The position numbers and the translations under genes were made by a program. Below are positions 1 through 64,000 of a stretch of 64,000 nt of DNA, piece after piece (positions within the stretch are counted from its first letter, which is position 1; each line of letters opens with the position of its first letter). The DNA comes from Methylotenera oryzisoli. GTDB lineage: Bacteria > Pseudomonadota > Gammaproteobacteria > Burkholderiales > Methylophilaceae. Under the pieces are notes generated by a model. That model saw only the letters and a list, made by a program, of their open reading frames with translations. It made no database searches and had not been told where the DNA came from. The stretch spans positions 62,001 through 126,000 of the forward strand of contig CAMCVF010000005.1 of assembly GCA_945881735.1 (NCBI GenBank), in the 5' to 3' direction.

Positions 1-734
1 ATAATGGCTAGGTAAATCGCCACCTTTGATGCAGAAAAAACGGAAACGCGCACTTTGTTTTTTTGTAGCGCAAGTGCTGCAATAACGCATGTCGTAATCC
101 AAAATGCTAAGCCCAAACCATGTCCGTAAAACACGGTTGGTCTATACCCTTCACCGCGCATCTGTTGCAGAAAGTCAACATTCGAATAGCCATATACCCA
201 ATTGTGAAATTGTGGGCTTAGTCTAAGCTCGACCAACATAAATGGCGTATAAACAAGACCCATTACTACTAAAGCTTTAAATATTTTCTCGTTATCTTCT
301 ACATTATTTAAGAAGAACCTACCTAAAAAAAACGGCATCAGTGTTAGTAAAACGCGTACTACCGTAGAAAGCGCATCATAATGAGTTAATGCAGGGAAGT
401 ATTTACTCCCAATAACAAATGCATCAGAGTTTAACTCTGTGGATATCACTAAAACTAATAAGTATCCAATTAGTATTTTCGAAGGAAATCCAGATGGAAA
501 AATAGTAAATTTTTTGTTTTTAATAAATAAGAATAGCGCCAAAGACAGCGATGTTAAGGTTTCTCTATCGATGGGGGGAATCAGCGGATAATCGACAGAA
601 AATCCATTGGGTAAAAACATAATCGCAAGCGTGAAAGCAAAAAAGATGGCTTGTTTGGCAGGATATTTAGAAAGCAACCAGAATATTAGCAAAGGCCAAC
701 TGTAAAAAACTAAGATGCCAAAAATATTGGGCAC
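1..734 (-). CDS. O-antigen ligase/polymerase-like membrane protein (3' end missing)
   Basis: Open frame read on the minus strand from a GTG at 734 and running off the left edge of the window. AAGG lies 7 bases before the GTG and an in-frame TAA lies just upstream, so this start is well supported. The visible ~244 residues are very hydrophobic, with several membrane segments (near residues 4-20, 27-37, 84-96, 115-140, 145-160). A soluble stretch containing RGEGYRPTVFYGHGLGLAF follows and leads into another membrane segment. This arrangement is typical of Wzy/WaaL-type O-antigen polymerases and ligases, including exopolysaccharide EpsF-like proteins, which act in the inner membrane on lipid-linked glycans. 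The diagnostic C-terminal half lies outside the window, so polymerase versus ligase cannot be decided. No neighbouring glycan genes are visible. Confidence 0.6.
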   Translation of the reverse strand, partial: MPNIFGILVFYSWPLLIFWLLSKYPAKQAIFFAFTLAIMFLPNGFSVDYPLIPPIDRETLTSLSLALFLFIKNKKFTIFPSGFPSKILIGYLLVLVISTELNSDAFVIGSKYFPALTHYDALSTVVRVLLTLMPFFLGRFFLNNVEDNEKIFKALVVMGLVYTPFMLVELRLSPQFHNWVYGYSNVDFLQQMRGEGYRPTVFYGHGLGLAFWITTCVIAALALQKNKVRVSVFSASKVAIYLAI

Positions 735-765
735 AAGATTACCTTAATAGAAAATAGCAGATTGT

Positions 766-805
766 AAAAATTAACATTTGCATATGGCAAAAATATAAAT
801 GTTAA
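766..805 (-). terminator. AT-rich hairpin plus T-run after mtgA
   Basis: On the minus strand, downstream of the mtgA stop, a perfect 9-bp inverted repeat (TTAACATTT / AAATGTTAA, 797-805 with 771-779) encloses a 17-base loop and is followed by TTTTT. The stem has almost no G/C, so this would be a weak intrinsic terminator. It is the only structured element in the 98-base gap between mtgA and the next minus-strand gene. Confidence 0.35.
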
Positions 806-832
806 AAATTATATTCTTTAAAAACTTAATAT

Positions 833-1567
833 CTATGGCACTTCCACAAGCCGCATTCTTGCTTTTATAGTCGCGATCCGTCGGTTTAAATAGCGCGTAT
901 TTCGATGATCATCATAAAAAAGTGGGTTAGGAATCATAGCCGCCAGCTTTGCCGCTTGCGTTATACCTAAACCTTTCGCCGTTGTTTTAAAGTAATGCTT
1001 AGCCGCCGCTTCTGCACCAAATAAGCCATTCCCCCACTCAATCATATTGAGATAAATTTCTAAAATACGGCGCTTGGTAAGCATTTTTTCTAGCATTAGC
1101 GTAATTACCGCTTCTTCTGCCTTGCGCCAAGGTGTTCGCCCGCTGGATAAAAATAGATTCTTGGCAAGTTGCTGACTAATGGTAGAGCCGCCGCCAACAA
1201 TTTTTCCTTTTTTGATGTTTTTATCTAAGGCCTTTTCGATACCTTCCCAATCAAAACCTTCATGATGCTTAAATTTTGCATCTTCACTGGCGATAACAGC
1301 ACGTTTTAGGTGTGTGGATATCTTTGCGTAATCGACCCATTTATGTTTCAACTCGGCATCTGGCTTGGACTTCTGAATAATAGCAAGCCTGTCATCCATA
1401 AACGCGGTTGAGCTTGGGTTAAACTTAATCCACCAGACGATATGCAAGAAAATCCACAACTGATATAAAATCAGCCATGTTAAAAATAATACGATTGCAC
1501 GATTAAAATAACCCCAAAAACCAAGCGATCTTGCACTAGCCTTGCTGTTAAATAACCAGCGTAGCAC
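833..1567 (-). CDS. mtgA: monofunctional peptidoglycan glycosyltransferase MtgA
   Basis: Polymerises lipid II into glycan strands at the outer face of the inner membrane, without a transpeptidase domain. The 244-residue length matches the family. One membrane anchor spans about residues 21-48. GT51 motifs follow in order: AVIASEDAKFKHHEGFD with catalytic Glu95, GGSTISQQLAKNLFL at about 126-140, and a later LEKMLTKRRILEIYLNMIEWG block carrying the second conserved Glu (about 160). The start is GTG, placed directly after the aroE stop codon, so the two genes are almost certainly cotranscribed and translationally coupled. The pairing of mtgA with aroE is a common proteobacterial arrangement. Function is assigned by motif; no oddities were seen. 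Confidence 0.95.
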   Translation of the reverse strand: MLRWLFNSKASARSLGFWGYFNRAIVLFLTWLILYQLWIFLHIVWWIKFNPSSTAFMDDRLAIIQKSKPDAELKHKWVDYAKISTHLKRAVIASEDAKFKHHEGFDWEGIEKALDKNIKKGKIVGGGSTISQQLAKNLFLSSGRTPWRKAEEAVITLMLEKMLTKRRILEIYLNMIEWGNGLFGAEAAAKHYFKTTAKGLGITQAAKLAAMIPNPLFYDDHRNTRYLNRRIATIKARMRLVEVP

Positions 1568-2401
1568 TTAAGATTTTTCCATTTGCAGCGATTTAACTAT
1601 TTGTATAACTGGCTTTGTTTCTGGCCTTACTCCACGCCACAAATAAAACGCTTCTGCCGCTTGCTCTACCAGCATACCTAATCCGTCAGCCACTTGAGCA
1701 CCCGATGCTTTAGCCAGCGCAATAAAAGGCGTTTCGCGGCCATACATCATGTCGTAGGCTAAAGCATTTACTGAAAAGTTACTCACACTAATATCAGGCA
1801 AATCGTCTGTTAACCCTGTAGAAGTAGCATTTATTACAATATCAAACGGGTGATTTTTAAACATTACAAATTCACCCGCATTTATTTCTAGCTTACCAAG
1901 TTTTAGTCGATTAAATGTATTGGCAAGCAGCACAGCCTTATGAAGGGTTCGATTAGCCACAGACAACAGGGCCCCTGCTTCTAGCAAGGGTAAAACCACG
2001 CCATAGGCTGCGCCACCCGCCCCCATTAACAAAACGGTTTTTTGATTAATAGCGATATTTAAGTTTTGAGTGATATCAGATACCAAACCCACACCGTCCG
2101 TATTATCGCCATAAATTTTATTTTGTTTAAAAGTTAAGGTGTTTACCGCGCCTGCCAAATGCGCGCGCTGTGTCAATTCATCACACAATTTAAACGCCTC
2201 AAACTTAAACGGCACCGTGACATTTGCGCCTTTAAACCCGTGCGCGATTAATTCCCTTACCTTAGCTTCAAATCCATTCAGCGGCGCGTGTATTGCTTCA
2301 TAGCTAATATTTTGATTGGTTTGCTTGGCAAACGCGGCATGAATAGTAGGTGATTTACTGTGATCAATAGGGTTACCTATCACAGCATACTTATCTACCA
2401 T
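1568..2401 (-). CDS. aroE: shikimate 5-dehydrogenase AroE
   Basis: NADP-dependent reduction of 3-dehydroshikimate to shikimate, in the cytoplasmic aromatic amino acid pathway. It is 277 residues long, the normal size. The N-terminal substrate domain has Ser15 and Ser17 in the HSKSP motif, Lys66 in NVTVPFK (proton transfer) and Asp102 in NTDGVG. The nucleotide-binding domain shows GAGGAA at 127-132 and the NRT motif at 150-152 that recognises the NADP phosphate. INATSTGL and a GMLVEQAAEAFYLW C-terminal motif complete the family signature. It sits between a rhodanese gene (3 bases upstream) and mtgA (no gap). AroK and AroB of the same pathway are encoded at 26.4-28.0 kb in this window. Confidence 0.97.
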   Translation of the reverse strand: MVDKYAVIGNPIDHSKSPTIHAAFAKQTNQNISYEAIHAPLNGFEAKVRELIAHGFKGANVTVPFKFEAFKLCDELTQRAHLAGAVNTLTFKQNKIYGDNTDGVGLVSDITQNLNIAINQKTVLLMGAGGAAYGVVLPLLEAGALLSVANRTLHKAVLLANTFNRLKLGKLEINAGEFVMFKNHPFDIVINATSTGLTDDLPDISVSNFSVNALAYDMMYGRETPFIALAKASGAQVADGLGMLVEQAAEAFYLWRGVRPETKPVIQIVKSLQMEKS

Positions 2402-2404
2402 TAT

Positions 2405-2854
2405 TTAGTTTGTCCAAGGCAAATTGGCATGCTTCCAGCCGTTAATCAATGTACGTTGCTTTGCGGCATTCGCTTCACCTTCAAAGCCTTCTAGCATATT
2501 GTAAGCTTGGTTATACCCTAATTGCTGCGCTACAACTGCGGCGTTGTGACTGCGTCCGCCAGTACGGCACATGAAGATAATGGTTTTGTCTTGAATAGCT
2601 AGGCTTTGCAATTGCGCAGTAAAATCCGCGTTCGCAATCATGCCAGGGTAAAACGCCCATTCAATGTGAATCGCGTTTGGCACGCGACCAACCAAATCCA
2701 ACTCAGCTTGGCTGCGCACATCAATTAAAACGGCATTGCCGTCTTGACGCAAGATATCAAAAGCCTCTTGCGGGCTTAATTCGCCAGCATAAGGCAAGTT
2801 TTTGTTTGCAGAACGCTGTTTGGCTGTATTCAACAGCTCTGTAATTAGTTGCAT
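2405..2854 (-). CDS. single-domain rhodanese-like sulfurtransferase
   Basis: Small (149-residue) rhodanese domain protein. The active-site loop CRTGGRS follows a beta strand (IIFM), with Cys96 as the persulfide-forming residue, and the LIDVRSQAEL motif that opens the rhodanese fold is present at about 43-52. A longer open frame begins at 2998. I chose the ATG at 2854 because the extra 48 residues would read through the glnA upstream region, including an NtrC-type dyad at 2951-2967, and do not resemble rhodanese. The start has only a weak ribosome binding site. Substrate and partner are unknown: a single-domain rhodanese can carry sulfane sulfur for several pathways. It leads the minus-strand group with aroE and mtgA and is divergent from glnA. 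Confidence 0.85.
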   Translation of the reverse strand: MQLITELLNTAKQRSANKNLPYAGELSPQEAFDILRQDGNAVLIDVRSQAELDLVGRVPNAIHIEWAFYPGMIANADFTAQLQSLAIQDKTIIFMCRTGGRSHNAAVVAQQLGYNQAYNMLEGFEGEANAAKQRTLINGWKHANLPWTN

Positions 2855-2950
2855 CGCAATTTTCGACCTGAAAAAAATTAAATAAATTATAGCGCGAAAA
2901 ACTACTATCCAAGGGATGCTTTCTAGCGCACTTTTGCCAGCATTTAATTT

Positions 2951-2967
2951 TGCACTAAATTGGTGCA
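2951..2967 (+). promoter_or_regulatory. NtrC-type enhancer site upstream of glnA
   Basis: The 17-base dyad TGCACTAAATTGGTGCA matches the NtrC binding pattern (TGCAC, seven bases, GTGCA) closely. Its centre is about 125 bases upstream of the start point predicted from the -24/-12 promoter at 3058-3073, a normal distance for a sigma54 enhancer. ntrB and ntrC are encoded 2.2-5 kb downstream. The site is seen in sequence; binding is inferred. Confidence 0.75.
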
Positions 2968-3057
2968 CAATTAGTTTACGCGCCCTAAAAATGGGCACTA
3001 GATTTTGCTACTATTTGCTAAGTGAATGCCACAAAGTGGCTTTTTGCTATTTTTAGC

Positions 3058-3073
3058 TGGCACAGTTCCTGCT
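3058..3073 (+). promoter_or_regulatory. sigma54 (-24/-12) promoter of glnA
   Basis: TGGCACAGTTCCTGCT fits the sigma54 consensus TGGCAC-N5-TTGCW with one mismatch. The invariant GG (3059-3060) and GC (3071-3072) are separated by exactly ten bases. Transcription would start near 3083-3084, leaving a leader of about 130 bases before the glnA ATG. Together with the upstream NtrC-type dyad this predicts nitrogen-limitation control by NtrBC. Confidence 0.75.
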
Positions 3074-3093
3074 AAAATAACTTGTTAAAAGTT

Positions 3094-3110
3094 TGTGCAA
3101 AAATTGCACA
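3094..3110 (+). promoter_or_regulatory. 17-bp perfect dyad in the glnA leader
   Basis: TGTGCAAAAATTGCACA is a perfect inverted repeat (TGTGCAA / TTGCACA around a 3-base centre). It lies about ten bases after the predicted sigma54 start point, so it is in the transcribed leader or straddles the early transcribed region. The half-sites resemble the NtrC half-site in opposite orientation. It may be a protein operator or an RNA hairpin; the sequence alone does not decide. Confidence 0.4.
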
Positions 3111-3213
3111 GTCATTTTTTTGACTCAATAATTTAAGCCATACAATTTACTCAACGAATTACGAATCATTATGCATCAATTAAAGTCCGTCATTTAGAAT
3201 CTAGGAGAGATCA

Positions 3214-4623
3214 ATGTCAGTTGCAAATGTAATGAAAATGGTAAAAGAAAACGACATCAAGTTTGTTGATTTTCGTTTTACCGATACGCGTGGTAAAGAG
3301 CAACACGTAACTGTGCCTGTTTCAGCGTTTGATGAATCAAAATTTACAGAAGGCCATGCATTTGATGGCTCTTCAATCGCTGGCTGGAAAGGTATTCAAG
3401 CCTCTGATATGCAATTGATGCCTGATGCATCAACAGCAAACATTGATCCATTTATGGACGAACCAACATTGATTTTAACGTGCGATGTGGTTGACCCAAC
3501 TGATGGTAAAGGTTATGACCGTGACCCACGTTCACTTGCTAAACGTGCTGAATCTTATTTAAAAGCCAGTGGTTTAGGTGATACGGCTTACTTTGGCCCA
3601 GAGCCAGAATTCTTTATTTTTGATTCAATCAACTGGTCTGTCGATATGCACGGTAGCTCTGTAAAAATCAATTCAGAAGAAGCAGCATGGTCATCTAGCG
3701 AAAAATTTGAAGGCGGCAACACAGGCCATCGCCCAGCCGTTAAAGGGGGTTATTTCCCAGTTCCACCTGTCGATTCATTACAAGACGTTCGTTCTGCCAT
3801 GTGTTTAACTTTAGAATCGATGGGAGTGCCTGTTGAAGTGCATCATCATGAGGTTGCAACGGCTGGCCAATGTGAAATTGGTACTAAATTTGCCACATTG
3901 ACACAACGTGCTGACTGGACTCAAATCCTTAAATATGTAGTGCTAAACACAGCACACGCTTACGGTAAAACAGCCACATTTATGCCTAAACCAATGTTTG
4001 GTGATAACGGTTCTGGTATGCATGTTCACCAGTCTGTTTGGAAAGATGGCAAAAATTTATTCGCAGGCGACGGCTATGCTGGTTTAAGCGATTTTGCTTT
4101 GTATTACATCGGTGGCATTATCAAGCATGCGCGCGCATTAAACGCGATTACTAACCCAGGTACCAACTCATACAAACGCTTAGTGCCACATTACGAAGCG
4201 CCAGTAAAATTGGCTTATTCTGCTAAAAACCGTTCTGCTGCTATTCGTATCCCGTTTGTACATGGCGAAAAAGCACGTCGTGTTGAAGCACGTTTCCCAG
4301 ATCCAATCGCCAACCCATACTTAGCATTTTCTGCATTGCTAATGGCTGGTTTAGATGGTGTACAAAACAAGATTCACCCAGGTGAGCCAGCAACAAAAGA
4401 CTTGTACCATCTTCCACCAGAAGAAGATGCATTAATCCCTACAGTGTGTTCTTCATTAGAACAAGCGCTTGAGTATTTAGACAAAGACCGCGAATTCTTA
4501 ACTCGCGGTGGTGTATTCTCTGAAGACTGGATTGATTCTTACATTGCATTAAAAATGGAAGAAGTCACTAAGTTACGTCAAACGCCTCATCCAGTTGAGT
4601 TTGGTTTATACTACAGCTGCTAG
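3214..4623 (+). CDS. glnA: glutamine synthetase type I
   Basis: ATP-dependent amidation of glutamate to glutamine, the main ammonium-assimilating step, as a cytoplasmic dodecamer. At 469 residues it has the standard GSI length. Visible motifs are the DGSSIAGW beta-grasp signature, the [10 protein letters not shown] metal-ligand motif, [10 protein letters not shown] near the glutamate site, and [10 protein letters not shown], where Tyr398 is the adenylylation target of the GSI-beta class. A strong ribosome binding site, AGGAGA, precedes the ATG. It is transcribed from a predicted sigma54/NtrC promoter and followed by an intrinsic terminator. The Tyr398 context predicts control by GlnE adenylylation as well; glnE is not in this window. 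Confidence 0.98.
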
Positions 4624-4646
4624 ATTAAAAATTAGTTTAATGCACC

Positions 4647-4676
4647 AAAAAAGGGCAGCGAAAGCTGTCCTTTTTT
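4647..4676 (+). terminator. intrinsic terminator of glnA
   Basis: The stem GGGCAGC / GCTGTCC (one G-U pair) closes a GAAA loop, flanked by an A-tract and followed by TTTTTT. It sits 25 bases after the glnA stop, so glnA is probably transcribed mainly as a single gene and separately from ntrBC. Confidence 0.9.
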
Positions 4677-4797
4677 ATTTTGTGCAACTATGTGCACATA
4701 TCTATAATTTTTCTGGCTTTTGAACCCGCTGATAATAGTCAACCATATTAACAAATCCTTCGTTGCTAACTGTAACAGTCTCATCTAAACTATTGCT

Positions 4798-5328
4798 ATG
4801 AATAAACAATTAAGAACTCTAAGCTTACTATTATTTGCATTTATTTTGCCCGTTTTAGTGCATGCCGAAATTTATAAGCATGTCGATGCTGAAGGCAGAG
4901 TCACGTATTCAAATGTTAAACTTAAAGGCGCAAAAAAATTAGATCTAGAGCCTGCTGATACTAATTTCGGAGGTGATAATAGCGCAGTCAGTCGCGCTGC
5001 CACTAGGGCGCCACAATCCAAAACAGCAACACCAGCCAGCTTTCCAAAGGTAGATGCTGGCACGCAAAATCAGCGCGACAATAAACGGAAAGAGATTCTC
5101 CAAGCTGAACTAGAAGCTGAAAAGCAAGCACTAGCCAAAGCAAAAGAGGCTTATATAGAGGGCGAATCTAAACCTGAGGTTTATCAAAAAAAGAATGCCA
5201 ACGGTACTACTTCAACTTTTCGCAACGTAGCCAAATTTCAGGAAAAAATGAGTGGCTTACAAGCCGATGTTGATGCGCATCAGCGTAATATTGAGTTGTT
5301 AACCAAAGAAATGGATGCAAGTAATTAA
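4798..5328 (+). CDS. exported DUF4124-domain protein
   Basis: A 176-residue protein with a clear signal peptide (about residues 1-23, cleavage after VHA) followed at once by a DUF4124 motif, EIYKHVDAEGRVTYSN. The rest is low-complexity, then alanine/glutamate/lysine-rich with heptad character from about residue 95 on, suggesting a coiled coil. DUF4124 proteins are periplasmic or envelope proteins of unknown function, common in beta- and gammaproteobacteria. It stands between glnA and ntrB but after the glnA terminator, and the ntrB sigma54 promoter lies after it, so a nitrogen role is not implied. A second DUF4124 protein is encoded at 38038. Start chosen by the signal peptide. Confidence 0.8.
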   Translation: MNKQLRTLSLLLFAFILPVLVHAEIYKHVDAEGRVTYSNVKLKGAKKLDLEPADTNFGGDNSAVSRAATRAPQSKTATPASFPKVDAGTQNQRDNKRKEILQAELEAEKQALAKAKEAYIEGESKPEVYQKKNANGTTSTFRNVAKFQEKMSGLQADVDAHQRNIELLTKEMDASN

Positions 5329-5350
5329 AGTTATGCCTGCACTTTAAAGC

Positions 5351-5366
5351 TGGCTTGCCTCTTGCT
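5351..5366 (+). promoter_or_regulatory. sigma54 (-24/-12) promoter of ntrBC
   Basis: TGGCTTGCCTCTTGCT matches TGGCACG-N4-TTGCW with two mismatches. GG (5352-5353) and GC (5364-5365) are exactly ten bases apart. The start point would be near 5377, about 30 bases before the ntrB ATG. The -12 part overlaps an inverted repeat, TTGCTT / AAGCAA (5362-5379), which could also act as a weak terminator for the preceding gene. A lone TGCAC half-site at 5338 is nearby, but no full NtrC dyad was seen. Confidence 0.6.
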
Positions 5367-5406
5367 TATATACAAGCAATTATTTTATTGCAGTAGTATC
5401 TAAGAC

Positions 5407-6501
5407 ATGGTCCAAAACATTCCCTCAGGCTTTTCAGGTTTAGAGCATCTTGCAACGGCAGTGATGCTGCTTAATCAATCCAATCAAGTTGTTTACGCCA
5501 ACCCAAGTACCGAAATTTTGTTTGCTTTAAGTGCCACGCAAATTTCTGGTAGTCACATTTCAGAAGTGTTTTTAAATTGCGAAATCTTACAATTAGCAAT
5601 TGATAACGCCGTTAAGAATGATAGCCCTTACCGAGAACATGAGTTTGCTATTACCACGGTGCGCCAACAATCATTTGCGGTTACTTGCACGGTAACGCCG
5701 ATTGAAATGAGTCAAGCGACATTGCTACTTGAGTTTCAACAGATGGATCAGCAATTGCGCATTGCACGTGAAGAACGCATGCTGATTCAACAGCAAGCCA
5801 ATTCTGAATTACTGCGTAATTTGGCACATGAAATTCGCAACCCATTAGGCGGCTTACGCGGCGCGGCGCAGTTATTGGAACATGAGTTGCCTGACCCTAG
5901 CTTGCGCGAATATACACAAGTGATTATCAAAGAGGCGGATAGATTACAAAGCTTGATGGATAGATTGTTGGTGCCACATCGCGTGCCTAAATACGAGCCT
6001 ACTAATATTCACGAAGTATTAGAACGTGTACGCAGCTTGTTGCTAGCAGAATCGCCTAACAATATCAAAGTGCGGCGTGATTACGATACTAGCCTACCCG
6101 ATTTGATTGGCGACCGCGAAAAATTGATTCAAACTGTGCTCAATATTGCGCGTAACGCTGTGCAGGCCATGCAATCGAATGGTACTGCAAATGCCGAAGT
6201 GATTTTAAGAACGCGTGCAGAACGCCAAGTAACGCTGGCAAAAAAACGCTATCGTGTTGCGATTAAATTACAAATTATTGATAATGGGCCTGGCATTCCT
6301 ATCGATATTCGCGATAAGATTTTTTACCCCTTAGTGACTGGGCGTGAAGGCGGCAGCGGCTTGGGCCTTGCCTTAGCGCAAACATTTGTCACCCAGCATC
6401 ATGGCATGATTGACTGCACGAGCCAACCGGGCAATACCTGTTTCACCATTTTGCTGCCTGTTGAAACCACTGTAATGAAGCATGCGATTATTCAGCAATA
6501 A
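5407..6501 (+). CDS. ntrB: nitrogen regulation sensor histidine kinase NtrB
   Basis: Phosphorylates and dephosphorylates NtrC in response to PII signalling of nitrogen status. It is a cytoplasmic 364-residue protein with no membrane segment. It has an N-terminal PAS domain (about 10-115), then a dimerisation/phosphoacceptor helix with His141 in LAHEIRNPLGGLRG. The ATPase domain shows the N box around Asn250 (NIARNAVQAM), the G1 box DNGPGI (292-297) and the G2 region GGSGLGLAL (315-323). These are the NtrB/GlnL hallmarks. ntrC follows after 55 bases. A predicted sigma54 promoter lies immediately upstream, suggesting expression rises under nitrogen limitation by feedback through NtrC. The ribosome binding site is weak. 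Confidence 0.95.
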   Translation: MVQNIPSGFSGLEHLATAVMLLNQSNQVVYANPSTEILFALSATQISGSHISEVFLNCEILQLAIDNAVKNDSPYREHEFAITTVRQQSFAVTCTVTPIEMSQATLLLEFQQMDQQLRIAREERMLIQQQANSELLRNLAHEIRNPLGGLRGAAQLLEHELPDPSLREYTQVIIKEADRLQSLMDRLLVPHRVPKYEPTNIHEVLERVRSLLLAESPNNIKVRRDYDTSLPDLIGDREKLIQTVLNIARNAVQAMQSNGTANAEVILRTRAERQVTLAKKRYRVAIKLQIIDNGPGIPIDIRDKIFYPLVTGREGGSGLGLALAQTFVTQHHGMIDCTSQPGNTCFTILLPVETTVMKHAIIQQ

Positions 6502-6556
6502 TTAAGAATAAATCCTAATAGTTACGCAACTAATTTGATGTTTTAATGAGAGCAAT

Positions 6557-7945
6557 ATGAAACCAATTTGGATTTTGGATGATGACAAATCGATTCGCTG
6601 GGTGTTTGAAAAAGCGCTGGCGCGAACCGATTTAGAGTTTAAAACCTTTTCTTCTGTGGCCGAGGCACTCAATGCGCTAAATCGTGATCAACCGCAAGTT
6701 GTTGTCAGTGATATTCGTATGCCAAACGGTTCTGGTTTAGAGTTTTTAGCCGAAATCAAGCAGCGTTACCCTGATATCCCAGTGATTATCATGACTGCTT
6801 ATTCGGATTTAGAAAGCGCTGTTGCCGCTTTTCAAGGCGGTGCATTTGAATACTTAGCAAAGCCGTTTGATGTTGACCAAGCTATTGATGTAATTAAGCG
6901 CGCGGTTGAAGAAAGCATGCGCCAAGCGGTTGATAATGTAATACTAGAAGAAACGCCAGAAATTATCGGCCAGGCGCCTGCCATGCAAGAGGTATTTCGC
7001 GCAATCGGTCGCCTAAGTCGTTCACATGCAACTGTACTCATCAACGGTGAATCAGGCAGTGGTAAAGAGCTAGTTGCCAGCGCGCTGCACAAACACAGCC
7101 CGCGCGCCGAAAAACCGTTTATTGCGATTAATACCGCGGCCATTCCTAAAGATTTATTAGAGTCTGAGTTATTTGGGCATGAGCGCGGAGCTTTTACTGG
7201 CGCGACGGCGGCAAGGCGTGGCCGGTTTGAGCAAGCTGATAACGGAACTCTTTTTCTTGACGAAATTGGCGACATGCCAGCCGACTTACAAACAAGGCTA
7301 TTGCGCGTATTAAGCGATGGTCAGTTTTACCGCGTGGGTGGTCATCAGCCGCTTAAAGTGAATGTACGTGTAATTGCTGCTACTCACCAAGATTTGGAAG
7401 AGCGCGTTAAACTTGGTTTATTCCGCGAAGACTTATTTCACCGTTTAAATGTGATTCGCCTGCGCTTACCACCGCTACGCGAACGTCGTGAAGATATCCC
7501 ACATCTTACTAAACACTTTTTAGCGCAAAGCGCAATTCAGTTAGGTGTAGAGGCAAAACAACTCTCTCCAGCGGCATTACGTTATTTAACCGCTGTCAAT
7601 TGGAGCGGCAACGTTCGCCAGCTAGAAAACGTTTGTCATTGGCTAACCGTGATGGCGCCTGGGCAAAATGTGGATGTGGTGGATTTGCCGCCAGAATTGA
7701 AAGAAGACACTAGCAAAACAATTACTGCTAATTCTTGGCAAGAAGCTCTGGCGCAAGAAGTGTCCGATGCTTTGAATCGCGGTGAACAAAACTTACTAGA
7801 GGCGCGAACCAAAGATTTTGAGCGCGTGATGATTATGAAAGCCCTGCAACATACGGACGGCCGCCGCATTGAAGCAGCCAATCAACTCGGCATGGGGCGA
7901 AATACGTTAACGCGTAAGATTCAAGAGTTGGATATTAAAGAATAG
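6557..7945 (+). CDS. ntrC: nitrogen regulation response regulator NtrC
   Basis: Sigma54-dependent enhancer-binding activator, 462 residues. The receiver domain (1-120) has the phosphoacceptor Asp52 in VVSDIRMP and Lys102. The AAA+ domain carries Walker A GESGSGKE (164-171), the sigma54-contacting loop GAFTGA (211-216) and Walker B TLFLDEIGDM (231-240). A Fis-type helix-turn-helix ends the protein (about 433-458, AANQLGMGRNTLTRKI). GAGAG precedes the ATG as ribosome binding site. It forms a pair with ntrB and is the expected activator of the sigma54 promoters at 3058 and 5351. It converges on prfA with a 26-base gap. Confidence 0.96.
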   Translation: MKPIWILDDDKSIRWVFEKALARTDLEFKTFSSVAEALNALNRDQPQVVVSDIRMPNGSGLEFLAEIKQRYPDIPVIIMTAYSDLESAVAAFQGGAFEYLAKPFDVDQAIDVIKRAVEESMRQAVDNVILEETPEIIGQAPAMQEVFRAIGRLSRSHATVLINGESGSGKELVASALHKHSPRAEKPFIAINTAAIPKDLLESELFGHERGAFTGATAARRGRFEQADNGTLFLDEIGDMPADLQTRLLRVLSDGQFYRVGGHQPLKVNVRVIAATHQDLEERVKLGLFREDLFHRLNVIRLRLPPLRERREDIPHLTKHFLAQSAIQLGVEAKQLSPAALRYLTAVNWSGNVRQLENVCHWLTVMAPGQNVDVVDLPPELKEDTSKTITANSWQEALAQEVSDALNRGEQNLLEARTKDFERVMIMKALQHTDGRRIEAANQLGMGRNTLTRKIQELDIKE

Positions 7946-7971
7946 ATTTGATTAATTACAGCTTTGAAAGC

Positions 7972-9054
7972 TTAATTATCTTCTCCCAAACTTGCTAGCA
8001 AATCAGCCTGATGTTCGGCTGATAGCGCTCCAATTAGCTCATCCATATCGCCTTCGGTAATCGCATCAATTTTATATAAAGTTAAATTGATGCGGTGATC
8101 GGTGATGCGGCCTTGCGGGTAGTTGTAGGTGCGAATACGTTCACTGCGATCGCCACTGCCGATTAAGCTTTTACGCTCACTGGCGATTTTATTGTTTTGC
8201 TCATCTACCTGTTTAGATTTAATACGCGCCGCTAAAACTGCCAGCGCTTGCGCTTTATTGGCATGCTGGCTTCGGCCCTCTTGGCATTCCACCACAATGC
8301 CCGTTGGTGCATGCGTAATGCGCACAGCTGAATCGGTTTTATTAATATGTTGGCCGCCTGCGCCTGAAGCTCTGTAAGTATCAATGCGAATATCGGCTGG
8401 GTTGATGATGGTATCGTTGATTTCATCGGCTTCAGCCAAAATAGCCACGGTGCAAGCGCTGGTGTGGATGCGGCCTTGCGTTTCGGTATCGGGTACACGT
8501 TGCACGCGGTGCACGCCTGATTCAAACTTAAGCTTAGAATAAGCACCGTAACCTTCAATTTTGGCAATAATTTCTTTGTAACCGCCCACTTCTGATTCAT
8601 TCGCCGACATAATCTCGACCTTCCACTTTTGGCGATCAGCATAGCGACTGTACATGCGGTATAAATCACCACAGAATAAACCAGACTCATCGCCACCCGT
8701 GCCTGCACGAATTTCCAAGAAGATATTCTTATCGTCATTGGGGTCTTTTGGTAGTAATAATTTTTGCAAATCAAGCTCTACTTTTTCTAGCGTTGCTTTG
8801 CCGTTTTCAATTTCTTCTTGCGCAAATTCTTTCATGTCGGGGTCGCTTAACATGCTTTGCGCTTCTTTGATATCGGCTTCGGCTTTTTCAAACAAATAAT
8901 ATTGCTCAACAATAGGCGTTATTTCAGCATGCTCTTGGGTAATTTTGCGATAATTATCCATATTATTGGTCACACCTTCACTACTCATCAGGCGGTTTAA
9001 TTCTTCTAAACGCTCGCTTAACGTGGCGAGCTTTCTAATCATGCTGGGTTTCAT
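7972..9054 (-). CDS. prfA: peptide chain release factor 1
   Basis: Class I release factor that reads UAG and UAA stop codons and triggers peptidyl-tRNA hydrolysis. At 360 residues it has the normal length. The catalytic GGQ is at 233-235, and the stop-codon tripeptide position reads PDT (188-190), compatible with the RF1 PxT motif. The GGQ glutamine is expected to be methylated by PrmC, encoded far away at 31995 instead of next to prfA. The start region is a tandem 12-base duplication that places a second ATG four codons downstream, so translation could begin at 9054 or 9042; the first matches the family's MKPS start. hemA lies 56 bases upstream on the same strand, a common pairing. Confidence 0.97.
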
Positions 9055-9110
9055 GCTGGGTTTCTTTGTTTAAATTTTATTTGTTTAAAGTTCTGAATAG
9101 ATAGTAAGTA

Positions 9111-10370
9111 CTAACTTTTAATAAGGTACAACTGACGTAATAATTGTTCTATTCTGGCGTGTTCATCGCCATGTGCGGAATTAAGCGCGTAGCTGGGCGC
9201 ATGCAAAAACTTATTGGTGAGCGCATTGCTTAACATGTCTAACACAATGGCTGGATTTTCTCCTTTTTGAATCAGTTTTAGCGCCTTTTCTAACTCATTG
9301 ATGCGTACCGCTTCGGCTTGATCGCGTAAGGCTTTAATGGTGGGTACCGCATCGCGTTTTTTCAGCCATTGCATAAAGCCTTCAGCCCGCGCAGCCACAA
9401 TCATTTCGGCATTAATGGCGGCGGTTTGGCGATTTTCAATACCATCGTTCACCACTTGCGCCAAATCGTCTACCGTATATAAAAACACGTCGTCCAACTG
9501 TGACACTTCTGGCTCTATATCACGCGGAACGGCTAAATCGACCATAAAAATAGGGCGATGACGGCGCGCTTTAATGGCGCGTTCCACCATGCCTAAACCT
9601 ACAATCGGCAACTGGCTAGCAGTGCTGGTAATCACAATATCAAATTCGGCAAAACGTGCTGGCAAATTGTTAAGCAAAATCGCCTCAGCATGCATCCTTT
9701 GCGCACTGATTTTTGCCGCCAACAACTCGCCACGTTCTAAAGTACGATTCGCCACTGTCATTGATTTAGGTTTTTGCGCGGCAAAATGGTCGGCGCATAG
9801 CTCAATCATTTCACCTGCACCAATTAATAATATTCTTTGATTTTTGATATCACCAAAAATACGTTGCGCTAATTTAACTGCCGCAGCAGCCATGGATATT
9901 GAGCTCCCACCAATATCGGTATTAGTACGAACTTCTTTGGCTACTTCAAAAGTACGCTGAAAAAGCTTATGCAATAACATGCCCAGGGTACCTGCATCTT
10001 GCGCCACTTTTACAGATTGCTTGAATTGACCCAAAATTTGTGGCTCGCCCAGCACCATACTATCTAAGCCAGATGCCACACGAAACGCGTGTTTAACGGC
10101 TTCTTGGTTGCTAAGCGTATAAGTGTAAGGCTGAATATTTTGTAAATCTAGGCGATGATATTGCGCTAGCCAATTCACAATGGGTTCAGGATTTGTTGAT
10201 TGCACATAAATTTCGGTGCGATTGCAAGTAGACAAAATAGCTGCTTCCGCAACATTATGGGCGGTTAAATCACTTAATGCGTGATGCAAAATATCGCTGT
10301 TAAACGCGATATGCTCACGGATTGAGATAGGGGCAGTGGTGTGATTAACACCAATTGTATAAAGCTGCAT
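9111..10370 (-). CDS. hemA: glutamyl-tRNA reductase
   Basis: NADPH-dependent conversion of glutamyl-tRNA to glutamate-1-semialdehyde, the first committed step of C5-pathway tetrapyrrole synthesis. It is 419 residues, as expected. The active-site Cys49 lies in [10 protein letters not shown], and [10 protein letters not shown] marks the catalytic domain. A Rossmann motif, ILLIGAGEM, and the C-terminal dimerisation helix region are present. The next pathway enzyme in the window is hemB at 16784. It is upstream of prfA on the same strand. The 223-base gap to rpe is divergent and should hold its promoter. Confidence 0.97.
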
Positions 10371-10475
10371 ACATCTATTTTACCAACTCATTCAACATAT
10401 TAGTAACATTAACGAATATTAAAACGCGGTTAAGTCGATTACTCAATTAAAGAGTCAGAGAAATTAATGCCCATA

Positions 10476-10529
10476 ATTTTGAAGTATCGGCTTATGTTAA
10501 GCAAGGCGCATGTCCTAAAACTTCAAAAT
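10476..10529. repeat. inverted repeat with nested hairpin, hemA-rpe gap
   Basis: Perfect 10-bp inverted repeat ATTTTGAAGT (10476-10485) and ACTTCAAAAT (10520-10529). Within the intervening 34 bases is a second perfect hairpin, GCTTA-TGT-TAAGC (10490-10502). It lies in the divergent control region of hemA and rpe. It could be an operator pair or a structured leader; there is no T-run to suggest a terminator. Confidence 0.4.
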
Positions 10530-10608
10530 GGCGTTAAAATAATGACTTAGTACTGTCTTTAGTTGCAGTTAATTTAAATATACTTATAAAAAATTGTGGA
10601 TGTTAGCC

Positions 10609-11316
10609 ATGGATAAAACTTTTAGAATTGCCCCTAGTATTCTTTCTGCCAACTTTGCCAAATTGGGCCAAGAGATTGAAGATGTGATTAACTCTGGTAC
10701 CGATATTGTGCATTTTGACGTGATGGATAATCACTACGTGCCAAATTTAACTATCGGCCCTTTGGTATGTGACGCTATTCGAGAAACAGCTAAAAAAGTG
10801 GGCGCGCTTATTGACGTACACTTAATGGTTAAGCCTGTAGACCGCATCATTCCTGACTTTGCTAAAGCGGGCGCAAACATCATTACATTCCACCCAGAAG
10901 CGTCTGACCATATTGACCGTAGCCTTGCCATGGTGCGAGAGCTAGGTTGTAAATCCGGCTTGGTATTTAACCCAGCGACCTCTTTAAGCTATCTAGACCA
11001 CGTCATGGATAAAGTCGATATGATTTTATTGATGTCGGTTAACCCTGGTTTTGGCGGTCAAAAATTTATTCCAGAAACATTAGAAAAACTAAAACAAGCA
11101 CGCGCGCGCATTGATGCTTACTTCGAAAAAACTGGCCGTCAAATCTGGCTTGAAGTTGATGGTGGTGTAAACGCCAATAACATTGCCGAAATTGCTCGAG
11201 CTGGCGCTGATACTTTTGTGGCTGGTAGCGCGATTTTTGGTGCACCTGGTGAAAACGATAAAAATCGTTACGATACTGTAGTTAGTGCCATGCGTACTTC
11301 ATTAGCAAGCGTATAA
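10609..11316 (+). CDS. rpe: ribulose-phosphate 3-epimerase
   Basis: Interconverts ribulose 5-phosphate and xylulose 5-phosphate (pentose phosphate pathway; also ribulose monophosphate regeneration if the host is a methylotroph). TIM-barrel protein of 235 residues from the chosen start. Signatures are [14 protein letters not shown] at the N-terminus, [17 protein letters not shown] with the metal-binding His/Asp, [14 protein letters not shown], and [10 protein letters not shown] with the catalytic Asp. A TTG at 10594 and an ATG at 10600 are also in frame. I chose the ATG at 10609 because GGA lies about 8 bases before it and family alignment begins there. It starts the rpe-gph-trp gene order common in proteobacteria. 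Confidence 0.96.
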
Positions 11317-11349
11317 AAACTAAAATATCTTCACAAAGCTTCTTTCATA

Positions 11350-11403
11350 AATAGATATTAACTACTTCCATACTTTTTTGTATGCATTGTTTTAATATCT
11401 ATT
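11350..11403. repeat. nested perfect inverted repeats between rpe and gph
   Basis: A 12-bp perfect inverted repeat, AATAGATATTAA (11350-11361) and TTAATATCTATT (11392-11403), encloses a second hairpin, CATAC-TTTTTT-GTATG (11369-11384). The whole 54-base element is extremely AT-rich. It occupies most of the 135-base gap between two genes usually thought of as one operon. Terminator, processing site or small palindromic repeat are all possible. Confidence 0.5.
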
Positions 11404-11451
11404 AAAGCCTAGTCTTGTTTAAATATTTTAATTTTCTAATATTAATTAACG

Positions 11452-12120
11452 ATGAAATTTAAGGTGAAAGCAGTCATGATTGATCTTGACGGCACCTTGA
11501 TACACACTGCACCTGAAATAGCGCGTGCGGCAAATGCTATGTTGGCGGGCTTAAGCATGCCAACATTAAATACCAAACTGATAGAAAATTATATTGGTGA
11601 AGGCGCCACGGTGCTGATTAAGCGCTGTTTAACAGGCAATTTGGATGACGAACCTGAAGGCGATTTGCTGGCTAGTGCACAAAGACTGTTTTTTGATTAT
11701 TATGCGCAAATCGTCGCCGAAAGTAAGCCTTACCCTCACGTAAAGGAAGCTTTGCAGGCCATTAAACAAACAGGCGTTAAAATGGCTTGTATTACCAATA
11801 AACCAGACGCTTTTACGATGCCTTTATTAGAAAAAAGTGGCTTGTTGCCTTATTTTGATTTAGTGGTGGCGGGTGATAAGTTGCAAAATAAGAAGCCTGA
11901 ACCAGACCAAATTTTTTATGCTTGCGAAAAATTCAACGTTTTAGTCAATGAATCGTTGCTAATTGGTGACTCTAAAACTGATATTACCGCCGCACGAAAT
12001 GCAGGATGCCTCATATTTGCCGTGCCATACGGCTATAATCAGGGGTATAGTATAGGTATTGGCACGGTTGATGCGATAATTAATCATCTTCATGAGTCGG
12101 TGGATTTAATCACAACCTAA
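11452..12120 (+). CDS. gph: phosphoglycolate phosphatase (HAD family)
   Basis: HAD-superfamily hydrolase of 222 residues that dephosphorylates 2-phosphoglycolate. Motif I is MIDLDGTL with nucleophile Asp11 and acid/base Asp13. Motif II is the threonine in CITNKP, with the lysine in KKPEPDQIF, and motif IV is GDSKTDITAA. The small helical cap between motifs I and II fits the Gph class. Position between rpe and trpE is the classic proteobacterial order, which supports gph over other HAD phosphatases. Exact substrate is inferred from context. The ATG at 11452 has no strong ribosome binding site. Confidence 0.9.
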   Translation: MKFKVKAVMIDLDGTLIHTAPEIARAANAMLAGLSMPTLNTKLIENYIGEGATVLIKRCLTGNLDDEPEGDLLASAQRLFFDYYAQIVAESKPYPHVKEALQAIKQTGVKMACITNKPDAFTMPLLEKSGLLPYFDLVVAGDKLQNKKPEPDQIFYACEKFNVLVNESLLIGDSKTDITAARNAGCLIFAVPYGYNQGYSIGIGTVDAIINHLHESVDLITT

Positions 12121-12163
12121 TAATGATCATTAAAATTTATTCAATCTTTTTAAATTATTAAAT

Positions 12164-12220
12164 ATGTATTTCCTAAACAGCAAAGAAGCATGTAGTTGGC
12201 GATGGTGGCGAGGCTTGTAA
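12164..12220 (+). CDS. trpL: candidate trp operon leader peptide
   Basis: An 18-codon open frame, ATG 12164 to TAA 12220, encodes MYFLNSKEACSWRWWRGL. Three of seven consecutive codons near its end are Trp (12197, 12203, 12206). It lies 76 bases before trpE, where a trp attenuation leader peptide is expected. Trp is the rarest amino acid, so W-R-W-W here is unlikely by chance. Downstream is a weak hairpin, AAGTAGA / TCTGCTT, but no T-run was seen, so a standard intrinsic attenuator is not evident. Control could instead act through ribosome stalling and Rho or through trpE translation. The ribosome binding site is poor. Confidence 0.65.
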   Translation: MYFLNSKEACSWRWWRGL

Positions 12221-12296
12221 ACAAAAGTAGATTCATTTTCTGCTTGATACAGCGATTAGTAACTCAAATTAACCCAATTATACTGTTAGGAAATTT

Positions 12297-13778
12297 ATGT
12301 TTAGCACGATTAACTTAGAACAATTCAACGCACTCAGCGTGCAGGGTTTTAACCGCATTCCGCTGGTTTTAGAAACGTTTGCCGATTTAGATACGCCGCT
12401 TTCTTTGTATCTTAAACTGGCCAATCAACCTTTTTCATATTTGTTAGAATCCGTACAAGGCGGCGAACGCTTTGGACGCTACTCCATTATCGGCTTGCCA
12501 GCCAAAACGCGCATTGTGGCGCATGATAATCTTGTACAGGTATTAGAAGGCGCAACGGTAATTGAATCGGCCGACAATATTAACCCCTTAGACTTTGTAA
12601 AAAGCTACCAAGCCCGCTTTAAAACTCCACCCTATGAAGGTTTACCTCGATTTACGGGCGGCTTAGCTGGTTATTTTGGCTATGAAACAGTGCGCTATAT
12701 TGAAAAACGTTTGGCACATAACACCAAGCCAGATGCGATTGAAACACCTGATGTTTTGTTAATGGTGTCTGAAGAACTAGCCGTTATAGATAACTTAAGT
12801 GGCAAGCTATATTTTATTGTGTATACCAATCCAGGTGATGTTAACGCCTATCAAAATGGCTTAAACCGCTTAAACGATTTGGTAAAAATTCTGCGTAAAT
12901 CGGTTGCAGTCCCTGAAGCTGTTGCTGGAAAACCAACTGCTGCGCAATCTGAATTTGGCGAAGATGCCTTTAAGGCCGCGGTTAAGCGCGCCCAGCAATA
13001 TATATTAGATGGTGACATTATGCAGGTGGTGTTAAGCCAGCGCATGTCGCAAGAGTTTAGCGCACCGCCATTATCCTTATATCGCGCATTGCGAAGCCTA
13101 AACCCATCCCCTTATATGTTTTATTATGATATGGGTGACCACCATGTGGTAGGGGCATCACCCGAAATTTTAGTGCGGCTTGAAAACGGCACCGTGACCG
13201 CGCGGCCGATTGCTGGCACGCGCCCACGTGGCAAAACTCGTGAAGAGGATTTAGCCTTATCCGTTGAACTATTAGCCGACCCCAAAGAACGCGCTGAGCA
13301 TGTACAGCTGATGGATTTGGGCCGCAACGATGTGGGTCGTGTTGCTGTTACTGGCTCCGTTAAGGTGACCGACAATATGATGATTGAACGCTATTCGCAT
13401 GTGATGCATATCGTTAGCAATGTAGAAGGCAAACTTAAGCCTGGCATGGATGCAATAGATGTGATTAAAGCCACATTCCCTGCTGGCACCGTTTCTGGTG
13501 CACCAAAAGTGCGTGCCATGGAAATTATTGACGAACTAGAACCCAGCAAACGCGGTATTTACGCAGGTGCTGTAGGTTATTTAGGCTTTGATGGCAATAT
13601 GGACGTGGCAATTGCAATTAGGACCGGTATCATTAAAAATAATCGGCTTTATGTACAAGCGGGTGCTGGAATTGTGGCTGATTCAGTGCCGCAAAGCGAA
13701 TGGATTGAAACGCAAAATAAAGCACGCGCTGTTTTACGTGCAGCAGAGTTGGTGCAAGCAGGGCTAGATATTCAATAA
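12297..13778 (+). CDS. trpE: anthranilate synthase component I
   Basis: Uses ammonia delivered by TrpG to convert chorismate to anthranilate, the first step of tryptophan synthesis. It is 493 residues, a normal length. The N-terminal domain carries the Trp feedback-site type motif [15 protein letters not shown]. The chorismate-binding catalytic domain shows [20 protein letters not shown], the [10 protein letters not shown] loop and the [15 protein letters not shown] motif. AGGAAA stands 6 bases before the ATG. It opens the trpE-trpG-trpD group and is preceded by a Trp-codon-rich leader frame. Confidence 0.97.
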
Positions 13779-13805
13779 CACAACCCGTTTTAGGTTTGAA
13801 ATAAC

Positions 13806-14387
13806 ATGTTACTAATGATTGATAATTATGATTCTTTTACTTACAACCTAGTGCAGTATCTAGGCGAGTTAGGTCAAGACGTCCAAGTGCATCGTAATGA
13901 TGAAATTGATTTAGCTAGCGTCAAAAAGTTTAATCCACGCCATATTGTTATCTCCCCTGGCCCTTGCACACCCAATGAAGCAGGTATTAGCGTGCCTTTG
14001 ATTCACGAATTTGCAGGGAAAATTCCATTGTTAGGTGTTTGTTTGGGGCATCAAAGTATTGGCCAAGCGTTTGGCGCGCGTATTATTAAGGCAAAAACAT
14101 TAATGCACGGTAAAACTTCACTGATTCACCACACCAATACCGGTGTTTTTAAAGATTTACCTAACCCTTACACTGCCACTCGCTACCACTCATTAGTGAT
14201 TGAGCGTGCAACCATTCCTGATTGTTTAGAGATTACCGCATGGACTGAAGACGCGAATGGAGATTTTGGCGAAATCATGGGTGTTAAGCATAAAACCCTT
14301 GCAGTAGAAGGTGTGCAGTTTCATCCTGAATCGGTACTAACAGAACACGGTCATGCCTTGTTAAATAACTTTTTAAAGGCCTATTAA
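13806..14387 (+). CDS. trpG: anthranilate synthase component II (glutamine amidotransferase)
   Basis: Class I glutamine amidotransferase of 193 residues that releases ammonia from glutamine for TrpE. The catalytic Cys79 lies in [12 protein letters not shown], and the His-Glu pair is in [14 protein letters not shown] near the C-terminus. [20 protein letters not shown] is the usual TrpG/PabA start. Many bacteria use the same subunit for PabB; whether it is shared here is unknown. It lies 27 bases after trpE and 5 bases before trpD, in one transcription unit. Confidence 0.96.
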
Positions 14388-14392
14388 GTGCA

Positions 14393-15409
14393 ATGACGTC
14401 AATAAACTATAAACAAGCGTTAGATTCGCTTATAGCAGGCCAAGATTTAGGCCACGCCAACATGCTTAGCATTATGAAGCAAGTGATGCAAGGTGAACTC
14501 ACACCAGCACAAATTGCAGGCTTTTTAGTTGCGCTGCGTATCAAAGGTGAAACGGTAGATGAAATCACCGCCGCCGCAACCGTTATGCGCGCGTTATCCA
14601 CTAAAGTGAGCATTGCCGATGATGCTCATTTAATTGACACCTGCGGCACAGGTGGCGATGGCATACAAACCTTTAATGTATCCACTGTTTCGGCTTTTGT
14701 GGCCGCTGCGGCAGGCGCAAAAGTCGCCAAACATGGCGGCCGTTCTGTGTCTTCCACCTGCGGCAGTGCCGATGTACTAGAAGCGCTAGGGGTTAACGTT
14801 AATTTAACGCCCGAGCAAGTAGCCAATTGTGTAGACACCATTGGCATTGGGTTTATGTTTGCTCCTAATCATCATAGCGCAATGAAACACTCTGCCCCGG
14901 TTAGACGCGAATTGGGTGTGCGTACATTATTTAATTTATTAGGCCCTCTTACCAACCCAGCAAACGCTAAACGTCAGTTGATGGGCGTATTCAAAGCAGA
15001 TTTAACTCTCACATTAGCAAAAGTGCTGCAAAATTTAGGGTCAGAACATGTATTAGTGGTGCACGGCGCCGATGGCATGGATGAAATCTCCTTTACTGGC
15101 GATACGCATATAGCAGAACTAAAAAATGGTCAAATTAGCCAATACACCGTTAATCCAGCGCTATTTGGACTAAATTGCCATAACTTAACCAGCATACAAA
15201 TTCAACATGCTGAGCAATCTAAAGACATGGTTTTAGCGGTATTAAATGGTGAAAAAGGACCAGCCAGAGAAATTGTATTAATGAATGCAGGTGCGGCGAT
15301 TTATGTGGCCGGCATAACAGAAAGCTTACATGCTGGTATCAATCAAGCAGGGCTGGTCATTGATAATGGACAAGCCTTGGCTAAATTAGAAGCTCTAAAA
15401 GCTGCCTAA
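14393..15409 (+). CDS. trpD: anthranilate phosphoribosyltransferase
   Basis: Transfers phosphoribose from PRPP to anthranilate, second step of the Trp pathway. It is 338 residues. The PRPP-binding motif CGTGGDG is in LIDTCGTGGDGIQTFNVST, followed by KHGGRSVSS. FMFAPNHHSAMKH and RTLFNLLGPLTNPA are strongly conserved family motifs. The stop codon is immediately followed by the ATG of a DUF3465 lipoprotein gene, which separates trpD from trpC. Confidence 0.97.
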   Translation: MTSINYKQALDSLIAGQDLGHANMLSIMKQVMQGELTPAQIAGFLVALRIKGETVDEITAAATVMRALSTKVSIADDAHLIDTCGTGGDGIQTFNVSTVSAFVAAAAGAKVAKHGGRSVSSTCGSADVLEALGVNVNLTPEQVANCVDTIGIGFMFAPNHHSAMKHSAPVRRELGVRTLFNLLGPLTNPANAKRQLMGVFKADLTLTLAKVLQNLGSEHVLVVHGADGMDEISFTGDTHIAELKNGQISQYTVNPALFGLNCHNLTSIQIQHAEQSKDMVLAVLNGEKGPAREIVLMNAGAAIYVAGITESLHAGINQAGLVIDNGQALAKLEALKAA

Positions 15410-15937
15410 ATGCTAAATTTTAAAGCTCTAATACTTATCTTGTTAGTAAGTGCTTGCTCACAAAATGAGCAATCTAACGATTTCAGCAACGGCAAACAAT
15501 CGGCCACTACCGTTAAATCGCAAACACAAAACTTGCAGCTAAAGTCGCTAAGTGAGCATGATTTAATTGCCAATCTAGATGAGAACAGTGACGCAGACAC
15601 GCCAAATTTGCGAAGTGCTCATGCACTTTATTTAGCTAAGATTAGTGATGCGCAAGTACAAGATAGTGGCAAAGTGGTTAAAATTCTTGCGGACGATAAT
15701 CGAGGCTCACGCCATCAAAAATTTTTAGTCAAAATCAGTAGCTGGCAAACGCTGTTGTTTGCGCATAATATTGATTTAGCCCCGCGAATTGATGATATTC
15801 AAGTGGGTGATTTTCTGAGTTTTCGCGGGGAATACGTGTACAACCCAAAAGGTGGAGTAATGCATTGGACACATCACGATCCGCAAGGCCGCCATTTTGG
15901 AGGCTGGATTAAGCACAACGGCAATACTTATCAATAA
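15410..15937 (+). CDS. DUF3465 lipoprotein within the trp operon
   Basis: A 175-residue protein with a lipoprotein signal (LILLVSAC, lipidated Cys16). A linker follows, then a DUF3465 domain (about 80-175) with conserved DDNRGSRHQKFLVKI, FAHNIDLAPRI and the His-rich VMHWTHHDPQGRHFGGWI. Family function is not established; the clustered His/Asp residues suggest a metal-binding or hydrolytic fold, but that is inference. It begins directly after the trpD stop and precedes trpC by 45 bases, so it should be cotranscribed with Trp genes although it is exported. An envelope lipoprotein has no evident link to Trp synthesis. Confidence 0.8.
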   Translation: MLNFKALILILLVSACSQNEQSNDFSNGKQSATTVKSQTQNLQLKSLSEHDLIANLDENSDADTPNLRSAHALYLAKISDAQVQDSGKVVKILADDNRGSRHQKFLVKISSWQTLLFAHNIDLAPRIDDIQVGDFLSFRGEYVYNPKGGVMHWTHHDPQGRHFGGWIKHNGNTYQ

Positions 15938-15982
15938 TGGCATTGGTATGACTCCGTTTTAAAAGCAAAGATAAAACCAAAT

Positions 15983-16771
15983 ATGAGTGATATTTTAGAT
16001 AAAATTTTAGCTACAAAAATAGCGGAAGTTGCTACCGCAAAATCCATCGTTAGCCCAGATTCCATTCAACAAATGGCATGTGCTCAAGCCAAACAGCGTG
16101 ATTTTATAGGTGCTATTCGCGCAAAAATTGCGGCTGGAAATGCCGCTGTAATTGCAGAAATCAAAAAGGCAAGCCCATCAAAAGGTGTTATTAGGGCTGA
16201 TTTTAATCCAGCCGAAATTGCTAAAAGCTATGAGCAAGCCGGCGCAGCTTGTTTGTCAGTGCTCACTGACTCGGAATACTTTCAGGGCAATAGCGATTAT
16301 TTAAAGCAAGCACGTGCGGCGTGTGATTTACCAGTGCTACGTAAAGACTTTATGATTGACACATATCAAGTGTATGAAGCGCGAGCCATGGGCGCCGATT
16401 GCATATTGCTGATTGTGGCCGCATTAGACCTGAACCAGATGCGTGAGCTAGAAAAAGTGGCGCATGATTTAGGCATGGCAGTATTGGTGGAAGTGCATGA
16501 TGGCGATGAATTAGAATTGGCTTTGCAATTAGAAACGCCCCTTGTTGGCATTAATAATCGTAATTTGCGCACTTTTGATGTCACCTTGCAAACCACATTA
16601 GGGTTGATGGATAAACTGCCACAAGACCGCATTATTGTGACTGAATCAGGCATATTTACAGCTGAAGATGTTAAATTAATGCGCGATAATCATGTGCATA
16701 CATTCTTGGTTGGCGAAGCGTTTATGCGGCAATCTGACCCTGGTGCTGAGTTGGCTAAAGTATTTGAGTAA
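15983..16771 (+). CDS. trpC: indole-3-glycerol phosphate synthase
   Basis: Closes the indole ring from carboxyphenylamino-deoxyribulose phosphate, in the cytoplasm. It is a 262-residue TIM barrel with no fused TrpF domain. Motifs are [17 protein letters not shown] (substrate Lys/Ser), [22 protein letters not shown] with catalytic Lys, the Glu in [21 protein letters not shown] and VTESGIF. It follows the DUF3465 gene and precedes hemB by 12 bases, so trp and heme genes likely share a transcript. trpF, trpB and trpA are not in the window, matching the split trp gene arrangement of many betaproteobacteria. Confidence 0.97.
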
Positions 16772-17773
<1,002 letters not shown>

Positions 17774-17802
17774 AGCACTTTAAATAAAATTTTGCATAAG
17801 GC

Positions 17803-18420
17803 CTAAATTAATGCCCGCAATTGGGCAATATCCAATCGCTCAGCATTAGCGCCATCAGTAGCTTTTTTAGTAGCAATGCGTAAATCGTCCACATCAAATA
17901 CGCTTAGTTTTTGCACACCCAGCTCGGTTTCTAAAGTAAATACGGGTACCGTTTTACGCACTCTATCTTTTTTGTCTTTGCTGGGTTTATCCGATAAGCG
18001 ATAGGATTTTTCGCTACTTTCAAATGGAATTTGCATATTCAGCAAAAACATTTCCACTTCTTTGGCGCTATCGGCAAAAAGGTGAATATTGGTTTGCGCG
18101 AATTTACCAGCAGTGCCATCTAACACGCTGCCGGTTAAATGTGGATTAAAGCGCTCAAATAATTGCATGGTAATAAGTGCGGCTTTGCGTAACTTTTCAA
18201 GCTCTAAAGGCTGCTCATCGGCGTTGTAGATTTCGTGATACAGCCTGATTTCTTCTTCAATCTCGGCGTTGGTAGGAAGAGCGCTATTTTCACTTACACC
18301 TAATTGTTTTCCTGCTTTTTTCTTGGCATAGGCAAAGTCATGAATACCATCTTCGGCCATCATGCGCGCGGCCTTCTGGGCAATCATCTGCCGAATATGA
18401 TCTTGATTTTCGCGTGCCAT
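17803..18420 (-). CDS. conserved protein of unknown function, possible degenerate nucleotidyltransferase fold
   Basis: A 205-residue soluble protein that I do not recognise with confidence. The N-terminal half is helical and charged. At about 97-115 the segment GSVLDGTAGKFAQTNIHLF resembles the GS...DxD core of minimal nucleotidyltransferases, but the expected aspartates are replaced by Asn111 and His113, so catalysis by that mechanism is doubtful. The remainder alternates strands and Lys/Asp-rich loops. It lies 12 bases after mrcA on the same strand and is probably cotranscribed with it, which hints at nothing specific. I am sure it is a real gene (length, tight spacing, start after a short gap), but unsure of any function. 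Confidence 0.65.
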   Translation of the reverse strand: MARENQDHIRQMIAQKAARMMAEDGIHDFAYAKKKAGKQLGVSENSALPTNAEIEEEIRLYHEIYNADEQPLELEKLRKAALITMQLFERFNPHLTGSVLDGTAGKFAQTNIHLFADSAKEVEMFLLNMQIPFESSEKSYRLSDKPSKDKKDRVRKTVPVFTLETELGVQKLSVFDVDDLRIATKKATDGANAERLDIAQLRALI

Positions 18421-18432
18421 TTGGCCACTCTT

Positions 18433-20943
18433 TTAATTAGCCGATGGGTTTAACACCCTTGCTGCAGCGTCTGAGTTATTGGGCGCAGGCCTGCTGGCCG
18501 CTCTTAGATTATTCACAGCGGCAGCAGTTGAATCTCTTAGCGGTTTGGCCAACACCGCCTCATTTTGCGAATTTTCTGGCAAGTTAGGCGACTGAGGCTG
18601 CAATGGATTATCAATCATACTATCAGGGAAATCTGTTTCATTTGGGTCTAACATTGGAGGAAAATAAGCCTCTGGTGTTGGTGGTGGGTTCTCATGATAA
18701 AAATACTCATAAACGCCATCATCATCTTCACCAACAAGCGTGCCGCTTAAAGGGTTGATTTTAACCGACATGACGCCATCAGGTACGCTGTATGGAACGT
18801 CTGGCATACCTTTTAATGCGGTTGCCATATACGTAATCCAAATAGGCAAAGCGGCTTTACCGCCCGTTTCATCAAATCCTAGTGTGCGCGGTTGATCATA
18901 GCCAATCCAAGCAATGGCAACCTGTCGCTGATTGTAGCCAGCAAACCAAGCATCCACTTGATTATTGGTCGTGCCTGTTTTACCTGCTAAATCTTGCCGC
19001 CCTAATTGTTTTACTCGTGTAGCTGTACCTTTTTGCACCACATCGTGCATCATTGATGTCATCAAGAAAGCATTACGACCATCAATCACCCGTGGCGCAT
19101 CCTGATGCGCGCGCGGATAACGCAATTCTTCGATAACATTGCCTTTGCTATCAGTAATTTTGCTAATCAAATGCGGTTTAATGCGGAAACCGCCATTAGC
19201 AAAAACGGCGTACCCAGTCGCCATTCCCCAAGGCGTTGCCGCCCCTGCTCCCAACGCCATTGTCAGATAGGCAGGATGATCTTTGCGCGAAAAGCCAAAT
19301 TTAGTGATGTAGTCCTGCGCATAACGTGGGCCAATTTTTTCGATAATACGAATTGAAACCATATTTTTAGATTTGGTTAATGCAGTTCGCATGCTCATGG
19401 GTCCACTATATTCTCCATCGTAGTTTTTAGGTGACCATGCATCATTGCCGCCTACCTCTTCTGCTGTTTTAGAAAACGGCGCATCATCAATAATAGAGGC
19501 TGGTGTTAAGCCTTTTTCTAGCGCGGCCGAATAAATGAATGGTTTGAAACTAGATCCAGGCTGTCGCCAAGCTTGAGTCACATGATTAAATTTGTTTTTA
19601 TTAAAATCAAAACCGCCAACCAAGGCTGTGATTGCGCCATTTGTTGGATCAAGCGCAACCAAGGCCGCTTCTACTCGTGGCAATTGAACAATATGCCAAG
19701 TACCATGGCTTTTAATAATGCGCACCACAGAACCCGCTTTAATTTTATGATTTTTAACCACTTTATCGGCTAAGTTTTTTTGCAATAAACTTAAACCCAC
19801 GCCGCTAATATCGATGGCCTCACCTCTTTTACTAAACACTTTAACCAAATTGGCAGAGGCCTCAGTCACAATGGCCGGCACAAAGCCGTTATATTCTTCT
19901 ATATCTTCCAACTCAGTTTGCAAATCTTTAGCTAAATCACCCGATTGAAATCTAGTTAAATCAATCGTTTTTTCTGGCTTTTGATAACCTTGCCTACTTT
20001 GATACTCTAAAATACCTTGTAGCACCGCACTATTTGCTGCCTCTTGATTGGCTTTTTTGATGGTGGTGTAAACTTTTAAACCACTGGTATAAATATCATC
20101 TTGATAGCGCTCAAACAAACTTTGCCGCACAATTTCTGCCACATAATCAGCCGCTAAATCGCGCGCTTGTTTAGATGTTTTGTATTTTAATTTTTGCGCC
20201 ATCGCTTCTTTAAACTTAACTTCATCAATAAATCCAAAGCGATGCATATCGCGTAGCACTTCATGTTGCCTGTCTGATGCGCGTTTAGGATGAATAAATG
20301 GATTATAGCCAGATGGTGCTTTTGGCAGACCCGCCAATAAAGCGGATTCGGCTAAAGTTAATTTAGCTAAGGGCTTTCCAAAATACACCTGAGAGGCAGC
20401 TGCAAAACCATAAGAACGCTGGCCTAAATAAATTTGATTTAAATACAACTCTAAAATTTTATCTTTACTTAATGTTTTTTCGATTTTTAAAGCTAACAGC
20501 GCCTCTTTTACTTTAGTCACCATATTTCGCTCTTTACCTGGCGTAGTGAAGAAGTTTTTAGCTACTTGCATAGTAATCGTGCTGGCGCCTTCATGGCTTT
20601 TGCCAGTGACATTGTTTTTTATGGCGCGCAATATTCCTTTGGTATCAACACCACCATGTTTATAAAAACGCCTATCCTCAATAGCTAATACCGCATCAAT
20701 TAAATTTTTGGGGATTTTATCAATGCTAACAAAGGCCCGTCTCTCCTCGCCAAACTCGCTAATTAAAAAGCCATCGGCAGAATAAACACGCAACGGTAAT
20801 TTAGGCTTGTAATCGGTAAGCGCCTCTAATGAAGGCAATGTGGGATAAATTAAGGTAATTGCCAAAGCGGCCATAGCCGTCAGCGTCAAACCGCCTACAA
20901 GGATAAATAATATTAAAAAGTGCCACCATTTTTTTGGAGCCAT
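18433..20943 (-). CDS. mrcA: penicillin-binding protein 1A (bifunctional transglycosylase/transpeptidase)
   Basis: Class A PBP that polymerises and cross-links peptidoglycan. From the start used here it is 836 residues. One membrane anchor lies at about 8-32. The GT51 domain has AVLAIEDRRFYKHGGVD with the catalytic Glu and GASTITMQVAKNFF. An OB-like insert precedes the transpeptidase domain, which shows SxxK in QPGSSFKPFIYSA, SKN in ALTKSKNMVSI and KTG in LAGKTGTTNNQVDAWFAGY. The C-terminal tail is long and Pro/Asn/Ala-rich. The open frame reaches 21006, but the anchor begins right after MAPKKWWHF, so I use 20943 (alternatives 20949, 20958). It is divergent from pilM, a conserved arrangement. 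Confidence 0.96.
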   Translation of the reverse strand: MAPKKWWHFLILFILVGGLTLTAMAALAITLIYPTLPSLEALTDYKPKLPLRVYSADGFLISEFGEERRAFVSIDKIPKNLIDAVLAIEDRRFYKHGGVDTKGILRAIKNNVTGKSHEGASTITMQVAKNFFTTPGKERNMVTKVKEALLALKIEKTLSKDKILELYLNQIYLGQRSYGFAAASQVYFGKPLAKLTLAESALLAGLPKAPSGYNPFIHPKRASDRQHEVLRDMHRFGFIDEVKFKEAMAQKLKYKTSKQARDLAADYVAEIVRQSLFERYQDDIYTSGLKVYTTIKKANQEAANSAVLQGILEYQSRQGYQKPEKTIDLTRFQSGDLAKDLQTELEDIEEYNGFVPAIVTEASANLVKVFSKRGEAIDISGVGLSLLQKNLADKVVKNHKIKAGSVVRIIKSHGTWHIVQLPRVEAALVALDPTNGAITALVGGFDFNKNKFNHVTQAWRQPGSSFKPFIYSAALEKGLTPASIIDDAPFSKTAEEVGGNDAWSPKNYDGEYSGPMSMRTALTKSKNMVSIRIIEKIGPRYAQDYITKFGFSRKDHPAYLTMALGAGAATPWGMATGYAVFANGGFRIKPHLISKITDSKGNVIEELRYPRAHQDAPRVIDGRNAFLMTSMMHDVVQKGTATRVKQLGRQDLAGKTGTTNNQVDAWFAGYNQRQVAIAWIGYDQPRTLGFDETGGKAALPIWITYMATALKGMPDVPYSVPDGVMSVKINPLSGTLVGEDDDGVYEYFYHENPPPTPEAYFPPMLDPNETDFPDSMIDNPLQPQSPNLPENSQNEAVLAKPLRDSTAAAVNNLRAASRPAPNNSDAAARVLNPSAN

Positions 20944-21293
20944 ATGCATTAAAACCATCGATATATTGTAATGAATTGGGTCGTGAATTTTAAAATCACA
21001 AACCACAGTATATAAGTTAAATAAAGTTTAACAAAAACTGAGTTGATATTTTGCATGGAATTTATTTTCATTGAACGTAAAACAAATTTAATTGAATACA
21101 AAATAAAGCGGATATCTCGACATAATAAGCATTTATTACAAGCTTTATTAAAAAATGAGACAGCTGTTGTAACTGTGCTCATAGAATAAATATTAAATTA
21201 AAATTTACTTTACAGGGCGTAAACTTGTTGCTAGGATTTAATGTAAATTATCAATATTGTGCGTAACCCTTGAATATAGAAAAGAATTTTAAT
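20944..21293. other. mrcA-pilM divergent intergenic region
   Basis: About 350 bases with no supported gene once the starts of mrcA and pilM are trimmed. It is very AT-rich and must hold the promoters of both divergent units. Plus-strand TTGCTA at about 21230 with AT-rich sequence 17 bases on is a possible pilM promoter, but the -10 is poor. An 8-bp palindrome, ACAGCTGT, lies near 21161. No terminator or repeat was seen. Confidence 0.5.
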
Positions 21294-22370
21294 TTGAAAT
21301 TCGATTTTTTTAATGAAAGTACTCCCTCACTTATCGGTGTGGACATCAGTACTTCGGCTGTCAAAATGGTAGAGCTTTCGTCTACGGGCAAGGGGGCATA
21401 TCGTCTTGAGGCATACTCTATTGCCATGATTCCTAAAGATGCAGTTGTTGATGGCAATATTAGTGCGTTAGATCAGGTTTCAGATGCGGTTAAACTGGCG
21501 TGGAAGTTACTTGGCTCACGTGAAAAACGCTCAGCATTAGCGCTACCATCAGCAGCAGTGATTACCAAAAAAGTAATGATGTCTGCCGCACTTAGCGAAG
21601 AAGATATGGAAGTTATAGTTGAGGCAGAAGCCAATCAGTACATTCCCTTCCCGCTAGAAGAGGTTAATATTGACTTTCAAGTGATTGGCCCAGCAGCAAG
21701 CAGCCCTGGTGAAGTTGAAGTATTAATAGCTGCTGCTAGAAAAGAAAAAATTGAAGACCGCGTCGCAACTGCAGAAGATGCAGGATTAAAAGTGACCGTG
21801 ATGGATGTTGACACCTATGCCACTGAGGCAGCTTACAGCTTAGTTGCCAACCAATTACCGAATAAAGGTAAAGATCAAACCGTGATGATTGTGGACATTG
21901 GCGCCGTGATGATGCACATCAATGTATTGCATGACAATAAATCGATTTACGTGCGCGAACAAGCGTTTGGTGGCACACAACTTACGCAAGAAATTCAACG
22001 CCGTTTTGGCTTATCGGCCGTAGAAGCCGATATTGCAAAACGCAAAGGTGGCTTGCCAGAAAGCTACGAAACTGAAGTGATGCAACCATTTATGCTGTCA
22101 CTTTCAACTGAAGTAGCACGCGCATTACAATTTTTTACCAGCTCAACTCAATACAACCGCGTCGATCACATCGTATTAGCGGGGGGCTGTGCGGCTATTC
22201 CTGCAATTGACGTGTTGGTGCAAGATCGCACCCAGGTAAACACCATTATCGCGAATCCTTTTCAGTCAATGTCGCTTGCAACCAAAGTAAAACAGCAGCA
22301 AGCATCACTTGACGCGCCTGCATTGTTAATTGCATGTGGCTTAGCAATGCGGGGGGCTAGATTAATATGA
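21294..22370 (+). CDS. pilM: type IV pilus inner-membrane assembly ATPase-fold protein PilM
   Basis: Cytoplasmic actin-like protein that binds the N-terminus of PilN and links the pilus motor to the alignment complex. SLIGVDISTSAVKMVEL is the phosphate-1 type motif of the fold, with MIVDIGAVMMHI and VLAGGCAAIPAIDVLV as later nucleotide-binding motifs. There is no ATG near the family start. A TTG at 21270 gives the longest frame. I chose the TTG at 21294 because LKFDFFNESTPSLIGVDIS then begins as in other PilM proteins, but neither has a good ribosome binding site. It overlaps pilN by four bases and opens pilMNOPQ. Confidence 0.93.
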   Translation: MKFDFFNESTPSLIGVDISTSAVKMVELSSTGKGAYRLEAYSIAMIPKDAVVDGNISALDQVSDAVKLAWKLLGSREKRSALALPSAAVITKKVMMSAALSEEDMEVIVEAEANQYIPFPLEEVNIDFQVIGPAASSPGEVEVLIAAARKEKIEDRVATAEDAGLKVTVMDVDTYATEAAYSLVANQLPNKGKDQTVMIVDIGAVMMHINVLHDNKSIYVREQAFGGTQLTQEIQRRFGLSAVEADIAKRKGGLPESYETEVMQPFMLSLSTEVARALQFFTSSTQYNRVDHIVLAGGCAAIPAIDVLVQDRTQVNTIIANPFQSMSLATKVKQQQASLDAPALLIACGLAMRGARLI

Positions 22371-22951
22371 TGCGCATCAACTTATTACCGCATCGCCAAT
22401 TAAAACGTGCTGAACGGCAACGTCAATTTGGTTTAATGGCACTGATGGCGGCGGTTGCTGCAGGCGCTGTAGTGTTTACAGGTTGGACCTACCTTGGGGC
22501 AAAAAAAGATTCACAAATTGAGCGTAATGGCAGGCTAGAGCTAGCCATTGCCAATTTAGATAAAGAAATTGCAGCCATTAAAGATCTTAAAGACCAAATT
22601 AATAATGTATTAGAGCGCAAACAAATCGTCGAGAATCTACAAACTAATCGAAGTCAATCAGTCGTCATTTTAGATGAGCTCGCAAGACAACTACCAGAGG
22701 GCCTTTATTTAAAAAGCATCAAACAACAAGGCAATCTCATTACGTTAGAAGGTGTTGCAGATACAAATGCGCGAGTAGCAACTCTGGTGCGCAATCTAAG
22801 TGTTTCAAACTGGATGGAATCGCCGAATTTAATTGAGATTAAATCTATGCTTGTAAATGGCATCAAGCAAAATGACTTTACGCTAAACGTCTCTATCAAA
22901 GTTCAAAAAGCGGAAGAAGCACCCAATACTAATAAAATCAACGGGACATAA
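22367..22951 (+). CDS. pilN: type IV pilus assembly protein PilN
   Basis: Bitopic inner-membrane protein of the pilus alignment subcomplex, 194 residues. The cytoplasmic N-terminus MMRINLLPHR is the conserved PilM-binding segment (INLLP). A membrane segment follows at about 22-43, then a periplasmic coiled coil (about 50-95) and a small alpha/beta domain. ATGA overlap with pilM indicates translational coupling; two adjacent ATGs are possible starts. It partners with PilO, encoded 5 bases downstream. Confidence 0.95.
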   Translation: MMRINLLPHRQLKRAERQRQFGLMALMAAVAAGAVVFTGWTYLGAKKDSQIERNGRLELAIANLDKEIAAIKDLKDQINNVLERKQIVENLQTNRSQSVVILDELARQLPEGLYLKSIKQQGNLITLEGVADTNARVATLVRNLSVSNWMESPNLIEIKSMLVNGIKQNDFTLNVSIKVQKAEEAPNTNKINGT

Positions 22952-22956
22952 TCCAG

Positions 22957-23589
22957 ATGAAATTAGATGATTTTAATAATATTGACTTTAAAAATGCGGG
23001 TAGTTTACCAACGCCCGTCAAGCTGGTTTTACTGGGATTTTTGTTTTTATTGCTAGTTGGTTTAGGTTATTGGTTTATGTGGAGTCCGCAAATTGATGAG
23101 TTTGATCAAGCACAATCAAAAGAGCAAGAGTTGCGTCAAGTGTTTGTGGCCAAAAAAAACCAAGCGGTAAAAATTGAAGCCTACAAACAACAAATGATTG
23201 ATATTGAAAAAACATTTGGTGCATTACTTAAACAACTACCCGACAAATCACAAATGGATGGCTTATTAACTGACATTAACCAAGCAGGATTAGGTCGCGG
23301 CTTAGAATTTGATTTATTTAAACCCGGCCAAGAAACTATTGCCGACTTTTACGCGGAAATGCCGATTCAAATTAAAATTAAAGGCAGCTATGACGATGTT
23401 GGTGCATTTGCGTCTGACATATCCAGGCTATCTAGAATTGTGACATTAAACGACATCTCTATTGTCCCTTTAAATAAAGACACAAAAGACGGTCCGCTTA
23501 CATTAGAAGCCGTAGCAAAAACATATCGATACCTAGATGCTTCAGAAATTGCCGCAAAAAAAGCGACTGAAAAGAAGGGTAAAAAATAG
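22957..23589 (+). CDS. pilO: type IV pilus assembly protein PilO
   Basis: Inner-membrane partner of PilN, 210 residues. A short cytoplasmic N-terminus precedes a membrane segment at about 23-44 (LVLLGFLFLLLVGLGYWFMW), then a coiled coil and a periplasmic ferredoxin-like domain (YDDVGAFASDISRLSRIVTL). The C-terminus is lysine-rich and ends immediately before the pilP ATG. Its place between pilN and pilP and the topology make the call firm despite low sequence conservation in this family. Confidence 0.94.
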   Translation: MKLDDFNNIDFKNAGSLPTPVKLVLLGFLFLLLVGLGYWFMWSPQIDEFDQAQSKEQELRQVFVAKKNQAVKIEAYKQQMIDIEKTFGALLKQLPDKSQMDGLLTDINQAGLGRGLEFDLFKPGQETIADFYAEMPIQIKIKGSYDDVGAFASDISRLSRIVTLNDISIVPLNKDTKDGPLTLEAVAKTYRYLDASEIAAKKATEKKGKK

Positions 23590-24111
23590 ATGGCTAGCTT
23601 TAATCCCTTATTAAAATTAATTACCATACCAACACTCTGCCTCATCTTAGTGGCTTGTAATGGAGATGAAGGTGATGATCTAGACAAATTCATGTCGACT
23701 GCTGCCAACGATATGAGCAAAGGTGTTGAGCCTTTGCCAGAGGTATTACCCTATTCCCCAATTCAATATAACGCTGATGGCTTATTAGCTGATCCATTTA
23801 AACCACGCAAGGCAGCCAGCAAAAACGGCTCATTACAACCCAATATCAATCGGCCAAAAGATGCGCTTGAAGCTTACCCCTTAGAAAGCTTGAAATATGT
23901 AGGTTCAATGAGCCGCAGCAAATTAACCTATGCACTGATAAAAACACCTGATAATACGATTCAGCAAGTCAAGGTTGGCAATTATTTAGGCCCGAATTAT
24001 GGATTGGTGACGGCCATTAATGAAGGAGACATTGTACTAAAAGAAATTGTGCAAGATGACCTGACTGGTGACTGGATTGAGCGTAGCGCAAGTATTAATC
24101 TGCAAGAATAA
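23590..24111 (+). CDS. pilP: type IV pilus assembly lipoprotein PilP
   Basis: Periplasmic lipoprotein that bridges PilNO to the PilQ secretin. It is 173 residues. The lipoprotein signal is LCLILVAC with lipidated Cys23, followed by an acidic unstructured linker. The C-terminal beta domain carries the family motifs LESLKYVGSM and VKVGNYLGPNYGLVTAI. It starts with no gap after the pilO stop, and pilQ follows directly. Confidence 0.95.
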   Translation: MASFNPLLKLITIPTLCLILVACNGDEGDDLDKFMSTAANDMSKGVEPLPEVLPYSPIQYNADGLLADPFKPRKAASKNGSLQPNINRPKDALEAYPLESLKYVGSMSRSKLTYALIKTPDNTIQQVKVGNYLGPNYGLVTAINEGDIVLKEIVQDDLTGDWIERSASINLQE

Positions 24112-24126
24112 ATGATGGGAATCAAC

Positions 24127-26274
24127 ATGTTTAAAATGATGTCAAAAATATTTACACTCACACTGCTAATTGTCAGCTTTAGTGTCGGCTCTGCCAACGC
24201 AGTTGCAATAGAGGATAATCCATCGCTCAGTAATAAAATTGAACGTGTAGACTTCTCTGCCTTGTCTGGCGGACGTGTGAGCGTACGCTTGCAAATGAAA
24301 GAAGCCTTAAAAAATCCTCCAGCAGGCTTCACGCTTAACAATCCAGCACGAATTGCATTAGACTTTCCTAACACCGCCAACGGCTTAAATAAAAATAATA
24401 TTGTCAGCGACCAAGGTGCACTTAAAAGTCTTTCATTAGCTCAAGCAAAAGACCGCACGCGTGTTGTACTTAATTTAACTAAAAATGTTGGTTACAACAC
24501 CGTTATCAGTGGTAAAGACGTCATCATCACCCTCCAAGGCAATGAAGCCAGCGTTGGCAATTCAATCGTTGAAACACGTTTTGCTGAGGCGATAACAACT
24601 AGTCAAGGTAGTGCCATCACCAACGTAGACTTTAACCGTGGCAAAAATGGCGAAGGGCGAATTATTGTGGATCTATCGGACGCCAACTCAGGGATTAATA
24701 TCAAACAAAAAGGTAAATTAATTATTGTCGACTTCATCAACACCGACGTGTCTGCCGATTTACAACGCCGTTTAAATGTCATCAATTTTAATACGCCTGT
24801 GTTGTATGTGGATACGATGAAACAAGGTAAAAACAGCCGTATCTCAATTGAACCAAAAGGCAATTGGGAACAATCAGCTTATCAGGCGGATAAGAAATTT
24901 ATTATTGATGTGCGCCAAGTGATTGAAGACCCAAATAAATTAGTTAGAGGCTCTAAGCCTGGTTATGCTGGCGAAAAGCTGTCACTAAACTTTCAAAATA
25001 TTGAGGTGCGCTCAGTGTTGCAAGTGATTGCAGACTTCACAGGCTTAAACATTATCACCAGCGACACAGTGACTGGTAACTTAACCCTCAGACTGAAAGA
25101 TGTGCCATGGGATCAAGCCATGGATATCATTATGAAAAACAAGGGCTTAACCATGCGTAAAACAGGCAACGTGATTATGGTTGCGCCAGCAGAAGAAGTC
25201 ACCGCTAAAGATAAAGCGCAATTAGAAGCCACGCAAGCAATTGAAGATTTAGAACCATTACGGACCGAAGTATTTACCCTTAAATATCAAAAAGCATCAG
25301 AGTTTAATAAAATTTTGGATGGTACTAATTCTTCCGGTGGCGCTGTAACGGCTGGCGCACCTGGTCAAAATCGCATACTGTCTAAACGTGGTAATGTTAA
25401 TTACGACCCACGTACTAATACGCTCTTCATACAAGATACCGCGAAAAAATTAGAAGAAATTCAAGCGATTATAAATAAAATTGACGTTTCAGTTAAACAA
25501 GTCATGATTGAATCTCGTCTTGTATTGGCTGAAGATAAATTCAGCAAAAGCATAGGTGCTAGGTTTGGCATACAAAGTGGAACAACTCCAGGAAATAATG
25601 CTCTCAGCGTTGGTGGATCATTAAACAATACTGGCAACGCTACAGGATCTACTACCACGGCTTCGGCTATTGGTAACACAGGTGGCCTAAACTCAAACTT
25701 ACCTGTAAGCTCAGCAAGCGCTGGCAGTATCGCATTCAGTTTATTCAGATTGCCTGCAGGTTTATTACTAAATCTAGAACTGTCAGCATTAGAAAGTGAT
25801 AGAAGAGGCAAAGTCGTGTCCAGCCCACGCGTAACAACGGCCAACCAACAAACAGCAAGAATTGCATCTGGTGTTGAGATTCCTTACTTACAAGCTGCAA
25901 GTAGCGGTGCCGCCAACATTGCCTTTAAAAAAGCGGAGTTAAGCTTAGAAGTGACACCACAAATCACCCCTGATGACAAAATCATTATGGATCTTGAAGT
26001 CAGAAAAGACTCCAAAGGAGAAGAGACGGCGGGCGTACCGGCAATTAATACACAAAATGTCAAAACACAGGTATTAGTTTCAAACGGAGAGACAGCGGTA
26101 CTAGGTGGTATCTTTGAACAAACTGAAGACAATTTTGTAGAAAAAGTGCCATTCTTTGGCGACTTGCCGATTATTGGCAATGCGTTCAAACGCCGCACAA
26201 AACAAGATGATAAGAGAGAATTGCTGATCTTTATTACACCTAAAATTATGGATGAAAGTTTAGGCCTGAGATAA
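24127..26274 (+). CDS. pilQ: type IV pilus secretin PilQ
   Basis: Outer-membrane secretin through which the pilus fibre leaves the cell, about 715 residues. A signal peptide ends at SVGSANA. Two AMIN peptidoglycan-binding domains follow (about 35-135 and 150-250), then a secretin/TonB short N-terminal domain with LSLNFQNIEVRSVLQVIADF, a NolW-type N1 domain, and the secretin core with VSSPRVTTANQQTARIASG and ETAVLGGIFE. The frame can begin at ATG 24112 or 24115; I chose 24127 because GGGA stands 8 bases before it and the signal peptide is then of normal length. A gene-end terminator follows at 26317. Confidence 0.95.
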   Translation: MFKMMSKIFTLTLLIVSFSVGSANAVAIEDNPSLSNKIERVDFSALSGGRVSVRLQMKEALKNPPAGFTLNNPARIALDFPNTANGLNKNNIVSDQGALKSLSLAQAKDRTRVVLNLTKNVGYNTVISGKDVIITLQGNEASVGNSIVETRFAEAITTSQGSAITNVDFNRGKNGEGRIIVDLSDANSGINIKQKGKLIIVDFINTDVSADLQRRLNVINFNTPVLYVDTMKQGKNSRISIEPKGNWEQSAYQADKKFIIDVRQVIEDPNKLVRGSKPGYAGEKLSLNFQNIEVRSVLQVIADFTGLNIITSDTVTGNLTLRLKDVPWDQAMDIIMKNKGLTMRKTGNVIMVAPAEEVTAKDKAQLEATQAIEDLEPLRTEVFTLKYQKASEFNKILDGTNSSGGAVTAGAPGQNRILSKRGNVNYDPRTNTLFIQDTAKKLEEIQAIINKIDVSVKQVMIESRLVLAEDKFSKSIGARFGIQSGTTPGNNALSVGGSLNNTGNATGSTTTASAIGNTGGLNSNLPVSSASAGSIAFSLFRLPAGLLLNLELSALESDRRGKVVSSPRVTTANQQTARIASGVEIPYLQAASSGAANIAFKKAELSLEVTPQITPDDKIIMDLEVRKDSKGEETAGVPAINTQNVKTQVLVSNGETAVLGGIFEQTEDNFVEKVPFFGDLPIIGNAFKRRTKQDDKRELLIFITPKIMDESLGLR

Positions 26275-26316
26275 GTCCTGTAAGTCTTAACTGACAGAAC
26301 CGCCGCTTTACCTTAA

Positions 26317-26347
26317 AATGCCTATCATTAGCCTGATAGGCATTTTT
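26317..26347 (+). terminator. intrinsic terminator after pilQ
   Basis: A perfect 11-bp stem, AATGCCTATCA / TGATAGGCATT (26317-26327 with 26334-26344), has a 6-base loop and ends in TTTTT. It closes the pilMNOPQ unit 42 bases after the pilQ stop and only 27 bases before the aroK start, so aroK-aroB need readthrough or a promoter overlapping this region. Confidence 0.92.
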
Positions 26348-26373
26348 GCTTACCAATTAAGCGACAATATATT

Positions 26374-26901
26374 TTGACAGAAACAAATAACATTTTTTTT
26401 ATTGGTTTGATGGGTGCAGGTAAAACCACCGTTGGCAAAATTTTGGCCAAACATTTAAACAAGCAGTTTTATGACACCGATGTAGAAATCGAAAAACGTA
26501 CTGGCGTTAAAATACCGGTTATTTTTGATTTAGAGGGTGAAGCAGGCTTTCGCAAGCGCGAAACAGCAGTGATCCAAGATTTAGCCACTCAACATGATAT
26601 TGTGATGTCTACTGGCGGTGGCGCCGTTATCGCGCCCGAAAATCGCGAGTTGCTCAAAGCCAATGGCGATGTCATTTACTTACGCGCCAATGTTAGCGAG
26701 CTATGGCACAGAACGCGCAACGATAGGCATAGGCCACTATTACAAAACGTCGATATTCGCGCTAAGCTTGAGCAGCTATACGCTGAGCGCAACCCTTTAT
26801 ATACAGAAGTGGCAACGCATATTATTGATACGGGCAACCAACCTGTTGGCAACATTATTGCCAAAATACAATCCGCTTTAGACCTAAAATTTCAAGATTA
26901 A
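26374..26901 (+). CDS. aroK: shikimate kinase
   Basis: ATP-dependent phosphorylation of shikimate to shikimate 3-phosphate. It is 175 residues. The P-loop GLMGAGKTT is at 11-19, Asp in YDTDVEIEKRTG binds shikimate, and the GFRKRE arginine and the STGGG glycine motif are present. RNDRHRPLL is the lid region. The start is TTG at 26374. The first in-frame ATG lies inside the P-loop (MGAGKTT), so it cannot be the start. aroB follows after 11 bases, a near-universal proteobacterial pair behind pilQ. Confidence 0.95.
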   Translation: MTETNNIFFIGLMGAGKTTVGKILAKHLNKQFYDTDVEIEKRTGVKIPVIFDLEGEAGFRKRETAVIQDLATQHDIVMSTGGGAVIAPENRELLKANGDVIYLRANVSELWHRTRNDRHRPLLQNVDIRAKLEQLYAERNPLYTEVATHIIDTGNQPVGNIIAKIQSALDLKFQD

Positions 26902-26912
26902 AATAATACACA

Positions 26913-27992
26913 ATGATGCAAACCTTACATGTAGCACTCGATAATCGCACTTATCCGATTCATATTGGCACCAATTTGCTTTGTCAGGCCGATTTGATTT
27001 TGCCGCACCTTAAACGCAAAAATGTAGCCATTGTCACCAATACGACTATTGCGCCTTTGTATCTAGATAAGCTTGCTAGCACCTTGCGTAACGCCGGTGT
27101 AACAGTGATTGAAATTATTTTGCCGGATGGCGAAGCCTATAAAAATACAGAAACGCTTAATCTCATTTACGATGCATTGCTTAAAAATCGCTGTGAGCGC
27201 AGCACCACGCTGATAGCCTTAGGTGGCGGAGTAATTGGCGATTTAACGGGTTATGCTGCCGCCACATTTTTGCGCGGTGTGCCGTTTATTCAAATTCCAA
27301 CCACATTACTTTCTCAGGTGGATTCGAGCGTTGGCGGCAAAACGGGCATTAATCATCCGCTTGGTAAAAATATGATTGGTGCATTTTATCAGCCCAAATT
27401 AGTGTTGGCCGATATCGACACACTGCAAACGTTGCCAGCGCGCGAATTATCGGCTGGGCTGGCAGAAGTCATTAAATACGGGCTGATTCGTGATGCCGAT
27501 TTTTTTGATTGGCTGGAAAAGAATATAGGCAAACTGTTAACCTTAGATGAAGCGGCAATCAGTTATGCCATTTACCGATCGTGCCAAAATAAGGCTGAAG
27601 TGGTCGCGCTGGACGAGCATGAAACAGGCGAGCGCGCATTACTTAACCTGGGCCACACCTTTGGCCATGCCATTGAAAATGCGATGGGCTACGGTGTTTG
27701 GCTGCATGGCGAGGCCGTGGCCGCAGGCACAATAATGGCCGCCGATTTATCGCTACGCATGAAGTGGTTAAATGCGGATGAATATAAACGCATTCATAAC
27801 TTACTAAGCGCGTGTAATCTGCCACTGCAAGCACCAAGTTTAGGTGTGACAAATTATTTAGATTTAATGGCAAATGACAAAAAAGTGGCCGATGGCAAAA
27901 TAAGGCTGATATTGCAGCAAGGCATTGGTAAGGCGGTGATAACCAGCGATTACGATGCAAACAAACTCAACGAAACACTTTCGCTAACATAA
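26913..27992 (+). CDS. aroB: 3-dehydroquinate synthase
   Basis: NAD- and metal-dependent cyclisation of DAHP to 3-dehydroquinate, second step of the shikimate pathway. It is 359 residues. Motifs are the NAD site [19 protein letters not shown], the active-site [13 protein letters not shown], and the metal ligands Glu in LAEVIKYG and His residues in [11 protein letters not shown] and LHGEAVAAG. Two adjacent ATGs could serve as start. The stop is followed immediately by the dgt start. Confidence 0.97.
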
Positions 27993-27995
27993 GTG

Positions 27996-29120
27996 ATGAA
28001 TACTCTCGCCGTCTACGCTGCCAACCCAGAAGCCACGATTGGCAGAAGGTTTGAAGAACCTGCTTCATCATTACGCAACGCTTTTCAGCGCGACCGCGAT
28101 CGCATTATTCACTCTACCGCTTTTCGCCGCTTAGAATATAAAACGCAAGTATTTGTAAACCACGAGGGCGATTTATTTCGCACCCGTTTAACGCACAGCT
28201 TAGAGGTCGCGCAAATTGCACGCGGCATTGCACGTACCTTAAACCTGCACGAAGACCTAACCGAGGCCATTGCTCTGGCTCACGACTTAGGCCACACCCC
28301 TTTTGGTCATGCGGGCCAAGATGCACTCAACGATTGCATGCGCGATTACGGCGGCTTTGAGCACAATTTGCAATCGTTACGCGTGGTCGATCAATTAGAA
28401 CATCGCTACGCCGAATTTGATGGCTTAAATTTAACCTTTGAATTGCGCGAAGGCATACTTAAGCACTGCTCACTTAAAAACGCCAAACAATTGGGCGATG
28501 TAGGCCAGCGCTTTATTGATAAAACCAACCCCAGCCTAGAGGCGCAGTTAACCAACTTTGCCGATGAAATCGCCTATAACAATCACGACATTGATGACGG
28601 CTTGCGCTCTGGCTTAATTACCATTGAACAACTCCAGGAAGTGGCTTTGTTTAATTCGCAGTTACAAATCGTTAAGGCCAAACACCCTAAGCTTGAGCAA
28701 AGACGGCTGATTCACGAAACCGTGCGCCGCATGATTAACATTTTGGTGGTCGATTTATGTGAAACAAGCGCACAAAATATTCAAAAACTAGCGCCAGAAT
28801 CGATACAAGATATTCGTAATGCGCCTTACCTAATAGCTTTTAGCGCCGAAATTTCGCAACAAAACTTAGCCTTAAAACAGTTTTTACGCAAAAACTTATA
28901 CCATCACTACAAAGTCAACCGCATGAGCGCAAAAGCCGTGCGCATTGTTAAAGAGTTGTTTCAAGTGTTTTTTAGCGACCCTAGCCTGATGCCGCCCGAG
29001 CATCTGCAAAACGCCAACATAGATAAAGCGCGCGCTGTTGCCGATTATATTGCCGGCATGACAGATCGCTTTGCCATTCGCGAACACCGCCGCTTATTTA
29101 CAGTTGAAGAGTCTTTATAG
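27996..29120 (+). CDS. dgt: deoxyguanosinetriphosphate triphosphohydrolase-like protein
   Basis: HD-domain dNTP triphosphohydrolase of the dGTPase family, 374 residues, cleaving dNTPs to the nucleoside and triphosphate. The metal site is seen as [15 protein letters not shown] and [19 protein letters not shown] (the HD pair), with a further Asp in [26 protein letters not shown] at the N-terminus is a family mark. A GTG at 27993 directly abuts the aroB stop; the next codon is an ATG, which I use. Length and motifs fit the shorter dgt-like class, not the E. coli enzyme. The aroB-dgt order is widespread in betaproteobacteria. Confidence 0.93.
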
Positions 29121-29290
29121 GCCGCCAATCAAGCTATTACAGCATTTTCAATGTCATAACTGTTGCGCCAATACAACAATTTATTATAACTCACTAAAAA
29201 AACCACAAAACACTTGCTGTTAAAACGGCATCTTTGGCATACTACGTAAACAATCTTAGTAAATAAACGTCAAGTTTGTTTTATTGGGGG

Positions 29291-29302
29291 AGTTCGCGAA
29301 CT
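29291..29302. promoter_or_regulatory. perfect 12-bp palindrome upstream of the porin
   Basis: AGTTCGCGAACT is a perfect palindrome with a GC-rich centre in otherwise AT-rich sequence, 117 bases before the porin ATG. It could be a repressor operator or a stem in a long leader. No clear -35/-10 pair could be fixed around it; TTGCTG at 29214 and CATACT at 29238 are a weak candidate upstream. Confidence 0.4.
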
Positions 29303-29322
29303 TTCTCGTTTTTAGCGTTAAG

Positions 29323-29351
29323 TTGATGTTGTTAAAATTAACAGGCATCAA
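29323..29351 (+). promoter_or_regulatory. leader hairpin before the porin
   Basis: TTGATG (29323-29328) pairs with CATCAA (29346-29351), and inside this GTTAA pairs with TTAAC, giving a stem-loop in what is probably the porin mRNA leader. It lies about 70 bases before the porin start. No protein-coding frame is supported in the 298 bases between dgt and the porin. Confidence 0.3.
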
Positions 29352-29418
29352 TTTTAAACACTAACTAATGAGGGTTATTAAGTTTCAAACTTTAAGAAAT
29401 AAATTTTTGGAGATTCAT

Positions 29419-30633
29419 ATGAAAACAAAATTAAATTTAGCAGTTGCATCAGCTTTATTAGCTGTAGCATCAAGCGCTAACGCTGGTATCACGATTCCAG
29501 CTGGCGATTGGACACTAGACATCGGTGGCGTTGTAAACGCTTACTACACATCAACAAGCTACAGTGGTACTACTGGTGTTGGTACTGGTCCTTTAGGCTT
29601 AGGTGATGCCCTTCAAGATACAACAAGCAACATCACAACTGGCCTGTTACCTAACTACCTATCAGTTTCTGGTAAAACACGTCAAAACGATTTAGATGTT
29701 GGTTTCACAATCTCAATCAACCCAGGTGCTTCAACAACACAAGCTGGTATTCAAGGTTCACAACAAGAAAACCGTCAAGCGTTCTTAACATTTGGCGACA
29801 AATCATGGGGCTCTATCAAATTAGGTAAAGACTTAGGTATCTACGCTTCTGACGCTATCTTAAACGACATGACATTGTTAGGCGTTGGTTCATCAGCTGG
29901 TTCATTAGCTGGTAACACAACAACTCTAGGTCGTATCGGTACTGGTTTTATGTATGCTGACTGGAAATCACAAGTAGCTTACTCATCACCAAATTTCAAT
30001 GGCTTCAGCTTCACAGTTGGCTTAACACAAGGCTGGAATGCTTTAGATAGTGGTTATGGTTTGAATTCTTCTGGTAGTACTCTGCGTAGTGGCTCACAAA
30101 CTGCGTACGAAGGTAAAGCTTCTTACGAGTGGGCTGGCGACGTAGCAGGTAAAGTTTGGGTATCTGGTATTTCACAAGAAGTTGAAGGCTTACAAACAAA
30201 TTTAGGCGTAACAAGCGAAACTGCGACTGCATTTGACATCGGCGCTAACGTTAATGTTGCTGGTTTTGGTTTAACTGGTTACTACGGTCAAGGCGAAGGT
30301 ATCGGTCAAACAGTACAGTTCATGGATGGTTTCGATGAAAATGGTCAAACACGTGATTCAGACCAATGGTACGTACAAGCTACCTACACCATTCCAGGTG
30401 TTGGTACTAAATTAGGCGCTTCATACGGTGAATCTACATTAGACGGCAACGCAGTTGATGGATTCAGTGAACTTCAAGACTCTATGTGGACAGTTGGTGC
30501 TTACCACCCAATTACAAAACACTTGAACTTGGTTGCTGAGTACTCACAATCTGAGCGTGAGTTTAATGACCGTGTAGTAACTAATTCAGCTGAAGCAAAA
30601 ACTATCTCTTTAGGCGCAATCTTATTCTTCTAG
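29419..30633 (+). CDS. outer-membrane porin
   Basis: Outer-membrane beta-barrel of 404 residues. A signal peptide, MKTKLNLAVASALLAVASSANA, ends near residue 22, and the mature protein begins with GITIPAGDWTLDIGGVVNAY. The rest alternates short amphipathic strands with Gly/Ser/Thr-rich loops and ends in a strand, TISLGAILFF, with the C-terminal Phe recognised by BAM. GGAG lies 6 bases before the ATG at 29419; the longer frame from 29368 would prefix 17 residues to a perfect signal peptide and is rejected. Codon choice is strongly restricted (for example GGT, TCA, ACA), typical of a highly expressed gene. A strong terminator follows. Substrate specificity is unknown. Confidence 0.9.
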   Translation: MKTKLNLAVASALLAVASSANAGITIPAGDWTLDIGGVVNAYYTSTSYSGTTGVGTGPLGLGDALQDTTSNITTGLLPNYLSVSGKTRQNDLDVGFTISINPGASTTQAGIQGSQQENRQAFLTFGDKSWGSIKLGKDLGIYASDAILNDMTLLGVGSSAGSLAGNTTTLGRIGTGFMYADWKSQVAYSSPNFNGFSFTVGLTQGWNALDSGYGLNSSGSTLRSGSQTAYEGKASYEWAGDVAGKVWVSGISQEVEGLQTNLGVTSETATAFDIGANVNVAGFGLTGYYGQGEGIGQTVQFMDGFDENGQTRDSDQWYVQATYTIPGVGTKLGASYGESTLDGNAVDGFSELQDSMWTVGAYHPITKHLNLVAEYSQSEREFNDRVVTNSAEAKTISLGAILFF

Positions 30634-30674
30634 GATAAGGCAGGGTTAACCCTGTTAGCTTAAAGTTATAAATA

Positions 30675-30703
30675 AAAACGGCAACTTCGGTTGCCGTTTT
30701 TTT
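30675..30703 (+). terminator. intrinsic terminator of the porin
   Basis: An 11-bp stem, AAAACGGCAAC / GTTGCCGTTTT, closes a TTCG tetraloop and continues into a run of seven T (30697-30703). It is the textbook strong terminator form and lies 42 bases after the stop. Confidence 0.95.
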
Positions 30704-30765
30704 ATGTCATTTCTTAGCAGTGCTTAGCAATACCGCAGAATATATTAGCTAAAGCTCATTATTAA

Positions 30766-30831
30766 TGCGAGTAGCGGAGCTTGGCAATCCAAGCAGTTAT
30801 ACTAGATTGCTTCGTCGTTACACAACTCGCA
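30766..30831. repeat. 66-bp imperfect palindromic dispersed-type repeat
   Basis: Outer arms TGCGAG (30766-30771) and CTCGCA (30826-30831) pair, as do inner arms GCAATC (30784-30789) and GATTGC (30805-30810). The right side, GATTGCTTCGTCG...CTCGCAA, and the left side, GCGAG..GCGGAGC..GGCAATCC, strongly resemble a short non-coding palindromic repeat that I recall from many Gram-negative genomes. An internal hairpin, GCTTGG-CAAT-CCAAGC, is also possible. Only one copy is in this window. Confidence 0.55.
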
Positions 30832-30848
30832 AATACGTTTGTTATAAT
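30819..30848 (+). promoter_or_regulatory. candidate sigma70 promoter of the DUF6445 gene
   Basis: A perfect -10, TATAAT (30843-30848), has TACACA (4 of 6 to TTGACA) 18 bases upstream. The -35 lies inside the right arm of the palindromic repeat. Transcription would start near 30855, about 33 bases before the ATG. Confidence 0.4.
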
Positions 30849-30887
30849 CTTAAATAAATAAAATCAGCGGCCATAGAAAAGTACACT

Positions 30888-31562
30888 ATGAATCTATATC
30901 CAGTAACAATCATTGAAAATTTTTATGAAAACCCTGATGCGATTAGAAAGTTTGCATTGGCGCAAAAATATACTTTGTGTCATGAAAGGGAAGATTTAGA
31001 GTACGTTTATCCTGGTGGTCGAACAAAAGATTTATTCGACATAGATAAAGCTTTGCATGAAAAAATTTTAAAAAAAATAGTATCTGTTTTTCATAATGCA
31101 TCATACGATATAATGCGTTGGGCAATCTCTACAAGCTTTCAAAGCGTAACAAAAGAGTATGGGGAAGGTATTATTCACACAGACCACAATACAATATTTG
31201 CTGCCGTACTATATTTATCGCCAGATGCACCATTAAATTCAGGCACATCTTTATTTAAGCCAAATACAAATTTTGATGAAGAAAAGTATAAACAAGCCTT
31301 ACTAGAAAATGATTCAAATTTCAGAGCAGGAAAAATTGCGATGGATACCGGTTATCACAGCATGTTTGATGAAATTGTGCGGGTTAATAACGTTTATAAC
31401 ACGCTAATTATCTATGAAGGCCGGCATTACCATGCGGCTAATAATTTTTTTGGTAAAAACCTACAAGATTCACGCTTGGCGCAGGTGTTTTTTATTAACA
31501 AAATTGATGCGCAAAAACAAAGTGTATTTCCACTGAGTAGAACTAAAGCAATTAGAGTGTGA
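30888..31562 (+). CDS. DUF6445 protein, probable 2OG-Fe(II) oxygenase-like fold
   Basis: A 224-residue cytoplasmic protein. The start MNLYPVTIIENFYENPDAIRK is typical of DUF6445 and related proteins. HTDH at 97-100 followed by AAVLYLSP resembles the HxD metal motif and strand of 2-oxoglutarate/Fe(II) oxygenases. The distal His is probably His180 or His182 in EGRHYHAANNFFG, with Arg196 (DSRLAQVFF) at the 2-oxoglutarate position. Fold and residues are inferred by pattern; substrate is unknown. Base composition is more AT-rich than the flanking core genes, and it sits alone between a palindromic repeat and a porin gene fragment, so recent acquisition is plausible. Confidence 0.7.
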   Translation: MNLYPVTIIENFYENPDAIRKFALAQKYTLCHEREDLEYVYPGGRTKDLFDIDKALHEKILKKIVSVFHNASYDIMRWAISTSFQSVTKEYGEGIIHTDHNTIFAAVLYLSPDAPLNSGTSLFKPNTNFDEEKYKQALLENDSNFRAGKIAMDTGYHSMFDEIVRVNNVYNTLIIYEGRHYHAANNFFGKNLQDSRLAQVFFINKIDAQKQSVFPLSRTKAIRV

Positions 31563-31704
31563 TTATTTTTTCAAAAAAATGTTTCGTTAAGTTTTATTAA
31601 CATGTTTTTGTATCTAAATGTTTTCTTATATAAGATGTTAGAAATTTAAAGATTAGTCTTTTGTACACGTTTACTGTGTAAAAGTGAAATATTCATTTCT
31701 CCGT

Positions 31705-31931
31705 TTAGGTTTGATGCATAAAGGTAAATCAACCTCAGATGGTAACTCTATGATTCATTTAACGACAACAAGAGCAATATGTGGACTGTTGGTGTTTACT
31801 ACCCAACCACAAAACATTTGAACTTAGTTACTGATTACTTAATAGCTAAAGACTTAGTAGATAACAAAGTTGCTACAGATTCTGAAGTAGAAGTAAAAAC
31901 TATTTCTTTAGGCGCAATCTTATTCCTCTAG
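31705..31931 (+). pseudogene. decayed 3' fragment of a second porin gene
   Basis: Translation of 31752-31931 gives DSFNDNKSNMWTVGVYYP and onward to TISLGAILFL and a stop, closely matching the last ~65 residues of the porin at 29419 (MWTVGAYHPITKHLNL, TISLGAILFF). Upstream, 31705-31749 reads LGLMHKGKSTSDGNS, matching the porin segment LGASYGESTLDGN, but in a different frame. A one-base deletion near 31749 and an in-frame TAA at 31743 disrupt the gene. Similarity continues a little past the stop codon. There is no 5' part or signal peptide in the preceding 140 bases, which show no other feature. It is a truncated duplicate, not a working gene. Confidence 0.9.
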
Positions 31932-31994
31932 TTTAATGCAGGCTTAGCCTACTTAAGTGAGTGAATAAAACAATCCATTTATAATCTTCCTATT

Positions 31995-32855
31995 ATGTTG
32001 CTTTCAGTCAATCAAACTATTCAACAGAGTGAAGCACGGCTAATCACCCATTTAAAAATAAATGGCGATGAAGCGAAATTTGAATCGCAGCTTTTGTTGC
32101 AGCACGTTTTAAATGTCAATCGTGCATGGCTTATTGCACATGCTTTGGACTCTGTTCAAGAAGACGTTTACAAAAAATTTGAAGCATTACTTATACGCCG
32201 TTTAAATGGTGAGCCAATTGCTTATATTTTAGGCTCTCGAGAGTTTTTTGGTTTACCAATTAAAGTTTCGACTGATACGTTAATACCAAGGCCAGACACC
32301 GAAACACTAGTTGAAATAGCGTTAGATAAAATGTCGGCAAAGTTAAGCCTTGATACTTTAGACCTTGGCACAGGGTCTGGCGCAATTGCATTGGCCATTG
32401 CCAAGCATCGCCAAAACGCACAAATAACTGCCGTTGATGCCTGCCAAGAGGCCTTGGCTGTTGCCATTGAAAATGCGCAACTTTTGAATATTAAAAATGT
32501 GCATTTTGAATTGAGTAACTGGTTTAGCGCGATAAGAAATCAGAAATTTGATGTCATTGTCAGCAACCCGCCTTATATTGAAGCCAATGACGCGCACTTA
32601 AAGCAGGGTGATCTGCGTTTTGAACCACTTTCTGCTCTAGCTTCTGGCGCAGATGGCTTGCAGGATATTCGCACAATTATCAGCCAAGCGCCGCAGCACC
32701 TTAACCCGCAAGGTTGGCTGCTGCTAGAGCACGGTTATAATCAGGCTGAGCAAGTTGCTGCACTATTAAAACAAGCTGGGTTTAGCCAGATTAGTCATGC
32801 ACAAGATTTAGCCGGAATTAACCGTGTGACGATGGGTAAATTTTCAAAATCATAA
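31995..32855 (+). CDS. prmC: peptide chain release factor N5-glutamine methyltransferase
   Basis: Methylates the GGQ glutamine of release factors using S-adenosylmethionine. It is 286 residues. A helical N-terminal domain (about 1-75) recognises the release factor. The linker has YILGSREFFGL and LIPRPDTE, then the methyltransferase domain has the SAM motif DLGTGSGAIALA (123-134) and the catalytic NPPY at 191-194. Its substrate RF1 is encoded at 7972-9054, not adjacent as in many genomes. It follows the porin fragment and precedes metX by 128 bases. Confidence 0.95.
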   Translation: MLLSVNQTIQQSEARLITHLKINGDEAKFESQLLLQHVLNVNRAWLIAHALDSVQEDVYKKFEALLIRRLNGEPIAYILGSREFFGLPIKVSTDTLIPRPDTETLVEIALDKMSAKLSLDTLDLGTGSGAIALAIAKHRQNAQITAVDACQEALAVAIENAQLLNIKNVHFELSNWFSAIRNQKFDVIVSNPPYIEANDAHLKQGDLRFEPLSALASGADGLQDIRTIISQAPQHLNPQGWLLLEHGYNQAEQVAALLKQAGFSQISHAQDLAGINRVTMGKFSKS

Positions 32856-32983
32856 TTCTAAGCGGCTGCAAATAATCTAATGCTTCTATGAATAATCCTT
32901 CAAAGTGCATTCTTTACTATTACTAAGATTGACAGGCTTGGCTGAGGGGTTATTTATAGGCTTTTAAATAGTATAATTAGTGT

Positions 32984-34108
32984 ATGTCTGAACATAATTC
33001 TATTGGTATTGTAAAAGCCCAAACAGCACACTTTGATACCCCGCTAAATCTAAAAAGTGGCGGAACATTGCCGCAATTTCATTTGGTGTACGAGACCTAT
33101 GGCACGCTAAATGCTGACAAAAGCAATGCTGTCATCATTTGTCATGCACTTTCGGGTAACCACCATGTGGCAGGAAGATACGCCGAAACCGATAAAAATG
33201 CCGGCTGGTGGGATAACTTAATTGGCCCTAATAAGCCGCTAGATACCAACAAGTTTTTTGTGATTGGACTGAATAATTTGGGCGGCTGTCATGGTAGCTC
33301 TGGGCCAAGCAGCATTAATCCTGAAACCAATCAACCGTTTGGCGCTAGCTTTCCAATTGTGACAGTTGAAGATTGGGTGAACTCACAAGTTAGGTTATTG
33401 GAACACCTTGGCATATCAACATTGGCGGCGGTTGTGGGAGGTAGCCTTGGCGGCATGCAGGCTTTGCAATGGACAATTGCTTACCCCGATTTAGTGCGAC
33501 ACGCTTTGGTGATTGCCTCTGCGCCTAATTTAACCGCTCAAAATATTGCCTTTAACGAAGTGGCGCGCCAAGCGATTATGACAGACCCTGAGTTTTACGC
33601 AGGAGATTATTACGCGCACAACACGGTGCCGCGACGTGGACTAAGAATTGCGCGCATGCTTGGGCATATTACCTACTTAAGTGATGACGCCATGGGCGAA
33701 AAATTTGGCCGTAAACTTAAAGACACGATTAAGTATGGTTTTGACGTGGAATTTGAAATGGAATCTTACTTGCGCTACCAAGGCGATAAGTTTGCTGGCG
33801 AGTTTGATGCCAATACCTATTTGCGCATGACGCGCGCACTAGATTATTACGACCCCGCACTGGAATTTGATAATGATTTAAGTGCTGCCTTAAAAGTGGC
33901 TAAAGCACAATTTTTGGTGGTGTCTTTCACTAGTGATTGGCGTTTTTCGCCTGCACGCTCACGCGAAATTGTAAAAGCGTTGCTGGATAACGAACGGACT
34001 GTGAGCTATGCCGAAGTAACGGCCGCGCATGGGCATGATGCGTTTTTAATGCCGGATGCGCATTATCACGCGATTTTACGCACCTATTTACAAAAAATAG
34101 AGGTGTGA
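32984..34108 (+). CDS. metX: homoserine O-acyltransferase MetX
   Basis: Alpha/beta-hydrolase-fold enzyme that acylates homoserine in methionine synthesis. It is 374 residues. The nucleophile Ser154 is in [14 protein letters not shown]. The Asp is in [10 protein letters not shown] and the His in [10 protein letters not shown], completing the triad. [13 protein letters not shown] and [16 protein letters not shown] are family motifs. Whether the acyl donor is acetyl-CoA or succinyl-CoA cannot be told from annotation-level motifs; many proteobacterial MetX proteins use succinyl-CoA. It overlaps metW, its usual partner. A -35-like TTGACA lies at 32929, but no matching -10 was convincing, and no SAM riboswitch was recognised in the leader. 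Confidence 0.95.
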
Positions 34109-34110
34109 TT

Positions 34111-34740
34111 GTGACTAAAACCATGGATAATAATGTAAATTTTACAAATTCAGAAATTAAATACCGCCAAGATTTTGCCATTATCGCGGGCTGGGTTCGT
34201 TTTGGCTCAAAAGTGCTGGATTTAGGTTGTGGCGATGGCAGTTTATTGCAGTTTTTACATAGCAGCTTAGAAGCAAGAGCTTATGGTGTAGAAAAGGATG
34301 ATGCCAATTGGTTGGCCTGCTTACAAAATGGCACCAACGTCATTCAAATGGATTTGGAGGCAGGGTTATCGGGCTTTGAGGACCAATCATTTGATACTGT
34401 TATTCTTTCGCAAACGCTACAAGCTATGCACAACACAGAAGCCATTGTGCAAGAAATGTTACGCGTTGGGCGCGAAGTGATTGTGACGTTCCCCAATTTT
34501 GGCTACTGGCGTAATCGATTACAAATCACGGCTGGCAGTATGCCCGTATCCAAAACTTTACCTTATCAATGGTACGACACACCGAATGTTCACCTTTGTA
34601 CGATTAACGATTTTGACAAATTTTGTAAAAATCACAAAATTGAGGTGATGGAGCGCAAGGTGATTACCGATGCGCAAGAAATTAGTTTTATGCCTAATTT
34701 TTTAGGCAATTTGGCGATGTATCGCTTAAAAGCCGCTTAA
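34111..34740 (+). CDS. metW: methionine biosynthesis protein MetW
   Basis: SAM-dependent methyltransferase-fold protein that is almost always paired with metX and is needed for its function in several bacteria. About 209 residues. The nucleotide-binding motif VLDLGCGDGSLLQFL lies near the N-terminus, with SFDTVILSQTLQAM and TFPNFGYWRNR further on, all MetW marks. In-frame starts are GTG 34105 (overlapping the metX stop), GTG 34111 and ATG 34123. AGAGG is spaced 7 bases from 34111, so I prefer it. It converges on the ampG-like gene with an 8-base gap. Confidence 0.94.
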   Translation: MTKTMDNNVNFTNSEIKYRQDFAIIAGWVRFGSKVLDLGCGDGSLLQFLHSSLEARAYGVEKDDANWLACLQNGTNVIQMDLEAGLSGFEDQSFDTVILSQTLQAMHNTEAIVQEMLRVGREVIVTFPNFGYWRNRLQITAGSMPVSKTLPYQWYDTPNVHLCTINDFDKFCKNHKIEVMERKVITDAQEISFMPNFLGNLAMYRLKAA

Positions 34741-34748
34741 TTTTCTGA

Positions 34749-36248
34749 TCATTTTTGGTTTTTCTGATTCAGCGAATTAATGGCTAGTCGCATCCACCAC
34801 AGCATCACAATACCCGGTACTGCCATCACTACCGAGAATAAGAAGAAGTTTGACCAGCCCAAAGTTTCAGATAACACACCTGCCACTGGGCTAACGTAAA
34901 TCCGCCCTACCGCCGCCAAGGCAGAAAGTAGCGCATAGTGCGTGGCGCTAAACTGGTTGTTGCACAAACTCATCAGCAAGGCCACAAATGCTGCCGTGCC
35001 CATGCCGCTGGTAATGTTTTCTAGCGCAATCGCGCTCATCAATAACCAATCGATTTGCGTTGGCTCTAAAACTGAAACAAAGCCTAAATCAAATGGCATA
35101 AGCATAAAACTACCCCAAGCGCCCTTGCCCAAAACAGCCAATGCGTAAAAACCAAAGTTAGACAGCAATTGCAATATGCCAAAACTCATCAGTGCTTGAA
35201 ATAAACTTAGCCGTATCATCAGCAGGCCCGCTAAAAATGCGCCAATAATGGTGAGCCAAATGCCAATGATTTTATTGACGATGCCAACCTCAATTTGGCT
35301 AAACGCCATGCCTTTTAGTAAAAACGGGGTGAACAAACTGCCTGCAAATGCGTCGCCCAGCTTATATAAAATAATTAAAATTAAGAACGCCCAAGCACCT
35401 TGCTGGCTAAAGTAACTCGCTAGCGATTGATTTAAGGTGGCAAAGCCAGCTTTTTGCGCCGCCTTCAAACCCAATGGCAGCGCCACGGCCAAGCTTGTCA
35501 TTACATATGCCAATTGCATCCATTTGTTGGATTCTTGCAAATTGATGCCCGCCAAGTTAAATGCCATACGCACCAAATACACGCCTGCCAGAACACCGAC
35601 TAACATGGCAAAAAAGCCCAGCAATTCTTTTTTAGGATCGCTGGCAAGTGGCTTAATATCACTCTTTACCGAAGGCAAAAATAGTAGTGAAAATAGCGCT
35701 ACGCCCAACATAATGGCCGCCATTACCGCATAAACCTTACCCCAACTTTGCCATTGTTCTGCCCAAATAAGCGCAATGCCGCCAGATGCAATCATGCCAA
35801 TGCGATAACCTAGCACCGACATGGACGCGCCAATACCACGCTCATCTACGCGCAGTAAATCGGTGCGGTAGGCATCAATTACAATATCTTGAGAGGCTGA
35901 TAAAAAAGCGATAAGTAAGGCAATTGCGGCAAATACACCAGGTTTTAGTGCAAACGAAATAGTTGATAGATAATAAGTGCTGGCTGCTAAAATTAATTGC
36001 GTCAGCACCAGCCAACCGCGCCTGCGTCCAAAAAAGGGCAGCTCAAAGCGATCCATTAGCGGCGCCCACAAAAACTTAAAGGTGTATGGCACGCCCACAA
36101 GCGCCAAAAAGCCAATGGTGGCAATCGCCACACCATCGGTAGTGAGCCACGCCTGCATGGCCTGACCCGTGAGCGCAAGCGGCAAGCCTGAGGCGAACCC
36201 TAGCAACAATATAGCTACAAGCCGATGTATGCGCTGCAATTGTTTCAT
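34749..36248 (-). CDS. ampG: AmpG-family muropeptide permease (MFS)
   Basis: Inner-membrane major facilitator of 499 residues with about 12-14 hydrophobic segments. It begins LLGFASGLPLALTGQAMQAW, followed by KFLWAPLMDRFELPFFGRRR, the two AmpG hallmarks. VIDAYRTDLL and RIGMIASGG are also conserved. Family members import GlcNAc-anhydromuramyl peptides released from the wall for recycling. That fits a genome rich in wall-synthesis genes here, but no ampD, nagZ or ampC is in the window, so the substrate is inferred. The 265-base gap to xth shows no convincing gene. Confidence 0.88.
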   Translation of the reverse strand: MKQLQRIHRLVAILLLGFASGLPLALTGQAMQAWLTTDGVAIATIGFLALVGVPYTFKFLWAPLMDRFELPFFGRRRGWLVLTQLILAASTYYLSTISFALKPGVFAAIALLIAFLSASQDIVIDAYRTDLLRVDERGIGASMSVLGYRIGMIASGGIALIWAEQWQSWGKVYAVMAAIMLGVALFSLLFLPSVKSDIKPLASDPKKELLGFFAMLVGVLAGVYLVRMAFNLAGINLQESNKWMQLAYVMTSLAVALPLGLKAAQKAGFATLNQSLASYFSQQGAWAFLILIILYKLGDAFAGSLFTPFLLKGMAFSQIEVGIVNKIIGIWLTIIGAFLAGLLMIRLSLFQALMSFGILQLLSNFGFYALAVLGKGAWGSFMLMPFDLGFVSVLEPTQIDWLLMSAIALENITSGMGTAAFVALLMSLCNNQFSATHYALLSALAAVGRIYVSPVAGVLSETLGWSNFFLFSVVMAVPGIVMLWWMRLAINSLNQKNQK

Positions 36249-36513
36249 GTGGATACTTTAGTCTAGTTAAAGTCACATTCTAACCAATGCACACCTGTAA
36301 AGTAAAAATATGTCATGAAAATAATCTGTAAGTATTTGCAAATAATGCGACAAGTACATGTTACTAAGCCAAGGAAACCAATCGTGTTGAAACGTAATGT
36401 AATTTTTTAGGGCATAGTTTATTGTTTAGCATATCGACCATTGCCGCCGAATTCGCATTTAAAATTAGCAAGACTTACAAAAGTTTTTTATCGATTCAAT
36501 TTTTAACGGTGGA

Positions 36514-37299
36514 TTATTTATAATCGATAATCAGCGGTGCATGGTCGCTAAATTTTTGCACTTTATAGATTGAAGTTTGCACAGCGCGTGCGGCCAATTC
36601 TGGTGTAGCCACTTGATAATCCAAGCGCCAACCTACGTTTTTTTCATAGGCCGCACCGCGATTACTCCACCAGGTATAACATTCGTCAGTAGTTGCAGGG
36701 TGTAAAGTACGGTACACATCTACCAAGCCAACACGCCCGAATAAATCTGTTAACCAAGCGCGTTCTTCTGGCAAAAAGCCAGAATTCTTTTTATTGCCTT
36801 TGTAATTTTTTAAATCAATTTCTTGGTGCGCGATATTCCAATCACCGCATACCAACACATCGCGGCCACTTTTTCTTAAGTTTTCTAGATGCGGCATAAT
36901 GCGCGCCAGTACGCTAAATTTAAACGCTTGCCGTTCTTCGCCACTTGAGCCGCTGGGCAAATAAAGCGAAATCACGCTTAGACTTTTTCCATTTAAATCA
37001 TCAAAATTAGCCTCAATATAGCGGCCTTCAGAATCAATATCGGGAATGCCCAAGCCTTCAACCACCGCATTTGGCTTCTGCTTGCAATAAATACCAACGC
37101 CGCTGTAGCCCTTTTTTTCGGCATAGTGAAAATAGCCATAGTAGCCAGCAGGTGCGAGCATCTCTGCGGTCATATCCGATGCTTGTGCTTTTACTTCTTG
37201 CAGACAGATAACATCGGCCTCTTGCGTTTGCAGCCAAGCAAAAAAGCCCTTGTTATTGGCAGAACGAATTCCGTTTAAATTTGCCGTTATAATGCGCAT
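36514..37299 (-). CDS. xth: exodeoxyribonuclease III / AP endonuclease
   Basis: Base-excision repair nuclease of the ExoIII family that cuts at abasic sites and trims 3' ends. It is 261 residues. The start MRIITANLNGIRSANNKGF gives the first metal-site Asn. ICLQEVKAQ supplies the metal-binding Glu. CGDWNIAHQEIDL has Asp and Asn, and FSDHAPLIIDY carries the catalytic Asp-His. A TTG at 37311 would add four residues; the ATG at 37299 fits the family start. It is divergent from pyrE with only about 22 bases between start codons, so their promoters must overlap the coding regions. Confidence 0.95.
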   Translation of the reverse strand: MRIITANLNGIRSANNKGFFAWLQTQEADVICLQEVKAQASDMTAEMLAPAGYYGYFHYAEKKGYSGVGIYCKQKPNAVVEGLGIPDIDSEGRYIEANFDDLNGKSLSVISLYLPSGSSGEERQAFKFSVLARIMPHLENLRKSGRDVLVCGDWNIAHQEIDLKNYKGNKKNSGFLPEERAWLTDLFGRVGLVDVYRTLHPATTDECYTWWSNRGAAYEKNVGWRLDYQVATPELAARAVQTSIYKVQKFSDHAPLIIDYK

Positions 37300-37321
37300 A
37301 TTGACTTTCAATTGATTAATA

Positions 37322-37987
37322 ATGATGAATACCCAGCCTAATAATGGCCAGTTAAGCCAAGATTTTATTGCTTTCTCTATTCAAAAACAGGTGCTTAAAT
37401 TTGGTGAATTTAAAACCAAAGCAGGCCGTTTAAGCCCTTATTTTTTTAATGCTGGCCTTTTTAACGATGGCGAAAGCTTATTAAAACTAGGCGAATTTTA
37501 CTACGAGAGCATTCAAAAATCAGGCATAAAGTTTGATATGCTATTTGGTCCAGCCTACAAAGGCATTGCTTTAGCCGCCGCAATTGTCATTGCATTTGCC
37601 AAAAATGGTCATAATTTACCCTATGCCTACAATCGCAAAGAAGCTAAAGACCATGGCGAAGGCGGTGTTATTGTGGGCAGTCCATTACAAGGTCGTGTTT
37701 TAATAATTGATGACGTGATTTCAGCAGGAACATCGGTGCGTGAGTCCGTTGATTTGATTACAAAACACGGCGCAACGCCTTGTGGCGTGGCGATTGCGCT
37801 AGACAGGCAAGAAAAAGGGCTAGGCGAATTATCGGCTGTACAGGAAGTACAGAAACTGCATCAAATTCCAGTTTGTGCGATCGCCGATTTAAGTAATTTA
37901 TTACAATTCATTCAACATGACCCTGACATGGTACAACACTTGCTTAATGTAAAAGAATACCGCCAACAATATGGCGTGACTTTTTAA
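37322..37987 (+). CDS. pyrE: orotate phosphoribosyltransferase
   Basis: Converts orotate and PRPP to orotidine 5'-phosphate in pyrimidine synthesis. It is 221 residues. KFGEFKTKAGRLSPYFFN is the conserved N-terminal substrate region, PAYKGIALAAAI is a structural motif, and VLIIDDVISAGTSVRES is the PRPP-binding signature. YNRKEAKDHGEGG is the flexible catalytic loop. Two adjacent ATGs are possible. The neighbour on the other strand, xth, is a common pyrE companion. Confidence 0.96.
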   Translation: MMNTQPNNGQLSQDFIAFSIQKQVLKFGEFKTKAGRLSPYFFNAGLFNDGESLLKLGEFYYESIQKSGIKFDMLFGPAYKGIALAAAIVIAFAKNGHNLPYAYNRKEAKDHGEGGVIVGSPLQGRVLIIDDVISAGTSVRESVDLITKHGATPCGVAIALDRQEKGLGELSAVQEVQKLHQIPVCAIADLSNLLQFIQHDPDMVQHLLNVKEYRQQYGVTF

Positions 37988-38037
37988 AACAAAGCTGTAT
38001 AGATTACAAATTTGTTGTGCAGTGTTTGGGAGTTGAT

Positions 38038-38643
38038 ATGAAAAATTTAACTTTAATCATAAGTGCTTGCTTATGCCTAATCAATGTTAATGCATATGCT
38101 GAAGAAGAAAAGATTGTTAAGTGGGTAGATAGCAGCGGAGTAACGCACTATAGCGATAAATTACCTAGCAAAGAAACGGGGCGCAGCAACGTAGAAATGA
38201 GCAAAAAAGGTATTGTTTTAAAGAAAAATATCGTTCTGGATCAACAAGCGGCTGCAAAAGAATACCAGAAACAGCAAGAAATATTGGCACAAGAACGCCG
38301 CGATAAAGTACTGCTTGCCTCTTATACCAATGTAGAAGAAATTGATTTAGCGCGTGACCGCAATTTAGAAACAGACCAAGCAGCGATTCAGGCCCTTATG
38401 CAAAGCAAACTAATCATAGCCAATAAAACAACGCGTAACAAAAAAACGGCGCAAAGCTTTAAAAATAGGCCCCTACCAGCTTACTTAATTGATGAACTCA
38501 AGCTTGCGCAAGTAGAATCCGATAAGCTTGATAAGAAAATTCAACATCGCAAAAATAATATGCAGGCTATCAGCAAACGTTACGCCGATGAAAAAGCCCA
38601 TTTTATAGAACTGAAACAGCGCAATTTAAACCAAGCTCAATAA
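38038..38643 (+). CDS. second exported DUF4124-domain protein
   Basis: A 201-residue protein. A signal peptide ends at about residue 21 (NVNAYA), followed by a DUF4124 motif, KIVKWVDSSGVTHYSD. The remainder is Lys/Gln/Glu-rich and probably coiled coil (about 60-115 and 155-201). GGGAG stands 5-6 bases before the ATG at 38038. An upstream in-frame start at 38017 would put seven residues before the signal and is not used. Function is unknown. It shares architecture with the protein at 4798: signal, DUF4124, then a long helix-rich tail. It converges on gatB. Confidence 0.8.
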   Translation: MKNLTLIISACLCLINVNAYAEEEKIVKWVDSSGVTHYSDKLPSKETGRSNVEMSKKGIVLKKNIVLDQQAAAKEYQKQQEILAQERRDKVLLASYTNVEEIDLARDRNLETDQAAIQALMQSKLIIANKTTRNKKTAQSFKNRPLPAYLIDELKLAQVESDKLDKKIQHRKNNMQAISKRYADEKAHFIELKQRNLNQAQ

Positions 38644-38705
38644 ATTGGCGGCAACATGTTTGCCCCTAAAGAAAGTTTAGTTAATTAAGGCTAGGCATAT
38701 CAAGT

Positions 38706-40154
38706 TTAATTGGCCAGTTTTTTCTTTAAAACTTCGTTCACTTGCGCAGGGTTGGCTTTGCCTTTTGAGGCTTTCATGGCTTGACCCACTAGCGCATTAA
38801 AGGCTTTTTCTTTACCTGCTTTAAATTCTTCTACCATCGCAGGATTCGCTTTTAGCACTTCATCAATAATCGCTTCAATCGCGCCACTGTCAGATTCTTG
38901 TTTTAGGCCTTTTTCAGCAATAATGGCATCCACTTCACCTTCGCCTGCCCACATGGCTTCAAACACTTGCTTGGCCGCATTGTTTGAAATTGTGTTGTCT
39001 GCGATGCGTTTTAATAGTTGTGCTAATTGCGCAGCGCTAATGGGTGACTCATTAATCATTTTTTCTTCAGTATTTAACTTTGCCGAAATAGCGCCCATTA
39101 TCCAATTGGCAGCGGGTTTGGCATCACTTCCTGCGTGAACAGTTGCCGTAAAGTAATCCGCTAACTCGCGGCTTGCCGTAAGGGCCGCCGCGTCATAACT
39201 ACTCAAAGCATAATCCGCCTCAAAGCGCGCCTTCATGGCATCTGGTAATTCTGGCATTGTCGCCTTTACGCGCGCTTTATCGGCCGCGGTAACTTCTAAA
39301 GGCAACAAATCGGGGTCTGGAAAATAACGGTAATCATTGGCCTCTTCTTTAGAGCGCATGGCTTTTGTTTCGCCCGTGTCTGGATTAAACAAAACGGTTG
39401 CCTGTTGAATGGTGCCGCCATCCTCTAACGTTTCAATTTGCCAGCGCGTTTCGTATTCAATCGCTTGCGTCATAAATTTGAATGAATTCAGGTTTTTAAT
39501 TTCGCGGCGCGTGCCGAACTTGTCAGTGCCTTTTGGGCGTACCGATACATTTACATCGCATCTAAAACTACCTTCTTGCATATTGCCATCGCAAATATCA
39601 ATCCATTGCACTAGCTCATGCAGTTTTTTGGCATATGCAACCGCTTCTGACGCGCTACGCATATCTGGCTCTGTCACAATTTCTAGCAAAGGTGTCCCAG
39701 CGCGATTTAAATCAATGCCACTCATACCCTCTAACGCGCCATGTACAGACTTACCCGCATCTTCTTCCAAATGTGCGCGGGTGATATTAATCACTTTTTC
39801 ATAGGCCGCATTTTTGCCACTGGCTGGTACTTGAATCGTCACCGCGCCTTTGCCAACAACTGGCAATTCAAACTGGCTAATTTGATAGCCTTTTGGCAAA
39901 TCGGGATAAAAGTAATTTTTGCGGCTAAACACAGAGCGCGCAGGAATGTCGGCATTAATCGCCAAGCCGAATTTAATCGCACATTCCACCGCTTGTTTGT
40001 TTAAAACGGGCAACACACCCGGTAAGGCAATGCTCACTTCATCGGCTTGTGTATTAGGCTCTGCGCCGTAAGTAATTGAAGCACCACTAAATTGTTTACT
40101 TTTTGTTCTTAACTGCGTGTGGGTTTCTAGCCCAATAACAACTTCCCATTCCAT
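38706..40154 (-). CDS. gatB: aspartyl/glutamyl-tRNA amidotransferase subunit B
   Basis: tRNA-binding kinase subunit of GatCAB, which converts mischarged Glu-tRNA(Gln) or Asp-tRNA(Asn) to the amide form. It is 482 residues. The start [20 protein letters not shown], the [16 protein letters not shown] motif, [19 protein letters not shown] and the C-terminal YqeY-like helical domain (about 330-482) are all family-typical. It lies 1 base after gatA. Its presence implies at least one of the two aminoacyl-tRNAs is made indirectly. Confidence 0.97.
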
Positions 40155-40155
40155 C

Positions 40156-41622
40156 TTAAATACCCTCTGGCATAGCGAGATGCCAATCTGTTACTTGTTG
40201 ATAAGCATGCGCCACATCTAACATACGCGCTTCATCAAAATAATTACCCATTAACTGCAGGCCCACGGGTAAGCCGTTTGAGAAACCTGCTGGGATGCTC
40301 ATACCCGGCAAGCCTGCTAAATTGGTAGCAATGGTGTAAACGTCTTGCAGATACATGGCCACTGGATCATCTGCTTTTTCACCTGCTTTAAAAGCTGTTG
40401 AAGGTGCGGTTGGGCCCATAATCACATCGCATTGTTTAAAGGCTTGTGTGAAGTCATCGGCAATCAGGCGCCTAATTTGCTGAGCCTTTAAATAGTAGGC
40501 ATCGTAATAACCAGCACTCAACACATAAGTGCCAATCAAAATACGGCGTTTGACTTCAGCACCAAAGCCTTCAGAACGGCTTTTCATGTACATATCCATC
40601 AAGTCATCATATTCAGCAGCGCGATGACCGTAGCGCACGCCGTCATAGCGCGACAAATTAGAGCTAGCTTCGGCTGGGGCTAATACGTAATAAACAGGGA
40701 TGGATAATTGGCTGTTTGGCAACGAAATATCCACCGTTTCTGCGCCTAGCTTGCGATATTCGGCAATCGCCTCTTGTACCACTTTTGCGACATTGGCATC
40801 TAGGCCATCGGCAAAATATTCTTTTGGCAAACCAATGCGCAAGCCTTTTAATGGTTGCGTGCCTTGTATGTTACTCAAACCACGCGTGTAATCTTCTTTG
40901 GGACGATTCAAGCTTGTAGAATCGCGCTCATCAAAGCCTGTCATCACATTCATCATCAAGGCACAATCTTCTGCGCTTTTTGCCATAGGCCCCGCTTGGT
41001 CTAAGCTAGAAGCAAACGCAATCATGCCGTAACGAGAAACCAAGCCATAGGTTGGTTTTAAACCTGTAAATCCACAAAGGCTGGCTGGCTGACGAATTGA
41101 ACCGCCTGTATCCGTGCCCGTTGCAGCCGCACATAACCTGGCCGCAACCGCCGCCGCAGAACCACCTGAGCTACCGCCTGGCACGCGATCAAAATCCCAA
41201 GGATTTTTAACGCCACCAAAATAACTGGTTTCGTTAGAAGAACCCATGGCGAATTCATCCATATTGGTTTTGCCTAAATTTACCGCGCCTGCATTGTCAA
41301 ATTGCGTAATAACATACGCATCATAAGGCGCGACAAAATTTGCAAGCATTTTAGAGCCGCAAGTGGTTTGCCAGCCTTTTGCACAAAAAATATCTTTTTG
41401 GGCAAAAGGGATACCAGTTAGTGGCTCTGCTTTACCATTAGCAATACGCACATCAGCGGCTTTAGCTTGCGCTAATGTTTTATCGGCATTTAAAGCGATA
41501 TAGGCATTAATGGTTGGATTGTATTTATTAATACGGTCAAGAAACGTTTGCGTCATTTCAACGCTGGAGATTTCTTTCTTAGCCAGCATCTGGCTTAAAT
41601 TTTTAAGGCTACTATTAATCAT
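40156..41622 (-). CDS. gatA: aspartyl/glutamyl-tRNA amidotransferase subunit A
   Basis: Amidase subunit that releases ammonia from glutamine for GatB. It is 488 residues. The amidase-signature triad is visible as Lys in [10 protein letters not shown], the cis-Ser in the [14 protein letters not shown] stretch, and the nucleophile Ser in [23 protein letters not shown] and the [13 protein letters not shown] segment confirm the family. It follows gatC by 9 bases and precedes gatB by 1 base, so the three subunits are made from one mRNA. Confidence 0.97.
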
Positions 41623-41631
41623 GTTATTTTT

Positions 41632-41946
41632 CTATTCAATTACTTTTGGAACAAGATACAAACCGCTATCTACCGCTTTTTCCGCCGAACCGTTGCCTAA
41701 AAAAGGCGCATTACTTTGAAAAGCTTCACGCTGATTAATGGCGGTTACCACATCTTCCCTTAATCGTTGCGTGACATCTTGCGAATGCGACATAGGCGTA
41801 ATATTAGTAGTATCCACCGCCTGCATTTGCTCGATTAAGCCTAAAATACCACTGAGTTTGGTGAGAGTAGCAGTTGCTTCTTGATCGCTAATTTCTAAGC
41901 GCGCCAAATGCGCAATCCGTTTAATATCGGTGATGTTGAGAGCCAT
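41632..41946 (-). CDS. gatC: aspartyl/glutamyl-tRNA amidotransferase subunit C
   Basis: Small subunit (104 residues) that wraps around GatA and helps assembly of GatCAB. It starts with helix [14 protein letters not shown], then [16 protein letters not shown] and [18 protein letters not shown], the standard GatC pattern. It is first in the gatCAB operon and divergent from mreB, with a 190-base control region between them. Confidence 0.95.
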
Positions 41947-42049
41947 AAAAACGATTCAATTTGAAAATTTAGAGGATTATTAAAACGTGCATAAAAAAAT
42001 TGTGGTTTGTTTGTAACAAACTGTAAGTACACCTTAATATTCGATGTAA

Positions 42050-43180
<1,131 letters not shown>

Positions 43181-43233
43181 GCAGTCGGTTTCGCATCCAT
43201 TATTAACGCATCGACACGTTTATTAGTGTTGGC

Positions 43234-44226
43234 ATGCTTAAGGGTGTTCATCAAAAGCTAGAACCGCAACAAACACCCGCTTTCTTTGTTCGCGGTGCTA
43301 GCCCGTTTTCACGCATGGTATTTTTTTGCGCGCTATCTATCATCATCATGGCAACAGACGCGCGCTTAAATTATCTTTCGCAGTTACGCCAAGGCTTTAT
43401 TGCTGCGCTACACCCTTTAGAGATGATTGCCAAAGCGCCCAGCAATTGGGTGCGCGATGTAAACCGATATTTTTCGGCGCACAATCAATTAGTGCAAGAA
43501 AACTACGCGCTTAAGCAGCAAGCATTTGAGCATCAAGTCAGGCTGCAACGCTTAACGACTATTGAGGCAGAAAATACCCATTTGCGTAGCTTATTAAATG
43601 GTGATATTCCGATTCAGCCAAAAGCGATTTTGGGTGAAATTTCGCACACAGGGCGCGACCCTTTTAGCTTGGTAGTAGTGGTTAACCGTGGCAGCCAGCA
43701 CAATGTTAAAGCCGGACAAGCAGTGGCCGATTCAAAGGGTGTGATTGGCCAAATCACACGCGTTTTTCCATTCAGTAGCGAAGTCACCCTGATTACCGAT
43801 AAGGGACTTTCGATTCCGATTCAAATTGAGCGAAATCAACTGCGCGCGATTGCGTTTGGCGAAGGCAATAACACCTTAGATATACCTTATTTACCTGCCA
43901 ATGTTGACATTAAGGTGGGCGATAAATTAGTGACTTCTGGTATTGATGGCGTTTACCCCTCTGGTTTGGCGGTGGCAAAGGTGACCAAGATTTTACAAAA
44001 TCCAGAGTCGCCATTTGCTAAAATTATTAGCACGCCAGTATCTGAAGTGAGTAATCACTTACAGCTTCTGATATTAGAATTGCCACAGATTAAAGAAGCA
44101 GCACTGCCTGTAACAACAACAATAGCCACTGACGCTAACGCAACAGTTACGCCAACTTCCGTAGTAAAACCAGCAACAAAATCGCCAGCATCAGCAAATG
44201 AGGCTAAGCCCAATGCGCCCAACTAG
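43234..44226 (+). CDS. mreC: rod shape-determining protein MreC
   Basis: Bitopic inner-membrane protein that activates PBP2/RodA from the periplasm. It is 330 residues. One membrane segment is at about 29-43, followed by a coiled coil (about 75-115, LVQENYALKQQ) and a beta-barrel core with VVNRGSQHNVKAGQAVADSK and LVTSGIDGVYPSGLAVAKV. A Thr/Ala/Pro/Lys-rich tail of about 40 residues follows the core and looks disordered. It overlaps mreD, so translation is coupled. Confidence 0.95.
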   Translation: MLKGVHQKLEPQQTPAFFVRGASPFSRMVFFCALSIIIMATDARLNYLSQLRQGFIAALHPLEMIAKAPSNWVRDVNRYFSAHNQLVQENYALKQQAFEHQVRLQRLTTIEAENTHLRSLLNGDIPIQPKAILGEISHTGRDPFSLVVVVNRGSQHNVKAGQAVADSKGVIGQITRVFPFSSEVTLITDKGLSIPIQIERNQLRAIAFGEGNNTLDIPYLPANVDIKVGDKLVTSGIDGVYPSGLAVAKVTKILQNPESPFAKIISTPVSEVSNHLQLLILELPQIKEAALPVTTTIATDANATVTPTSVVKPATKSPASANEAKPNAPN

Positions 44227-44689
44227 CTTAGTCGCCGTTATTATCACTTTGTTGATTGCGCTTATCTGCCAACTATTCCCTTGGGCAGGGCAGGGCGTTA
44301 TTTTACGCCCTGACTTTATGCTGGTGGTGATGTTGTATTGGCTCTTACGCGCTCCCAATCTTTGCAATGTGGGTACAGCATGGATTGCAGGCATATTGGT
44401 TGATTTGGCCACTGGCAGCTTGCTTGGTCAGCACGCGTTGAGCTTTACCTTAACCGCGTATATCGGCCTAAGCTATCAACGCAGATTGGTGCTGTTTAGC
44501 CCATGGCAGATAGCTGGTTATGTGTTTGGCTTACTAATGTTTGAGCGCCTATTAATGCTATTTTTAAAACTATTTGAAGGCAACAGCTTCCCAGGCTGGG
44601 CTTACTTTTTACCAGTGATTTCAGGCCTAATACTCTGGCACATCATGATTATGCTGTTTGGGGCTCTTACACGCCCTAAACATAAATAG
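44213..44689 (+). CDS. mreD: rod shape-determining protein MreD
   Basis: Small polytopic inner-membrane protein (158 residues from this start) with about five to six hydrophobic segments and the DFMLVVMLYWLLRAPN and GILVDLATGSLLGQHAL motifs typical of MreD. The frame opens at ATG 44198. The ATG at 44213 (MRPTSLVAVII) has AGG about ten bases upstream and fits the family start better. Either way it overlaps the end of mreC. It works with MreC in the elongasome. Confidence 0.92.
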   Translation: MRPTSLVAVIITLLIALICQLFPWAGQGVILRPDFMLVVMLYWLLRAPNLCNVGTAWIAGILVDLATGSLLGQHALSFTLTAYIGLSYQRRLVLFSPWQIAGYVFGLLMFERLLMLFLKLFEGNSFPGWAYFLPVISGLILWHIMIMLFGALTRPKHK

Positions 44690-44699
44690 CTTTTTTTGT

Positions 44700-46664
44700 A
44701 TGGCTTACGGTAACGAACTTAAAAATCACCAAAATGAGCTGCATCACTTTAGGCTACGCCTAACCGTGCTGGGGTTTTTAGTGCTGATTGCTTTTAGTAT
44801 TTTGGCTTCACGATTTTATTTCTTACAAATAAATCGTTACGATTATTATCAAACGCTAGCCGAAAATAATCGTATATCTATCGTGCCAATCGCCCCAAAC
44901 CGGGGTTTAATCACCGATAGAAACGGCATAGTGTTGGCACATAACTTTTTTGTGTATACCTTGGAGATCACCCCCTCCAAAATAGCCAATTTAGAATCGA
45001 CCATAGCTGAACTAAGTCAATTAGTTGAAATTAATAAAAGCGATTTAAAGCGATTTAAAAAGCTAAAAGCGCAAAGTAATAGTTTTGAAAGCGTACCAAT
45101 TCGCACTCACTTAAACGAAGTAGAGGCCGCAAAATTCGCTGCAAATCGCTATCGTTTTCCTGGGGTTGAAATTAAATCGCGTCTATTCCGCCACTACCCA
45201 CAGGGCAAAATGGGTGCGCACATGATTGGCTACATTGGTCGCATAAACGATAAAGATTTAACTAAACTAGCCGAAAAAGATGTGCTATCGAATTACAAAG
45301 GGTCGGACCACATTGGTAAAAGCGGTATTGAACAATCGTACGAATCGGAATTGCATGGCACAACTGGATTTCAGCAAGTAGAAATCGATGCGGATGGCAA
45401 AGCCGTTAGGGTACTTTCTAGCAAGGCGCCTGTTTCAGGTAACAATTTAGTATTGTCTGCCGATATTAAATTACAAGAAATTGCCGAAACCGCATTTGGT
45501 GACCACCGCGGTGCGCTAGTAGCCATTAAACCCAGCACAGGTGAAGTGCTGGCATTTGCCAGCATGCCTACTTTTGACCCCAATTTATTTGTGGATGGCA
45601 TTGATACTGAAAATTGGAAGCTATTAAACGAGTCGCTGGATAAGCCACTAATCAACCGACCATTACGCGGCATTTACCCTCCAGGTTCTACGTTTAAGCC
45701 TTTTGCCGCGCTGGCTGGTTTAGAGGCAGGCAAACGCGAGCCTCCTTTTAGCATTAACGATGCAGGCTATTTTATGTTGCCAAATAGTAGACACCGCTAT
45801 CGCGATTGGAAACCTGGTGGCCATGGCAATGTGGATATGCGGCGAGCGATTACCATTTCTTGCGATACTTTTTTTTACGGCCTAGCCATGGAATTAGGTA
45901 TTGAAAAGCTAACCGACTTTGTACGATTTTTTGGCTTTGGTGAAAAAAGTGGAATTGATATCGCGGGTGAGGTGGGTGGTTTGTTACCCACGCCAAAATG
46001 GAAACAGCGTCGCTTTAAACAACCTTGGTATAAAGGTGAAACGGTGATTGTAGGTATTGGTCAAGGCTACACGCTGGCAACGCCTATGCAACTGGCCCAA
46101 GCGACCGCCATTTTAGCCAACAAAGGCGTTGCCATGCGCCCGCATTTAGTTTCAAGCATTACCAATAGCAAAACCGGCGTAAATAAAGTTAATAAACCAT
46201 TTATAAACAACACCATTATCCTTAAAGACAAAAATTTAGAAATTGTAAAACTGGGTATGATTGATGTAACACTACCAGGCGGCACCGCTGCTGCCGTTGG
46301 AGCCAATGCTGGGTATAGTATTGCGGCTAAAACAGGTACTGCGCAGGTGATTGGTATCAAGCAAAATGAAAAGTATAACGAAAAATTAATTAATGAACGC
46401 CATCGCGATCATGCTCTATTTATCGCTTACGCCCCAGCCGAAAATCCAACGATTGCGGTAGCCGTCATTGTTGAAAATGGTAGTCATGGCGGCTCTACTG
46501 CTGGGCCAATCGCCAGAAAAGTCATGGATTATTATCTATTAGGTAAGCTCCCTGTGGTTGAGCCGCCTAAAGACGCAAAAATTACACCCTCTATTACAGG
46601 AAATGCGATTACAACTCTTATCCAGCCAATCGAAAATGCGCTAGAAGAAAAACTTCATGACTAA
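44700..46664 (+). CDS. mrdA: penicillin-binding protein 2 (elongation transpeptidase)
   Basis: Monofunctional class B PBP that cross-links new wall along the cylinder in complex with RodA. It is 654 residues from the ATG at 44700. A cytoplasmic tail and a membrane anchor (about 18-38) are followed by the pedestal domain (LAENNRISIVPIAPNRGLI). The transpeptidase domain shows SxxK in YPPGSTFKPFAAL, SCD in ISCDTFFYGLA and KTG in AAKTGTAQVIG. A TTG at 44658 opens a longer frame that overlaps mreD and adds 14 unrelated residues, so it is rejected. rodA follows after 62 bases. Confidence 0.96.
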   Translation: MAYGNELKNHQNELHHFRLRLTVLGFLVLIAFSILASRFYFLQINRYDYYQTLAENNRISIVPIAPNRGLITDRNGIVLAHNFFVYTLEITPSKIANLESTIAELSQLVEINKSDLKRFKKLKAQSNSFESVPIRTHLNEVEAAKFAANRYRFPGVEIKSRLFRHYPQGKMGAHMIGYIGRINDKDLTKLAEKDVLSNYKGSDHIGKSGIEQSYESELHGTTGFQQVEIDADGKAVRVLSSKAPVSGNNLVLSADIKLQEIAETAFGDHRGALVAIKPSTGEVLAFASMPTFDPNLFVDGIDTENWKLLNESLDKPLINRPLRGIYPPGSTFKPFAALAGLEAGKREPPFSINDAGYFMLPNSRHRYRDWKPGGHGNVDMRRAITISCDTFFYGLAMELGIEKLTDFVRFFGFGEKSGIDIAGEVGGLLPTPKWKQRRFKQPWYKGETVIVGIGQGYTLATPMQLAQATAILANKGVAMRPHLVSSITNSKTGVNKVNKPFINNTIILKDKNLEIVKLGMIDVTLPGGTAAAVGANAGYSIAAKTGTAQVIGIKQNEKYNEKLINERHRDHALFIAYAPAENPTIAVAVIVENGSHGGSTAGPIARKVMDYYLLGKLPVVEPPKDAKITPSITGNAITTLIQPIENALEEKLHD

Positions 46665-46726
46665 ACGCCTATTCAATACTGTGTTTTCGACAAGTCGATT
46701 AATGCTAACGCGAATTAAAGGCTTCT

Positions 46727-47824
46727 ATGTTTAGTAAACTTGTTCAACCTTTTTTTAAGCATATCGATTCATTTCTGATTAGCTGCTTATTGTTTACGAT
46801 GCTGGTCGGGTTGTTTGTGTTATATAGTGCCTCTGGGCAAAGTTTTGGCAGGGTAAGCGCGCAAATCATCAATATTGCGGTGGCACTTACTGCTATGTGG
46901 ATGGTGGCTAATATTCAGCCGCAACTTCTTGAACGAATCGCGCCACCTATTTATATGATGGGCGTTTTATTACTAATTAGCGTTGCTCTTTTTGGAGATA
47001 TTAGTCATGGCGCAAGGCGCTGGCTAAACTTAGGCTTTACCAAAATTCAGCCTTCCGAAATTATGCGCATTGCTGCCCCTATGATGCTAGCTTGGTTTTT
47101 TGCCAAACGTGAAGCAAGCCCACGCATTCGGGATTTTTTCTTTGCCGCCATTTTACTGGTAGTACCTGTTGTATTGATTATGAAACAGCCCGATTTAGGC
47201 ACTGCTTTATTAGTGACTTCTTCAGGATTTTATATTCTTTTTTTAGCAGGGCTTAGCTGGAAATTTTTACTTGGTGGCGCCGTCACCATCGGCGCATTAA
47301 CACCCATTTTTTGGTCACTATTGCATGATTATCAGCGCCGTCGAATTGAAATTTTAATTGATCCCACGCAAGACCCTCTGGGAGCAGGCTACCACACCAT
47401 TCAAGCCACCATTGCGCTGGGCTCTGGCGGAGCAACAGGCAAAGGCTGGCTTAACGGCACACAATCACAATTAGATTTTTTACCAGAGCGCACCACAGAC
47501 TTTATTTTTGCCGTATTTGGCGAAGAGTTTGGCATGATTGGCAATATCATTTTGCTGATTTTATTTAGCCTAATTATCATTCGCGGCTTAATCATTGCAG
47601 GGCAAGCGCAAACCACTTTTAGCCGATTATTGGCGGGCAGCATCACCTTAACTTTTTTCACTTATACATTCGTGAATATCGGAATGGTCAGTGGCATATT
47701 GCCGGTAGTCGGTGTACCCTTGCCATTAATTAGCTATGGCGGCACATCAATGGTGTCACTATTTATTAGCTTTGGAATCTTAATGAGCATACAAACCCAT
47801 AAAAAATTAGTAGCGTCAGGATAA
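46727..47824 (+). CDS. rodA: peptidoglycan glycosyltransferase RodA
   Basis: SEDS-family lipid II polymerase of the elongasome, 365 residues and about ten membrane segments. Family marks are LYSASGQSFG near the N-terminus, GARRWLNLGFTKIQPSEIMR, KQPDLGTALLV, DFIFAVFGEEFG and GVPLPLISYGGTS at the C-terminus. Its transpeptidase partner PBP2 is encoded just upstream, the conserved arrangement. rlpA follows after 5 bases. Confidence 0.97.
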   Translation: MFSKLVQPFFKHIDSFLISCLLFTMLVGLFVLYSASGQSFGRVSAQIINIAVALTAMWMVANIQPQLLERIAPPIYMMGVLLLISVALFGDISHGARRWLNLGFTKIQPSEIMRIAAPMMLAWFFAKREASPRIRDFFFAAILLVVPVVLIMKQPDLGTALLVTSSGFYILFLAGLSWKFLLGGAVTIGALTPIFWSLLHDYQRRRIEILIDPTQDPLGAGYHTIQATIALGSGGATGKGWLNGTQSQLDFLPERTTDFIFAVFGEEFGMIGNIILLILFSLIIIRGLIIAGQAQTTFSRLLAGSITLTFFTYTFVNIGMVSGILPVVGVPLPLISYGGTSMVSLFISFGILMSIQTHKKLVASG

Positions 47825-47829
47825 GTATT

Positions 47830-48777
47830 TTGAAAAAACTGTTCGTTTTTATTGTCATCACTACACTTTTTTTGGCAGCCTGTGGCGGTACTCAAACCGT
47901 TAAACCAATAACCGGCGGCTCCCAAGCCAGCGAACAACCCAGCTCTACTCCAGCAACTGGCGCAACAAAACCAGGTGGTTATTATTTAGATGATGGGCCA
48001 GATGACAACCCACCAAAAAATATCGATAGCATTCCAAACGCAGTGCCAAAAAACGAACCCTATTTGGCTCGTGCCATGAAGCCATACAAAGCATTAGGTG
48101 TAACATACACACCAATGACTGCGTGGCAACCTTACAAAGAGCGGGGCGTCGCATCTTGGTATGGCAAACGCTATCATGGCAAAAAAACAGCCAGCGGCGA
48201 AGTTTATGATATGTATAGCATGTCTGCCGCGCATACTACATTGCCATTGCCCAGCTACGTTAAAGTCACCAATCCTGCTAATGGCCGCTTTGTAATTGTG
48301 CGAGTCAATGACAGGGGTCCTTTTAAAAGTAATCGTCTAATCGATTTATCGTATGCGGCGGCGTATCAATTACGCTTTGCTTCTAGCGGCAGCAGTTTGG
48401 TGGAGGTAGAGGCGATAGACCCGAACAACACAGCCAGCTATATGCAAACCGCACCTGCCAATACGCCAATCATAACCCCAATTGCAAGCTCAGGCACTGT
48501 TCAAACCAAGCCATCAACCAGTGTAATCAATAGTCCAGCGGCAACAACACAATATTTTGTTCAAGCAGGTGCATTTAAAAATCAAGCCAACGCACAAGCA
48601 TTGCTTAAAAGAATTCAGTCATTAGAAATTGCACCAAATGTGGAGATTAACAGTGTGTATAATAATGATCTGTATCGTTTAAAACTTGGGCCTTATGACA
48701 ACAAGCCTGAAGCAGACATCGCCGCCGCTAATATTCGCAGACAGCTCAATTTACCCGCAATAACTCTAAACCAATAA
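47830..48777 (+). CDS. rlpA: septal-ring/endolytic transglycosylase lipoprotein RlpA
   Basis: Outer-membrane lipoprotein, 315 residues. The lipobox LFLAAC has lipidated Cys18. The double-psi beta-barrel domain (about 105-195) shows GVASWYGKRYHGKKTASGE with the conserved Tyr/His and a catalytic-type Asp in VRVNDRGPF. A C-terminal SPOR domain (about 238-315, QYFVQAGAFKNQANAQALL) targets denuded glycan at division sites. In Pseudomonas such proteins are lytic transglycosylases; activity here is inferred. The start codon is TTG at 47830, forced by the signal sequence. The rodA-rlpA-dacC order is conserved. Confidence 0.93.
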   Translation: MKKLFVFIVITTLFLAACGGTQTVKPITGGSQASEQPSSTPATGATKPGGYYLDDGPDDNPPKNIDSIPNAVPKNEPYLARAMKPYKALGVTYTPMTAWQPYKERGVASWYGKRYHGKKTASGEVYDMYSMSAAHTTLPLPSYVKVTNPANGRFVIVRVNDRGPFKSNRLIDLSYAAAYQLRFASSGSSLVEVEAIDPNNTASYMQTAPANTPIITPIASSGTVQTKPSTSVINSPAATTQYFVQAGAFKNQANAQALLKRIQSLEIAPNVEINSVYNNDLYRLKLGPYDNKPEADIAAANIRRQLNLPAITLNQ

Positions 48778-48778
48778 T

Positions 48779-49936
48779 ATGATCAATCTATTCAAACCCA
48801 TGCGTATATCACTGTATTTCTCATGCCTTTTCGCCTTACTTTTGGCACCCGTCATCAGCCTGGCGGAAGTAGCGCCACCTCCCTCTTTGGCTGTTAAAGC
48901 TTATTTGTTGCAAGATTTTAACAGCGGCACAGCGATTGCACAGTTCAAAAAAGATGAACGGATTGAACCCGCTTCATTAACCAAAATCATGACCGCATAC
49001 GTGGTATTTGATTCCATTCAGAAAGGCCATCTAAAGCTAAATCAAACCTTAACAGTCTCAGAAAAAGCATGGAAAGTGGAAGGCTCAAAAATGTTTATTG
49101 AGCCGAATAAACCCGTCACCGTGGACGAGCTTTTGCATGGCATGATTATTCAATCGGGCAATGACGCCTCAATTACCCTAGCGGAAGGTGTTGCTGGAGC
49201 TGAGGATCAATTTGCCGATATGATGAATAAACAAGCGGCAAAACTGGGCATGAAAAACACGCACTACATGAATGCAACAGGATTGCCTGATGCTAATCAT
49301 TACACCTCTGCCAGCGATTTAGCGTTATTAGCTACGGCTTTGATTCGCGATTTTCCACTAGAATATCGCCGTTTGTATTCAGTTAAAGAGTACACCTATA
49401 ACAACATCAAACAGCCTAACCGTAACCGTTTATTGTGGCTAGATGCCAACGTAGATGGAATGAAAACTGGCCATACTGAGTCTGCCGGATATTGCTTGAT
49501 TTCATCATCAAAACGTGGCGAAACGCGCTTAGTATCGGTGTTACTAGGCGCTGTCAGTGAAGCTATGCGAGCCACTGAAAGCCAAAAATTACTCAATTAT
49601 GGTTTTCAGTTTTATGAGTCAACCTTAGTTTATAAGCAAGGGCAGGTCATCAACACCCTTCGTGTTTACAAAGGACAAGATAAAACAACGGCAGCCACAG
49701 TTGCCAAAGATTTTTATCTAAACTTACCAAAAGGTGATTACGCAAAAGTAAAAGCCAGCATGACTAGCCAACAACCGTTAATCGCTCCGATTAAAGCAGG
49801 CCAAGTGGTTGGTAAAATCACCTTTAGCATGAATGGAAAAGTGATTAATACGCAAAATTTATTGGCTGCTACAACCGTTGAGCAAGCTGGATTCTTTGGC
49901 AGAATCGCTGATAACATTCGATTAATGTTGATGTAA
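48779..49936 (+). CDS. dacC: D-alanyl-D-alanine carboxypeptidase (PBP5/6 family)
   Basis: Low-molecular-weight PBP that removes the terminal D-Ala from pentapeptide stems. It is 385 residues. A signal peptide ends near residue 29. Active-site motifs are SLTKIMTAYV (SxxK), SGN in IIQSGNDASI and KTG in MKTGHTESAGYC. A C-terminal beta-rich domain and an amphipathic tail helix (FFGRIADNIRLMLM) for membrane association follow. It is the usual neighbour of ybeD, lipB and lipA. dacA would be an equally valid symbol. Confidence 0.95.
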   Translation: MINLFKPMRISLYFSCLFALLLAPVISLAEVAPPPSLAVKAYLLQDFNSGTAIAQFKKDERIEPASLTKIMTAYVVFDSIQKGHLKLNQTLTVSEKAWKVEGSKMFIEPNKPVTVDELLHGMIIQSGNDASITLAEGVAGAEDQFADMMNKQAAKLGMKNTHYMNATGLPDANHYTSASDLALLATALIRDFPLEYRRLYSVKEYTYNNIKQPNRNRLLWLDANVDGMKTGHTESAGYCLISSSKRGETRLVSVLLGAVSEAMRATESQKLLNYGFQFYESTLVYKQGQVINTLRVYKGQDKTTAATVAKDFYLNLPKGDYAKVKASMTSQQPLIAPIKAGQVVGKITFSMNGKVINTQNLLAATTVEQAGFFGRIADNIRLMLM

Positions 49937-49951
49937 TGATTGACTAAAATT

Positions 49952-50230
49952 ATGGCAGAACAACCAACAAAACCAGAAACTTTAATCGAATTTCCCTGTT
50001 ATTTTCCGATTAAAGTTATGGGCGAAACGCATCAGCATTTTACGCAAGAAATGGTGAAAGCAATTCGCCATTTGTTGCCTGATTTTGATGAATCAAGCAT
50101 TGAAATGCGTGGCAGTTCTGGTGGCAAATACATTAGCTTAACTTGCTCGGTTTATGTCACCTCCAAACCGCAATTAGATGATATTTATCGCGCCTTAACA
50201 TCGCACCCCATGGTAAAAGTTGTCCTTTAA
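49952..50230 (+). CDS. ybeD: YbeD/DUF493 family protein
   Basis: A small cytoplasmic protein of 92 residues with the DUF493 pattern: [15 protein letters not shown] at the start, [28 protein letters not shown] in the middle, and an end MVKVVL. The fold is a ferredoxin-like ACT-type domain; function is not established, although it is nearly always between dacA/C and lipB. The open frame starts with TTG at 49940; the ATG at 49952 is used because it matches the family start. lipB follows after 2 bases. Confidence 0.9.
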
Positions 50231-50232
50231 CC

Positions 50233-50862
50233 ATGCAAGTGCTTGGCCGCGATTTAGGTCGTACCGATTACCAAACCACATTGGCAGCCATGCAAGCTTT
50301 TACCACCAATCGCACTGCCGAAACCGCTGATGAATGCTGGCTAACCGAGCATGACAGCGTGTATACCTTAGGCTTAAATCGTCAAGGCACCCGATTCCCC
50401 GCCAATGCGATTCCAGTAGTGCCAGTCGACCGTGGAGGAAAAATTACTTATCATGGCATTGGCCAAGTGATTATTTATGTGCTGGTGGATTTAAAACGCC
50501 GTCAGTTGAATGTGCGCCAATTGGTTCAAATCATGGAGTCTTGCATGATTGAATTATTAGCCCGCTTTAATATTGATGCCGACACCAAAAAAGACGCGCC
50601 TGGTGTGTATGTGTGGTTAAACGGACAACAGCAAAAAATTGCCTCATTGGGTTTGCGCCTTAAGAATCAATGCAGTTATCATGGCCTTAGTTTAAATGTG
50701 GATATGGATTTAAGCCCATTTAGCGCCATAGACCCATGCGGTTTCGCTGGTTTGCAAATGACGCAAACCAAAGACTTGGGCATTGAGAAAACGCCGCAAG
50801 AACTCGGGCAAGCGTTACTGCAATTATTGAAGGAAAAATTAGCACATGACCGATTTAACTAG
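50233..50862 (+). CDS. lipB: octanoyltransferase
   Basis: Transfers octanoyl from acyl carrier protein to lipoyl domains, first step of endogenous lipoate synthesis. It is 209 residues. [20 protein letters not shown] is the acyl-site motif, with the catalytic Lys in [20 protein letters not shown] and the thioester-forming Cys in [10 protein letters not shown]. It overlaps lipA by 17 bases. Confidence 0.95.
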
Positions 50863-51835
50863 TATGGCCATAAACAATTCACCTAACAATAATATGCCCG
50901 CCAAAAAATTGGCAGGCGTTAAGCAAATTGATGCGGAAAAAACTGCACGTATTCCCATTAAAATTATCCCGCAGCCTATGCTACGCAAACCTGAGTGGAT
51001 TCGCATGAAAGTGCCTGATAGCACGCGCTTTCAAGAGATTAAGCAGGTACTGCGTGATAATAAATTGCACACGGTTTGTGAAGAAGCTAGCTGCCCAAAT
51101 ATTGGCGAATGCTTTAGTGGCGGCACCGCTACGTTTATGATTTTGGGGGATATTTGCACACGGCGCTGCCCGTTTTGCGATGTGGCACATGGAAAACCAC
51201 TCGCGCCAGATGTAAACGAACCCGAAAACCTAGCGCGCACCATTGCGCAAATGCGCCTTAAATATGTGGTGATTACTAGCGTTGACCGCGATGATTTAAA
51301 AGACGGCGGAGCACAACATTTTGTGGATTGCATCCGCGCCGTGCGCGCGGAATCGCCCGCCATTAAAATCGAAATCTTGGTGCCTGATTTTAGAGGTCGC
51401 TTAGAAGTTGCTTTGCATATTTTGCGTAACGCTCCACCAGATGTAATGAACCATAATCTGGAAACAGTTCCACGTTTGTATAAACAAGCACGACCCGGTT
51501 CAGATTACCAAAATTCATTGAGCTTACTCAAAGAATTTCATGCTATGTACCCAGATGTTCCGACTAAATCTGGCTTGATGCTTGGTCTAGGTGAAACGGA
51601 TGATGAAATTCTGCAAGTGATGCAAGATTTGCGAGCGCACAATGTAAGCATGCTGACCTTAGGTCAATATTTGCAGCCTAGCGTTCACCATTTACCAGTA
51701 ATGCGTTATCTTGAACCCGCGATTTTTGAGAGCTTAAAACAAAAAGCCGATGAAATGGGCTTTAATAATACCGCTAGCGGCCCCATGGTAAGAAGTAGTT
51801 ATCACGCCGATGCGCAAGCACAGCGAATCATATAA
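50846..51835 (+). CDS. lipA: lipoyl synthase
   Basis: Radical SAM enzyme that inserts two sulfurs into the octanoyl chain, 329 residues. The auxiliary cluster cysteines are in [16 protein letters not shown], and the radical SAM motif CxxxCxxC is in [28 protein letters not shown] supplies the C-terminal Arg-Ser-Ser ligand. It overlaps the lipB end; a second ATG at 50864 just after the lipB stop is an alternative. AAGGA lies about 12 bases before the first ATG. gshA follows after 35 bases. Confidence 0.97.
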
Positions 51836-51870
51836 TCTGCACAAATGCCAAGCCTTAAATAAGGATTAAT

Positions 51871-53166
51871 ATGGTTCCACATTTAACAACCGCACTCAAT
51901 GGCCCGCTACTCAGCATAGAAAAGCGCATGCTAGAAGACATGCCTAAAATCGAGCACTGGTTCCGATCACAGTGGTTAGAATACGCCTCGCCTTTTTATG
52001 CTTCGGTAGATTTACGCAATGCGGGTTTTAAACTAGCGCCTGTAGACACCAACTTATTTCCAGGCGGATTTAACAATCTGAATCCGGAATTTTTAAGCTT
52101 AAGTGTGCAAGCCGCACAAGTGGCTGTTGAAAAAATCTGTCCCGAAGCACATCGTTTAATGATTATTCCCGAAAACCACACCCGCAATACCTATTATTTG
52201 CGCAATGTGGTTGAGTTGGTGAATATTATGAAAGCCGCTGGTTTAGATGTACGCGTAGGGACTATTAACCCCGAAATTACTGAACCCACTAAGCTTGAAA
52301 CGCATGACGGTGAAAAACTTTTATTAGAACCAGTAGTGCGTGTTGGTAACCGCATCAAATTAACCAATAAAGAATTAGGCGATTTTGATAGCTGCGCGAT
52401 TTTGCTGAATAATGATTTGTCAGGCGGCGTGCCTGACATCCTTAAAAATCTAGAGCAAAATTTAATTCCGCCATTGCATGCAGGTTGGCACGTTAGACGA
52501 AAATCGCAACATTTCAAATCCTATAACCGCGTAGTAAGTGAATTTTCATTACTTTTAGGTATTGATGAATGGCTATTAAACCCTTACTTTGAAACCTGTG
52601 GTGAAATTGACTTTCATGCGCGTACGGGCGAAGAATGTCTGGCGTTAAAAGTAGAACAATTACTCACCAAAATAAAAGCAAAATATGCCGAATATGGTGT
52701 GACGCAAGAGCCGTTTGTGATTGTAAAAGCCGATGCAGGCACTTACGGCATGGGCATTATGACGGTTAAATCGCCAGAAGATGTACGTGATTTAAATCGC
52801 AAAGCGCGCAATAAAATGTCGGTAATTAAAGAAGGCCAGCAAGTGTCTGAGGTGATTATTCAGGAAGGCGTTTACACCTTTGAAAGTATTAACGACGCTG
52901 TGGCTGAACCTGTTGTATATATGATGGATCATTTTGTGATTGGCGGTTTTTACCGCGTGCACACTGGCCGTGCAATTGATGAAAATTTAAATGCCCCTGG
53001 TTCCCATTTTGAGCCTTTAGCATTTGAAAAGCCTTGTAGCCTACCTAGCTGTACAGGTTCGCCAGACATTGTGCCTAATCGCTTTTATGCCTACGGCGTA
53101 GTGGCACGCTTGGCCTTATTGGCCGCCGCGATTGAGTTGCAAGAATTAGACCCTTTAAATAACTAA
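51871..53166 (+). CDS. gshA: glutamate-cysteine ligase, ferroox/betaproteobacterial GshA type
   Basis: First step of glutathione synthesis. The 431-residue sequence is not the E. coli GshA type. It matches the separate GshA family found in betaproteobacteria and Acidithiobacillus, with PVDTNLFPGGFNNL, IPENHTRNTYYL, KADAGTYGMGIMTVK and VVYMMDHFVIGGFYRVHTG. The glycine-rich KADAGTYGMG and following segment suggest an ATP-grasp fold. gshB is 6 bases downstream, which supports the assignment. AAGGA precedes the ATG. Confidence 0.93.
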   Translation: MVPHLTTALNGPLLSIEKRMLEDMPKIEHWFRSQWLEYASPFYASVDLRNAGFKLAPVDTNLFPGGFNNLNPEFLSLSVQAAQVAVEKICPEAHRLMIIPENHTRNTYYLRNVVELVNIMKAAGLDVRVGTINPEITEPTKLETHDGEKLLLEPVVRVGNRIKLTNKELGDFDSCAILLNNDLSGGVPDILKNLEQNLIPPLHAGWHVRRKSQHFKSYNRVVSEFSLLLGIDEWLLNPYFETCGEIDFHARTGEECLALKVEQLLTKIKAKYAEYGVTQEPFVIVKADAGTYGMGIMTVKSPEDVRDLNRKARNKMSVIKEGQQVSEVIIQEGVYTFESINDAVAEPVVYMMDHFVIGGFYRVHTGRAIDENLNAPGSHFEPLAFEKPCSLPSCTGSPDIVPNRFYAYGVVARLALLAAAIELQELDPLNN

Positions 53167-53172
53167 AAAAAC

Positions 53173-54129
53173 ATGAAATTTCTTTTTATTCTAGACCCAA
53201 TCAATAGCCTTAAAAGCTATAAAGACACCAGCATCGCCATTATGCGTGAGGTGGCTAAACGCGGTCACAGACTTTATGTTTGCCAGCAGAGTGACGTTTT
53301 TTTACGCAATCAATTGGTTAAAGTAAATGCCTGTGCGTTTACTTTCAGTAAAGGCGAAAAATGGTATGAGCTAGGTGAAAGCCAAGAGTTATTACCTAGC
53401 GAATTTAGCGCTGTTTTAATGCGTAAAGATCCACCATTTGATAACGAATATTTGTACAGCACCTATTTATTGGAACTAGCCAGCAATCAGGGCGCACGTG
53501 TTTTGAATAACCCATCTGCGATTCGTGGCTGGAACGAAAAACTATCAATCGCCAAATTTGCACAATTTACGCCAGAATTTTTAGTTACCGCTAGTGATAA
53601 TTTGATTCGCTTATTTTTAGCGGAACATAAAGACATTATCGTCAAACCGCTAGACGGCATGGGCGGTACTGGCATTTTTAGACTAACTGAAACCGACCCT
53701 AATATTGGCGCCATTTTAGAAACAGCCACAAAATTTGGCACCCAAACCATTATGGCACAGCGCTATTTAACCGCTATTTTGCAGGGCGATAAACGCATTA
53801 TCGTGATTAATGGCGAACCATTACCATATGCCTTAGCGCGCATTCCTAAGTCGGGTGAAACGCGTGGTAACTTAGCCGCAGGCGGCACAGGCGTTGTGCA
53901 TCCATTAGGCGCGCGCGATTTAGAAATTGCAAAAACAGTGGGCCCAACACTTAAACAAGAAGGCTTATTTTTAGTTGGGCTTGATGTGATTGGTGATTAC
54001 TTAACCGAAATTAATGTGACTAGCCCCACCGGCATGGTAGAAATTGCCGCACAAACTGCTAGCCTTAGTTTAGCGTGCAATCCTGCCGAAATTTTTATGA
54101 CCGCACTAGAAGGCATTTGCCAGCCATAA
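53173..54129 (+). CDS. gshB: glutathione synthetase
   Basis: ATP-grasp ligase adding glycine to gamma-glutamylcysteine, 318 residues. MKFLFILDPINSLKSYKDTS is the conserved start. MRKDPPFDNEYLYSTY, the ATP-grasp loop VKPLDGMGGTGIF, and RGNLAAGGTG with EINVTSPTG near the C-terminus are family marks. It pairs with gshA. apbE follows after 24 bases. Confidence 0.97.
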   Translation: MKFLFILDPINSLKSYKDTSIAIMREVAKRGHRLYVCQQSDVFLRNQLVKVNACAFTFSKGEKWYELGESQELLPSEFSAVLMRKDPPFDNEYLYSTYLLELASNQGARVLNNPSAIRGWNEKLSIAKFAQFTPEFLVTASDNLIRLFLAEHKDIIVKPLDGMGGTGIFRLTETDPNIGAILETATKFGTQTIMAQRYLTAILQGDKRIIVINGEPLPYALARIPKSGETRGNLAAGGTGVVHPLGARDLEIAKTVGPTLKQEGLFLVGLDVIGDYLTEINVTSPTGMVEIAAQTASLSLACNPAEIFMTALEGICQP

Positions 54130-54153
54130 TCAAATCACGCTATAGTGGAAATT

Positions 54154-55197
54154 ATGCGCTTACTTTCAATACTTGCCTTTTGTTTACTCCTCACATCTTG
54201 CTCTAGACCAGAACCCATTCATAATACGCAAAGTTACGTCTTTGGTACGCTAGTCGACATTACGATTTATGGTGAAACTGAAGAGGTAGCGCAAGAGTTA
54301 TCCGGTGAAATAATTCGTGATTTTCAAGAATTGCATAACCGCTTGCATGCTTGGCGAGCTAGTGAAATTAATACTCTTAATATTGCGTTCAAACGTAACA
54401 ATCTACCCGCCACCGTTAGGCCCGATGTTGCCGCCATTATTTCAGATGCCACTGCACTTTCTATTCAATCTAAAGGCGCTTTTAACCCTGCCATTGGCGC
54501 CTTGATTAATTATTGGGGATTTCAAAGCGATGAGTTGAAACCCGTTCAGATTGATGATCTTAAAATAAAAGAGTTATTAAGCCATAACCCACAAATGATT
54601 GATATTTCGATTAAAAATGGCAAGGCAGCCAGCACAAATCCGCATGTTCAGTTAGACTTAGGTGGTTATGTGAAAGGCTTTGCCCTAGATAGCGCCTTAC
54701 AAACTTTACGCCAGCACGGGGTTAGAAATGCCTTAATTAATGTCGGTGGTAATATAATTGCCTTAGGCCAGCATGGCGATAAACCATGGCGCGTAGGCAT
54801 TCAGCACCCTCGTAAACCCAGCGCAATTGCCACACTCGATTTAGAAAGCGGCTGGTCCATTGGAACCTCGGGCGATTATCAACGTTATTTTATTCTTAAA
54901 GATAAGCGCTATTGCCATATTATTGACCCTGCAACAGGCTACCCAGTGACAGGCGTACAAGCTGTTACCGTATTAATACCTCCACAAGCAAATGCAGGCA
55001 CATTATCCGATGTAGCCTCTAAACCAATTTTTATCGCGCAACCAAATCTACGTGCCGAAGTAGCTAAAGAGATGAATGTTGAAAATTTTATGGTGATAGA
55101 ATCAGACGTAAAAATTATCACGAGTAGTGCCATGGCCAAGCGCATTACCTGGACCGATGTGGCTACTGCAAAGTATGTTACGCAAATTCAACTTTAA
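54154..55197 (+). CDS. apbE: FAD:protein FMN transferase (ApbE) lipoprotein
   Basis: Covalently attaches FMN from FAD to Ser/Thr of exported flavoproteins such as RnfG/NqrC or FMN-bind proteins. It is 347 residues. The lipoprotein signal is LLLTSC with Cys16. YVFGTLVDITIYGE, LDLGGYVKGFALDSAL, NVGGNIIALG and IGTSGDYQRYF with CHIIDPATGYPV are the family motifs. The frame opens at GTG 54145; the ATG at 54154 fits the signal peptide. It overlaps the next gene by 23 bases and is followed by NusG_II and Gx family genes. No target flavoprotein gene is in this window. Confidence 0.94.
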   Translation: MRLLSILAFCLLLTSCSRPEPIHNTQSYVFGTLVDITIYGETEEVAQELSGEIIRDFQELHNRLHAWRASEINTLNIAFKRNNLPATVRPDVAAIISDATALSIQSKGAFNPAIGALINYWGFQSDELKPVQIDDLKIKELLSHNPQMIDISIKNGKAASTNPHVQLDLGGYVKGFALDSALQTLRQHGVRNALINVGGNIIALGQHGDKPWRVGIQHPRKPSAIATLDLESGWSIGTSGDYQRYFILKDKRYCHIIDPATGYPVTGVQAVTVLIPPQANAGTLSDVASKPIFIAQPNLRAEVAKEMNVENFMVIESDVKIITSSAMAKRITWTDVATAKYVTQIQL

Positions 55198-55588
55198 CTT
55201 TACAAAAAATCTTTTCCGCCAACACCCAAAGCCGTTAGCGGGTGATTGGCTCATTCTATTAATTGGCTTAATCAGTGTTATTTGGATGTTTCAGCAATTT
55301 TGGCAAACGGCACCCGCCAGCCAATTTAAAATCAGGCAAGGCAATCATATTGTTGGGATTTTTGATTTAAACCAAACTCGTGACTTAAGCATCAAAGGTG
55401 CGCGGGGTGAGTCACATATCAGCATAGAAAATGGTAAAGTACGATTTAAAAAATCGCCTTGTAACAATCAATATTGCGTTCACCAAGGTTGGTTAAATCG
55501 CGCAGGGCAGGTGGCCATTTGCCTGCCCAATCAAATTAGCCTGCAATTGTTGGGGGCAAAAAGCGCATATGATTCGCTCAATTATTAA
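55175..55588 (+). CDS. NusG domain II (NusG_II) membrane-anchored protein
   Basis: A 137-residue protein. A short N-terminus is followed by one membrane segment (about 24-42, DWLILLIGLISVIWMF) and a periplasmic beta domain. The domain ends with a Cys-rich motif, SPCNNQYCVHQGWLNRAG, then VAICLPNQI (Cys96, Cys101, Cys116), typical of the NusG_II family seen beside rnf and apbE genes. The family has no relation in function to the transcription factor NusG. The three cysteines suggest a metal or redox site, but that is inference. The longer frame from 55127 is rejected since it lies in apbE. It overlaps apbE and the Gx gene at both ends. Confidence 0.85.
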   Translation: MLRKFNFNFTKNLFRQHPKPLAGDWLILLIGLISVIWMFQQFWQTAPASQFKIRQGNHIVGIFDLNQTRDLSIKGARGESHISIENGKVRFKKSPCNNQYCVHQGWLNRAGQVAICLPNQISLQLLGAKSAYDSLNY

Positions 55589-56120
55589 AATTAGTACTAT
55601 CAAAGCGTTTAGCAAACGTACTATTGCGATTCGCACCACTTCAGAAGATCACCAAATCGCCCAATTGACCGCACTAGCAATTGGCCTGCATATGATAGAA
55701 GCGATTATTCCATCACCCTTACCTGGCGTTAAACCAGGTGTCGCCAATATCGTCACGTTATATGTGCTTTATCAATATGGCTTTAAAACAGCCGCATGGG
55801 TAAGTTTGCTACGAGTATTTGCCAGCAGCCTATTATTGGGTCAATTTTTATCACCCACTTTTATTTTAAGTTTAAGCGGCGCTTTATTCAGCCTGGGGTG
55901 CTTATGGATTGCCCAAAAATTGCCATCAAACCATTTTAGTGCTATCAGCTTAAGCATACTCGCCGCCTTCGCACATATTGCTGGCCAATTGTTGATAGTT
56001 AGATTTTGGCTAATTCCACACACAGGAATCGTTTACTTAATACCCATTTTTTGCCTAGCGGCGTTAGTATTTGGGTTGATTAATGGGTTAATTACTTTGA
56101 AACTAATAAATAAACAATAA
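55569..56120 (+). CDS. Gx transporter family / heptaprenyl diphosphate synthase component I-like membrane protein
   Basis: A polytopic membrane protein of 183 residues with about five hydrophobic segments. IAQLTALAIGLHMIEAIIPSPLPGVKPGVANIV is split across the conserved N-terminal region (read as LHMIEAIIPSPLP then GVKPGVANIV), the signature of the Hpre_diP_synt_I/Gx family, which resembles ECF substrate-binding components. The family name from heptaprenyl synthesis is probably misleading; members usually sit next to apbE and NusG_II genes, as here, with a 20-base overlap. Transported molecule unknown; a flavin or quinone precursor would suit the context, as inference only. Confidence 0.8.
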   Translation: MIRSIIKISTIKAFSKRTIAIRTTSEDHQIAQLTALAIGLHMIEAIIPSPLPGVKPGVANIVTLYVLYQYGFKTAAWVSLLRVFASSLLLGQFLSPTFILSLSGALFSLGCLWIAQKLPSNHFSAISLSILAAFAHIAGQLLIVRFWLIPHTGIVYLIPIFCLAALVFGLINGLITLKLINKQ

Positions 56121-56130
56121 AGTACTTGAT

Positions 56131-56171
56131 GCTAAAAAGCCATTTTCAACTATTAAAAATGGCTTTTTAGC
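56131..56171. terminator. strong bidirectional terminator
   Basis: A perfect 16-bp stem, GCTAAAAAGCCATTTT / AAAATGGCTTTTTAGC, with a 9-base loop lies between the convergent Gx gene (ends 56120) and pilY1 (ends 56190). A/T tracts within the stem supply a T-run on each strand, so it can stop transcription from both sides. Confidence 0.9.
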
Positions 56172-56189
56172 TTAAATAATTACAACATA

Positions 56190-59100
56190 TTATTCATTAA
56201 TTAATTCTCGCCAAATAACACGATGATTCGTAAAACCAGATGCAGAACCACCCGTAAAGATTGGTTGTTGCGGCGGGAATTGTGGTGTTGGATTATCTGC
56301 CGTCACCACATTGATAACGGGTTTACCTTTTATGTAAAGTATATTCATACCGACAATTGGAGCATTGGTTTTACTTGCCACAATATTACCAGCCACAGAA
56401 GCACCTGTTTTATAGTCCAAGAAGTTAAGCCAACCGTAACCGCCTGGTGAGCAAACGGTATTAGAAGGCACCGTAGTGGGCAACAGTAAAGTACCAAATA
56501 CTAATTGAGCAGGCACAGATTGACGCTCGCCTGTGTCAGGAAAATCAATATACCAGCCTCTTCCTGAGGCGAAATTCACTTGGTTCGCAGGTTGCTGAAC
56601 GCTTCTAGAACCTGCACTTGCATTATTGACTAACACCTGATTAACCATTTGTGAGCTAATGCGAGGATTATCTAATGTAGCCGTTAACGTTATATCATCA
56701 CTAATCGCATATATGGACTGCTGTTGGTTATCATTCAAATCACTAGTACCTAAGTATCTACCTGTACCCAAGTACAGAACAGGTTTTCCACCCACCTCAG
56801 CCAGCTCTGGACGAACAGTAATTGGTTGAGGATTGCCGCTTGGGTCTTTTAAAACAGCTATCTTAAATGGATTACTGGATGAATTGGCATTGTTAATGTT
56901 AAAGCGCCAAACATTACCCAATAAATCACCCGCATAAATATACTTGGCTTCATTATTGACTTCAGCATCTGTTATAAATGCATTAATTTTAGCCAACCCA
57001 CTTGGTGTAGCCGCATTGCCAACATTGGTATCGTATTTACTGATTATTGTGCCACTTAAAGCGTTCAACACATACAGCGCTCCTTCACCAGGATTGTTGC
57101 CAGTTACATTATTGTAACCAGTAGCAAACACGACTACCCAAGTGCCGTCCGCCTTTTTAGTGATAACAGGATTACCGAAACTAAAACCAATATCGTTATC
57201 ATCTGCGCTATCAAACTCCCATAGAAGTTGAGGAGAGTTTGGCACAGTAATATCGAGCGCAAAATAACCCTTACCACCACCATTTAAACCGGCTACTAAT
57301 ATTGTTTTCCAAACAGCGCTTGTTGGAGATGTACAATTATTGGAACAAATATCGTTCACCACAATATCACCATCAACATAGTAGCTATGGTTTACACCGT
57401 TGCCATAATTTTTGTCGGCAAGTTTCCACATATTGTCCAACACCATTGTTGGAACATACGCCCAGCGCTCATTGCCAGTAATTGCATCAATCGCATGTAA
57501 CATACCGTCATTGGCGCCAGTATAAATAGTACCCGCACGCAATGCTTGGGACCTTTTAAAAGACCCAACAGCACTATCTGGTCCGTAACCTGGGTCTGCA
57601 AAATTTGCTTTTGGTGCACCAATATATACAGGCGTCGAATCTACCAAATCACCTAATACCGTTTCACGGAAGCGATATAGTCGATAATCCTCAGTGCCGT
57701 CAATATTACTTGCACGATCTTCATAACCATTATTACCGCGTAAAAAATTAACCATTGTTGTACTATTTACTATCAATTTTTGATCGGCAGATAACGTGCT
57801 CCACTGACTTAAATTAGCAGACAAGAATGCATTGCTAAAATTGCCAGCTTTACCAATTGTATTTAGGTTGTTACTACTAAAGCTACCTAATACACCATTC
57901 ACGTTCATATAAATAATGCGACTATCACTAGCTTCTTGAACGATTGATTCAGAAACTTTTGCCTGCATAGTGCCCGTGCATGCTGTTGAAATTTCTGTTT
58001 TACACTCTAGTGTTGCAGTATCAAATAAGCTTGGTGCAGAACAATTGGCCGATGTAGCACCAGGTCTTACACATTGGTAAGTATTACTACTGCCTTGGCT
58101 GGTTGTTACAACTGTACTTGGGGCTGCACAGGTATCAGCTAGCACATTCTCCACACACCAAGTAGCATCCTCACTCACCTTACCGGTGTCTGTGTTGATG
58201 GTTCTTGCCTCTAAATTACCTGTCCATTTAACGCTTGTGTAACTGGCAACATAGGTAAAATTGTCGCCCGAAACAGGATTTAGTGTACTGGTAGCCGCCG
58301 CCGCACCAGCCCCAACCTTAGCTGAAATAGAACTTAATGCCTCATCTAAAGAATCCGCTAATTGGTTAGGATCTTTAGCGCTAAAGTAACTACCTTGGCC
58401 GTTTACTGCAGCATGCCATAAATCATCTACCGCCGTTTGAGAGTCAGCAACTGGTACAGGCCAATTTCTGGTGCCTTGTTTTAACTCATAAAAGTCTCCT
58501 TCACTGGCTGATTTATAGTCGGAGGTATAAGTCAGTGAGGCATCTACACCAAGACCCAAAGTGAATGTTGTCATGTGTTGCTGTAAGTTGTTATCCGTTG
58601 TGGTAACAAATACATTATTTTCACAAACATCGCCTCTTGTGCCATTTGGCCTTACGCTACCTGTGCAATTACCAAAAGTAGAACTTCGTAAATCGGTATC
58701 ATAATAATACTTAGCTGCATCAGCAAGGCTGTTTAAGCTGGGCGTTCCACCCTCATAAAAAGGCCTGGGCGCAGTCGTTATATCACCATCCATATTACCC
58801 ACAGAGCCTGTACCTGCCACATTCACTACATTCGAACCACTATCAGTGTTCCAATAGCCGTCGGTAGTTAAGATAGAAAAGTTTTGCTGACATGAAAATT
58901 GAACGGGATCAGCACTAAAACCTGGAACAGGGTTTTTGCCTGCAAAAATTCGTCCAACTCTTGTTAATGCCGAACGTAAAGGCGTTCCGGTTTCTGGTTT
59001 TGTTGCCAATAGCATGTCATACCAATCGGCTTTTTGCGCAGAATCGTATTGTGCAATTGGTAGATAATCCACGACACCACTTGAGTTTCTTGGTGCAATC

Positions 59101-61007
59101 GTAATAAAGCCAACTCTGTAGCGCGTGTCAATTGTTTTAAAGGCGCGACTGGTTGAAGTTTTCATCATTTGCATGCGCGTACGGTAATAACTGTACCAGT
59201 TTGCAAAGTTAGTCATTTCCTCATCGTATGTGCATGTTGATGGATTAGCACAATCTGTTCTAGTAGAAGCTTTAGGATATTCAGTCACAGATGGCTCAAT
59301 GTTAACTCGCTCAAAAGTCGTTACCACCGGAGTGTCTCCAGAAAACTGTGCAATAGTCGTAGGAATTGAATAAGTTTTGCCAGGAACATCATCTGTTCCG
59401 CCCACTAAATTTGAGCGACTATACGTTAAATTATTGCCACTATTCGGGTTAACCGTTAAATTGCCATTACTGGCAGAACCTGTGTTAACTGCTGTTATTG
59501 TTATTGTTGTAGATGTACAGGTTGCGGTGCCAGATGTCCCAGCTCCGCAAGTTGCGGTGTAATCTGGAGCTGAAACTCGTGCATTGATACTATTTTTAAC
59601 TTTTGTTGCAAGGTCTAACCGAGTGGTGATGGAGTCATATAGATTTAAAGACGTTACATTACCATTAGTTATAATAACTGAGCCGACACTGACGCTATTA
59701 ACTGTTACCTGTTGCGTTGCGCCACTTGTTCTACCTGCGCGGGTAATTGTAAGGCTACCCGCTGCTTTGAAACCAGGCACTGTCGCAACTGTTGGCGATG
59801 GCGATGAATAAGTCATCGCTATAGTCCCACTAAATGACCCTGTAGCCACTGGCTGAATGGTCACTTCGCTTTCGTTTCTTACCGCCACAAAATCTGGATC
59901 ACCGCCTGTTGGTACAAAAGTATTAATTGCATTGACAATATTCTGGGCAAGAGTATTGCGCGCAGAAGCAGAAGTTGTATCCCTAATGGTTAAACTAGGG
60001 TTAGGTGTAACTGGAATAATCCTTTTACCATTAATGGTGATACCAGTAATACCCATATCAGGGGAGTCGGGGGGAAGGGAACAAGGAGGTAATTCTGCTC
60101 CTCCACAACCCAATGTGTCTGGCAAAATTTTAATTTTACCTACTGTTGATTTAGAGATACCAGCCCATCTGGCGCGGGTGTAACCTGTTGTTTCAATATA
60201 CTTAGCCTGGCAACCCGTACCATTGGCAGAAGTCACTGCTGCTGCAGAATTACACCAACGCACCTTAGCCGGAAATATATGGGTCACAGTTGGTACTTTT
60301 GATGTAATACAACTCGTCAAGTTTTTATCCGTACAGTACTCGCCCGCACTTACATTATAATAAAAAGGATAGCCGCGCATACTGTAAGCTTGGTTGAAAG
60401 ATTGTGCTTGGGTGCCATTATTGTTTGGGTATATGTATTGACTGTTACTTCTGCAAACCAAAGGATTAAATAAATCTGCCGTTAACGCCGAACTTGTATT
60501 ACACCAAACCTTATCTAAATAACCTGCAGTTGTAGAGGTTGGCACTAAACTTGTATTACTGCTACTTTGCACACCATATGCATCAATTGGCACTGATGTC
60601 CATCCTGCCGTATTTGCAGAGGTTCTAGATGGTCTTTCTGAGCCATCCGCACTTAAGCCTGGTGAGTAGGTAATCTCTGGGTTGTAATAAATAGAATTAA
60701 AGTCTTTTGTCATGTACGGTGGGTCACCATACCCACAACTAGCGGTAAACGCTTCTGATGTGCCTATTGTTTTACATTTGTTCGAATCGTTCACAAAGTC
60801 TGGCATGTAATCCCAACTCATACTGCCCGAGTTATCTAAGATATACATTAAGTTTGGTAAAACATCGCCAGTAGCCGCGCTTACCAAAGGTGCTGTACCT
60901 AAATCTGTTAAAGCAGCTTGACTATGATTAATGGATAAAGCCCATAGAAATACACAAGTTACTTTTACTAACTTTTGCAATAAATGGGTTTGGGGTAGGG
61001 ATGTCAT
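56190..61007 (-). CDS. pilY1: type IV pilus tip-associated adhesin/assembly protein PilY1
   Basis: Secreted 1605-residue protein that works with the minor pilins in pilus extension and surface contact. A signal peptide ends near residue 32. A von Willebrand A domain starts with MIDAS DNSGSM (58-63) and resumes at about 600-700 with ETGTPLRSAL and ILTTDGYWN. Between these parts lies a long insertion that includes two related repeats of about 90 residues (about 316-540). The C-terminal half is the PilY1 beta-propeller (HAIDAITGNERWAYVP, AGLNGGGKGYFALD, YAGDLLGNVWRFNIN). The calcium loop before YAGDL reads DAEVNNEAK (1347-1355), weaker than the canonical Asp-rich form. It is last in the minor pilin cluster. 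Confidence 0.93.
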   Translation of the reverse strand: MTSLPQTHLLQKLVKVTCVFLWALSINHSQAALTDLGTAPLVSAATGDVLPNLMYILDNSGSMSWDYMPDFVNDSNKCKTIGTSEAFTASCGYGDPPYMTKDFNSIYYNPEITYSPGLSADGSERPSRTSANTAGWTSVPIDAYGVQSSSNTSLVPTSTTAGYLDKVWCNTSSALTADLFNPLVCRSNSQYIYPNNNGTQAQSFNQAYSMRGYPFYYNVSAGEYCTDKNLTSCITSKVPTVTHIFPAKVRWCNSAAAVTSANGTGCQAKYIETTGYTRARWAGISKSTVGKIKILPDTLGCGGAELPPCSLPPDSPDMGITGITINGKRIIPVTPNPSLTIRDTTSASARNTLAQNIVNAINTFVPTGGDPDFVAVRNESEVTIQPVATGSFSGTIAMTYSSPSPTVATVPGFKAAGSLTITRAGRTSGATQQVTVNSVSVGSVIITNGNVTSLNLYDSITTRLDLATKVKNSINARVSAPDYTATCGAGTSGTATCTSTTITITAVNTGSASNGNLTVNPNSGNNLTYSRSNLVGGTDDVPGKTYSIPTTIAQFSGDTPVVTTFERVNIEPSVTEYPKASTRTDCANPSTCTYDEEMTNFANWYSYYRTRMQMMKTSTSRAFKTIDTRYRVGFITIAPRNSSGVVDYLPIAQYDSAQKADWYDMLLATKPETGTPLRSALTRVGRIFAGKNPVPGFSADPVQFSCQQNFSILTTDGYWNTDSGSNVVNVAGTGSVGNMDGDITTAPRPFYEGGTPSLNSLADAAKYYYDTDLRSSTFGNCTGSVRPNGTRGDVCENNVFVTTTDNNLQQHMTTFTLGLGVDASLTYTSDYKSASEGDFYELKQGTRNWPVPVADSQTAVDDLWHAAVNGQGSYFSAKDPNQLADSLDEALSSISAKVGAGAAAATSTLNPVSGDNFTYVASYTSVKWTGNLEARTINTDTGKVSEDATWCVENVLADTCAAPSTVVTTSQGSSNTYQCVRPGATSANCSAPSLFDTATLECKTEISTACTGTMQAKVSESIVQEASDSRIIYMNVNGVLGSFSSNNLNTIGKAGNFSNAFLSANLSQWSTLSADQKLIVNSTTMVNFLRGNNGYEDRASNIDGTEDYRLYRFRETVLGDLVDSTPVYIGAPKANFADPGYGPDSAVGSFKRSQALRAGTIYTGANDGMLHAIDAITGNERWAYVPTMVLDNMWKLADKNYGNGVNHSYYVDGDIVVNDICSNNCTSPTSAVWKTILVAGLNGGGKGYFALDITVPNSPQLLWEFDSADDNDIGFSFGNPVITKKADGTWVVVFATGYNNVTGNNPGEGALYVLNALSGTIISKYDTNVGNAATPSGLAKINAFITDAEVNNEAKYIYAGDLLGNVWRFNINNANSSSNPFKIAVLKDPSGNPQPITVRPELAEVGGKPVLYLGTGRYLGTSDLNDNQQQSIYAISDDITLTATLDNPRISSQMVNQVLVNNASAGSRSVQQPANQVNFASGRGWYIDFPDTGERQSVPAQLVFGTLLLPTTVPSNTVCSPGGYGWLNFLDYKTGASVAGNIVASKTNAPIVGMNILYIKGKPVINVVTADNPTPQFPPQQPIFTGGSASGFTNHRVIWRELINE

Positions 61008-61045
61008 GTAAGACTCCTAAATAATTCGAGTAAATATTATTAAGA

Positions 61046-61666
61046 TTAATAAATAAAGGCTTGTAAGAAGCTCACCGTATTTTTGGGACCAGTCACTCGT
61101 ACAGTTGCGCGATAAACTACTGCATCTGCACCACCTTTTTGTCCACCAAAAGCACCGCCACCGGCACCACCACCTTCGCTTTTTGCACCCATCGAATTGG
61201 CTGCCGAATTACCCGTTCCAACTAAGCAATTTTCCTGCGTAACGGGCCCAGCGGCTCTGCACATACGCTGCAGAATAATACGTGTCACATTTCCACTTCT
61301 GTCGTAAAGATCGTTATCAATAACGATGGCATTAGCCCAATTTGCTTCATCGTTTAGTGAAGCAGGCGTTTCAAAAAGTAAGCCATCCAGATTAGCAAAA
61401 TAGCCACCATTAGAAGCTTCAAGTGCGGCATCTCCCGATTCATTAATAAATCGGTATGCACTAGCAATACCTGTTTCGGCAGACATAATCGCGGATTGTT
61501 TAAATGCAAGGTTACCTGCTACCAGTACGCCACTGTCGACAGAACGAATCAGTGCAGCGGCGGCCAATGACATTGCCACTAGCGCAATCAGAGCAATAAA
61601 CAATACCAAGCCATTTTGTGACTTTTTAGTTGGGCTATTTTTAATCATCAGAGTTTGGTTCAACAT
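61046..61666 (-). CDS. pilX: minor pilin assembly protein PilX
   Basis: A 206-residue type IV pilus accessory protein. The N-terminus KKSQNGLVLFIALIALVAMSLAAAALIRS matches the PilX leader, cleaved after the Gly; the hydrophobic helix is LVLFIALIALVAMSLAAAA. As in other PilX proteins, the Glu at mature position 5 is absent. VLVAGNLAFKQSAIMSAETGI is a typical PilX continuation. A Gly-rich loop, SEGGGAGGGAFGGQKGG, near residues 163-179 is unusual. GGAAG-like ribosome site (GGAAG) lies 7 bases before the ATG at 61666. It lies between pilW and pilY1. Confidence 0.88.
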   Translation of the reverse strand: MLNQTLMIKNSPTKKSQNGLVLFIALIALVAMSLAAAALIRSVDSGVLVAGNLAFKQSAIMSAETGIASAYRFINESGDAALEASNGGYFANLDGLLFETPASLNDEANWANAIVIDNDLYDRSGNVTRIILQRMCRAAGPVTQENCLVGTGNSAANSMGAKSEGGGAGGGAFGGQKGGADAVVYRATVRVTGPKNTVSFLQAFIY

Positions 61667-61716
61667 TGATGACTTCCTTTCAAAACAATTAATTTAATTA
61701 AAGTTGAATGCATTTT

Positions 61717-62961
61717 TTACAATTGAGGACTGGCCGCCAACATATTCCTAAGTGGCACCGCAACCTCATAAACACGGTAGCGGTAATTTGTCCAATTTGC
61801 CCCTAACGTGCCAGACAAGTCTAAATTATTTCCAAAAACGCAAAGTCTTACGGGTTCCACAGCGGTCCCATCACACAATTGTGTAACGACTTCCTTTTCC
61901 AATAGATTGTTTCTTGCCACCACAGCAACACGCACCACTTTAATCCGATTACGATCATCTACTGAAATGGAAGCTGGCGCCCAAATACCTGTAGCATCTT
62001 GCCAACTACTAACCAACTCGCTATTGGCAACATCTGCAACTCCATACTGCGCCTGCATACTCACTATTTCAGTTAAAACAGACTCTTGCTCACCGGTGGT
62101 AGGGTTAGTTCTTCTTAACTGATTACCAGCCACATCAAATGTCACAGCTCGTACTTGGCCCAAACAAGCCACTTTGTCGTTTTGAGCCATTCCGGCATTT
62201 GATAAAACAGTCATTCCATTGACAAGGCCATTAACGCCCGTTGCAGTAACTTTTGTTGCAAAACAAGATGTACTACCATTTCTAGTTACCAGCACAACGT
62301 CGTTATTTCGGCAACCCATATTATTGTCTACACCGATATAATTGCTACCAATCAAAGTCGATATGTCTGTAGAGATGGCACCACTGTTACTATCGCCATA
62401 GTGCACAAGAATACTGTCACTATTTGCGCCATCTGTAATAATGACAGGCGAAATAATATCCCTAGCAATGCTGGTCGCATTTGGTAAAGCAGAGATATTG
62501 TCTGTATCAAGACTTATGCTATCTGAAGGTGATGCACTATCGCATTTGAGTGCGGAATAATTAACTCCACCTGCAACCAAGGCTTTGTCAGCCGAAATTT
62601 TGGCATTATAGGCTGGCAAAGCGGCGTCTTGTATTGCTTTGACTTCTGCTAAAGTTTTGCCCGTGTAATCTTGAAATTGAAACGTATTCGCCGCGTTGGC
62701 AAGGTTAATTGTCGGTAAAGTGCCGCTGGTTAGTGGTATTCCATAGCCTGCAAATTGAAGCTCTCGCTGAATCATGTACAAAGCAATATTGCCGTTTGTC
62801 TGAGCATCAGCAATTCCTGTCGTTGAACGTTTTCTACCTTCAAAGGCCGAAAATGTTTGCATCACTACAAGAGTTGCAATTAACCCTATTACTAATCCAA
62901 CCATTAATTCAACCAAACTAAAACCTTGTTGATTATTTGAATTTTGTAATTTTTTTTGCAT
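61717..62961 (-). CDS. pilW: minor pilin PilW
   Basis: Type IV minor pilin of 414 residues. Prepilin leader of 13 residues ending in Gly, then the pilin helix FSLVELMVGLVIGLIATLVV with Glu5. The next segment NIALYMIQRELQFAGYGIPL is a PilW family motif. The long globular domain contains at least five cysteines. PilW with PilV, PilX and PilY1 forms the priming complex at the pilus tip. Gap to pilV is 2 bases. Confidence 0.92.
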   Translation of the reverse strand: MQKKLQNSNNQQGFSLVELMVGLVIGLIATLVVMQTFSAFEGRKRSTTGIADAQTNGNIALYMIQRELQFAGYGIPLTSGTLPTINLANAANTFQFQDYTGKTLAEVKAIQDAALPAYNAKISADKALVAGGVNYSALKCDSASPSDSISLDTDNISALPNATSIARDIISPVIITDGANSDSILVHYGDSNSGAISTDISTLIGSNYIGVDNNMGCRNNDVVLVTRNGSTSCFATKVTATGVNGLVNGMTVLSNAGMAQNDKVACLGQVRAVTFDVAGNQLRRTNPTTGEQESVLTEIVSMQAQYGVADVANSELVSSWQDATGIWAPASISVDDRNRIKVVRVAVVARNNLLEKEVVTQLCDGTAVEPVRLCVFGNNLDLSGTLGANWTNYRYRVYEVAVPLRNMLAASPQL

Positions 62962-62963
62962 AA

Positions 62964-63350
62964 CTATCTCGCTGTAAATATAGAAGTAACAGCTTCATAG
63001 CGATGATCTGTTTCGCCTGGAACTTGCCAAGTCACTACAAATTGATAACGACCCTCAGAAAGTAACTTTGTTGTTAATTTGCCACTCGGCAAACTATATA
63101 TGGGTATCTCATTATTGCCACCTAAAGCCAATGGGCTTGATAACATTTCACCTAACTGGCGTTGCACTGAATAGGCCGCTTCGGCTCTATATGTAGCATC
63201 CGCCGCGCTTTTCATCATGGCTCCTTGCAATCCCGTGATTGCCAAAATACCAAATGAAAAAATAAGAATAGCAATGAGAGCTTCCAGCAAGACTGCGCCT
63301 GCTTGGGTGTGCTTTGCAACTTTCATCATAATGAATTGGTTATTTGTCAT
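62964..63350 (-). CDS. pilV: minor pilin PilV
   Basis: A 128-residue minor pilin. The prepilin site is QAG followed by AVLLEALIAILIFSFGILAI, with Glu at mature position 5 and the PilV-type FSFGILAITGLQ motif. The first ATG at 63350 gives an 18-residue leader; ATGs at 63329 or 63326 would give a shorter one. None has a clear ribosome binding site. A short beta domain follows (FVVTWQVPGETDHRYEAVTS). It follows the fimT-like gene by 27 bases. Confidence 0.9.
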   Translation of the reverse strand: MTNNQFIMMKVAKHTQAGAVLLEALIAILIFSFGILAITGLQGAMMKSAADATYRAEAAYSVQRQLGEMLSSPLALGGNNEIPIYSLPSGKLTTKLLSEGRYQFVVTWQVPGETDHRYEAVTSIFTAR

Positions 63351-63377
63351 ATTTTAATCGCCAGACTTATTTGAATA

Positions 63378-63917
63378 TCAACATTTACGTGGGTCAGTAC
63401 TAGGTGCACTAGGATCACACAGACGAACTGTGCCGCCTGCTCCCAAAGTAACATTTAAGTTGCGATCTGCCCCTGTAAAACTAACTCCAATTTGTGTCAA
63501 TTGAGAAGGTGCCGTTGCAGACCTAACACCTAGATTATTAAAGACGGCGTCTGTCGCGCCCCCCGGCGAAACGGTAGTAATCGCGGTAGATGTATTTCCA
63601 TCTTGATTACTACGTGATTCAATTACTGCGGGGCAATCATCTACTCCGTCGCCATTCAAATCGCCAACAACTGTTACACAACCTACTGTCCAAGCTGAAT
63701 TAGCTCCTAATCTAAAACGAACCGGGGCATTTCGCATTAATGCTTCAGAGCGAGCTTTTTGTATACCATTTAATATGGATTCGCCTGCAGTACGCACTTT
63801 GGTGTTCTGAATCCAAGCCCTATAACTAGGAGCAGCCAAAGCAGCCGTAATGCCAATGATGGCAACTACAATCATTAGCTCTACTATCGAAAATCCGTTT
63901 TGTTTAAATCGAAACAT
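63378..63917 (-). CDS. fimT: GspH/FimT-family pseudopilin
   Basis: A 179-residue minor pilin. The 8-residue leader MFRFKQNG precedes the pilin helix FSIVELMIVVAIIGITAALA with Glu5. APSYRAWIQNTKVRTAGESI and IQKARSEALMRNAPVRF are GspH/FimT motifs. C-terminal domain has a Cys pair region ending RLCDPSAPSTDPRKC, probably a disulfide. The frame opens at a TTG at 63926, but ATG 63917 sits two bases after the stop of the preceding gene and gives the normal leader, so it is used. fimU is an equally possible name. Confidence 0.88.
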   Translation of the reverse strand: MFRFKQNGFSIVELMIVVAIIGITAALAAPSYRAWIQNTKVRTAGESILNGIQKARSEALMRNAPVRFRLGANSAWTVGCVTVVGDLNGDGVDDCPAVIESRSNQDGNTSTAITTVSPGGATDAVFNNLGVRSATAPSQLTQIGVSFTGADRNLNVTLGAGGTVRLCDPSAPSTDPRKC

Positions 63918-63919
63918 TT

Positions 63920-64000
63920 CTAACAACTACCAGAAGGTTTTAAAGACCAGCAAGCAGCGTTAAATGAGGAGCTTTTAACATTATCTTGATTGATGTTATA
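63920..64000 (-). CDS. C-terminal end of a further pseudopilin-like protein (partial)
   Basis: The frame entering from the right edge reads YNINQDNVKSSSF then NAACWSLKPSGSC and ends at TAG (63922-63920), two bases before the next ATG. The tight spacing and a Cys-bounded, Trp-containing C-terminus are like those of GspH/FimT-type minor pilins, suggesting another pilin gene upstream in the same operon. Only 26 residues are visible, so the family is a guess from context. Confidence 0.5.
   Translation of the reverse strand, partial: YNINQDNVKSSSFNAACWSLKPSGSC

Follow-up and report, generated by a model that had tools for sequence, protein, structure and literature searches.

The trp operon is a textbook case of attenuation, which is transcriptional in enterics and rhizobia and protein-based (TRAP) in Bacillus. 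How trpE is controlled in a Methylotenera-like bacterium in which a Trp-rich leader frame precedes the gene is the question raised by the locus described here. For this analysis, a stretch of 64,000 nucleotides was used, referred to below as the window; the closest trpE found is that of a Methylotenera sp. MAG (92% identity). A sequence-only reading of this DNA had pointed to an 18-codon frame with three Trp codons, 76 nt before trpE, and the letters agree with it: the frame starts at ATG 12164, has 18 sense codons with UGG at 12197, 12203 and 12206, stops at TAA 12218-12220 and is separated by the claimed gap from the trpE ATG at 12297. The locus is composed as follows.

Ending at 12120: gph (phosphoglycolate phosphatase), the gene ahead of the leader.
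12164 to 12220, plus strand: leader ORF encoding MYFLNSKEACSWRWWRGL*, read from the sequence and recovered as a W-R...W ORF in 83/84 family upstream regions.
12197 to 12208, plus strand: UGG CGA UGG UGG, comprising Trp codons 12, 14 and 15 and the Arg codon CGA at 12200-12202.
12297 to 13778, plus strand: trpE, the controlled gene and the first of trpE-trpG-trpD-(ORF)-trpC, assigned by NCBIfam TIGR00564 above its cut-off and by the ORF list.
13806: trpG.
14393: trpD.
15983: trpC.

Between trpD and trpC lies a 175-aa ORF (15410-15937) with a lipoprotein-like start and without an NCBIfam match at E 1e-10.

Among 3000 dinucleotide shuffles of the 200-nt stretch before trpE, the rate was 0.0003 for ORFs with three Trp inside five residues and 0.0007 for W-R...W ORFs. 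To this we added a comparison within the family, for which loci with a trpE relative of 70% identity or more were collected, 80 on named contigs and 15 in genus genomes, several being identical places. Of these 95 upstream regions 85 were unique, and 84 had at least 190 nt. A leader was scored as an ATG ORF of 8-36 codons that contains W-R (or W-H) with a further W after it and ends 25-135 nt before trpE. Results showed that 83 of the 84 unique Methylophilaceae regions carry such a W-R...W leader, vs. 2/1680 shuffled copies. Two rows were left out of the family set, L002, with an upstream stretch of just 40 nt, and L035, with a single Trp; the latter is the exception among the 84 and by eye has a similar ORF with one W-R. 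Shuffles and conservation together rule out a chance ORF as the origin of the leader.

The sequence-only reading had also proposed that a real leader should keep its Trp codons and stop in related trpE upstream regions while the other codons vary, and this is the pattern seen in the 83/84 family regions. The N-terminal part is variable (MYFLENKTTTN-, MKISNIKTNS-, MNQSQVYKMQAS-, MTFPILS- and MIFLNNNFLS- are examples), the C-terminal end reads WRWW-x or WR-x(n)-WR-x, and the last Trp lies 0-3 codons from the stop in 81/83 leaders. The proposal of a Trp-sensing leader peptide is supported by the retention of frame, Trp codons and nearby stop, and the comparison adds that the Arg codon CGA between the Trp codons (12200-12202) is conserved too. 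Judged by these comparisons, the leader before trpE is a real conserved control element.

Similar leaders were found outside the family. At the level of the order, a trpE match was obtained in 226/250 genomes, and 80 regions were hand-picked among the matches listed, from many families and with three from Methylophilaceae. The W-R...W filter was passed by 38 of the 79 sufficiently long regions, vs. a shuffled rate of 0.0032; a looser filter accepted 44/80, including two doubtful cases (L133, L135) and the locus of L077 a second time, as L113. In other orders of the class, trpE was matched in 88/115 genomes, and 10 of 40 regions among the best-ranking matches had such a leader, 36-60 nt before trpE, with ends such as RWRHW*, GWRWWR*, PWRWRA*, YWRW* and PWRWRG*. 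The choice of these ten was made by eye from the peptide and its position, without regard to pairing; one more W-rich frame, 29 nt ahead of trpE in L194, was excluded, again by eye. The motif string TGGCGNTGGTGG occurs 3 times in the genome of the window vs. 8 times for the reversed control, so that the string alone is no pointer to other operons there.

We then consider what lies between leader and trpE and around the leader start, where the following elements were noted.

12109 to 12136: another promoter-like site, with 9/12 matches.
12149 to 12154, plus strand: weak -10-like TTTAAA, a possible promoter near the leader AUG, suggested by A/T-rich columns and TATAAT score.
12225 to 12245, plus strand: local spacer hairpin AAGUAGA/UCUGCUU, present in minimum-energy and centroid folds, with no T run after it.

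The reported absence of a GC-rich terminator with T-run holds, as a simple scan of 11500-14000 gave no terminator-like site on the plus strand; the intrinsic terminator with T run that a classical attenuator of the E. coli trpL type has between leader and trpE was thus not found here. Terminator-like hairpins were detected in 6/83 family and 2/44 order regions, the simple scan giving none in 77/83 and 42/44. In the six family members (L040, a Methylopumilus, and L041, L044, L047, L050 and L051) a GC-rich hairpin with a T-rich tail stands in the spacer, and a transcription terminator may therefore be added in some lineages. Rfam at gathering score returned 0 matches in the window and 0 in 20 related loci, so no curated RNA family covers them at that score; at E up to 5, the single match in 12050-12400 was weak, on the minus strand, and to an unrelated microRNA.

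As for transcription, A/T-rich columns are present near -17 to -10 in 30 representatives, and the TATAAT score is raised there. A first scan for a -10 element was dominated by the AT adjoining the AUG, and the second is no more than suggestive; evidence for a promoter is weak. The leaders are without a Shine-Dalgarno: 4/83 have one at -5 kcal/mol or below, the same as shuffles, and trpE has one in 20/83. By analogy, this would fit a transcript 5′ end near the AUG, and there is possibly little or no 5′ UTR ahead of the leader AUG here, as in S. meliloti, where trpL is reported to be a transcription attenuator with its 5′ end near the leader AUG (PMC7298713).

The sequence-only reading had suggested folding the region for mutually exclusive hairpins. 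Such a pair was not established; instead, a long-range helix is predicted to join the start of the leader to the start of trpE.

12158 to 12180, plus strand: 5′ arm, leader start codon and first codons (2-6), with the anti-Shine-Dalgarno AUUUCCU at 12168-12174; supported by duplex energy and arm swaps.
12283 to 12304, plus strand: 3′ arm, trpE Shine-Dalgarno UAGGAA at 12287-12292, start codon 12297 and codons 2-3; supported by the same tests.

In the predicted duplex AUUUCCU pairs with AGGAAAU, at -19.2 kcal/mol. The helix is present in both the minimum-energy and the centroid fold, with z values of -1.9 and -2.5 and 5 and 6 of 200 shuffles as good. We evaluated it by an arm-swap test, comparing the pairing of leader and trpE arms from one genome with that of arms from different genomes. 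Such swaps hold composition, not relatedness, constant, and dissimilar representatives and separate sets were used with kinship in view: the native mean was -12.37 vs. -8.04 on permutation in the 83 family leaders (best of 5000 permutations -9.22), -18.37 vs. -11.56 (sd 0.66) in 30 dissimilar representatives with longer arms, -25.81 vs. -18.28 (sd 0.62) in the order set (n=40) and -22.55 vs. -15.34 (sd 1.51) in the class set (n=10), with 0/20000 permutations as good in each of the last three. The order set of 40 omits L133 and L135, which are probably frames within the upstream gene, L113, which duplicates L077, and L119, because of its very strong inverted repeat.

Controls behaved differently from the two start regions. 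In the family set, the other five pairings among four regions stayed less than 1 kcal/mol from swaps. For the 30 representatives, pre-leader DNA with the trpE arm was slightly better than swaps (1251/20000 as good), and the leader arm with trpE coding DNA gave 12413/20000; both controls combined gave 11616/20000, and the class set controls 3587/20000 and 4030/20000. At a single locus, L081, the native pairing was equalled by 2/80 foreign trpE arms and 0/80 foreign leader arms. In the order set with n=44, pairing of the leader arm with the spacer likewise exceeded that of swapped arms (-17.53 vs. -15.25, 0/10000), which counts against a simple one-helix picture.

Both portions of the arms contribute. 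In the 30 representatives, the start parts alone match within genomes (-6.65 vs. -5.33, 0/20000), and the coding parts match more strongly (-11.49 vs. -6.18). With a fixed start:start register, a run of at least 7 was present in 62/83 family members, and compensatory letters occur (positions numbered from 0 at each A of ATG): leader nt 4 and trpE -3 are A-T in 37 and T-A in 26 of 83, and leader nt 5 and trpE -4 are T-A in 20, G-C in 17 and A-T in 9 of 83. Pairing of start codon with start codon was rejected as the helix core, permuted arms reaching 13.4/30 vs. 19/30 for native ones; likewise, the register score in the 30 representatives was only modestly above permutation and did not beat some permutations. 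Pairing of the Trp-codon region with the spacer was also discarded, being unspecific in swaps and weak against shuffled spacers (t -2.8, -2.3).

Taken with the three-set arm swaps and the folds, the predicted pairing of the leader region with the trpE ribosome-binding site is the arrangement of a translational attenuator of the ermC/cat type. Of the two kinds of non-classical control that had been proposed, Rho-dependent or translational, it is the translational one that gains from a helix between leader start and trpE ribosome-binding site matched within genomes. We consider that trpE is under a Trp-responsive translational attenuator, with a probability of about 0.72. The basis is comparative, namely a conserved leader ORF, Trp codons beside the stop, and a predicted helix matched within each genome; we infer the Trp-dependent stalling and the opening of the trpE start as the steps that connect them. 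Bacteria with the leader probably turn on Trp synthesis by freeing trpE translation at a Trp-starved stall.

When Trp-tRNA is plentiful, a ribosome would read the leader and exit at its stop, and the RNA would fold so that the Shine-Dalgarno and start codon of trpE are closed. When Trp-tRNA is scarce, ribosomes would stall at the leader UGG codons. A ribosome halted at codon 11/12 has codon 11 in the P site and codon 12 in the A site. Since codon 11 lies 30 nt past the leader start codon, a follower 30 nt behind would fit exactly there and cover the 5′ arm. Once this arm is covered, the trpE start would be open and translated. Lost trpE translation may add Rho-dependent polarity.

By constrained folding of the 83 sequences, the trpE start region of the free RNA had a mean unpaired probability of 0.27, and 0.69 of it was paired with the leader arm. 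A ribosome placed at the first Trp codon gave an unpaired mean of 0.30, and additional cover on the 5′ side gave 0.52; with the ribosome at the stop it was 0.27. A single stalled ribosome thus barely opens the trpE start (0.27 to 0.30), and a queue or unmodelled steric effects would be needed. UGG stands at codons 10-13 in 72/83 family leaders. The position of the first UGG varies from codon 9 to codon 30 in the order set, which counts against this reading of the queue geometry.

The codon before UGG shows a bias of its own. Arg right before Trp is CGA in 44/49 cases in the 83 family leaders, 19/22 in the 30 representatives, 27/42 in 41 order leaders and 10/12 in the 10 class leaders, and the other Arg codons of the same leaders are CGA in 32/126, 10/38, 10/105 and 0/16, respectively. 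Among frames of at least 250 codons, CGA makes up 6/33 R-W pairs and 282/4191 other Arg codons in the family loci, and 0/7 and 52/675 in the window. Fisher tests gave 8.5e-7 (19/22 vs. 6/33), 3.8e-11 (27/42 vs. 10/105) and 5.0e-6 (10/12 vs. 0/16), values in which related leaders are not independent. CGA is reported to be decoded by an inosine tRNA in most bacteria (PMC3711424, PMC10454642), and CGA-CGA pairs to stall yeast ribosomes (PMC6301793). CGA just before UGG may sharpen the stall; our guess is that a P-site CGA worsens the decoding of a hungry UGG. A coupled second ORF from the AUG inside UGGCGAUGG (CGAUGG) was tried as an explanation of CGA and is unsupported, as stops are scattered in all three frames: among 67 regions with UGGCGAUGG, in which one family region is counted twice (L077, L113), the stop is over 12 nt upstream of the trpE start in 40, at -12 to +40 in 18, at +47 in 1 (L150) and beyond the stretch in 8.

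A broader reading is offered tentatively and with more doubt than confidence: trpE leaders in Betaproteobacteria, and in several further lineages of the class, may form one widespread, unnamed type of ribosome-queue translational attenuator, in which a ribosome stalled at CGA-UGG would hold a second one on the leader start, masking the anti-Shine-Dalgarno, and the rare P-site CGA would amplify Trp-codon hunger.

Other explanations share part of this evidence. Classical transcription attenuation, in which a stalled ribosome picks an antiterminator or a terminator hairpin as in the E. coli trp leader, would use a leader peptide of the same kind and could draw on the GC-rich hairpins with T-rich tail in 6/83 family spacers; yet it is improbable here, as the simple scan gave no plus-strand terminator-like site in this locus, in 77/83 family or in 42/44 order regions, the window and 20 related loci gave no Rfam match, and the within-genome pairing engages the trpE ribosome-binding site. 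The same failure to find an intrinsic terminator is what speaks for Rho-dependent attenuation, where leader translation or stalling sets Rho access in the spacer and the helix acts just by stopping trpE translation; untranslated trpE mRNA would, on general knowledge, be accessible to Rho. Alone, this leaves the helix on the trpE start unexplained and is distinctly improbable as the full account, but it may act together with translational attenuation.

Two further readings keep the leader and change what it senses. The leader could be a constitutive translational enhancer, coupling opening trpE at any Trp level and the Trp codons sensing nothing: leader and trpE starts share one helix, so that any leader translation should open trpE. 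We hold this to be very improbable, given that Trp codons stand beside the stop in nearly all leaders, other residues vary, and a Trp biosynthesis gene lies downstream. TnaC is a case of ribosome arrest in response to free tryptophan, and a nascent W-R-W peptide might arrest the ribosome here in a similar manner, rather than through uncharged tRNA. Arg beside Trp is indeed widely kept, as WRW, WRRW and WR-x-WR, but the residues ahead of the motif vary freely, the CGA bias points to selection at the codon or RNA level, and a biosynthetic gene should answer low Trp, not high; arrest by the peptide is thus highly unlikely. Translational attenuation by Trp-tRNA is the reading that we retain.

The leader is of a known type, departs from the classical attenuator in its terminator and looks like a translational attenuator. 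In the translational attenuators of the resistance genes ermC and cat, the ribosome-binding site of the gene is paired with part of the leader and presumably opened by ribosome stalling (see PMC5118997). The leader region here resembles them in its predicted pairing with the downstream site, with two differences: the signal would be Trp-tRNA, not an antibiotic, and the 5′ arm is formed by the start of the leader itself and precedes the stall codons, so that a queued ribosome may be needed. With E. coli trpL and S. meliloti trpLE(G) (for the latter PMC7298713), the locus has in common a short leader ORF upstream of trpE with clustered Trp codons before its stop. Unlike both, it has no T-run terminator, a conserved helix is predicted to close the trpE ribosome-binding site, and Trp is interleaved with Arg (WRWW, WRW, WR-x-WR). 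The LEU element upstream of leuA in Actinobacteria (PMC1262725) is similar in having a candidate leader peptide before an amino-acid gene, and there the predicted partner of the leuA Shine-Dalgarno is a set of Leu codons in the leader. It concerns a different gene, amino acid and phylum; its Leu codon run is itself the arm, with a pseudoknot, whereas here the arm precedes the Trp codons.

Attenuation through overlap with the ribosome-binding site is mentioned in PMC4833913, and predicted leaders of Campylobacter appear in PMC3847290. The Burkholderia cenocepacia small RNA ncS35 was followed as a lead and dropped, since it concerns tryptophan degradation and not trpE (PMC5760752). Among the matches listed in a search of open-access literature, which does not cover older surveys, nothing was found on a Methylophilaceae trpE leader or on translational attenuation of trpE. 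Some of these leaders may already be included in the survey of proteobacterial attenuators by Vitreschak et al. 2004. If true, a conserved translational form of trpE attenuation, in Betaproteobacteria and also outside them, would close a large gap and offer a simple system in which ribosome queues and a rare P-site codon could be tested as regulatory parts.

Two variants of the locus were also seen. In two loci of the same family (L111 and L112, from the 1.3-Mb genomes G169 and G236) trpE is preceded by no Trp leader. By eye, the short gap behind the upstream gene in L111 has a strong hairpin over a mini-ORF with an ATG AAG AAG CTT TAA-like start, as though the attenuator element had shrunk to its helix alone. 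In L119, a very strong inverted repeat (-55.7 kcal/mol) is made up of the leader MNHRDTEAQRTAKSVSWRWRV and the region upstream of trpE, and the repeat coding for RDTEAQR resembles a dispersed one that the attenuator has taken in.
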